From the NCBI GenBank assembly GCA_017404955.1, contig JAFRBH010000007.1, positions 1-32,973 of the forward strand: a DNA stretch of 32,973 nucleotides. Reading direction: 5' to 3'. Below are positions 1 to 32,973 of the stretch, one piece after another; within the stretch, counting starts at the first letter, position 1, and the number at the start of each line of letters is the position of its first letter. This DNA comes from Candidatus Saccharimonadota bacterium. GTDB taxonomy: Bacteria; Patescibacteriota; Saccharimonadia; Saccharimonadales; Saccharimonadaceae. The position numbers and the translations under genes are program-made. The notes below the pieces were generated by a model. It searched no databases, had not been told where the DNA came from, and saw only the letters and a program-made list of their open reading frames with translations.

Positions 1-1380
1 GTCCTGGGTCATCCAACAGTTGCCATCGGCAAGTTTCCTTACTGTATAGCTTTTAGCGTTAGCAGAATCTGGAGCTACTTTGTTGCTGGCTGTCCCTGTT
101 CCATCAGCTCCTCTATAGTCGTACAATGTATGTTGTGCGACTTTAGGCGAAGTGTTGTCAGCAGTCACATCAAGATAGTTTCCGGCCATTGCACTCGTTT
201 TATCCACCAATACGGCGCTAGAACCGGTAACATTTGTTGGGGTATATACCGAGTTACAAACTGCTGGTGTCATGTCTTGCATGTAAGTAATTGTCCAGAA
301 AGCTGGAAGGTCTACTGTGTAGCTAAGTCCGTCAGAAATGAGGTAAGCTTTGCCAAACTTTTCTACCAAGACTAGTACATCGTAAGTTCCTGGTGTCTTA
401 GCAGGAGTGTCACAGGTGATGACCAAATTATTATTTGCATCAGTATCAATAGACGAAGAGATATTGGTACAAGCATCAGCGGCTACTGGAGTATCAGAGG
501 TGGAGCTGTAATCGCCGATATATACAGAGATATCGCCAAGATCTTCCATGTTGGTGAAGAGTGAGGTTCTGATTGTTACTTCTTCCCCGCCAGAAAGTTC
601 AGTAGTGGTATCTGGAGAGATAGTAGCTACACCATCAAGTACGCTATCAGCATCAGACATGGCGGTATAGAGTACGTTCCCAGAGTAAGTGCCAGCAGTC
701 TTAGAGAGTGCAGCACGCACGCCATAATAGATATTCTGAGCAACAGAAGTATCATCGGCGGCACGCGTAGAATTATTAAGACGGGTTTTCTTAACCAAAG
801 TTTCATTGTTCTTTAGAGGAATAGCAGCATAGTAATCATTTTGCGTCATACTAAAGCCCCAAGTATTTGGGTTAAGAGCAGTAGAGGTGGAGCCGACAGC
901 AGTGCCACCAGCAGGAACAGCAGTGGAAGGTGGGGTAAATTCCCCTGGTGCTGGGCCGAAGTATTCGGTATTGCCCAAAGTACCATTCTTAAATAATGAG
1001 TTTCCTGGGATAGCATTAGTAGCAGTAGAGGCATCACCAGAGCCGCTAGGATCAAAGTTGCCATCTTGGTCAGAGGAGATATAAAGTTGATAACCAGAAG
1101 GAGAGTTGGTGTAGACTTTTAGCGAATCATTATTATAGTTGTAAAAACCATTGGCGTCAAAGCTATTAAGCGAAATGCTGGTAGATGGATTATGCTCAAC
1201 CAAGATATAATAGCCACCGGATTCAATTATGTCTGGGGAGTCGATATTGACACCCAATTCAGAGCCCGTAGCGTGAGTGCCGACTGGTGCACAAGCTGAA
1301 AATAGTAAAATTGCAACTGCAAAAATCCCAAGAGCACTAATCACCCCTGGAAAAATCAGTTTTGACAACTGCTTACTCAT
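1..1380 (-). CDS. Secreted surface protein with FISUMP-like C-terminal block, partial (3' end outside window)
   Basis: The reading frame is open for 460 codons from ATG at 1380 to the window edge, where it is cut. Residues 1-32 look like a signal peptide: a few Lys, then a hydrophobic run (LGIFAVAILLFSACA). The Cys near the end of that run could make it a lipoprotein, but the lipobox is imperfect. The rest is Thr/Ser/Asn/Gly-rich, as in extracellular adhesin-like proteins, with no catalytic motif I recognise. The last visible part (SYTVRKLADGNCWMTQD) resembles the Fibrobacter-paralogous-domain (FISUMP) blocks often seen in Saccharibacteria surface proteins. An AGGAGG ribosome site lies 5 nt before the ATG, and the gene has its own promoter. 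The likely role is cell-surface contact or adhesion; this is inferred from export and composition only. Confidence 0.8.
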   Translation of the reverse strand, partial: MSKQLSKLIFPGVISALGIFAVAILLFSACAPVGTHATGSELGVNIDSPDIIESGGYYILVEHNPSTSISLNSFDANGFYNYNNDSLKVYTNSPSGYQLYISSDQDGNFDPSGSGDASTATNAIPGNSLFKNGTLGNTEYFGPAPGEFTPPSTAVPAGGTAVGSTSTALNPNTWGFSMTQNDYYAAIPLKNNETLVKKTRLNNSTRAADDTSVAQNIYYGVRAALSKTAGTYSGNVLYTAMSDADSVLDGVATISPDTTTELSGGEEVTIRTSLFTNMEDLGDISVYIGDYSSTSDTPVAADACTNISSSIDTDANNNLVITCDTPAKTPGTYDVLVLVEKFGKAYLISDGLSYTVDLPAFWTITYMQDMTPAVCNSVYTPTNVTGSSAVLVDKTSAMAGNYLDVTADNTSPKVAQHTLYDYRGADGTGTASNKVAPDSANAKSYTVRKLADGNCWMTQD

Positions 1381-1401
1381 ATACCTCCTATAACAAAAAT
1401 A

Positions 1402-1429
1402 CTGCTTGTATTTATTATAGCACAAGCAG
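1402..1429 (-). promoter_or_regulatory. Promoter -10 inside an 8-bp palindrome, upstream of the surface protein gene
   Basis: On the minus strand the -10 box TATAAT (1414-1419) follows TGTGC. It is framed by a perfect inverted repeat, CTGCTTGT at 1402-1409 and ACAAGCAG at 1422-1429, with 12 nt between the arms. An operator or a 5'-UTR hairpin is possible. No good -35 is visible. Confidence 0.6.
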
Positions 1430-1461
1430 CATAAAAAATGCTAGAGTTTTTCTCACATTTT

Positions 1462-2493
1462 TTAGGTGTGACGCACTTTTTTTCTGATGGTTTCAATAGC
1501 TTTAGTTTTGAGATAAGAAGCTGGTCTTAAAACAAGATCGTGAGCCGGCAAATATTTAAATTCCTCACCACCAAAGCCACGCTTGAAGAAGGAAACTCCG
1601 TAAAAACGATGGTCTTTTTCATCTTCGCCAACAATTCCCCAGAGATTGTAGCGATAGATGCCGCGCTCTCTAGCATCACGCATAGCTTCCACGTGCAAAA
1701 TTGGCGAGCCAGACATCTTGGTGCCAAGCTCGGTAGAAACTGCGTAATGATAGCTAGCTTCGTTACCATAGAAAATCATGAAATTTTGTGCCAAAATCTG
1801 ACCCTCATATTTAGCGGTATAGAGCACCGCTTCGCCGTTTTCCGCGAAAGCTTTAAATTGCTTAGTTAGGAAATCTTCAGAGAAAGCTACAAACTCTTGG
1901 CGCTTGGCAGTTTGGAGCTCAATCTGATAAAACTCGTGAATGTCCCTTGGGTCGGTAGATTTTTCGATAGTGAAGCCTTTGTTCCTAGCATTATTTACCG
2001 CATAACGGATGCGGCGGTGCATACCCTTGATAATTTCCTCTTCACTCTTATGTAGATCCAAAATGGCGGCATATTCTACAGAGAGGAAAGTCGGCGCCTT
2101 TTTAAGACCTAAATCTTTGAACAGCTCAAAAGCTTTTTCGGTACGTTCGAGCTGTGGGCGCACTCTCACGAATACGCAGTGATATTTTTCTCCCATCAGT
2201 TTCATATCAGCAAAAATATCTTTCACTAGGGTTTTGTTTTTCCAATCTAAAATCGGACCGCCGGCAATAGCCAAATGCCTGCCACGCTTAGCGTTTTCTA
2301 CCACACCAGCGTAAGCACCGATAATCTTGCTGCCATCTTTTGCAATACGGCGTACAACATCATTGCCACGACTTTTATGGAATTCGTAAAAGTCCCAACT
2401 CTGTAAGAAATTCGCTTCCTCGTGTGAGGTAACAAATTTGTCCCAATCTTTTTTTGAAGTCACATCTTCAATCGTAATTTTTTTACTTACCAT
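1462..2493 (-). CDS. FemX/FemAB-family peptidoglycan bridge aminoacyltransferase, copy 2
   Basis: This 343-aa protein has the length and layout of FemX/MurM-type enzymes, which use aminoacyl-tRNA to add amino acids to the peptide stem of lipid II. Visible family signs are FLQSWDFYEFHK near the N-terminus, AKRGRHLAIAGGP near residue 70, the basic stretch MHRRIRYAVNNA followed by a helical region, TAKRQEF, and the C-terminal block YNLWGI...HRFYGVSFFKRGFGG. It is the last gene of the operon starting at 8422. It follows a paralogue after a 27-nt gap, and AGGAAG lies upstream of the ATG. Both copies end in a similar basic tail (IETIRKK). The amino acid added cannot be told from sequence. A cytoplasmic or membrane-associated site is expected. 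Confidence 0.85.
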   Translation of the reverse strand: MVSKKITIEDVTSKKDWDKFVTSHEEANFLQSWDFYEFHKSRGNDVVRRIAKDGSKIIGAYAGVVENAKRGRHLAIAGGPILDWKNKTLVKDIFADMKLMGEKYHCVFVRVRPQLERTEKAFELFKDLGLKKAPTFLSVEYAAILDLHKSEEEIIKGMHRRIRYAVNNARNKGFTIEKSTDPRDIHEFYQIELQTAKRQEFVAFSEDFLTKQFKAFAENGEAVLYTAKYEGQILAQNFMIFYGNEASYHYAVSTELGTKMSGSPILHVEAMRDARERGIYRYNLWGIVGEDEKDHRFYGVSFFKRGFGGEEFKYLPAHDLVLRPASYLKTKAIETIRKKVRHT

Positions 2494-2520
2494 ACAATAT
2501 CTTCCTATTTTGTCAATACT

Positions 2521-3540
2521 TTATACGTGCCTGCGCTTTTTTCTGATAGTTTCAATTACGTAATCTGGAGCATATTTTAGGCGATTAATCACGATGTCAT
2601 GGGCTGGCACATAGGAAATTACATCACCACCAAAACCCTTTTTGAAAGTAGTAACTCCAGCAAACTTATGATTTGGCTGACCCTCTGGCGCAATACCCCA
2701 GAGGTTGAAACGTTTGACGCCTTGCTTTTTAAGGTCACGAATAACTTTCCAAATTAGTGCGTAAGCTCCCGGAAGTTTACGATTAAGGTCGGTGCTGGCC
2801 GCCTCGTAATATTCGCCTTCATCACCGTCTACCAAGATCAGACCGTAAGCGATTGGCTCGCCATCTTCAGTTTTGGCTACATAGATATTAGCATTTTTAC
2901 CGAAGGCCTCGCGCTCCGCTTTTAGGGTCTTAAAATCTGGTGGAATGAAATGCTGACGTTTGGCAGTCTTAACCTGAACTTGGTGAAACTCTTTGAATAG
3001 TTCCTCGCTGTTACCTTTTTCTACTTTGATTTTAAGCTTATCCGCACGGCGCACTTCGTAACGAGTTTGGCGGCGCATATTGGTAAGCATCTGTTCTTCG
3101 CTCTGAGAAAGATCAATAATTACGGTGTGTTCAGCTGCAAGATACCAAGGAGCGAGTCTTGCACCAGTCTTTTTCATAATCTTACGATTGTCAGCAGTAT
3201 CGAGCAATTGTGGGCGAAGCCGCACAAAACCACAGTGCTCAGCCTTAGCGGTTTTCTTGATTTCTGTAATTGCATCTTCAATCTGTTTATCGTCGTGCCA
3301 ATTAATCACTGGACCACAAGGAATTTCCATAAAGCGCCCGCGCTTGGCGTTCTTGATATACATTACCATATAGCCGCCCTTTTCTAATTTTTTGGAAACA
3401 ACTTTATGTCCAATAGCAGTATTGACTTTGGCCCAAGCTTCACTCTGGGGGAAGTTTGGCGATTCGTATTTTTTCAAAACCTTATAATTTTCTTCCATTG
3501 TATTCATTTTTTCAGCTGCTGGTTTTTTCTGATTACTCAT
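2521..3540 (-). CDS. FemX/FemAB-family peptidoglycan bridge aminoacyltransferase, copy 1
   Basis: This 339-aa paralogue of the next gene shares the same order of blocks: FPQSEAWAKVN, NAKRGRFMEIPCGP, the basic MRRQTRYEVRRA segment, TAKRQHF, and RFNLWGI...HKFAGVTTFKKGFGG. Its start overlaps the stop of the upstream DegT gene by 3 nt in an ATGA arrangement, so translation is probably coupled. Two tandem copies suggest stepwise building of a two-residue cross-bridge, as with FemA/FemB or MurM/MurN in Gram-positive bacteria; that is inference. An N-terminal stretch of about 15 residues (Lys/Ala/Met/Asn-rich) precedes the conserved fold. Confidence 0.85.
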   Translation of the reverse strand: MSNQKKPAAEKMNTMEENYKVLKKYESPNFPQSEAWAKVNTAIGHKVVSKKLEKGGYMVMYIKNAKRGRFMEIPCGPVINWHDDKQIEDAITEIKKTAKAEHCGFVRLRPQLLDTADNRKIMKKTGARLAPWYLAAEHTVIIDLSQSEEQMLTNMRRQTRYEVRRADKLKIKVEKGNSEELFKEFHQVQVKTAKRQHFIPPDFKTLKAEREAFGKNANIYVAKTEDGEPIAYGLILVDGDEGEYYEAASTDLNRKLPGAYALIWKVIRDLKKQGVKRFNLWGIAPEGQPNHKFAGVTTFKKGFGGDVISYVPAHDIVINRLKYAPDYVIETIRKKRRHV

Positions 3541-4646
3541 TTTTCATACCCCTTAATAATCTCTAATGCTGGCTTTAACTCTTCTTCGGTATAATAGGTC
3601 GGAATATTGATAATTTCTTTAGAGACTTTGGCTGCTACTGGGAATTCTTTCTCTGGGAAATGCATATCTTTGTAATATCTCACTGGAGAAACTGGCACAT
3701 CATACCAGATTTCGCGGAAATTGAAGCCTTTTTCGGCAAGTTTCTCAATCAATTCTGGACGATTTTTGACAAATTTGTGCGTGCGAATCGGCTTAGCGCC
3801 CTTTTCCGGAATTTTTTCAAGTTGTTTTAAAATCAAACGATCTTGCCAGTAGGCTGGACGTCTCCTTAAATCTAACTTTGCATCAACTGCGCGCTCAATA
3901 AAGTGGATCTTAATTAGCGGGCCATACCAATATTTTTCCAGATGAATTTTAGAAAGTCCCCTACCAATACTGGCTAGCACTGGGTACCATCTTGCACGTA
4001 AAGTATCAGATAGCTTTGGATGCTTTTTGACTGGCTTCATCATTTTGAGATGTCGGTCGTTAATCACTAAGGCACCACCAGTAATCGCATCAAGCGACTT
4101 GCCCTTACCAAAAGAAAGTGCCGCTACCGCCCCCACAGAACCGATCTCTCGGCCATCAGCATATTTCATGCCGGTACAATGTGCCAGATCTTCGATAATT
4201 ACTAAATCATTTTCTTTCGCGATTTTCTCAATAGCCTTAATGTCCATCGGGATACCCAAGGTGTTCTGCAAGATGATTGCTTTAGTATTTGGGTGTTTTT
4301 TAAGAGCGTCTTTTAAGGTTTCAGCGGTAAAACTTAAAGTTTCTGTATCAATGTCCGCATAAACTGGTTCGCAACCAGCATATTTTACAGCCTGAACCAC
4401 AGCATAACAGGTAAAGGCATTAATAATTACCTCCGAACCTTCCGGAACCGTCAGTTTCAAGCCAGCGGCAAGCGCAGAACGGCCATTGTTCATCAAATGG
4501 ACTAAACTCTCTAGCGTAATGTATCTTTTGGCCAATTCATGCCTTAATTTATTAGAATATTTCTTTGACCCAAAAGCAAATGTATGTTTTAACATATCTT
4601 TGCCTTTGTAGTTTGAAGCCTGACCTAAGAACAACCTAGAAGACAC
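3537..4646 (-). CDS. DegT/DnrJ/EryC1-type PLP aminotransferase-like protein
   Basis: This 369-aa protein fits the DegT fold in length. The PLP-phosphate region NNGRSALAAG lies at 54-62, the pyridine-N aspartate is in IIEDLAHC (D153), and the Schiff-base lysine is in SFGKGKSLDAITGG, most likely K183 by alignment with the SFxxxKxxxxGxGG pattern. Family members usually transaminate nucleotide-linked keto sugars. Here the neighbours are Mur-ligase and FemX genes, so the substrate may be an envelope amino sugar or an amino acid. It overlaps the upstream paralogue by 11 nt and the downstream FemX by 3 nt, so the four proteins are probably made together. It shares EDLAHC and the lysine block with the 600-aa paralogue. 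Confidence 0.8.
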   Translation of the reverse strand: MSSRLFLGQASNYKGKDMLKHTFAFGSKKYSNKLRHELAKRYITLESLVHLMNNGRSALAAGLKLTVPEGSEVIINAFTCYAVVQAVKYAGCEPVYADIDTETLSFTAETLKDALKKHPNTKAIILQNTLGIPMDIKAIEKIAKENDLVIIEDLAHCTGMKYADGREIGSVGAVAALSFGKGKSLDAITGGALVINDRHLKMMKPVKKHPKLSDTLRARWYPVLASIGRGLSKIHLEKYWYGPLIKIHFIERAVDAKLDLRRRPAYWQDRLILKQLEKIPEKGAKPIRTHKFVKNRPELIEKLAEKGFNFREIWYDVPVSPVRYYKDMHFPEKEFPVAAKVSKEIINIPTYYTEEELKPALEIIKGYEK

Positions 4647-6438
4647 TTCTTTCCTCCTTCTTTCCCTGTTCCAGCTCAGCTTTTAGTTTTTCACGGTCGG
4701 ACAGTTTTTCTGGAGCTACACGCATGCCTGGCATCGAGCCAGCCTTGGTGATAATATGGGTACCATCCTTCGGCTCTGCTTTCTTAGCTTCTTTCATTAA
4801 TTTTTCGGCAGGCTTCTTAGCCGGCTCTACTTCTTTCTTAACAATCTTTTCAGCTGGCTGCTCGGTCGGTTCTGCTTTTACTTTCGACTCTGCTTTTTCG
4901 GCCGGCCTTGATTTTTCCTTTGGTTCTGCTTCTTCTTTTGATTTCGCTTTTTCTGCGCGCTCAGCTTCGGCTTTTTCCATCGCGAGAAGCAACCCGGAGT
5001 CATCACGTTCTTCCGAAATTTTTTCGCGCCTTTCTAGTTCTTCTTGCTTTTTTTCTTCAGCACGTCGTTTCTTTCTTTCTTCTCGCTCTTTTTCTAGCTC
5101 TTCCTTGGTTTTAGCGCTTTCTTCTTTTTTAACCTTTTTCTTTTCTGCAGATTTTTCCTTAGCGGCTTTGGCAGCCTTTAGCACTGCTTTTGGTTCCAAT
5201 TTTGCTAGTTTGTCTTTAACTGCTTTTTCGCGTTTTTCCTTCTTTTCCTTCTTCCTGGCTTCAATCTCTAGCTCAAACTCGGTTTTCTCTCTAGCCTTAA
5301 TCTCTTCGGCTGAAATTTCTGCTGAGTCAATTAGGTGCGCTTTGATAATTTTGAGGGCGGGTTTCAAATCTTCCTTGTCATACCAAGTTGGCACGTTAAT
5401 AATCTTGGTTGCCACCTCTGAAGCTACTGGACAAGCATCTGGATGAAAATCTGCTTTGTGGAAGTAGCGCTCAGGGGCCACTGGTGTCTCGTACCAAAAA
5501 TCAGAAAACTCAAAACCAGCATCTGCAAGCTCTTTCAAGACCGCGTCTCGGTCATCTACAAGATAGAAATCACGAAGTGGTTTCCTAGCGCGGTGTGGTA
5601 TTTTTTTGAGTTTTCTTAAAATCACTTTACATTGCCAGAAAGTGAGTCTAGTATTCTCATCAACATCGCCGTCAGCAGAACGTTTAATTGCATGAATCTT
5701 TACCAAACCAGAGGTTAGGCCGCGACCAAATTTGCGACTTAAGTGATATCCGCCTCTGATGATGCTCGAAAATAGTGGGTAAAATCTAGCTCTAAAGTTA
5801 TCCTTAAAAATCGGTGGTTCAACTGGCTGGGTAACTGGTGGGTCGAGCGGGCTAGAAAAGACTACTGCGCCACCGGTGATACCATCAATTGACTTACCTT
5901 TCCCAAATGACAAAATCGCAGCGCGACCTACAGTGCCGGCTTCTCTGCCATCAGAATAGACGGTGCCAACACAATGCGCCAAATCTTCAATAATAATCAG
6001 TTTGTGAGCCTTTACAACCTCTTCAATGCCTTCAATATCAGCTGGAATGCCAAGATTATTCTGGACCAAAACCGCCTGAACATTTTCTTCACCTTCCAGA
6101 GCTTTTTCGAGTTCTTTTTTGCCGAAATGGATAGTTTTCTTGTCAATATCTGCAAAAATTGGCACACAGCCAGCATTCTTGATTGCCTGAATTACCGCAT
6201 AACAAGTAAGGCTCGTTACTACAATTTTGCCGCCACGTTTAACTAAGGCTTTTACGGCAACACTTAGAGCGGTGCGACCGTTAGCATACACTGCCACATG
6301 ATCATAGGTTGCGCCATAGCGTGCGGCCAAAAAAGCTCTAAGCTCTGACAAATCATACTCTGAACCGGTAGCAAAAGTATGCCTAAAAGTGTCACCCGCA
6401 GAATAAGTTGAAGAAAGGCCCAAGAAATAGCGCTTCAT
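4636..6438 (-). CDS. DegT-type PLP aminotransferase-like protein with long Lys/Glu/Ala-rich C-terminal tail
   Basis: Residues 1 to about 370 are a DegT-type PLP domain closely related to the 369-aa neighbour, with D152 in EDLAHC and K182 in SFGKGKSIDGITGG. Residues from about 374 to 600 are a highly charged tail of KEK, EEA and KAE repeats, predicted to be coiled coil or disordered, with a short less charged piece near GTHIITKAGSMPGMRV. The tail roughly doubles the usual protein length and has no known catalytic role; scaffolding, or binding to membrane, wall polymer or nucleic acid, is possible. The start overlaps the upstream hydrolase stop by 1 nt (TAATG). No frameshift is seen: the frame is open to the stop and the aminotransferase half is intact. 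Confidence 0.8.
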   Translation of the reverse strand: MKRYFLGLSSTYSAGDTFRHTFATGSEYDLSELRAFLAARYGATYDHVAVYANGRTALSVAVKALVKRGGKIVVTSLTCYAVIQAIKNAGCVPIFADIDKKTIHFGKKELEKALEGEENVQAVLVQNNLGIPADIEGIEEVVKAHKLIIIEDLAHCVGTVYSDGREAGTVGRAAILSFGKGKSIDGITGGAVVFSSPLDPPVTQPVEPPIFKDNFRARFYPLFSSIIRGGYHLSRKFGRGLTSGLVKIHAIKRSADGDVDENTRLTFWQCKVILRKLKKIPHRARKPLRDFYLVDDRDAVLKELADAGFEFSDFWYETPVAPERYFHKADFHPDACPVASEVATKIINVPTWYDKEDLKPALKIIKAHLIDSAEISAEEIKAREKTEFELEIEARKKEKKEKREKAVKDKLAKLEPKAVLKAAKAAKEKSAEKKKVKKEESAKTKEELEKEREERKKRRAEEKKQEELERREKISEERDDSGLLLAMEKAEAERAEKAKSKEEAEPKEKSRPAEKAESKVKAEPTEQPAEKIVKKEVEPAKKPAEKLMKEAKKAEPKDGTHIITKAGSMPGMRVAPEKLSDREKLKAELEQGKKEERSVF

Positions 6439-7127
6439 TATGCAGCCCCCTTGTCGATTTCTCTCAGAGTGGTGACGATAGCGCGAGCTAGTCCATCTGG
6501 ATCTACAATGTATGGGGCATGAGTCCAGTTTTCGTAGAATTTGATGGTGCTATTTTTGAGACGGGAATGCATCTCGGCAGCCTGGCTTGGCGGAGTAATC
6601 GTATCTTTCTTTCCCCAGAGAATAGTAGCTGGGGTAGTAATTGGCTCGAAATTTAATTTTTTGTCGCTATCTAGCATATTAGCTAGGGTTTTCTTCATAT
6701 TTTCGGGAGCGTGATCATAATCAGAAGCGCCCAAAACTTTGTGATAGACCTTTCTTAAAGGTTTAATCTTCTTCAAAGGAGCAAATACCTTAGAGACTTT
6801 TCTAGCAGCATCACGCTTTTTGGATTCTTCATAGATACCAGCGGCATCTAGTAAAATCACGTGTTTTAGCTTGTCCGGCTTTGTGCTCAAGAGATTCAAA
6901 AGAATTCTACCGCCGTTACTATGGCCAAGCGCGACAGCACCATCGGGAATATTTTTGTTAGCCCATTTAGCATATTCCTCAATTGTCCAAACTTTGCTTG
7001 ATGGCTCGGTTAAACCTGGAACGTGAAGCATCTCCACGCTTACACCCTGTTCTTTTAAAAGCGCCAAAGTACGTGTCCAAGGTTCTACCGTATATGTCCA
7101 TCCGTGAATAATATAAAGTTTTTTCAT
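6438..7127 (-). CDS. Alpha/beta-hydrolase fold protein
   Basis: The 229-aa length is typical for a minimal alpha/beta hydrolase. The oxyanion-side motif IHGW is at 8-10, the nucleophile elbow GHSNGG places Ser at 70, the acid is D175 in WGKKDTITPP, and the His is H203 in NWTHAPY. All three members of the triad are therefore visible. There is a small helical cap between about 100 and 150. There is no signal peptide, so it is cytosolic. It sits second in the envelope operon, with 1-nt overlaps (TAATG) on both sides. The substrate is unknown; an ester or amide on an envelope precursor would suit the context. Confidence 0.8.
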   Translation of the reverse strand: MKKLYIIHGWTYTVEPWTRTLALLKEQGVSVEMLHVPGLTEPSSKVWTIEEYAKWANKNIPDGAVALGHSNGGRILLNLLSTKPDKLKHVILLDAAGIYEESKKRDAARKVSKVFAPLKKIKPLRKVYHKVLGASDYDHAPENMKKTLANMLDSDKKLNFEPITTPATILWGKKDTITPPSQAAEMHSRLKNSTIKFYENWTHAPYIVDPDGLARAIVTTLREIDKGAA

Positions 7128-8422
7128 TAGTCTAGCCCTCTCTTTTCCCTTCTTTTTACATAGACAGGCTCACGCCTTGGCAATTTCGCTGCATCATCTG
7201 GGTTATTTAGTAATTTCTCTACTAGCCATTCCAGATATTGACTACCCTTAAATACCAATACTTCTTTACCCGTAGTATTCTTTACGATAAAATTCAAGGC
7301 CTCTTTAACATCGTCTAAAGCCACAACATTAATCTTGTTTTTGTCAAGTATAGGTTTGGTGTATTTCTTCATTCTGCGGCCCACTAGAATCACCTGCTCC
7401 GGGTTGGTCTTAATCACAGCATCGGCTAATTTGGCATGTTCTTCACCTTCAATTTTACCTTGTTCGATCATATCGCCAAGCACTAACCAGAGGTGTTTTT
7501 CCTTCATTTGCGCAGCCATTTCCAGAATTGATTCCACCGAAATCAAATGTGCGTTATAGCTGCTATCAATCAACATTAGGCCATTTTTGCCTTGGAAATA
7601 TGAACTCCTACCTGGAGGAAGTGGCATATCGGAAAAATCTGGATTCAGCTTAATCTTTAAGTACTTGCAAAGTTTTTCTAGCATGATGAGCTGGATTGCC
7701 AAATCTCTTGGTTGTGGCGAAGCGAAGTGAAAAGTAGTTTTACCTATTAAATAATCAGTGGACTTTGGTGTGATCACGTAACCTTTGAGATCGGATTTAT
7801 GGCATTCAATCACCTCAGCCTTGATATGATGGTGTTTCTTGATCTTTTCTAGCGCCTTAGTCATAAGGTAGATATCGCCATCGATGTAAATCTTCTTGGA
7901 AGTATGCTCTGGAAGCATAGCAAATTCGTGGGTAATGGCACGATCAATATCTTCAAATTCACCACTTTCGACTTGGTTTTCATATTGGACGGCATGGGAG
8001 CGACCGAGAGAAATCCATAAAGTTACCTCTGGTTTTAGCCATTTGGCTAGGAATTCAGTCTCGTGTGGACGCTCGCCATCAATCTCTACTACATAAAATT
8101 CACCCTTCCTAGTGTAGAACAGAGATTTTAGCGGCACCATAAGAATTAGCCAAAGCCATCTCAGCTTACTGCCAGTAACACCGTGAGTATTGACTAAATC
8201 AAAGGCTATTCCAAAAGCGGAGTTAGCATCGTGGGAATAGTGGGCCTTACTACCTAACTGGTACTCCATCATGTGGAGCATGGTAGTTTTCCCAACCGAG
8301 CCAGTAATAGCGATGACACGTGGGTGCCAGCGTTTAAAGCTTAAATTAGCGAAAAACCGAAAATATCCGGCCGCCACAAAATAGAATTTCTTCTTAAATT
8401 TTGCCGCAAAACTCATATACAT
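7127..8422 (-). CDS. MurF-like Mur ligase family protein with N-terminal hydrophobic segment
   Basis: Mur ligase signs are the P-loop ITGSVGKTT (39-47), PPGR (269-272), the MurF-like IDSSYNAH (285-292; DDSYNA in MurF) and LVLGDMIEQG near 315. These enzymes join an amino acid or dipeptide to a UDP-MurNAc peptide using ATP. At 431 aa it lacks the usual separate N-terminal UDP-substrate domain of MurF; instead residues 12-28 (FYFVAAGYFRFFANLSF) are hydrophobic, with another hydrophobic stretch at 88-102. It may therefore be a specialised ligase rather than the cell's MurF. First gene of the operon. A -10 box (TACAAT, 8425-8430) lies only 2 nt before this ATG, so the in-frame ATG at 8416 (MSFAAKF) may be the true, leaderless start. 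Confidence 0.75.
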   Translation of the reverse strand: MYMSFAAKFKKKFYFVAAGYFRFFANLSFKRWHPRVIAITGSVGKTTMLHMMEYQLGSKAHYSHDANSAFGIAFDLVNTHGVTGSKLRWLWLILMVPLKSLFYTRKGEFYVVEIDGERPHETEFLAKWLKPEVTLWISLGRSHAVQYENQVESGEFEDIDRAITHEFAMLPEHTSKKIYIDGDIYLMTKALEKIKKHHHIKAEVIECHKSDLKGYVITPKSTDYLIGKTTFHFASPQPRDLAIQLIMLEKLCKYLKIKLNPDFSDMPLPPGRSSYFQGKNGLMLIDSSYNAHLISVESILEMAAQMKEKHLWLVLGDMIEQGKIEGEEHAKLADAVIKTNPEQVILVGRRMKKYTKPILDKNKINVVALDDVKEALNFIVKNTTGKEVLVFKGSQYLEWLVEKLLNNPDDAAKLPRREPVYVKRREKRGLD

Positions 8423-8424
8423 CT

Positions 8425-8430
8425 ATTGTA
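8425..8430 (-). promoter_or_regulatory. -10 box of the envelope operon
   Basis: TACAAT on the minus strand, preceded by TGG, 8 nt upstream of ATG 8416. The -35 is weak. There is no Shine-Dalgarno between it and the start codon, which fits a leaderless mRNA. Confidence 0.5.
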
Positions 8431-8463
8431 CCATAAAACCTGGTAAAAATTAATGCTTTTTTC

Positions 8464-8487
8464 AAAAAACCACCCCTGTCGGGGTGG
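8464..8487 (-). terminator. Rho-independent terminator after rpsJ
   Basis: A 7-bp GC stem, CCACCCC (8470-8476) with GGGGTGG (8481-8487), and a 4-nt loop. On the minus strand it is followed by six T. It separates rpsJ from the envelope operon. Confidence 0.85.
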
Positions 8488-8506
8488 CCTTATAAAGACG
8501 TGTTAG

Positions 8507-8872
8507 TTACATCTTGATTTCTGCATCGACACCTGCTGGGAGTGAAAGATTCTGCAAAGAATCAATAGTCTTTGGAGTAGCACCAAGTATGTCGATAAGA
8601 CGCTTATGGACTTTCATTTCGAAAGCTTCACCACCAGTCTTGTAGACATGTGGGGACTTAACTACTGTGAAAGTGCTGCGCTTGGTTGGAAGAGGAACTG
8701 GGCCGGATACTCTAGCACCGGTTCTAATAGCGGTGTCAACGATTTGTTTGGCGCTCTGATCAATCACACGATGATCATAAGCTTTCAAGCGAATACGAAT
8801 TTTAAGACCTTCGCTTTTTTCGGTCTTGGCGGTTTTAGTTGCTTTTCCTGCGGCCTTTTTAGCTTCTGCCAT
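8507..8872 (-). CDS. rpsJ: Small ribosomal subunit protein S10
   Basis: Clear S10: [40 protein letters not shown], and a final [11 protein letters not shown] region. The protein has 121 aa against about 102 in most bacteria; the excess is a Lys/Ala-rich N-terminal tail of about 20 residues ([18 protein letters not shown]) before the conserved fold. S10 binds 16S rRNA in the 30S head and also takes part in antitermination. It is a single-gene transcript here, with promoter 8947-8975, a leader hairpin and a terminator. In most bacteria it heads the S10 operon or follows tuf; here it comes after tuf in the same direction but separated by two unknown genes. Confidence 0.97.
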
Positions 8873-8886
8873 TTTATCCTTTCTTT

Positions 8887-8922
8887 GCCTGATAACCTCG
8901 AAAGAATGGAGTTTTTTCAGGC
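8887..8922 (-). promoter_or_regulatory. rpsJ 5'-leader hairpin
   Basis: The arms GCCTGA and TCAGGC enclose a second helix (AACTC with GAGGTT). The hairpin sits between the promoter and the start of rpsJ and covers the region just before the ATG. A role in autoregulation is possible but unproven. Confidence 0.5.
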
Positions 8923-8946
8923 TTGATATTATTTAATCGTGTTAAT

Positions 8947-8975
8947 ATTTTACATCATTTTTAGAAAATAGTCAA
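8947..8975 (-). promoter_or_regulatory. rpsJ promoter
   Basis: On the minus strand: TTGACT (8970-8975), 17-nt spacer, TAAAAT (8947-8952). Confidence 0.8.
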
Positions 8976-8979
8976 TGAA

Positions 8980-9008
8980 AAATCCCAGAGCAAAACGCTC
9001 TGGGATTT
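8980..9008 (-). terminator. Terminator of the 9786-9023 two-gene unit
   Basis: A 12-bp perfect stem (8980-8991 with 8997-9008) and 5-nt loop. On the minus strand a T-rich run follows. It lies 14 nt after the stop of the 89-aa gene and just before the rpsJ promoter. Confidence 0.85.
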
Positions 9009-9022
9009 ATACTGCGATTCCT

Positions 9023-9292
9023 CTACTCCGCCTTAGGTGGATTACGATTATACCGATAAGTATCGTTTATCCTATCGCGGTGAAGCGCAACCTGTCTAGT
9101 GGCATCGTTCCTGATGTTAGGTGGCACATCGGCGGCTATACTGGTGAAGAGGCAATCCTTGGTGCGGATCGTTCCGCACCTTTGCCCATGAAAAACCAAG
9201 TAGCAGTACGCGTCAGGGCTAGCATACTCCATTAGTTCGGTCGGCATTTCTAGCAGCCATCCCGAGTCGAGTGCAATCGTGTAATCTTCCAT
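9023..9292 (-). CDS. Unknown small protein, 89 aa (cassette gene)
   Basis: I do not recognise this protein. It begins MEDYTIALDSGWLLEMP, has two Cys (residues 30 and 39) and ends in a basic, Asn/Arg-rich tail. A strong ribosome site (AAAGGGGGAAACT before the ATG) supports the start. It is the second gene of a two-gene unit, 14 nt behind the 159-aa gene, sharing that gene's promoter and ending at its own hairpin terminator. Its C-terminal NDATRQV region matches PDTTRQG of the 159-aa protein, with nearly identical bases (16 of 18). There is no signal peptide or membrane span. The complete expression setup makes it likely to be a real gene. Confidence 0.6.
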   Translation of the reverse strand: MEDYTIALDSGWLLEMPTELMEYASPDAYCYLVFHGQRCGTIRTKDCLFTSIAADVPPNIRNDATRQVALHRDRINDTYRYNRNPPKAE

Positions 9293-9306
9293 AGTTTCCC
9301 CCTTTC

Positions 9307-9786
9307 TTAAAATGGTTTCTTGCCAGGGCCATAAATCTGTCTTCTGACCCCCTTGATCAGTATCCTAGTGATGGCGTCATACCAATCGTAGTCCGCCACC
9401 CCACCCTGTCTGGTGGTATCGGGATATCGTCTTGCCATCTGCTCCGGAGTAAGCGGCTCCTTGCCGTCAAGGCCAAGATAGTCTCTAAGGAAGGAGAAAG
9501 CATAACACCCAGAGCTGTGCTCCTTTTGGACTACGCCATCAAACTCATTTTCCGTAACAATAACCTTACGCGAAGGTTTCTTAGTGTCGTCCGGAGTTAC
9601 TACTGTTAAATGATAACCCTGGCTGACAGAAAAACGGAATCTTTCCAGCTGGTGCAAAGCATCCTGGAACTGAAGGACAGTCCCCTTCCGCTCAGAAGCG
9701 TCTTTGCCACAAACCTCTTCGATCAGCAACTTGAACTTGTCCGGCTGTTCTGCCTCTCTGATTTTTTGAATCGCTTTAATGTCCAT
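9307..9786 (-). CDS. Unknown protein, 159 aa (cassette gene)
   Basis: Function unknown. The first 45 residues are charged and helical (MDIKAIQKIREAEQPDKFKLLIEE...). The middle part looks beta-rich (YHLTVVTPDD...RKVIVTENEFDGVV). The C-terminus carries PDTTRQGGVADYDWYDAI, a pattern DxTRQ-x9-D shared with the downstream 89-aa protein. The start is set by an AAAGGGGGTG ribosome site, and an extended -10 (TGTGGTATAAT) lies upstream. It is first in a two-gene unit placed between tuf and rpsJ. Nothing in it suggests a ribosomal or translation role. Soluble, with no export signal. Confidence 0.65.
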   Translation of the reverse strand: MDIKAIQKIREAEQPDKFKLLIEEVCGKDASERKGTVLQFQDALHQLERFRFSVSQGYHLTVVTPDDTKKPSRKVIVTENEFDGVVQKEHSSGCYAFSFLRDYLGLDGKEPLTPEQMARRYPDTTRQGGVADYDWYDAITRILIKGVRRQIYGPGKKPF

Positions 9787-9829
9787 AATAATACACCCCC
9801 TTTGATAAAAAGTATTATTTAACTTTCTA

Positions 9830-9840
9830 ATTATACCACA
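9830..9840 (-). promoter_or_regulatory. Extended -10 promoter of the two-gene unknown unit
   Basis: TGTGG immediately followed by TATAAT on the minus strand (-10 at 9830-9835). The -35 position falls in the T tract of the tuf terminator and is poor (TTTCTT). Confidence 0.6.
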
Positions 9841-9852
9841 TTTTTAACAAAA

Positions 9853-9879
9853 AAGAAACCCCTTTTGAAGGGGTTTCTT
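9853..9879 (-). terminator. tuf terminator
   Basis: A 12-bp perfect stem, AAGAAACCCCTT (9853-9864) with AAGGGGTTTCTT (9868-9879), and a 3-nt loop. On the minus strand it is followed by a T run. It lies about 100 nt after the tuf stop, downstream of the tuf 3'-end relic. Confidence 0.85.
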
Positions 9880-9895
9880 AGAGACTGCAAAGTTA

Positions 9896-9943
9896 TTACT
9901 TGACAATCTTGGTGAGAACACCGGAACCAACGAGCCCACCCCT
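9896..9943 (-). pseudogene. Relic of a second tuf 3' end
   Basis: Read on the minus strand, this encodes RGGLVGSGVLTKIVK and a TAA stop, matching the true EF-Tu end [16 protein letters not shown] in the gene just upstream. Many bases differ at synonymous positions, so it is not a fresh copy. Upstream of this piece the EF-Tu similarity stops; bases 9932-9958 instead form a 12-bp hairpin (GAGCCCA paired with TGGGCTC). It lies in the 3' UTR of tuf, between the tuf stop (9980) and its terminator. Confidence 0.65.
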
Positions 9944-9979
9944 CACAGGGATGGGCTCACGGAGGACTCGTGTTAGTCT

Positions 9980-11164
9980 TTACTTTACAATTTTAGTAAT
10001 GACACCTGAGCCCACCGTTTTGCCACCTTCGCGGATAGCAAAGCGGTCGTTGTTGTTCATAGCGATTGGAGCTAGAAGTTTGACCTTGAAGGTAACGGTA
10101 TCGCCAGGCATGACAATTTCCTTGTCAGCTGGAAGCTCAACTTCACCAGTAACATCGGTGGTACGGAAGTAGAACTGTGGCTTGTAACCCTTAGAAAATG
10201 GAGTGTGGCGGCCACCTTCCTCTTTCTTAAGAATATAGACTTCACCTTCAAATTCAGTGTGTGGGGTGATAGTACCAGGTTTTGCAATAACCTGACCACG
10301 TTCGATTTGTTCACGCTCGATACCACGAAGAAGAAGGCCGGCGTTGTCGCCTGCTTGACCCTGATCAAGAGTCTTGTGGAAGGCTTCAATACCAGTAACA
10401 ACTGACTTCTGAGTGTCACGAAGACCAACGATTTCAACTTCGTCGTTCAACTTAACAACACCTTGCTCGATACGACCAGTAGCAACAGTACCACGGCCTT
10501 TGATGGAGAAGACGTCTTCAATTGGCATTAGGAATGGCTTGTCAAGATCGTGCTCTGGGATATCAAAGTATTCATCCATAGCTTTGACAAGATCCATGAT
10601 AGCTTGTTCGTTCTCAGGATCACCTTCGAGGGCCTTAGTAGCAGAACCCTTGATGATTGGAGCGTTGTCGCCATCAAAGCCATATTTGTTAAGAAGTTCG
10701 CGGACATCCATTTCAACTAGTTCAACTAGTTCTGGATCTGCAAGGTCCATCTTGTTTAGGAAAACGATGATTTTTGGAACGTTCACCTGGTGAGCAAGAA
10801 GAACGTGCTCACGAGTCTGTGGAAGCGGACCATCGTTAGCAGCAACTACGAGAATAGCACCATCGATCTGAGCAGCACCGGTAATCATGTTCTTGATGTA
10901 GTCGGCGTGGCCTGGCATATCGACGTGAGCGTAGTGACGCTTTTCTGATTCATACTCCTGGTGAGAAGTAGCGATGGTAATACCACGAGCTTTCTCCTCT
11001 GGAGCGTTATCGATTTGGTCGTAAGCGACTGGCTTGTTAACTTCGGAAGGAAGTTTCTTTGCCAAAACTGCAGTGATTGCAGCAGTAAGAGTAGTTTTAC
11101 CATGGTCGACGTGGCCCATAGTACCTACGTTAATGTGAGGTTTGGAACGGTCAAAATCTGCCAT
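9980..11164 (-). CDS. tuf: Elongation factor Tu
   Basis: A full-length EF-Tu of 394 aa that brings aminoacyl-tRNA to the ribosome using GTP. The G1 motif GHVDHGKT is at 17-24, G3 is DMPGHADY, and G4 is intact as NKMD, unlike in EF-G of this window. Domains 2 and 3 follow normally ([35 protein letters not shown]) to the C-terminal [10 protein letters not shown]. It has its own promoter and a leader of about 60 nt with an AAGGAG site. It is separated from fusA by three unknown genes, whereas in most bacteria tuf follows fusA directly. A short relic of another tuf copy lies just downstream. Confidence 0.98.
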
Positions 11165-11233
11165 TCTTTATTTCTCCTTTTGTTATTAATTGTCTGTCGC
11201 ACTAATAAAAACCAGCTCCAGACACTTGTATCT

Positions 11234-11262
11234 ATTCTATACCACTTCTTCAGCGTTGTAAA
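11234..11262 (-). promoter_or_regulatory. tuf promoter
   Basis: On the minus strand: TTTACA (11257-11262), 17-nt spacer, TAGAAT (11234-11239). Confidence 0.7.
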
Positions 11263-11327
11263 GGGGGAAATTAAGAGGAAATTAGCCAAAGTCCCAATTT
11301 CCTTCCTCATTCCGCTTATGCTTGCAA

Positions 11328-11336
11328 TGCTATAAA
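11328..11336 (+). promoter_or_regulatory. Extended -10 of the 210-aa unknown gene
   Basis: TGC-TATAAA on the plus strand. No convincing -35 is visible. It lies about 55 nt upstream of the ATG and is divergent from the tuf promoter. Confidence 0.4.
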
Positions 11337-11391
11337 AAGACCGCTAAAATAAGCATAGAAACTTATGGTTTAGCTCGTTAGGAGGGAAAAG

Positions 11392-12024
11392 ATGGAAAAA
11401 AAGATTGATTTAGGATGTAAAAGTATCGGGTCATATCAATTCCCCCTAGCCTGGGAGAATTCAGTTGGTAAATTGAGGGTGCGCCTTGCCGATTTAAGCT
11501 TTTCAGAGACGCCAATACGGATTCGGATTTTTCATGAAGATCCGCAAAATAAAGAGTTCGACAAGCATCACCACGGAGCGCACTTCACACTAGACCATAG
11601 GGAATCTAGCTCGCTAAAGGTCTACAAAGAAAAGTACGGAAACGATCTCCCCAAAGATTTGATTGTGACTGAGGCGTTCTGCCTGGATCCTTTCCGTTCG
11701 TTATTTGGTGAAGGCGTTGCAAGAAACTTTGATAGTGAAGTGTTAAAAAATCCCAAAGACACCGAGATTAGTGAAGAAACTGTTATGCTCAAAGCTATGG
11801 CTACACAGTTTTTGGATGGCACTATGGAGATGTCGGCCGACATACTAGCGTGTAAGTACACTAATACCGGAGAGAACTATAGTGATAGCTATGCATTCTA
11901 TTTCCGGCCAGACGAAGACGCTGCGTTCTCTATTAGTATAAAGATGGTAACCACGCCCCGGCAGAGCAATCATCTGGATGTCTTGATACCAAGCTACAAT
12001 ATGACATATTGTTTTTGCATCTAA
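11392..12024 (+). CDS. Unknown protein, 210 aa (cassette gene)
   Basis: I do not recognise this protein. It starts MEKKIDLGCKSIGSYQF behind a very good TTAGGAGGGAAAAG ribosome site, so the start is well supported. It looks like a soluble mixed alpha/beta protein, with a His cluster (DKHHHGAHF near residue 60) that could bind metal, and a C-terminal beta-rich part ending in TYCFCI with two Cys. There is no signal peptide or membrane span. It is on the plus strand, against its core neighbours, and converges on a shared hairpin terminator with the 176-aa gene. It lies between tuf and fusA, but its job is unknown. Confidence 0.65.
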   Translation: MEKKIDLGCKSIGSYQFPLAWENSVGKLRVRLADLSFSETPIRIRIFHEDPQNKEFDKHHHGAHFTLDHRESSSLKVYKEKYGNDLPKDLIVTEAFCLDPFRSLFGEGVARNFDSEVLKNPKDTEISEETVMLKAMATQFLDGTMEMSADILACKYTNTGENYSDSYAFYFRPDEDAAFSISIKMVTTPRQSNHLDVLIPSYNMTYCFCI

Positions 12025-12038
12025 TCCCAAAGAAAATA

Positions 12039-12058
12039 CCCCCAGTTTCTGCTGGGGG
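12039..12058. terminator. Bidirectional terminator between two convergent unknown genes
   Basis: Stem CCCCCAG (12039-12045) with CTGGGGG (12052-12058) and a 6-nt loop. T runs follow on both strands (CATTTTTA on plus, TATTTTCTTT on minus). Confidence 0.85.
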
Positions 12059-12076
12059 CATTTTTAGGGGGTCTTC

Positions 12077-12607
12077 TTAGCGGTCCGCCTCAAGCAGACC
12101 GCTGATGTAGTCGTGATATTCCGGTATCAGATTATACAAATCTGTATCGTCTCCAGTCGCGTCAATGCGTAACACGTCTTCACAGCCGTTGGTCTCTCCA
12201 CAAAAAATAAAAGCATCTTTTTCCATTTTGGTTGTCGAGAAACCCTCAATCCCGATAATTTCGTGGCGGACGACTGCCGTAAAGTTTTTTCTGTACATAA
12301 CGGTCCATCCACTTTGTCCAGGTTTAGGGTAATCTTCGCCGGAAATGGGCGCGCTCTTGATGATTACATCTCCGCCTTCGGGTTTCGGATATATATTCTT
12401 AAAGATATACTCTTCCACCTGCTGATCCTTTCCAATGATCACCAGCTTATCGTGGTGGATTTTCACCATTTCGACATTATCGATCACCGGAAGCATTCGC
12501 CTTGCTCGGTCAAAGACCTTCATCGTCTGATTGCCTCTATTCTTAAGCGGTTCCACAACGACAACCAAACCATCTTTTGGTAATGTGAATAAATCGAGAT
12601 TTTTCAT
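12077..12607 (-). CDS. Unknown protein, 176 aa (cassette gene)
   Basis: Function unknown. The frame is open further upstream, but ATG 12607 is chosen because TAAGGAGGGAATT lies directly before it, and the longer form would begin near the transcription start. The N-terminal half looks like alternating beta strands (DGLVVVVEPLKNRG, DKLVIIGKDQQVEEYIF); the second half has GWTVMYRKNFTAVVRHEIIGIEGF and an acidic end. There are no membrane spans or export signal. It has a near-consensus promoter of its own and is divergent from the 106-aa HTH-like gene, with their promoters 18 nt apart, so the two may be a regulated pair. Confidence 0.65.
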   Translation of the reverse strand: MKNLDLFTLPKDGLVVVVEPLKNRGNQTMKVFDRARRMLPVIDNVEMVKIHHDKLVIIGKDQQVEEYIFKNIYPKPEGGDVIIKSAPISGEDYPKPGQSGWTVMYRKNFTAVVRHEIIGIEGFSTTKMEKDAFIFCGETNGCEDVLRIDATGDDTDLYNLIPEYHDYISGLLEADR

Positions 12608-12678
12608 AATTCCCTCCTTATGTGAAAGAACAACTTCTAGTCTAAAACAGAGGCGCCCCCTAGCCTCTTGATACAATC

Positions 12679-12707
12679 ATTATATCAAATTTATTGCTTT
12701 TTGTCAA
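12679..12707 (-). promoter_or_regulatory. Consensus promoter of the 176-aa unknown gene
   Basis: On the minus strand: TTGACA (12702-12707), 17-nt spacer, TATAAT (12679-12684). A perfect match to the housekeeping sigma consensus. Confidence 0.85.
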
Positions 12708-12724
12708 TATAGCTGGTACTGCTA

Positions 12725-12752
12725 TTGACTTTTTTATTGTTTGTGGTAAAAT
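12725..12752 (+). promoter_or_regulatory. Promoter of the 106-aa HTH-like gene
   Basis: TTGACT (12725-12730), 16-nt spacer ending TTGTGG, TAAAAT (12747-12752). It belongs to the shared TTGACTTTTT...TGTGG promoter type seen in front of other unknown genes here. A 5' leader of about 90 nt follows. Confidence 0.75.
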
Positions 12753-12850
12753 ATGGATATGGTACTTTAATGGTGGTTAAGAAGTGAAACAGCTAGATTA
12801 AAGTTAGCGAACTTTACTTCTTACTCTTGTCAAAATAAGGGGGTGTTATT

Positions 12851-13171
12851 ATGACAGAGACGACGACAATCGGTAAACTGGTAATGCTGTATCGGAAATA
12901 TAAAGCACTTGACGTAAAAGATTTCGGCGCCAAAATGTTTCTGACTGGCGACACAGCGACAAAGCTGGAGAGTTCGAGAGACGATGAGCTTTCGGATTAT
13001 TCGCTATTTAGATTGTATCAGTTCTTTAGTGCAACCGTAGGAGTCAAAGATCTACGGGAGCTCAAGGCGATGACCCTGATTGCCAACACGGTGCGCGCGG
13101 AAATGAGAAAGCGCGCCACTGCGAAGGTGGCCAGCGAAATGGTCGACGACGACTATTGGATAGGTGCCTAA
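12851..13171 (+). CDS. Small protein with a divergent XRE-like helix-turn-helix region, 106 aa (cassette gene)
   Basis: Residues 7-60 follow the pattern of an XRE/Cro-type HTH: IGKLVMLYRKYKALDVKDFG as helices 1-2, then FLTGDTATKLES as turn and recognition helix, then DYSLFRLYQFF as the final helix. The match is by shape only and the usual Gln and Glu-Arg residues are missing, so DNA binding is a guess. The C-terminal 35 residues are basic, then acidic (DDDYW). An AAGGGGGTG ribosome site precedes the ATG. It is divergent from the 176-aa gene and ends at a strong terminator shared with fusA. It could control its neighbour. Confidence 0.6.
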   Translation: MTETTTIGKLVMLYRKYKALDVKDFGAKMFLTGDTATKLESSRDDELSDYSLFRLYQFFSATVGVKDLRELKAMTLIANTVRAEMRKRATAKVASEMVDDDYWIGA

Positions 13172-13175
13172 CATT

Positions 13176-13208
13176 AAAAGCCCTTGAACAGAAGTTCTAG
13201 GGCTTTTT
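13176..13208. terminator. Bidirectional terminator between the 106-aa gene and fusA
   Basis: Stem AAAAGCCCT (13176-13184) with AGGGCTTTT (13199-13207), plus an inner GAAC/GTTC helix with an AGAA loop. On plus it gives CTTTTT; on minus TTTTAATG, about 45 nt after the fusA stop. Confidence 0.85.
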
Positions 13209-13252
13209 CCTGTCGCAGAAATCACATCGATGAATAAGAAACAGCGCTAACG

Positions 13253-15355
13253 CTATTTGGAAGCGTTTCGCTCTTCAATAATCTCTTGAGCTACGTTTGG
13301 TGGGACTTCCTCATAGGCAAAGAGCTCCATGGAAGAAGCAGCACGACCTTGGGACATTGAACGAAGATCGGAAGTGTAACCAAAGAGGTTAGCAAGTGGG
13401 CAGAAGGCTTTAATAAGCTTAGCACCACCCTGGAGGTCTTCCATTTCATCAATACGGCCACGACGAGCGTTGATATCGCCAATTACATCGCCCATGAATT
13501 CTTCTGGAGTGGTGATTTCTAGTTTCATCACTGGCTCGAGCAAGACTGGGTTAGCTTTCTTGATACCTTCACGGGTTGCAAGAGCACCTGCTAGATGGAA
13601 AGCGAGCTCAGAGGAGTCAACATCATGGTAAGAACCATCATAAAGGGTAGCTTTGACATCAACTACTGGATAACCAGCAATCACGCCGCCATTCAAGGTT
13701 TCTTCTACACCCTGTTGGACAGGCTTACGATATTCCTGAGGAACCACACCACCTTTAATCTGGTCGATAAATTCGAAGCCTTTTCCTGGCTCGTTTGGCT
13801 CAAACTTGATCCAAACATCACCATATTGACCACGACCACCAGACTGCTTGATGTGTTTACCTTGAGCTTCAGCAGTGCCACGAATAGTTTCACGATAAGC
13901 AACCTGTGGGGCACCGGTATTAGCTTCTACGCCATGTTCCTTGTTGAGACGGTCGATAATAATCTCGAGGTGAAGTTCGCCCATACCAGAGATAATAGTC
14001 TGGCCGGTTTCTTCATCGGTATGAACGCGGAAGGTTGGATCTTCTTCAGCAAGTTTAGAGAGGCCGAGGGCCATTTTTTCCTGATCGGACTTGGTTTTTG
14101 GCTCAACAGCAATAGATACTGGTGGTTCTGGGAATTCAATAGATTCAAGATGAATTGGGTGAGCTGGGTCACAAATAGTAGTACCAGTAGTGGTATCTTT
14201 GAGACCAACCACAGCGGCGATATCACCAGCGGTGATTTCATTAATTTCCTCACGCTTGTCAGCGAACATACGGACGATACGACCAACACGTTCCTTGCTG
14301 CCAGTAGTAGCATTCAAGATGTAAGAGCCTGAGGTGAGCTTACCAGAATAGACGCGAATAAAGATAAGTTTACCGACAAATGGGTCAGTTGCGATTTTGA
14401 AGGCAAGAGCGGCAAGTGGCTCATTATCATCAGCTTTTCTCACAACTTCGTCACCAGTCTTAGGGTTAGTACCAACGGTTTGACCTTGATCACGATCAAG
14501 TGGGCTAGGCAAGAAGTCAGCCATGAGATCAAGCACCTTTTCGACAATCACGCCACGACCATCACCACCGGTAACTAGGAAGAAATCGCCATCAAGCACG
14601 CGCTTTCTAAGTGCGGCTTTAAGTTCAACCTCAGAGATGGCCTCCTCACCTTGGTTGAAGTATTTCTCCATCAAAGCTTCGTCGGCAGCCACAGCTTCTT
14701 CAACGAGCATCGCACGCGCGTTCTTGGCCTTTTCCAGCATGTCGGCTGGAATTTCACCAACGGTCAATTCGTGATCGGCATAATCTTTATAGGTGTAGGC
14801 CTTCATATCGATGAGGTCGACAACGCCGCAAATATCTTTTTCAAAGCCAATTGGGAGATGCACGGCAATAGCATTTTTGGACAAACGTTTATGAATAGAG
14901 TCAAGAGATTTGTAGAAGTCACCACCAGTCTGGTTAATCTTATTAACAAAACAGATGCGAGGAATGCCGTATTTGGTAGCCTGACGCCAGACGGTCTCGG
15001 ACTGAGCCTCGACGCCCATCTTACCGTCAAAGACCACAACTGCACCGTCGAGCACGCGCAAAGAGCGTTCCACCTCAGCGGTAAAGTCTATGTGGCCCGG
15101 GGTATCAATAATGTTGATCTGATGACCTTTCCAATAAGCGGTCACTGCAGCGGAAGTAATGGTAATACCACGTTCCTTTTCCTGCTCCATCCAGTCAGTA
15201 GTAGCACCACCAGTGTCACCTTTCACTAGGTCAATTTTGTGTTTCAAACCGGTGCGATAAAGAATCGCTTCGGAGGTTGTGGTTTTTCCGGCATCGATAT
15301 GTGCGATAATACCAATGTTACGGAGTTTTGATAGATCTTTGACTTCGTTTGCCAT
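13253..15355 (-). CDS. fusA: Elongation factor G with unusual G4 motif
   Basis: A full-length EF-G of 700 aa that drives ribosomal translocation. G1 is [10 protein letters not shown] (18-27), G2 is in [11 protein letters not shown], and G3 is DTPGH (84-88). The G4 motif reads NKIN at 138-141, where nearly all EF-G proteins have NKxD; codon 141 is AAC on the minus strand at 14933-14935. The Asp normally reads the guanine base. Domains II-V follow normally ([28 protein letters not shown]-type region as [23 protein letters not shown]). Its own promoter (TTGACT-N18-TAGAAT) and an AAAGGA site precede the ATG. It is transcribed alone, apart from rpsG and tuf. Confidence 0.97.
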
Positions 15356-15393
15356 AATTTCCTTTAATCATTAAAAATAAACTCTTGTGACTA

Positions 15394-15423
15394 ATTCTAG
15401 CACAGAGAGCCGACCCTAGTCAA
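15394..15423 (-). promoter_or_regulatory. fusA promoter
   Basis: On the minus strand: TTGACT (15418-15423), 18-nt spacer, TAGAAT (15394-15399). Confidence 0.75.
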
Positions 15424-15474
15424 GAATTTGGACAAAATTTCTACAAAATATTTTAGAAATTTAAACAAGAAAAT

Positions 15475-15497
15475 GCCCAGAGCCTGATGCCCTGGGC
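15475..15497 (-). terminator. Terminator of the 123-aa unknown gene
   Basis: Stem GCCCAG (15475-15480) with CTGGGC (15492-15497), followed on the minus strand by ATTTTCTTGTTT. It lies just after the 123-aa gene and upstream of the fusA promoter. Confidence 0.75.
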
Positions 15498-15505
15498 GAA
15501 ATGTT

Positions 15506-15877
15506 TCATGCATAAAGACTCTCATAAGCAAATTGAATATGCCTGAGTTTAGTCCCTGCTATGGGGTTTTCCACAACCCCTTCTGTTATGAGTTTAACTT
15601 CGTTCCCGCTGTCATCCCTAAAACGACACAATGTCGTGCCGTTTCGGGCTTGACCGATGTAGTGAATCTTAGCCACTCGGTTATTATACCTGCTATTAAG
15701 GAGTACCTGGTATGTACCATTATCTGCCACGTACCAGGTGTCCTTTTCCGGCAAGGAGTTCTGAAACTCTCCTACCGTTAAAGGCTCCGGTGGCAACAGC
15801 ACAAGTTCTCCACTCGTGCCGAAGCAACCTATTGTTTCACTAGTTAAGTTCCTTAACTTTGCTACTTGTCTCTTCAT
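15506..15877 (-). CDS. Unknown protein, 123 aa (cassette gene)
   Basis: Not recognised. ATG 15877 is chosen over an upstream in-frame ATG at 15973 because CAGGGGGTGAAAAAT lies directly before it and the promoter's transcription start would fall between the two. The protein looks beta-rich (GELVLLPPEPLTVGEF, DTWYVADNGTYQVLLNS, KLRHIQFAYESLYA), soluble, with two Cys. No known catalytic motif is visible. It lies between gatB and fusA, same strand as both, with a strong promoter and its own terminator, so it is transcribed on its own. The same layout is seen for the other unknown genes in this region. Confidence 0.65.
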   Translation of the reverse strand: MKRQVAKLRNLTSETIGCFGTSGELVLLPPEPLTVGEFQNSLPEKDTWYVADNGTYQVLLNSRYNNRVAKIHYIGQARNGTTLCRFRDDSGNEVKLITEGVVENPIAGTKLRHIQFAYESLYA

Positions 15878-15925
15878 ATTTTTCACCCCCTGTTTTGAGA
15901 AACAATTAACTCTAGTTATTCTTCT

Positions 15926-15954
15926 ATTGTACCACAAGTGTCTCAAAAAGTCAA
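15926..15954 (-). promoter_or_regulatory. Promoter of the 123-aa unknown gene
   Basis: On the minus strand: TTGACT (15949-15954), 17-nt spacer starting TTTT and ending TTGTGG, TACAAT (15926-15931). Same promoter type as at 12725 and 25976. Confidence 0.85.
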
Positions 15955-15973
15955 TGCTTAAATAAGTACACAA

Positions 15974-16182
15974 GACAAAAGGCCCGAGAAGAATCTCAAA
16001 CTTTTTCTACCCTGCTAAAAACTGGAGCTAGTACACCTAGAAAATTAAAAGCCCAGGGACTTAAATACCTTGGGCTTTTCTGTTTTCGATCATGTGATAT
16101 AGGATAGAGCTCTTAAGTTCTGCGTAAGTTATGTGCGGAGTTCCGCTAGGTGTAATTTTACATCTTTATTATTTGTTAATAT
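15974..16182. other. Intergenic stretch between gatB and the 123-aa gene unit
   Basis: Apart from the terminator at 16047-16079, I see no gene. A matching 8-bp pair ACACCTAG (16033-16040) and CTAGGTGT (16146-16153) brackets the terminator. It may be chance or the ends of a small folded RNA. Confidence 0.3.
16047..16079. terminator. gatB operon terminator
   Basis: AAAAGCCCAGG (16047-16057) pairs with CCTTGGGCTTTT (16068-16079) with one bulged base. On the minus strand CTTTTAATTTTC follows. It can work in both directions. Confidence 0.75.
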
Positions 16183-17589
16183 TTATTGCAGTTTCTGACG
16201 TAAGATTTGCTGGGCGGCGCCTGGGTTAGCCTTGCCCTGGGAAGCTTTCATTACCTGACCAACTAAGAAGCCAATTACCTTCTCTGAACCGGCCTTGAAA
16301 TCGGCTATTGCCTGGGCGCAAGCTCGATCAGCGAGCACCTGGTCAACAATAGCCTCAAGTGCACCAGTGTCGTTTTCTTGAATCACATTCAACTCTTTGG
16401 CGATATCGCGAGCAGATTTCTTCCCCATCTGAGGGTCAAAGAATTTGAGAAACACTTCCTTAGCGCCGGTGCTGGAGAGCTCTTGCTTTTCGGTCATTTC
16501 CGCTAGCTCATTAAGCTGCTCAGCTGACGGCAAGTCATTTAGCATTTCGTAAGACTTCTCTTCGGCCAGAAGCACCGAAGCAAACCAGTTGGCAATACGC
16601 TTAATGTCTTTTACCTCTGACAGTTTTTCCATCAAAGGTTGATAGTCGAGTAAGACTTCCAGGGTATCAGCTGGTAGAGACCCCGAGAATTTCTCGCGAT
16701 AATCTTGCGGGAGAAGCGGCACTTTGGCCATTTCCTCAGAGATAAATTCCTCGGACAATTTCACCGGTGGAATGTCTGGCTCCGGCATATAACGGTAGTC
16801 TTGGGCTTCTTCCTTAGAACGCTGGAAAGTGGTCTTGCCGGTGGCGTCGTTCCAACCACGAGTTTCCTGACGGACTGGCTCGCCCTTGTCAAGCAGTTTG
16901 CTTTGGCGCTCATATTCATATTCAACAGCGCGTTCTACACTGCGGAAGCTATTCAGATTCTTAATCTCAGCACGTTTGCCTAGCTCTTTAGCGCCTTCAG
17001 GAGCCAAGGAGATATTCACGTCAAAACGCATATTGCCGTTGAAGAGGTCACCAATGGTTACGCCAGCATAAGTCATCGCTCGCCAAAGCTCTTTACAATA
17101 ATCATGGGCCTGCTTGGCGGAGTGAATATCTGGCATGGAGACGATTTCAATTAGCGGGGTGCCAGCGCGATTCAAGTCAACTAGTGAATAAGTGTCGTAG
17201 TGATTGAGTTTGCCAGCATCTTCCTCCATGTGGGCATGCTCGATACGCACCTTCGTGCCATCTGGCAAGGTAATAAAACCTTTGCCAATAATTGGGTGAT
17301 AAAACTGGGAAATCTGATAACCTTTTGGCAAATCTGGGTAGTAATAGTGTTTGCGATCAAAACGCGAATAGGAATTAATCTTAGCATTCATTGCCTTGCC
17401 GGCGCGAATGGCGAGCTTGATAGCCTCGCGGTTGAGTCTTGGCAACATGCCCGGAAGCGCGTAATCAACAGGGGAAACACAAGTATTTGGGTCTTTGTCG
17501 CGTGCATCGTTATCGACTTCAGAAAAAAGTTTGGTTTTCGTAGCTAACTGGACGTGACATTCAATGCCGATGGTAATGTTGTACTTCAT
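16183..17589 (-). CDS. gatB: Aspartyl/glutamyl-tRNA(Asn/Gln) amidotransferase subunit B
   Basis: A 468-aa GatB that binds the mischarged tRNA and activates its carboxyl group for amidation. It begins IGIECHVQLATKTKLFS, with VDYALPGMLPRLN, YYYPDLPKGYQISQF and RIEHAHMEEDAGKLNH as typical cradle motifs. The C-terminal YqeY-like tail ends FLVGQVMKASQGKANPGAAQQILRQ. It is last in the gatC-gatA-HEPN-gatB operon, with its start overlapping the stop of the HEPN-like gene by 1 nt. Having the full GatCAB set means Gln-tRNA and/or Asn-tRNA is made by the indirect route. A terminator lies about 100 nt downstream. Confidence 0.97.
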   Translation of the reverse strand: MKYNITIGIECHVQLATKTKLFSEVDNDARDKDPNTCVSPVDYALPGMLPRLNREAIKLAIRAGKAMNAKINSYSRFDRKHYYYPDLPKGYQISQFYHPIIGKGFITLPDGTKVRIEHAHMEEDAGKLNHYDTYSLVDLNRAGTPLIEIVSMPDIHSAKQAHDYCKELWRAMTYAGVTIGDLFNGNMRFDVNISLAPEGAKELGKRAEIKNLNSFRSVERAVEYEYERQSKLLDKGEPVRQETRGWNDATGKTTFQRSKEEAQDYRYMPEPDIPPVKLSEEFISEEMAKVPLLPQDYREKFSGSLPADTLEVLLDYQPLMEKLSEVKDIKRIANWFASVLLAEEKSYEMLNDLPSAEQLNELAEMTEKQELSSTGAKEVFLKFFDPQMGKKSARDIAKELNVIQENDTGALEAIVDQVLADRACAQAIADFKAGSEKVIGFLVGQVMKASQGKANPGAAQQILRQKLQ

Positions 17590-18008
17590 TAGATGGCTCC
17601 CAAATCTTTAAGTGCTTGCTTGAAACTGGCTAGCGCATGTTTTGCTTGATTATAATCAACGGAAAAACCATGTTCGTGAGCAATTTGATTTCTGATTTTG
17701 TGAGCATACCATACAGAATTTACCTGGGAGAAATAACCACCAGCACGCTTCATGCGCTCACCCATAGTTTTTCCCGGCATACCCATTTCGTTTAGGGCCT
17801 TATCGAGTAATTTATCGGCGTCAATTACGACTACATTGTAAGACTGTTTATTGTCTTTGGTTAAAGAATTCTCGATTTTGAGCCAAGCAGTTTGATATTC
17901 TTCTTTATCGAAAGAATAACGCCTCTTGGAAGTAATGGAAACAGCAACAAAAACCATGATGCCAACGATGACAATGGCTATAAGCAAGAAAAATATAGAT
18001 GCGTTCAT
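17589..18008 (-). CDS. Membrane-anchored HEPN-like protein inside the gatCAB operon
   Basis: This 139-aa protein has one N-terminal membrane span (residues 4-25) followed by a basic stop (SKRR) and a cytosolic helical domain. The domain carries VVIDADKLLDKALNEMG, GKTMGERMKRA and WYAHKIRNQIAHEHG. The last contains an R-N-x3-H arrangement (R106 N107 H111) matching the Rx4-6H motif of HEPN domains, often RNases but sometimes only nucleotide- or RNA-binding. I recall similar proteins as common in CPR genomes but cannot check this. It overlaps gatA and gatB by 1 nt on each side, so it is made in step with the amidotransferase. A link to tRNA is suggested by context only. Confidence 0.65.
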   Translation of the reverse strand: MNASIFFLLIAIVIVGIMVFVAVSITSKRRYSFDKEEYQTAWLKIENSLTKDNKQSYNVVVIDADKLLDKALNEMGMPGKTMGERMKRAGGYFSQVNSVWYAHKIRNQIAHEHGFSVDYNQAKHALASFKQALKDLGAI

Positions 18009-19399
18009 TATTTGCCCTCCTTTTTAGCGATATTACTTGCAAAACGTAACAATTCCCTGTCACTTCTTCTTGGACCGACTAGTTGAAGGCCAAGAGATAA
18101 ACCATCTTTGGTTTCTCCGGCTGGAATAGCAAGGCCTGGAACGCCGGCAAGGTTTAGTGGTACACTCATCACGTCTTCAAGATACATTGCCACTGGGTCG
18201 TTGGTCTTCTCGCCAAGTTTGAAAGCTGGGTTTGGTGCAACTGGAGTCAAAATAAAGTCGCATTTAGAAAAAGCGTTTTCATATTCCTTGATAATCAGAG
18301 TGCGTGCTTGTTGCGCCTTGAGGTAATAGGCATCATAGAAGCCGCTTGATAAGACGAAGTTCCCAATCATGATGCGGCGCTTATTCTCTGGCATGAAGCC
18401 ATCTGAGCGTGATTTACCATAAACCTCATCAAGATCTTTAGCTTCACTACTTCTATAACCATAGCGTACACCATCATGGCGAGAAAGGTTGCTAGAAATT
18501 TCAGCCGGAACTACGATGTAATAAACCGCAAGTGCGTATTTTAGCATTGGCATATCAAACTCTATAATCTTGTGGCCTGCTGATTTTAGTTCCTCAATTT
18601 TCTTTTTCAAAGCTTCTCTAATTTCCGGGGCAACACTATCGTTGTTAAAATCTTTAATAATACCAATAGTCTTGATATCGCTAGATTTCCCGGTTTCAAT
18701 GTTGTAATAATCTGGAAGGGTAGTCATATCTTTTGGGTCCCTGCCAGAAGTAATAGACATCAGTAGGTCAATGTCTTCGGCGGAATTTGCGAAAAAGCCA
18801 ATACAGTCGGTAGAGGAGGCCATAGCCACTACACCATATCTGGAAATTGTGCCATAGGTTGGCTTAAAACCATAAACTCCGTTAAAACTAGCTGGTTGGC
18901 GAATAGAACCACCAGTATCGGTACCAGTCGCAAAAGGCACAATACCAAGTGCTACAGCCACGGCGGAACCACCAGATGAGCCACCAGCAACACGAGTCTT
19001 ATCGTGAGAGTTTAAAGTTGGGCCAAAATATGAGTTTTCCGTAGAAGAGCCGTGCGCAAAAGAGTCAAGATTGGTTCTGCCAATAATAATCGCACCTTCA
19101 TCTTCTAGCTTCTTTACAGAGGTAGCGGTAATTGGGCTTTTCAAAGGCTCCAAAATTTTAGAAGAAGCGGTAGTATTGCCAACTGGGCTTAGGAAGTTGT
19201 CTTTAATCGCAAAAGGCACGCCAGCGAGTTTGCCGACCTCTTCACCGTTTTTAATCTTTTCATCAATAATTTTGGCCTTCTTTAGGGCGCCATCTTTATC
19301 TAGAGAAGTAAAAATATTGTAGTCTTTGTATTCTTCCGCCTTATCAAGAGCAGCTCTTACTAAACTTTCAGCAGTAATTTCCTTTGTCGCAATCTGCAT
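18008..19399 (-). CDS. gatA: Aspartyl/glutamyl-tRNA(Asn/Gln) amidotransferase subunit A
   Basis: GatA is the amidase that frees ammonia from glutamine for GatB. The amidase-signature residues are present: K66 in PFAIKDN, a Ser in AGGSSGGSA (138-146), and the nucleophile Ser in [11 protein letters not shown] (S165). The chosen start at 19399 gives 463 aa and has TAGGAGG directly upstream; the frame is open 21 codons further, but that part overlaps gatC and is basic and unlike GatA. It is 7 nt behind gatC and overlaps the following gene by 1 nt. Length is slightly under the usual 480-490 aa. Confidence 0.96.
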
Positions 19400-19406
19400 A
19401 TTCCTC

Positions 19407-19694
19407 CTACAACACCTTCGGAACTTTAATTTGGTGGTCTTTTTCTGCTGGAGCGAGGGCAATCAGCTGGTCAGTGCTAGCATCTTGTTCCAGAATTTCA
19501 TCATCACGCCAAACATTTTCCATCTCAAAAACTTGATAAGTAGGCTCAACACCCTTGGTGTCTAACTCGTTCAACTGAGAAATGTAGCCAATGATGTTTT
19601 CCAGATCTTGGCCAAGGCTCTTTTTCTCTGCATCGCTTAAAGAAAAATTGGATAGCTCAGCTAAGTGGTCGATTTCCTCGCAGGTAATTTTCAT
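19407..19694 (-). CDS. gatC: Aspartyl/glutamyl-tRNA(Asn/Gln) amidotransferase subunit C
   Basis: A 95-aa GatC, the small belt-like subunit that holds GatA and GatB together. It starts MKITCEEIDHLAELSNFSLS and has the typical ENIIGYISQLNELDTKGVEPTY core and a C-terminal VWRDDE...D segment. First gene of the gat operon. A TATAAT box ends 7 nt before the ATG and no Shine-Dalgarno is visible, which suggests a leaderless mRNA. It lies 21 nt behind uvrB, with no terminator between, so read-through from uvrB is possible. Confidence 0.95.
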   Translation of the reverse strand: MKITCEEIDHLAELSNFSLSDAEKKSLGQDLENIIGYISQLNELDTKGVEPTYQVFEMENVWRDDEILEQDASTDQLIALAPAEKDHQIKVPKVL

Positions 19695-19701
19695 AATGAT
19701 T

Positions 19702-19707
19702 ATTATA
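19702..19707 (-). promoter_or_regulatory. gatC -10 box, leaderless arrangement
   Basis: TGTGC followed by TATAAT on the minus strand, 7 nt before the gatC ATG. The -35 would lie in the end of uvrB and is poor. Confidence 0.55.
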
Positions 19708-19715
19708 GCACAAAT

Positions 19716-21815
19716 TTATTTTTTCTGGGCTTTGCCAGACTTAATATCATCAATTAGATCACGAAGTGAAGCAGCGCGCTCAAACTCCAGGTTGGCGGCA
19801 GCAAGTTTCATCTCTGATTCTAATTGCTTGATTAATTTTGGAATCTCCTCTGGTGGAACCTTACGAAGATCGAGTTTATTCTCTTTCTCTTTTTCTGGAA
19901 TAATCGCGCGGAGGCCCTTAGAGATTTCTTTAGAAATACCTTTTGGTGTAATGTCGTGTTCTTTATTGTATTTTTGCTGAATTTCACGGCGACGATTGGT
20001 TTCGGAAATCGCACGCTCCATACTCTCGGTGATATTATCAGCATACATAATCACCTTACCCTCGACGTGGCGAGCAGCACGACCGATAGTTTGAATTAGT
20101 GCCGATTCGGACCTTAAAAAGCCCTCTTTGTCGGCATCAAGAATCGCCACTAGAGATACTTCTGGCAAATCTAGGCCTTCACGCAAGAGATTAATGCCAA
20201 CCAAAACATCATAAACCCCCTCACGCAAATCACGCAAGATATCACCGCGCTCCAGTGTGTCGATATCGGAGTGAATATAGGCAGTTTTGACGCCGCGTTC
20301 TTTTAGATGGTCAGACAAATCTTCAGCCATACGCTTAGTTAGAGTAGTAACGAGTACACGCTGATTTTTGGCAATGCGGCGGTCGATTTCTTCCATCAAA
20401 TTATCAATCTGACCATCGGTGCCACGCACCTCGATTTCTGGGTCCAAAAGTCCAGTTGGACGAATTACCTGCTCTACCGGCTCCGGAGAGTGCTCGAGCT
20501 CGTATTCGCCAGGAGTAGCAGAAACGTATATTGCCTGGTGAATGTGCTGGTCAAACTCATTAAAAGTTAGCGGGCGGTTATCAAGTGCGCTAGGCAGGCG
20601 GAACCCATATTCTACTAGGGTCTCTTTCCTAGCATGATCACCATTGTACATGCCACGAACTTGTGGCAAAGTCATATGTGACTCATCAACCAATAATAGA
20701 AAATCTTTTGGGAAAAAGTCAAGAAGAGTGGCTGGCGGCTCACCAGCTCTTCTGCCATCAAGATGACGCGAATAATTCTCAATTCCCTTGACAAAGCCAG
20801 TTTCCTCCAACATTTCTAAATCGTATTTTGTACGCTGAGAAAGGCGCTCAGCCTCAAGTAATTTTCCGTGACGCTCAAAGAATTTCATACGCGCGTCAAA
20901 TTCTACCTTAATACTCTCCAATGCGCGTTCTAGCTGACCTTTGGGAGTAGCATAGTGGGTATTTGGGAAGATAAAAAGCTCCTCTGGTTTTTCCAAAATC
21001 TGGCCGGTAATTGGGTCGATAATACGAACTTCCTCCAGAGTGTCAAAACCGAAAACAAAACGGTATGCCACCTCGCCAGAAGCGGGGTAAAGGTCAACTG
21101 TATCGCCCATGACACGGAAATTGCCGCGTTCAAAAGCCAAGTCATTTCTGTGATATTGCATTGCCACAAGATAAGTTAGAAAATTGCTCTGGGTCAAATC
21201 GACGGCGGGTCCTGTCGCCACAGATTCCCCCATCGCTTCTCGATTACGCTGCGAGGCGCTGGGGATCCCCCCAGTGGCACCACCCGCTGTCCCATACCAG
21301 TTATCTTTTACTGCCCATTTGTTCCCCTCTTTCCAGAGAGCAAGCGACATTTCTGTATAGTGGTCCGGCGAACCAATGCCATAAATACAAGAAACCGAAG
21401 CCACAATAATTGTATCTGGACGAGTAAGCAGAGAAACCGTAGCCGCGTGACGTAGGCGATCGATTTCATCATTAATGGCAGAGTCTTTTTCAATGTAGGT
21501 ATCAGAGCTAGCAATGTAAGCCTCTGGTTGGTAGTAATCAAAGTAACTTACGAAATAATGCACTTCATTATCTGGGAAAAAGTCACGGAACTCCGAATAG
21601 AGCTGTGCGGCCAAAGTTTTATTATGCGCAAGAACCAATGTCGGCTTCTGATAATGTTGAATGATGTTCGCCATAGTGAAGGTCTTGCCTGAACCAGTTA
21701 CGCCGAGCAGAGTTTGTTCGCGAACGCCTTTATCTAGGCCATCACAAAGTTCCGCAATGGCTTGCGGCTGATCACCGGTTGGCTGGTATTTGCTCTGCAA
21801 TTTAAACTTTGGCAT
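19716..21815 (-). CDS. uvrB: UvrABC excision repair protein UvrB with an in-frame insert
   Basis: UvrB verifies damage handed over by UvrA. Walker A is GVTGSGKT (38-45), the damage-binding beta-hairpin is [10 protein letters not shown] (91-100), DESH follows in LLVDESHMT, the helicase VI motif is QTIGRAARH, and the C-terminal UVR motif ([24 protein letters not shown]) is present. The protein has 699 aa against about 660 usually. Residues about 165-210 (21186-21323) form an extra Gly/Ala/Ser-rich stretch inside domain 2, the UvrA-binding domain. The bases there are GC-richer than the rest. A TATAAT box ends 6 nt before the ATG, so the mRNA may be leaderless. Confidence 0.96.
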
Positions 21816-21821
21816 AACCCC

Positions 21822-21850
21822 ATTATACCTTCCATTGACTTTTTGCGCAA
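21822..21850 (-). promoter_or_regulatory. uvrB promoter, leaderless arrangement
   Basis: On the minus strand: TTGCGC (21845-21850), 17-nt spacer, TATAAT (21822-21827), then 6 nt to the ATG. It overlaps a plus-strand promoter at 21835-21863. Confidence 0.6.
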
Positions 21851-21894
21851 TCCGTGTTATAATGTAAGTATATCCTCTTTCAAGGGGCTTTTTT
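21835..21894 (+). promoter_or_regulatory. Orphan promoter followed by a short terminator, no gene
   Basis: TTGACT (21835-21840), 17-nt spacer, TATAAT (21858-21863). About 10 nt later a short stem (CCTCT with AGGGG, one G-T pair) is followed by six T, reaching the 3' end of the LOG gene. The expected RNA would be only about 25 nt. It resembles the promoters of the unknown cassette genes. Confidence 0.5.
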
Positions 21895-22705
21895 AGTGTC
21901 CGTGTGCGCTAATCATACGGTTATAGTGGTCGTACATGCTCTCATCCACTTTGAGATGGCCAATCTTATTGGCGGCACGAACGATTTCGTCTAAATCATC
22001 AGTAATCTTGAAAATATGGAGATCGGAAGCTTTAATCATCTTTTCTTTTACTAGTTTATTGCGGAAATAGCGCTCTAGTGGTCGCCAATAGGACTTGCCA
22101 TAAAGAAATACTGGCATGCGTGGCATTTTATCTTCCTGCATCAAACAAAGAATTTCCGAGAGTTCATCAAACGTACCAAACCCACCTGGGAAATAGACGT
22201 AGGCTTTAGATGCCATTGAAAGCATCACTTTTCTAGCAAAGAAATATTGGAATTCCATAGTATCGGTCAAATAAGGGTTGGCAAACTGTTCGTGATCCAA
22301 AGTAATATTCAGGCCTACAGAGCGCCCGCCATATTCAAAGGCGCCACGATTTGCCGCCTCCATAATGCCAGGCCCACCGCCGGTAGTAACCGCGTGGCCG
22401 TTTTGAGCAAGCAAGCCACCGAGCTCGCGAGCTTTATCGTAATACTTATTTCCTTCACGCACCCTGGCAGAGCCAAAAATTGTCACACCCTGCGGAATAG
22501 TGCGAAGCAGACTAAGACCATTGGCTAAATCTCTGGCATAAGCGCCGGCGCGTTCCAAATCTTCAGAGTTAAGCTGGTCAAGCATCTCTTTGATGCGGCC
22601 AGCTAGCACCTTTTTGTCGGCTAATTCTTCTTTGGTGAGTGGCTCAACTTCTTCTACGGTATTAACCGCATGGCCCATCTCTTTTGACAATTCTTCACTA
22701 GTCAT
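21893..22705 (-). CDS. LOG-family nucleotide phosphoribohydrolase-like protein
   Basis: This 270-aa protein carries the LOG (lysine-decarboxylase-like, TIGR00730) signature: [14 protein letters not shown] at 109-122 and PGGFGTFDE at 173-181, within a Rossmann fold beginning VTIFGSARV at 74. Family members cut nucleoside monophosphates into base and ribose 5-phosphate. About 70 extra N-terminal residues, helical and acidic, precede the fold. Its start overlaps the pfkB stop by 1 nt, making it the last gene of gap-rpiB-rpe-pfkB-LOG. In that setting it could supply ribose 5-phosphate to RpiB. The true base specificity is unknown. Confidence 0.85.
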
Positions 22706-23688
22706 TATTCTACCTCCTGAAATGGCATTTCGTGTAAGTTTTCCTTGCCGCTCAAAATTCCTCTCTTAGCGCCAAGCATCGAAACTACAGCGGTGGAGTT
22801 AGCGCTCGCAAAAATGAGCGATTCCTTGAATGACTTGCCGGCGGCGTAGTGCGCCAAGAAGCCAGAGCCAAAGGCATCGCCAGCGCCAGTAGTATCTTTC
22901 ACTGGAAGATCTTCATAGATGCCAAAACGGTAAGTGTTTTTGCTATCAGTAGCGATTGCCCCCATATTACCATCGGTAATAATTACTGTTTTGACATAAT
23001 TAGAAAGTCTGGAAAGAAGCTCAGTTAAGACAGTTCCAGGGACAATCTCTGCAGCCTCAGTCTTGTTAACCAATAATACGTCAACATATTCTAGCAATTT
23101 TGTCAAATCAGATTTCTGTTCTAGCTCTAATTTGCCTGGGTTAAACATGACTTTGGCATCTAATTCTTTCGCTTTTTTCATAAAAGCTTTCAAAGTCTTC
23201 ATGTCGCCCCTAAGCGAAGTAATATAGAGCCAGTCTGGGTTGATGTTCTCTAGGTCATTTGCGTCAAGATTGTCAAATTTAGCGGAAGCGCCACGATGAG
23301 TCAAAATTGTGCGTTCGCCGCTATTCATATCAAGTAAAATCACCGAGCAACCAGTGCTCTTATGCGGAGCATAGGAGATGTAAGAGCTGTCAATTCCCTC
23401 TTTGTCGAGACAGGCTAAAATTGCATCGCCAGCTGGGTCGTGACCGATATTCCCAAGCATAATAGTTTCGTGGCCATGACGGGCAAAAGTTACCGCCGAG
23501 TTAGTGCCACCGCCACCAACTTCGTAAGATACGCGGTCAATATCGACTTTAGTACCAATCTTGAGTTCACCAAAGAGCGACTCTGGCGCAGGCTTCGCTG
23601 CACTATAAACATTAGTCGCCACAAAATCATCATGATCAATCAAATATAAATCTTGCAAAGCCGAGCCTAAAGATACAATTCTTGCCAT
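22705..23688 (-). CDS. PfkB/ribokinase-family carbohydrate kinase
   Basis: A 327-aa PfkB-type kinase. The first signature GGGGTNSAVTFARHG lies at 58-72, and the second, DTTGAGDAFGSGFLAHY, at 265-281, with D271 as catalytic base and the anion hole at GAGD. It phosphorylates a sugar or nucleoside with ATP. Ribokinase or a nucleoside kinase would fit best because rpiB and rpe lie directly upstream and a LOG protein follows, all with 1-nt overlaps. An insertion after residue 24 (NVYSAAKPAPESLFGELKIG) is somewhat longer than in ribokinase. Cytosolic. Confidence 0.85.
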   Translation of the reverse strand: MARIVSLGSALQDLYLIDHDDFVATNVYSAAKPAPESLFGELKIGTKVDIDRVSYEVGGGGTNSAVTFARHGHETIMLGNIGHDPAGDAILACLDKEGIDSSYISYAPHKSTGCSVILLDMNSGERTILTHRGASAKFDNLDANDLENINPDWLYITSLRGDMKTLKAFMKKAKELDAKVMFNPGKLELEQKSDLTKLLEYVDVLLVNKTEAAEIVPGTVLTELLSRLSNYVKTVIITDGNMGAIATDSKNTYRFGIYEDLPVKDTTGAGDAFGSGFLAHYAAGKSFKESLIFASANSTAVVSMLGAKRGILSGKENLHEMPFQEVE

Positions 23689-24341
23689 TAGAGCACCACT
23701 CCTCTCTTGTCTAAATCAGAAGTTAAGGCTTCAAACATTGCACTTGGATCTTCAGCGCCAGTCAAAGCTGAGCCAACATCAATGACGTCAGCGCCCGCTC
23801 TAGAGATTGCACGCACAGTCCTAAGGTTTGCACCACCATCCCAGCCGATTTCTGCATTTGGATTAATGTCTTTAATTAGCTGAATTTTTTCGGTCTGTAA
23901 CATATCTGCCTGGCTCCCCTGCTTGCCAATTTCACCGGCAAAGACCAAAACATGGTCCGCTTTCTCAATAAATGGGCGCACACTTCCAGGGAAGGTAGGT
24001 TTCATCAAGGCTACGCCTGCTTTGATGCCAGCATTTTTAAGCTGGTCAAAGAGCGGCAGTAAATCTTCTCCGGTTTCGGCATGGAAGATAACCAGAGATG
24101 GCTTTAGTTGCAACAAGATTGGCATATGTTCAGATGGACGCGCCACCATCATATGTAAATCTACAGTCCAACCTTGTGGCCACCAAACATTATTCACTGG
24201 GATCGTTACCGCTGGGGCAAAAGTGCCATCGGCGATATCGACTTGGATACGCTTGGCAAATGGCTGGAATTTAGCAATCAACATCTTATATTGCTCTGGA
24301 TCATTAGTTAAGACGGTTGGAACAATTTCCGTGACGTTCAT
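23688..24341 (-). CDS. rpe: Ribulose-phosphate 3-epimerase family protein
   Basis: A 217-aa TIM barrel of the Rpe type, converting ribulose 5-phosphate and xylulose 5-phosphate into each other. It shows VDIADGTFAPAVTI (33-46, usually VDVMDGxFVPNxTxG), VDLHMMV with the metal His near 62, and the phosphate-binding end IGWDGGANLRT and ADVIDVGSAL. Some motif residues differ from the usual form (for example WDGG instead of VDGG), so it may be a divergent paralogue acting on a related sugar phosphate. It overlaps rpiB and pfkB by 1 nt each. Confidence 0.8.
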   Translation of the reverse strand: MNVTEIVPTVLTNDPEQYKMLIAKFQPFAKRIQVDIADGTFAPAVTIPVNNVWWPQGWTVDLHMMVARPSEHMPILLQLKPSLVIFHAETGEDLLPLFDQLKNAGIKAGVALMKPTFPGSVRPFIEKADHVLVFAGEIGKQGSQADMLQTEKIQLIKDINPNAEIGWDGGANLRTVRAISRAGADVIDVGSALTGAEDPSAMFEALTSDLDKRGVVL

Positions 24342-24826
24342 TATGCACCCTCCTCATCTAAACGTTTATTGCGTCTAATATGCCTTTCTTCCCCTGAAAA
24401 AGCAGTATTTAGAAATATTTCTACTATTTTGTCAATATCTTCTCTCTTGGTGAAATCTGCCGAAAGACAGAGTATATTGGCATCATTGTGCTCACGGCCA
24501 ATTTTGGCTAACTCTGGGCTATACGCAGCAATAGCGCGCACACCCTTGAAACGATTGGCCTGAATCTCAATACCATGAGCTGAACCACAGATTAAGATAC
24601 CTCTGGAATTAGGGTTGTTTTGGACTGCTTTTGCAACTTTAATTGCCGCATCATTATAGTCATCATCAGGATCAAGCGTAAATGGCCCCAAATCTGTCAC
24701 CATATAATCTTCCCCGGTTTCCGATTTTGCTATAATCTGTGGCTCGGCGCCACCAGAAAGTACCGCTACGAGATGCTCTTTGAGCTCGAATCCACGATGG
24801 TCAGAACCGATAAAGATTTCTGGCAT
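24341..24826 (-). CDS. rpiB: Ribose-5-phosphate isomerase B
   Basis: A 161-aa RpiB that interconverts ribose 5-phosphate and ribulose 5-phosphate. The motif SDHRGFELK (8-16), the active Cys at 80 in GILICGSAHGIEIQANRFKG, and REHNDANILCL are all family marks. About 15 residues longer than E. coli RpiB, mostly in a loop after DLGPFTLDPDDDYND. Its ATG directly follows the gap stop (TGAATG), so the two are translationally linked. Confidence 0.92.
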   Translation of the reverse strand: MPEIFIGSDHRGFELKEHLVAVLSGGAEPQIIAKSETGEDYMVTDLGPFTLDPDDDYNDAAIKVAKAVQNNPNSRGILICGSAHGIEIQANRFKGVRAIAAYSPELAKIGREHNDANILCLSADFTKREDIDKIVEIFLNTAFSGEERHIRRNKRLDEEGA

Positions 24827-25915
24827 TCAAGCATTCTCCCCGGTATTAACTGGGATGGTTTCAGATTCGGATTCTACTGAAGCGGCTTCATCAGTATTTT
24901 CACCAGGCTCTTCAATACTCTTAGCAAAATCAGCAGTGAGTTCCACTAGGCGGTTAGAATAGCCCCATTCGTTATCATACCAAGCTACAATCTTGACCAA
25001 ATTGCCACCAACTACATCGGTGAGCGGTAGATCGACAATCGCGGAATGAGAATTGCCACGAAAATCAATAGAAACTAATTCTTCTTCTGTTACACCTAAA
25101 ATGCCTTCATAATATGGCTCGTTTGCAGCCTTCTTGAAAACTTCGTTTAGCTCCTCGATAGTAGTGTCACGTTTCAAAACGGCGGTAATGTCAGAGAGTG
25201 AAACTACAGGGGTAGGGACACGAACAGAAAGACCGTTAAACTTGCCTTTAAGCGCTGGAATGGTAAGAGCGGCAGCTTTGGAAGCACCAGTAGTAGTTGG
25301 CACAATGTTCTCTGCGGCAGCACGAGCCTCTCTTAAATCTTTAGCTGGAGCATCTTGGAGACGCTGAGAAGCGGTATAGGAATGGACGGTAGTCATCATA
25401 GCTTTTTCAATACCAAAGTTATCCTCAAGCACACGCATAACAGGGGCAATACAGTTGGTAGTACAAGAGGCATTGGAAAGAATCTCATCTTCTGGAGTAA
25501 CTACATCTTCATTAACACCAAGCACAACGGTTTTAGCACCTTCACCTTTGGCTGGAGCGGAAAGAACCACTTTCTTAGCGCCGGCCTCAATATGGGCACG
25601 AGCTTTGGCTGGGTCAGTAAAGAGGCCGGTAGATTCAATTACTACGTCAATGTTCATATCTTTCCAAGGGAGAGCAGCTGGGTCTTTCTCGGCAAGAACG
25701 CGAATTTTCTGACCCTTAACAATGATATTTTCGTCATCATAACTGACGTCGTGAGCATAGGTACCATAGGTAGAGTCGTGCTTCAAGAGGTGAGCGAGAG
25801 TCTTGGTATCTGTAATATCATTAATAGCGACAATTTCTATATCTGAACGCTCAAAAGCGATTTTAAAAGCATTTCTACCGATGCGGCCGAAACCATTGAT
25901 TGCTAATCTAATCAT
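24827..25915 (-). CDS. gap: Glyceraldehyde-3-phosphate dehydrogenase with acidic C-terminal tail
   Basis: GAPDH oxidises glyceraldehyde 3-phosphate in glycolysis. The NAD site INGFGRIGR is at 7-14, catalytic Cys is C151 in SNASCTTNCIAP, and YDNEWGYSNR marks the end of the normal fold. The protein has 362 aa; about 30 extra residues follow the normal end, rich in Glu, Ser and Thr (EEPGENTDEAASVESESE...). First gene of the five-gene sugar operon, with AGGAGGTAAA before the ATG. The stop is TGA, showing the normal code. Confidence 0.96.
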   Translation of the reverse strand: MIRLAINGFGRIGRNAFKIAFERSDIEIVAINDITDTKTLAHLLKHDSTYGTYAHDVSYDDENIIVKGQKIRVLAEKDPAALPWKDMNIDVVIESTGLFTDPAKARAHIEAGAKKVVLSAPAKGEGAKTVVLGVNEDVVTPEDEILSNASCTTNCIAPVMRVLEDNFGIEKAMMTTVHSYTASQRLQDAPAKDLREARAAAENIVPTTTGASKAAALTIPALKGKFNGLSVRVPTPVVSLSDITAVLKRDTTIEELNEVFKKAANEPYYEGILGVTEEELVSIDFRGNSHSAIVDLPLTDVVGGNLVKIVAWYDNEWGYSNRLVELTADFAKSIEEPGENTDEAASVESESETIPVNTGENA

Positions 25916-25942
25916 TTTACCTCCTAAAATATACTTAAGGTT

Positions 25943-25948
25943 ATTTTA
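25943..25948 (-). promoter_or_regulatory. gap -10 box
   Basis: TGTGA followed by TAAAAT on the minus strand. The -35 (TATGCA at 17 nt) is weak. Confidence 0.5.
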
Positions 25949-25975
25949 TCACACTTACGCTTTTTTGCATACACC

Positions 25976-26004
25976 TTGATTTTTTGGGAAAAGTGTGGTA
26001 TAAT
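25976..26004 (+). promoter_or_regulatory. Promoter of the 257-aa unknown gene
   Basis: TTGATT (25976-25981), 17-nt spacer beginning TTTT and ending GTGTGG, TATAAT (25999-26004). Shares the cassette promoter pattern. Confidence 0.85.
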
Positions 26005-26073
26005 AGAACCATAGACTGTGGGTAGTGCAATGGTGTGCTAACAGAGGTCGTTTTTTAGAAGGGGGTGAACCTT

Positions 26074-26847
26074 ATGAGAAGAGATTACAATGAAGAAGTA
26101 AAGCAGGTAATAAGAGAACTGACAGGCATGACTGATGACATACTGGATTGCGTTACGGGTGCAATCTATGCCACGGTCTTCCTGGGAGCTTTTCCGGGCA
26201 AGGATGATCTGATGGAATATCTTGGAACCAACAGATCTACCATGGAAAAGCTGCTCCGCGAAGCGGCAGACACCGCAATCGACAGCAATAGTCCCTACTG
26301 GGACTGGATGGGTCCGGACATAATTCTGCCTAGGCCTGGGGTAGCGGAATACATCTATCCGCTCGCTACCGAGATGGTGGCAAGGGGGCTGTGGCTGGAA
26401 GGCAAAGAGGAGCCGACAGAGCGACTGGTTGCTCGGACCTTCCTGGAGGCTTTCTGCCCCAGTACGAAAGTTAAGAATAAGGATCTCTTCCAGGGCTACA
26501 ATATAGTTCTGGATTACCTACACTTCGTGCAGGATGAATCGGAAGAGATCAGGATCGGCAAGTTCATAGGCCTCCGCTACGAGTACATGCCGAGGGCGGC
26601 AGCGAAGGTGGAGCAGATCTGCCTGACACTCGCTCAGGCAAATCCACACATTTTCGACCCCATCGGTACGTCAAGCCGAGAAGTATGCAACTATCTAGCC
26701 AAAGGGGTTAAGGAGGCTCAGAAAAAAGCCGTCGCCAACGGCTCGGCCCGCCTGGGCAAAGCTAGAGTCGAGGTGGCCATCAAGCTTGATCAGAAAGAGA
26801 CTGGCATGAGCCACACTTCCAGGATGATGGCGGCAATGATTCCCTGA
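26074..26847 (+). CDS. Unknown protein, 257 aa (cassette gene, GC-richer)
   Basis: Not recognised. ATG 26074 is chosen because AGAAGGGGGTG lies just upstream; an in-frame GTG at 26065 is part of that ribosome site. The protein is mostly helical, with no signal peptide. Residues about 45-75 (DDLMEYLGTNRSTMEKLLREAADTAI) resemble a helix-turn-helix, but no firm family can be named. It is on the plus strand between gap and rpsG, with its own promoter and a terminator it shares with rpsG. Codon use (CTG, GGC, GAG) is visibly richer in G and C than in the neighbouring core genes, which suggests separate origin. Confidence 0.7.
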   Translation: MRRDYNEEVKQVIRELTGMTDDILDCVTGAIYATVFLGAFPGKDDLMEYLGTNRSTMEKLLREAADTAIDSNSPYWDWMGPDIILPRPGVAEYIYPLATEMVARGLWLEGKEEPTERLVARTFLEAFCPSTKVKNKDLFQGYNIVLDYLHFVQDESEEIRIGKFIGLRYEYMPRAAAKVEQICLTLAQANPHIFDPIGTSSREVCNYLAKGVKEAQKKAVANGSARLGKARVEVAIKLDQKETGMSHTSRMMAAMIP

Positions 26848-26888
26848 CCGCCGCCTAGTCCGAAAAATCTAGAAACAACTTCTTCTCA

Positions 26889-26915
26889 AAAAATCCCCCT
26901 AATAGGGGGATTTTT
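26889..26915. terminator. Bidirectional terminator between the 257-aa gene and rpsG
   Basis: AAAAATCCCCC (26889-26899) pairs with GGGGGATTTTT (26905-26915) with a 5-nt loop; T runs on both strands. Confidence 0.9.
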
Positions 26916-26939
26916 CTTGTCTTATTTAGAAACTTTGGT

Positions 26940-27419
26940 TTAGCTTCTAGCAAAGTGTGCAAAGGCACGGTTTGCTTCAGCCATACGGTGACAATCTTCC
27001 TTCTTCTTGAAGGCGGCACCAGTTTCGTTGTAAGCATCAACAATTTCAGCTTCTAGGCGCTTGGCATAAGGCATACCACCTCTTGCACGAGCGGCTTGAA
27101 CTAGCCAAGAGAAAGCAAAGTGTTGCTGACGATGGCCAGAAATTGGAAATGGAATCTGGTAATTAGCACCACCGACACGGCGGGACTTAACTTCGAAATC
27201 TGGAGAAACATTAGCAAGAGCTTTCTCAAAGACTTCTACTGGGTCCTCAGATTTCAGTTTCTTAGCAGCACCTTCGAGAGCAGCGTAAACTGCACGCTCA
27301 GCGGCCTGCTTTTTGCCGTCAAGCATAGATTTGTTAATCAAGCGTTGAACCAAGATAGACTGATATTTTCTATCTGGGCTAACTTTTCTAACTAATGAAG
27401 TTGTTACTTTACGAGGCAT
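26940..27419 (-). CDS. rpsG: Small ribosomal subunit protein S7
   Basis: S7, which starts assembly of the 30S head. It has 159 aa, close to the usual 156. It shows the family core LINKSMLDGKKQAAERAVYAAL, PDFEVKSRRVGGANYQIP and the C-terminal KKEDCHRMAEANRAFAHFA. It follows rpsL by 2 nt in the classical order. The transcript ends at the terminator after it, so fusA is not in the same unit, unlike in the usual str operon. Confidence 0.98.
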   Translation of the reverse strand: MPRKVTTSLVRKVSPDRKYQSILVQRLINKSMLDGKKQAAERAVYAALEGAAKKLKSEDPVEVFEKALANVSPDFEVKSRRVGGANYQIPFPISGHRQQHFAFSWLVQAARARGGMPYAKRLEAEIVDAYNETGAAFKKKEDCHRMAEANRAFAHFARS

Positions 27420-27421
27420 AA

Positions 27422-27835
27422 TTAGTTACCCTCCTTCTTGGCACCGTATTTAGAGCGGCCCTGTTTTCTGCCGTCAACACCTTGGAGATCAAGAGTGCCA
27501 CGCACAATGTGATAACGCACACCTGGAAGATCAGGGACACGACCACCACGAACAAGCACCACAGCGTGTTCCTGGAGATTGTGACCTTCACCACCGATGT
27601 AAGCCCAAACTTCCTGGCCATTAGTAAGGCGCACACGAGCGACTTTACGAAGAGCGGAGTTAGGTTTCTTTGGAGTCTTGGTAGTAACTTTGATACAAAC
27701 GCCACGCTTTAATGGAGCTGGCTGGTTGTAATACCTAGTTTTAAGGGTATTGACAATGGAGCCAAGAGCTGGAGCTTTGGACTTCTTTGCAGCCTTTTTT
27801 CTAGGTTTTCTAATCAACTGATTAATAGTTGGCAT
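27422..27835 (-). CDS. rpsL: Small ribosomal subunit protein S12
   Basis: S12 of the decoding centre. It has 137 aa, with the conserved [17 protein letters not shown] and [10 protein letters not shown]...[15 protein letters not shown] 14-residue insert after PAL ([14 protein letters not shown]) is similar in place and length to the one in Firmicutes S12. The lysines of TPKKPNS, where streptomycin resistance changes usually occur, are unchanged. It is led by a promoter at 27942-27970 and a structured leader, and is cotranscribed with rpsG. Confidence 0.98.
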
Positions 27836-27874
27836 TAAAATTCCTTTTAATTAAAATTAATAGCTTTTAGATTC

Positions 27875-27924
27875 GGGGTGGTAGGCCCCATTTTGACTTA
27901 ATTTTTACAGCAATAAATTAAGTC
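27875..27924 (-). promoter_or_regulatory. rpsL-rpsG leader with two hairpins
   Basis: The leader holds a 10-bp stem GACTTAATTT (27895-27904) with AAATTAAGTC (27915-27924), then a GGGG/CCCC hairpin (27875-27889). Both lie between promoter and rpsL start. Neither has a T run, so they may serve regulation by ribosomal protein or RNA stability. Confidence 0.6.
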
Positions 27925-27941
27925 TGAAACTCTTACCTAAT

Positions 27942-27970
27942 ATCTTAGCACAAAAGTTCTAAAAAAGCAA
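27942..27970 (-). promoter_or_regulatory. rpsL promoter
   Basis: On the minus strand: TTGCTT (27965-27970), 17-nt spacer ending TGTGC, TAAGAT (27942-27947). Confidence 0.75.
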
Positions 27971-27973
27971 CAG

Positions 27974-28182
27974 AAGAAATAAGTAAATAGGGGAAGCCAC
28001 CTCAGTCGGCTTCACGCCTAATAAAAATAGGGGGAATTCGCTTTAGTTAGCTCACGTCGAATAAAAAAGAATCTGTTAGGCGGACCTCCGCCGGAATTTC
28101 AGTTCCGTGCTCGGCCCGTGGCAGATTCTTTTTTATTCGGTTCGCTAAATGTCGCGGATCCCCCCCTATTTGCTTATTTCTT
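27974..28182. repeat. 209-bp nested palindromic element with an 18-bp core stem
   Basis: The outer arms are a 20-nt inverted pair with one mismatch (27974-27993 and 28163-28182). Inside lie a hairpin GAAGCC/GGCTTC (27993-28013) and a perfect 18-bp stem, 28058-28075 with 28122-28139. The core loop of 46 nt holds two or three small GC hairpins, such as GGCGGA/TCCGCC (28079-28092). The core stem has T runs on both strands and can act as a terminator. The right arm includes the stop codon of the DUF5684 gene. It fills most of the space between that gene and the rpsL promoter. Confidence 0.8.
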
Positions 28183-28704
28183 AAGAGCTGCTTTCTTGTC
28201 ATATTTGGCTGAGCCAAAGGCGAGAATCATCTCGAAGATGAAAGGTAGGAAGAATAGACCTACAGCAAAGCCAGTACCCTTCTTGAAGGCAGTAGCTAGG
28301 CGCTTGCTCAAGATGGCCATCATCACAATAGAGATAATTGCTTCTGCAACATAGGCAATCCAACCGATGGTATTCATGTTCATGCTGAAATAAATGCCGT
28401 TAGTAGTTTCAGTAATATCAGTAAAGTTTACCCCGCCGAAGAAGCCGTAGACTAAGCTACAACCAAGCAAGGCAGCAAACCAACCCCAGAAATTCATACC
28501 AACGATCTTAAAAAGAATATAGGCATTATAGAATGGAATCAAGATTTTCCAACCTGGTTGTCCTGCTTTTTTAAAGATTTTCCAACCAGCAATAATACCA
28601 AGTACTAGCACTGCGATTGAAATGAGAGCAGCAACGATAAACACACCACCAATTGCGGCACCTGCTACGGCTGCTTCCCCTGTTGTTAATGTTGTAGTAG
28701 TCAT
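28174..28704 (-). CDS. DUF5684-type small membrane protein
   Basis: A 176-aa integral membrane protein with about four spans: residues 13-40, 66-86, 109-131 and 144-164. The motif IFKKAGQPGWKILIPFYNAY after the first span is the mark of DUF5684-type proteins of unknown function. A cytoplasmic basic tail ends KYDKKAALKK. AAAGGAG precedes the ATG, and a good promoter (TTGCTT-N17-TAAAAT) lies upstream. The gene stands alone between trigger factor and rpsL; its end runs into the large palindromic element. Confidence 0.75.
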   Translation of the reverse strand: MTTTTLTTGEAAVAGAAIGGVFIVAALISIAVLVLGIIAGWKIFKKAGQPGWKILIPFYNAYILFKIVGMNFWGWFAALLGCSLVYGFFGGVNFTDITETTNGIYFSMNMNTIGWIAYVAEAIISIVMMAILSKRLATAFKKGTGFAVGLFFLPFIFEMILAFGSAKYDKKAALKK

Positions 28705-28738
28705 TTTTACTCCTTTTATGACTTTTATTTATACTTTC

Positions 28739-28767
28739 ATTTTAACTTAAGCGAAATAAAAAAGCAA
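28739..28767 (-). promoter_or_regulatory. Promoter of the DUF5684 gene
   Basis: On the minus strand: TTGCTT (28762-28767), 17-nt spacer, TAAAAT (28739-28744). Confidence 0.7.
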
Positions 28768-28800
28768 GTGTTTAAAAACAGAGATACTTAAGATATAACA

Positions 28801-28835
28801 AAAAACTTAAGCTCAATTTTTGAGCTTAAGTTTTT
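28801..28835. terminator. Terminator after trigger factor
   Basis: A perfect 16-bp stem (28801-28816 with 28820-28835) with AAAAA/TTTTT ends and a 3-nt loop; works on both strands. Confidence 0.85.
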
Positions 28836-28845
28836 ATTCTTACAA

Positions 28846-30126
28846 TTATTTTTCGTTGGCTTTGACTAGGAAATCAAGAGTCTTTTCGATCGTCATACGA
28901 TTCTTGAGATCTTGGCGAACGCGTGGGTCTTTCAAGTTCTTCAAAGCTTCTGGTGACTTCTTATAGACATCTTGAAGTTCAGCAATTTTAGCGGAGACTT
29001 CTTCATCTGGTACTTCAATCTTCTGATCGCGAGCGAGAATTTGGAGAACGAGCGAAGCCTTAACGCGAGCTTCAGCAATCTTCTTAGCCTCTTTGGTCCA
29101 ATCCTCTTCCTTCTGACCAGTTTGTTTGAGGTAATCTTCAAAACTTAAGCCTTGAGCAGCAGCATTTCTAGTAATATCATCTTTAATGAAACGAAGCTGG
29201 TCGTTAATCAATACCTCTGGAGCAGAAACGGTAGATTTGCTGACAAGGGCATTTACGAGGTCGTCTTTGTATTTTTCTTCAATCTTGTGCTCGTTTTGAG
29301 CTTCGAGATTCTTCTTGATATCAGCTTTTAAGTCGTCCAACTTCTTAAATGGACCACATTTTTTAGCAAATGCATCATCGATTTTTGGAGTTTTGACTTC
29401 ATTAACTTGCTTCAGTAGCACTTCAAAAACGACCTTTTTACCCGCCATTTCCTTAGCGTGGTAATCTTTAGGGAAAGTAAGGTTTAGGTCAAATTTGTCG
29501 CCTGGTTCGTGACCAACAATTCCCTCTTCAAAACCCGGGATAAACTGATGAGAGCCGAGCCCAAGAGTGAAATCGTGAGCAGAGCCACCATCGAATGACT
29601 TACCGTCTTTCTTGCCTGTAAAGTCGATAATGACCTCATCACCCATTGCTGCTTTTTTCTTGGCAGCCTTTTTCTCGGCATAGGCCTTAGCGACATTCTC
29701 TAAAACATCTTTGATATCTGTATCTTTAACTTCAACTTTTTGCTTTTTTACACCTAATTTCTTAAAATCTCCAATTTTTACCTCTGGAAGAATATCGGCA
29801 GCAGCAATAAACTCTGCGGTCTCATCTGGGACGTATTTAGTAACACTGACTTCTGGGATAACGAGAGGGTTTTTCTTGGCGTCAGTAAAGGCCTTTGGAA
29901 TAGCGGTCCTCACGGCGATGTCTAGTGTGACCTGAGCAACATCATTAGGGTTGAGCTGCTTTTCTGCCATATTGGCAGGAGCCTTACCTTTTCTAAAGCC
30001 AGGGAGCTTCACTTCTTCTGATAATCTTTTGACTGCCTTTTTCTTGGCATCTTTTAGATCGTCTTTATCAAGAACAATCTTAATTTCCACCTTGGTGTCT
30101 GATAAATTCTTAACTGTAGTCTTCAT
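28846..30126 (-). CDS. tig: Trigger factor (ribosome-associated chaperone/prolyl isomerase)
   Basis: A 426-aa protein with all three domains. The ribosome-binding loop is LPGFRKGKAP (41-50); the FKBP-type isomerase domain begins near 150 (GDEVIIDFTGKKDGKSFDGG, GSHQFIPGFEEGIVGHEPGD); and a long helical C-terminal chaperone arm follows. It binds near the exit tunnel and shields new chains. A TATAAT box ends 7 nt before the ATG and no Shine-Dalgarno is visible, so translation may be leaderless. It is flanked by a terminator downstream and is probably a single-gene transcript. Confidence 0.95.
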   Translation of the reverse strand: MKTTVKNLSDTKVEIKIVLDKDDLKDAKKKAVKRLSEEVKLPGFRKGKAPANMAEKQLNPNDVAQVTLDIAVRTAIPKAFTDAKKNPLVIPEVSVTKYVPDETAEFIAAADILPEVKIGDFKKLGVKKQKVEVKDTDIKDVLENVAKAYAEKKAAKKKAAMGDEVIIDFTGKKDGKSFDGGSAHDFTLGLGSHQFIPGFEEGIVGHEPGDKFDLNLTFPKDYHAKEMAGKKVVFEVLLKQVNEVKTPKIDDAFAKKCGPFKKLDDLKADIKKNLEAQNEHKIEEKYKDDLVNALVSKSTVSAPEVLINDQLRFIKDDITRNAAAQGLSFEDYLKQTGQKEEDWTKEAKKIAEARVKASLVLQILARDQKIEVPDEEVSAKIAELQDVYKKSPEALKNLKDPRVRQDLKNRMTIEKTLDFLVKANEK

Positions 30127-30133
30127 AGAGACT

Positions 30134-30139
30134 ATTATA
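30134..30139 (-). promoter_or_regulatory. tig -10 box, leaderless arrangement
   Basis: TGTGA then TATAAT on the minus strand, 7 nt before the ATG. The -35 is poor. Confidence 0.55.
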
Positions 30140-30165
30140 TCACAGATAAAAATAGTTAACTAATT

Positions 30166-31761
30166 CTAAGTCGTAATTCCCGGGTTGTATGCTGTGCGAA
30201 TATGGCGGACGGTCGCATTAGGGGTAGCGCCAAGCTTGATTTCTGGGTTGAAAATCTGGTTTGGATCAAAGATATCTTTAAGCTTCAGATAAAGCTCCTC
30301 TTCTTCCTCCGTATAAGCAGGGTTGGTAACGGTAGCTTTCAATCTTCCTTCTGGAGCACCACCGGTGATAGAACCACCATGATCTTTCACTAACGAATTG
30401 AAAGTTTTTAAGAACTTGACAATGAATTGACGGCCCTCTACGGTGTTCAACTGAACATCTGGGCGCAAGCTGTAATTACTAGTGGCATAGGAGCCAAAAA
30501 TCGGCAATTCTTGTTTCTCCGCTTTTTCCAAATCGCGAAGATCGGTCAAAAAGTTTGATAAATGATCTGGTGGAATGTAAAAATCATCAACAAAGGCTAC
30601 TCTTTCGCCTTTAACATCATCATTTAGGTAACTTGCAATTGCCGATTTCAAGCGCTTAAAATCAGTTGAGTTATCGTCGGTCTCAACGACAGCAGCGGCA
30701 TTATCAGGGAGAAGTTTTAGACATTTCTGAAGTTTCTTATTGATTTTTCTAGGTCTATCATCGAAAGCAGCCCAGACAAAATAGCCTTTATTGAATTTAG
30801 AAGCAAATAGTGCTGGGTCTTTACCATGATCCTTAGCCGACTTAAAGATACGAGCGTCGTAAAGGTTAAGCTCTTCTGGAACAAGTGGAGAAATTTCACC
30901 GATGTAAGAAAGTGCAGCGTTAATAGACTCAAAGGCAGCCACAAAATGGCGTACTTTTGGCTGGAAAACTTCACAATGCAAAATCACCTCTGTAATTATG
31001 CCTAAAGTACCTTGAGATGCATAAAATAGTGGTAACAAGTCGAAACTGCCTGTGGTATCTCGCACTACTTGAGTAATCATCTGATAACCAGCAGCGTCAA
31101 TAGTGCTTCGACTACCAAGCTCCTTGATCAAATCGGAGTGGGTATCGATTAGTTTATCAACTTCACGGTAAATTGAACCTTCATAAGAAGTAAGGTCAGT
31201 CTTGCGATTCAGGTGGTGGCGAGCTAAGCGTGAAGTTTGGATAGCTTCACCAGTGGAAATAACTGATTCTATGCAATCAACATAGTAATAAATACCGTTA
31301 TATTTACCAGCAGCGGCGTCAGTAGTGAAATTTGCAATCAAGGCGCCGATAGTCTCACGCGGATCTGCCAAAACTGGGATATGTAGGCCGTAGAGCGCTA
31401 ATGCAGAATTAAGCTGACCCAAAGTTACGCCAGCCTGAACGCGGACCAACCTCGCACGATCATCGATTTCTAAAATTTTGTTGAGATGTTCGGTGGAAAG
31501 AATCAGACCAGTGCCAAGATCTGCGCCAGTTTTGTCGAGACCACTACCCCTGACAGTAATTGGAATGTGAACGCTTTTTTGAGCCAATTGGTTAACAAAT
31601 TTCACGGTGCGACGAACATCACTAGCGTTCTCTGGAACGACTACCATGCGTGGAGTAATTTTAAGAGGTGAACGATCGGTGGAATAAGCCTCTAGAATTT
31701 GGCTGGAATCAAAAACATTGCCAATGAGCTGCTGATTTAGGTATTTCGCAATTTTATTCAC
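30166..31761 (-). CDS. FAD-binding oxidoreductase of the GlcD / lactate dehydrogenase type
   Basis: A 531-aa protein with a PCMH-type FAD domain: IPITVRGSGLDKTGADLGTG (near 71-90), LVRVQAGVTLGQLNSAL, and PRETIGALIANFTTDAAAGKYNG. A C-terminal FAD-oxidase-like domain follows, ending ...LKDIFDPNQIFNPEIKLG, a typical GlcD-type tail. The family oxidises 2-hydroxy acids such as lactate or glycolate. The substrate and electron acceptor cannot be told, and no Fe-S partner is next to it. GTG 31761 is chosen because GAGGGTGG lies 7-8 nt upstream. An own -10 box lies at 31795-31800. Confidence 0.85.
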   Translation of the reverse strand: MNKIAKYLNQQLIGNVFDSSQILEAYSTDRSPLKITPRMVVVPENASDVRRTVKFVNQLAQKSVHIPITVRGSGLDKTGADLGTGLILSTEHLNKILEIDDRARLVRVQAGVTLGQLNSALALYGLHIPVLADPRETIGALIANFTTDAAAGKYNGIYYYVDCIESVISTGEAIQTSRLARHHLNRKTDLTSYEGSIYREVDKLIDTHSDLIKELGSRSTIDAAGYQMITQVVRDTTGSFDLLPLFYASQGTLGIITEVILHCEVFQPKVRHFVAAFESINAALSYIGEISPLVPEELNLYDARIFKSAKDHGKDPALFASKFNKGYFVWAAFDDRPRKINKKLQKCLKLLPDNAAAVVETDDNSTDFKRLKSAIASYLNDDVKGERVAFVDDFYIPPDHLSNFLTDLRDLEKAEKQELPIFGSYATSNYSLRPDVQLNTVEGRQFIVKFLKTFNSLVKDHGGSITGGAPEGRLKATVTNPAYTEEEEELYLKLKDIFDPNQIFNPEIKLGATPNATVRHIRTAYNPGITT

Positions 31762-31794
31762 TTTCCACCCTCATAAAAATACATAGCTACTTCT

Positions 31795-31800
31795 ATTTTA
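31795..31800 (-). promoter_or_regulatory. -10 box of the FAD oxidoreductase gene
   Basis: GTGC then TAAAAT on the minus strand, about 33 nt before the GTG start. Confidence 0.45.
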
Positions 31801-31845
31801 GCACTAACTTTTTGATTTTGCTAGTGGTTTTTTGGCAAAACAAAA

Positions 31846-31870
31846 GACTACTTCGTTTGACAAAGTAGTC
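31846..31870 (-). terminator. tRNA-Leu terminator
   Basis: Stem GACTACTT (31846-31853) with AAGTAGTC (31863-31870), followed on the minus strand by CTTTTGTTTTG. Confidence 0.8.
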
Positions 31871-31890
31871 ATTTTATTATTTAATATGAT

Positions 31891-31974
31891 TGGTGCCCGA
31901 GACTGGACTCGAACCAGCACGCACAAGGCATATGCTCCTAAGGCATACGTGTATACCAATTTCACCACTCGGGC
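31891..31974 (-). tRNA. tRNA-Leu (anticodon UAG)
   Basis: Read on the minus strand, the acceptor arm GCCCGAG pairs with CTCGGGC. The D arm contains AATTGGT. The anticodon stem TATGC/GCATA holds the loop CTTAGGA, giving anticodon TAG. A long class II variable arm follows, then the T arm with TTCGAGT, A73 and an encoded CCA. It has its own -10 upstream and a hairpin terminator downstream. Confidence 0.95.
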
Positions 31975-32036
31975 TTAACAACACTCGCTCGGTACATCAT
32001 AAGGGGTGAGCGGGCTCATTTTTAACTTGCCTAAGT

Positions 32037-32042
32037 ATTATA
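32037..32042 (-). promoter_or_regulatory. tRNA-Leu -10 box
   Basis: TGC-TATAAT on the minus strand, about 60 nt before the tRNA 5' end and directly after the terminator of the upstream gene. Confidence 0.5.
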
Positions 32043-32046
32043 GCAT

Positions 32047-32076
32047 AAAAAAGCGACTATTGCTAGTCGCTTTTTT
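32047..32076. terminator. Terminator after the wall-sorting-like protein gene
   Basis: A perfect 13-bp stem, AAAAAAGCGACTA (32047-32059) with TAGTCGCTTTTTT (32064-32076), with a 4-nt loop. Confidence 0.9.
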
Positions 32077-32088
32077 ATTCGAACTATC

Positions 32089-32484
32089 TTAAGCTTCGCG
32101 AACTGCTAGTTTCTTTGAGGAAACATAGGCAGCGGCGGCGCCAGCAACGAGTGCAAGTGGCAATAATTCTTCTGGACCAGTTTCTGGTACAGCTTCTTTA
32201 GCTGGAGCTGCAACAGTATTAGATTTTTTAGCTGGTTCAGTAGCTTTAACTACACCCTCAGTCACTGGAGCTGGTTGCTCTTCTACAGTCTTCTCTTTAG
32301 AAGTAGCATCAACAGTTGCGACCATCTCGGTGGTATCAGCAATTTCAGTATTATTGCGGCTACCAACGATGGCTATGATTGCCCAAATTGCAATACCAAG
32401 CACGATTACAGCAATCGCAGTAGTGAAAGCAATGGTGCGGATACGCTGTTTCTTGATTTCAGCATCATCATATTCATATTCCAT
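32089..32484 (-). CDS. Small surface protein with LPXTG-like sorting signal
   Basis: A 131-aa protein. A charged N-terminus is followed by a membrane span at 18-41, then a Thr/Glu/Ala/Lys-rich spacer. The C-terminus has VPETG (99-103), a hydrophobic stretch (106-121) and a basic end (SSKKLAVRE), as in sortase-type sorting signals; the first residue is Val rather than Leu. It could be anchored at both ends or be cut after export. A TTTGGGAGTTTTT site and a consensus promoter precede it. No sortase gene is in this window. Function unknown. Confidence 0.7.
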   Translation of the reverse strand: MEYEYDDAEIKKQRIRTIAFTTAIAVIVLGIAIWAIIAIVGSRNNTEIADTTEMVATVDATSKEKTVEEQPAPVTEGVVKATEPAKKSNTVAAPAKEAVPETGPEELLPLALVAGAAAAYVSSKKLAVREA

Positions 32485-32523
32485 TTAAAAACTCCCAAAA
32501 ATATTAATAATGATATTGCTTAC

Positions 32524-32552
32524 ATTATAGCACAGATTTATTAAAATGTCAA
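32524..32552 (-). promoter_or_regulatory. Consensus promoter of the sorting-signal protein gene
   Basis: On the minus strand: TTGACA (32547-32552), 17-nt spacer ending TGTGC, TATAAT (32524-32529). Confidence 0.85.
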
Positions 32553-32593
32553 TGGTTTTTCTATATTTTTGTAAGTTTGACAAGTGTTGTGTC

Positions 32594-32809
32594 TTAGATA
32601 ATTTCTACAGTTTTGTATCGGCTCGTGGTCCCAGATTTGATGGAAATTCTAGTCTTAGGAATATCAAGATAATCTGATAGTAGTTCTATTACGGCAGTAT
32701 TTGCTTCCCCATCGTGGGCTTTCTTATGGGTTCGGATGATTAGTCCGTCTTCGGTTTTGGCGATTTCATCTTTACTAGAACCCGGTTTAACGAAGACATG
32801 GTAGATCAT
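32594..32809 (-). CDS. DUF167 (YggU-like) protein
   Basis: A 71-aa protein of the DUF167 family, of unknown function. It shows VKPGSSKDEI at the N-terminus, AHDGEANTAVIELLSDYL in the middle and KSGTTSRYKTVEI at the end, matching the family pattern. It is shorter than E. coli YggU (about 96 aa). A TAAAAT box ends 6 nt before the ATG with no ribosome site visible, so it may be leaderless. Confidence 0.85.
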   Translation of the reverse strand: MIYHVFVKPGSSKDEIAKTEDGLIIRTHKKAHDGEANTAVIELLSDYLDIPKTRISIKSGTTSRYKTVEII

Positions 32810-32815
32810 ATTCTT

Positions 32816-32821
32816 ATTTTA
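32816..32821 (-). promoter_or_regulatory. DUF167 gene -10 box, leaderless arrangement
   Basis: TAAAAT on the minus strand, 6 nt before the ATG. The -35 is unclear and would fall near the start of the surface-protein fragment. Confidence 0.4.
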
Positions 32822-32836
32822 ACACTTTATTTTAAT

Positions 32837-32973
32837 GTCGCACAAGCAACATTGTACGACATTAGAGACTCTAAGCCATACACTGTGAGAAAACTTGCAG
32901 ATGGCAACTGTTGGATGACGAGCAATCTAGCCTTGGCACTATCTGCTGGGACACCGGTCTTAGCATCCTCCAA
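32837..32973 (+). pseudogene. 5'-truncated surface protein fragment, runs off the window
   Basis: The frame encodes VAQATLYDIRDSKPYTVRK, then LADGNCWMTSNLALALSAG to the edge. It matches the end of the visible left-end protein (VAQHTLYDYRG... SYTVRKLADGNCWMTQD), lacking about 19 residues in between. Similarity begins abruptly near 32837; upstream there is no signal peptide, ribosome site or related sequence, only the DUF167 gene and its promoter. The frame stays open back to an ATG at 32798, which would give an unconvincing N-terminus. So this is a gene broken at its 5' end, a recombination product or an assembly join. Confidence 0.6.

Follow-up and report, generated by a model that had tools for sequence, protein, structure and literature searches.

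Almost all walled bacteria use Ddl and MurF to finish the cell-wall peptide, and its D-Ala-D-Ala end is near-universal among them, bound by vancomycin and acted on by PBPs, which normally require an acyl-D-Ala-D-X donor. MurT is a Mur ligase that lacks domain 1 and works on lipid II, and FemX-type aminoacyltransferases are commonly paired in cross-bridge synthesis, as in MurM/MurN and FemA/FemB. FemX-like enzymes also act in antibiotic pathways, where DhpH-C uses Leu-tRNA to form the dipeptide analogue L-Leu-L-Ala(P) and Orf11 of BD-12 performs a tRNA-dependent glycylation of an amino-sugar intermediate (PMC12945691). For Saccharibacteria, we found no relevant paper on FemX, MurF, Ddl or muropeptides, and the main text of the Southlakia Tn-seq paper and of a Patescibacteria review does not discuss the genes described here.

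The window analyzed in this study, a 32,973-nucleotide stretch of a contig from a Candidatus Saccharimonadota bacterium, carries at positions 1462-8422 a minus-strand operon of six genes, in order of transcription:

7127..8422, minus strand: MurF-like ligase (MurFl), 431 aa; Pfam Mur_ligase_C, 49 bits
6438..7127, minus strand: alpha/beta hydrolase (ABH), 229 aa; Pfam PF00561, 54 bits
4636..6438, minus strand: DegT2 aminotransferase, 600 aa; PF01041, 102 bits
4639..5298, minus strand: charged C-terminal tail of DegT2, about 220 aa, recognized by composition
3537..4646, minus strand: DegT1 aminotransferase, 369 aa, GTG start; PF01041, 138 bits
2521..3540, minus strand: FemX2 aminoacyltransferase, 339 aa; FemAB PF02388, 124 bits
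1462..2493, minus strand: FemX1 aminoacyltransferase, 343 aa; FemAB PF02388, 129 bits

A preliminary description had delimited all six reading frames correctly, together with overlaps of 1, 1 and 11 nt and the 27-nt gap, which precedes FemX1; the fourth overlap is 4 nt (ATGA) rather than 3. Both FemX and both DegT proteins score above the Pfam cut-offs (24 bits for FemAB and 19.8 bits for PF01041) and are assigned by sequence to the FemABX and DegT/DnrJ/EryC1/StrS families, respectively. A search of the window's own genome returned these genes as its sole FemAB and sole DegT matches, with MurFl as the single MurF candidate besides MurC, MurD and MurE; a separate complete mur/fem set, with the operon's genes scattered in relatives, is not the case for this genome.

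Conservation of the cluster in Saccharibacteria had been named as a check, and all five families occur in the order MurFl-ABH-DegT-FemX2-FemX1 at 70 of 80 related loci, the exceptions being mostly loci cut by a contig end. This grouping is far beyond chance. The proposed doubling of functions is general for the FemX pair, but the second DegT is confined to the window's clade (8 of the 80 loci, plus the window). A tandem duplication as the source of the window's two DegT genes is unsupported, as the DegT tree places them, with modest support, in separate regions. DegT and FemX2 form single proteins at three loci, L154 (693 aa), L155 (737 aa) and L195 (oral TM7 HOT-351, 715 aa), which sit on three separate branches of that tree, and because of these fusions the two enzymes probably act in one step. 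At a further locus, L038, MurE lies directly upstream of the operon. The earlier idea of one functional unit devoted to peptidoglycan peptide assembly is borne out by the conserved order, the upstream MurE and the fusions, as well as by the loss or decay of MurF and Ddl described below.

MurFl consists of domains 2 and 3 only, with a basic hydrophobic helix in place of the N-terminal UDP-binding domain. Its P-loop, GSVGKTT (residues 41-47), is intact, and its signature reads DSSYNAHLIS (residues 286-295) where MurF has DD(T/S)YN, and at least 97% of 80 homologues share D286, S287 and YNAH. Against TIGR01143 (murF) it scores 104.4 bits from profile position 65, below the 288.6-bit cut-off, which no genome of our family sample passes. 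The AF2 model (pLDDT 90) has T. maritima MurF as its best fold match (3zl8; Z 30.0, rmsd 2.6, 339 residues), and the match starts at MurF residue 62-95, which places the missing part at domain 1. We rejected the loss of domain 1 as an operon-linked trait, since it is general to MurE and MurF in the family, the short MurF of sister genomes included. The hydrolase contains a candidate triad of Ser70 (GHSNG), Asp175 and His203, each retained by at least 97% of 79 homologues. In sister genomes an ABH adjoins a long MurF within an ABH-MurF-Ddl cluster, and one such genome has a MurF-Ddl fusion; together these arrangements suggest that DegT-FemX2 occupies the place of Ddl.

The catalytic positions of the remaining enzymes are preserved. 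In DegT1, the PLP lysine Lys183 along with Asp153 and His156 is conserved in at least 97% of 92 homologues and invariant in a 25-row alignment, and the AF2 model (pLDDT 92) matches DegT folds at Z of about 29-31. Its nearest folds and sequences are nucleotide-sugar aminotransferases, among them QdtB and perosamine synthase; close folds also include Fic25 (8gyj, Z 28.7), whose bound adduct, PLP-N2-acetyl-DADH, is of amino-acid type. Fold and sequence thus indicate a reaction class and not a substrate, and DegT scores lie far under every curated equivalog cut-off. DegT2 keeps the motifs EDLAH and SFGKGK (PLP lysine); its tail is 48% Lys+Glu with GMRVAPEKLSDREKLKAELEQGKK close to the end, and its last 25-30 residues are similar in the same-clade DegT2 of L147, L149, L152 and L153. 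The FK motifs of FemX2 (residues 299-300, FKKGFG) and FemX1 (residues 303-304, FKRGFG) are conserved in 97% or more of homologues and align with the FK of S. aureus FemX, at the position of the catalytic lysine Lys305 of W. viridescens FemX (FemXWv). FemX1 shows 50-63% identity between genera and has S. aureus FemX (6snr) as its nearest solved relative; the two FemX score 55 and 39 bits against the FemX equivalog NF047883, under its 500-bit cut-off.

Our family sample comprised 61 genomes, 10 with the operon and 51 without. All operon carriers have reduced genomes. Standard MurF (135 bits or more) is present in 49 of the 51 operon-free genomes, the other two being 80% and 67% complete, and GSxGKT and DD(T/S)YN are intact in those examined. 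None of the 10 carriers has an intact standard MurF: it is absent from six, and in four the signature is broken (DDTYTSNP, DNTSRSTA, DDSYGATY and DDTYRAHP), with broken P-loops as well in G057 (GSNDKAMTR) and G032 (GSVGKASAK). For this exclusion Fisher p = 7e-10, in a test uncorrected for phylogeny and drawn from one family and a single-gene tree with few independent contrasts, of which the two on well-supported branches are not significant alone. Ddl is likewise found in 0 of 10 carriers versus 38 of 51 other genomes (p = 1.3e-5), and a search of 50 further carriers with the Ddl model gave no full-scoring match. Weak Ddl-model matches in carriers (17-53 bits, versus mostly 100-240 for true Ddl), were inspected where best-scoring or in the window's genome: that of the window's genome looks RimK-like and stands beside a protease-like gene, and the rest of those inspected are, judged by neighbourhood and sequence, other ATP-grasp proteins. 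Thirteen genomes, some of them incomplete, have neither Ddl nor the operon, and those examined keep an intact MurF, so Ddl loss alone does not require the operon. PBPs with SxN and KTG/KSG motifs are retained in all carriers. L,D-transpeptidases were rejected as their replacement, since G015 is the only carrier with one.

The loss of MurF and Ddl in carriers that retain PBPs points to displacement of the MurF/Ddl step by the operon as the most likely reading, and this displacement, taken alone, we regard as probable. The preliminary description had envisaged an addition to the wall; the operon appears instead to replace the last step of the normal pentapeptide route. The data support the operon's unity, the catalytic residues of the PLP and FemX enzymes, the coupling of DegT with FemX2, the MurF/Ddl exclusion and the retention of PBPs; the substrates, products, order of steps and role of the hydrolase are inferred, as follows. 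DegT, as a PLP aminotransferase, would make an amine-bearing building block, and the coupled FemX2 would use an aminoacyl-tRNA to acylate the block's new amine with an amino acid, so that a dipeptide-like unit would form with no need for Ddl. A membrane-proximal MurFl, with the hydrolase as partner, could then link the unit to a stem peptide whose carrier can be bound without a UDP-binding domain, and FemX1, like an ordinary FemX, would add a (bridge) residue to a side-chain amine. That the operon serves part of the Saccharibacteria as a module replacing the final cytoplasmic step in building the peptidoglycan peptide, working in full as outlined here, is plausible at somewhat less than an even chance. 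The making of a dipeptide-like unit via tRNA is a tentative suggestion, and it is doubtful that the aminotransferase-aminoacyl-tRNA transferase pair makes a substitute for D-Ala-D-Ala, installed by the domain-1-less MurFl in Ddl-free cells that still use PBPs. Against the proposed working, a tRNA route would fill position 4 with an L residue or Gly, and some carriers depart from the scheme: G011 has no DegT inside the operon and a distant one elsewhere in the genome, the L159 and L170 operons lack FemX2, and several carriers also retain a distant FemX.

The retained PBPs could instead be served by scavenging, with MurFl as a divergent MurF whose substrate is D-Ala-D-Ala, or a dipeptide like it, taken up from the host bacterium, FemX1 and FemX2 building a two-residue cross-bridge on Lys, as paired FemX enzymes often do, and DegT unrelated or minor; Ddl and the old MurF would then have been lost because host dipeptide was available. 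Of the 61 family members, 51 have no canonical alanine racemase, so D-Ala is probably already imported, and the Ddl-less genomes without the operon, with normal MurF in those examined, fit this reading too. It leaves unexplained a catalytically complete DegT in nearly every operon, fused to FemX2 in places, the decay of standard MurF only where the operon is present, and the changed signature of MurFl, and we consider it unlikely. Mere co-transcription of six functionally unrelated genes, with shared ancestry and genome reduction behind the exclusion of MurF and Ddl, would agree with the partial clustering of carriers on the tree and with their reduced genomes. However, the order is kept over scattered genera, among which operon presence changes at least six times, the DegT-FemX2 fusions arose on separate branches, and MurF genes are broken yet still present in four carriers, which makes such loose grouping very improbable indeed.

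Two further readings assign DegT a different product. The amino sugar put forward as one option in the preliminary description would arise if DegT transaminated a nucleotide- or lipid-linked keto sugar whose amine was aminoacylated by FemX2 and then FemX1, decorating a glycan or wall polymer. The resemblance of DegT1 to sugar aminotransferases, three matches to the dehydratase/epimerase family PF16363 in the window's genome, and the glycylation of an amino-sugar intermediate from Gly-tRNA by the FemX-like Orf11 (PMC12945691) speak for it. Yet a PF16363 search gave no match in two carriers whose genomes are close to complete, G009 (97%) and G015 (99%, a single contig), which removes a 4-keto sugar source of that kind there (3-keto sugars made by Gfo/Idh enzymes lay outside the search); the operon contains no sugar dehydratase, dehydrogenase or glycosyltransferase, and the loss of MurF and Ddl would go unexplained. 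An amino-sugar product is accordingly unproven and disfavored, and in our judgment quite improbable; the accompanying suggestion of a role in host contact is unsupported. DegT could instead provide a lysine-like diamino acid at stem position 3 with its side-chain amine, for acylation by FemX2 and FemX1 before MurFl closes the stem. The amino-acid type adduct of Fic25, the DegT-FemX2 fusion and the action of FemX enzymes on side-chain amines agree with this, but the window genome's MurE resembles Lys/Dap ligases over its length, making a ready-made diamino acid the simpler substrate, and no carrier-protein gene was seen in the operon; we hold this reading to be improbable.

Our results suggest that Saccharibacteria carrying the operon, which are tiny and host-dependent, complete their wall by a different, possibly tRNA-fed, chemistry. 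If replacement of the MurF/Ddl step is correct, a lineage with transpeptidases and without Ddl or MurF, in whose place a fixed operon stands, would show in what way a stem-peptide terminus can be remade, and one piece of wall-making in reduced, host-dependent Patescibacteria would be explained. It would predict muropeptides with a non-standard residue, no D-Ala-D-Ala and no vancomycin binding.

Compared with the MurF and Ddl pair, MurFl shares the fold of domains 2 and 3 and an intact P-loop, and in the family sample it is confined to genomes whose standard MurF is missing or broken, but it lacks domain 1, carries DSSYNAHLIS instead of DD(T/S)YN, scores 104 versus 288.6 bits and belongs to Ddl-free carriers. 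The absence of domain 1 is shared with MurT of MurT/GatD (fold match Z 22), although the operon has no visible GatD partner and the MurFl sequence is nearer MurF. FemX1 and FemX2 share the FemAB domain and invariant FK motif of FemX, FemA/FemB and MurM/MurN, with the differences that FemX2 is physically coupled to a PLP aminotransferase and that both lie inside a MurF-replacing operon. The DegT proteins share whole fold, PLP lysine and aspartate with QdtB, perosamine synthase, ArnB and Fic25, and differ in having no sugar-pathway neighbours in the operon and a FemX2 fusion in three genomes. DhpH, which belongs to an antibiotic pathway without a Mur ligase, presumably also has an N-terminal PLP domain, as the DegT-FemX2 fusions do, which we take to be of another subfamily than DegT; for BD-12 Orf11 we know of no DegT fusion and no wall context. 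Points of likeness are that the FemX-like domain of DhpH (dehydrophos) joins the amino acid of an aminoacyl-tRNA to a small amino compound and that Orf11, with the help of tRNA, acylates an amine that is no part of peptidoglycan (PMC12945691).

The six-gene operon that the preliminary description had observed was confirmed by reading of the open frames, with successive overlaps of 1, 1, 11 and 4 nt (the fourth had been given as 3 nt) and a final spacing of 27 nt. Its genes, at window 8422-1462, are:
Minus strand, first gene: MurFl, MurF-like ligase, 431 aa (Mur_ligase_C)
Minus strand, second gene: ABH, alpha/beta hydrolase, 229 aa (alpha/beta hydrolase family)
Minus strand, third gene: DegT2, 600 aa (DegT family)
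Minus strand, fourth gene: DegT1, 369 aa, GTG start (DegT family)
Minus strand, fifth gene: FemX2, 339 aa (FemAB family)
Minus strand, sixth gene: FemX1, 343 aa (FemAB family)

Searches of the window's own genome, G000 (718 kb, completeness 99.6%), found no FemAB or DegT outside the operon and no MurF candidate besides MurFl; MurC, MurD and MurE are present as separate genes. Directly past the operon, in the same orientation, lies a lipoprotein-like gene with the signal MSKQLSKLIFPGVISALGIFAVAILLFSAC (window 1-1380, minus strand), truncated at the window edge.

Conservation of the cluster in Saccharibacteria was borne out. Loci were chosen from named genomes as the best 80 of 248 FemX1 relatives; all are from Saccharibacteria, most of them living in the ruminant gut; one is oral (TM7 HOT-351), and some come from elsewhere. 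The order MurFl-ABH-DegT-FemX2-FemX1, with all five families, was found in 70 of the 80, and the majority of the others are interrupted by a contig end. The family sample shows the same order in G001, G009, G015, G055 (where MurE lies immediately upstream on the same strand) and G057, and within the covered portion of the locus in G019, G032 and G045; G011 carries the operon without DegT and a distant DegT at another site. The FemX1-FemX2 pair is thus general. A second DegT gene is restricted to close relatives of the window (loci L147-L153 and L199), and DegT1 and DegT2 fall in separate regions of the DegT tree.

The preliminary description's interpretation is supported in part: its assignment of the operon to peptidoglycan holds, but what stands out most is not the extra decoration it proposed but the probable displacement of MurF and of Ddl, the D-Ala-D-Ala ligase. 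We compared 61 genomes of one family (G000 and 60 others), comprising 10 operon carriers and 51 non-carriers. Of the 51 non-carriers, 49 have a standard MurF (at least 135 bits with TIGR01143), and the other two are genomes only 80% and 67% complete; its P-loop and DD(T/S)YN signature were intact in the approximately 38 non-carriers read, Ddl-less genomes among them. Six carriers have no such gene, and in the other four it is visibly broken:
G015: signature DDTYTSNP
G032: signature DNTSRSTA, P-loop GSVGKASAK
G055: signature DDSYGATY
G057 (L087:7766-9046): signature DDTYRAHP, P-loop GSNDKAMTR, beside LeuRS, full open frame retained

This exclusion gives a Fisher p of 7e-10 across the 61 genomes, uncorrected for phylogeny. 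Ddl scored above the cut-off in 38 of 51 non-carriers versus 0 of 10 carriers (p = 1.3e-5), and a Ddl model search of 50 additional carriers found no true Ddl (top match 53 bits, against mostly 100-240 bits for genuine Ddl of sister genomes). The best weak matches in carriers, and that of G000, were rejected as other ATP-grasp proteins. Mapped on a tree built from one gene (PBP), the operon requires at least six changes and Ddl 15, so neither pattern is that of a single clade; independent contrasts on its well-supported branches number just two, too few for significance. Canonical alanine racemase is absent from most of the family, carriers and non-carriers alike. PBPs occur in all genomes, with SxN and K(T/S)G motifs retained in carriers, and an L,D-transpeptidase in one carrier only. 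In G000, itself without Ddl, a VanY-like (M15) D,D-carboxypeptidase-type protein, identified by eye, adjoins MurE (L290:6420-7310).

In approximately 12 sister genomes (L079, L090, L045-L056) a longer MurF adjoins an alpha/beta hydrolase and mostly Ddl too, and in G022 (L052) MurF and Ddl form a single protein of 812 aa as called. The hydrolase therefore accompanies MurF in both settings, and DegT-FemX2 occupies the place of Ddl in the operon. DegT and FemX2 are joined end to end as one protein in L154 (693 aa), L155 (737 aa) and L195 (715 aa), on separate branches of the DegT tree, and the window's DegT1 and FemX2 frames share an ATGA overlap, which points to a common step. Both enzymes look catalytically active from their conserved residues: the DegT PLP lysine K183, D153 and H156 are conserved across 92 homologues, and an FK motif, the counterpart of Lys305 in W. 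viridescens FemX (for its role see PMC12945691), is conserved in FemX1 (86 homologues) and FemX2 (81 homologues). Several clades bear long charged or Ala/Lys-rich tails on DegT (window 4639-5298, in DegT2; L156, L159, L160, L177) and ABH (L155, L157, L164, L171, L179-L184); the DegT tails terminate in short conserved motifs, GMRVAPEKLSDREKLK and NNLPKIRQYKKPEKGPETTEGKVW, perhaps docking motifs.

The predicted structure of MurFl (pLDDT 90) fits domains 2 and 3 of T. maritima MurF (Z 30.0, rmsd 2.6, 339 residues) and also matches MurT (Z 22), which acts on lipid II. Domain 1 is absent, with a basic hydrophobic helix (residues 3-32) in its stead, and a second hydrophobic stretch (approximately 86-104, mean hydropathy 0.93) suggests that MurFl touches the membrane. 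In this family both MurE and the short MurF, operon present or not, are without the N-terminal UDP-binding domain (L290:5025-6437, MurE of G000; L038:3037-4347; L084:7921-9213), in contrast to the full-length MurC and MurD of G000; this suggests that late stem residues are joined on a carrier other than UDP-MurNAc. Adjoining MurE in opposite orientation is a possible inactive Mur ligase of 271 aa (L290:4187-5002, G000; L043:2-685, G011): of the Mur ligase domains it has the middle one alone, and its P-loop is altered to GTTGKVE. The DegT1 model (pLDDT 92) matches the entire DegT family; nucleotide-sugar aminotransferases fill the top rows of the fold search, but another near match (Z 28.7) is Fic25, whose solved structure contains an amino-acid type adduct, so the substrate cannot be read from the fold.

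The operon most likely serves as a replacement for the MurF/Ddl step. In the most probable chemistry, DegT would produce an amine, which FemX2 would acylate from aminoacyl-tRNA; MurFl would install the resulting dipeptide-like unit and FemX1 would add a bridge residue. The main difficulty is stereochemistry: the residue that PBPs expect at position 4 is D-Ala, whereas supply from tRNA would deliver L residues or Gly; the strongest rival to this scheme is that D-Ala-D-Ala is scavenged from the host. The amino-sugar idea of the preliminary description is still viable, given that the FemX-like enzyme Orf11 has an amino sugar as its substrate (PMC12945691), but is weakened by the near-complete carriers G009 and G015, in which a PF16363 search found no sugar dehydratase.

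All protein families of the operon are already known; no description of their combination or of the MurF/Ddl exclusion pattern was found in the literature searched. A FemX-like domain fused to a PLP domain occurs in DhpH. There, the FemX-like domain yields the dipeptide analogue L-Leu-L-Ala(P) (PMC12945691), a precedent for the role proposed here for FemX2.
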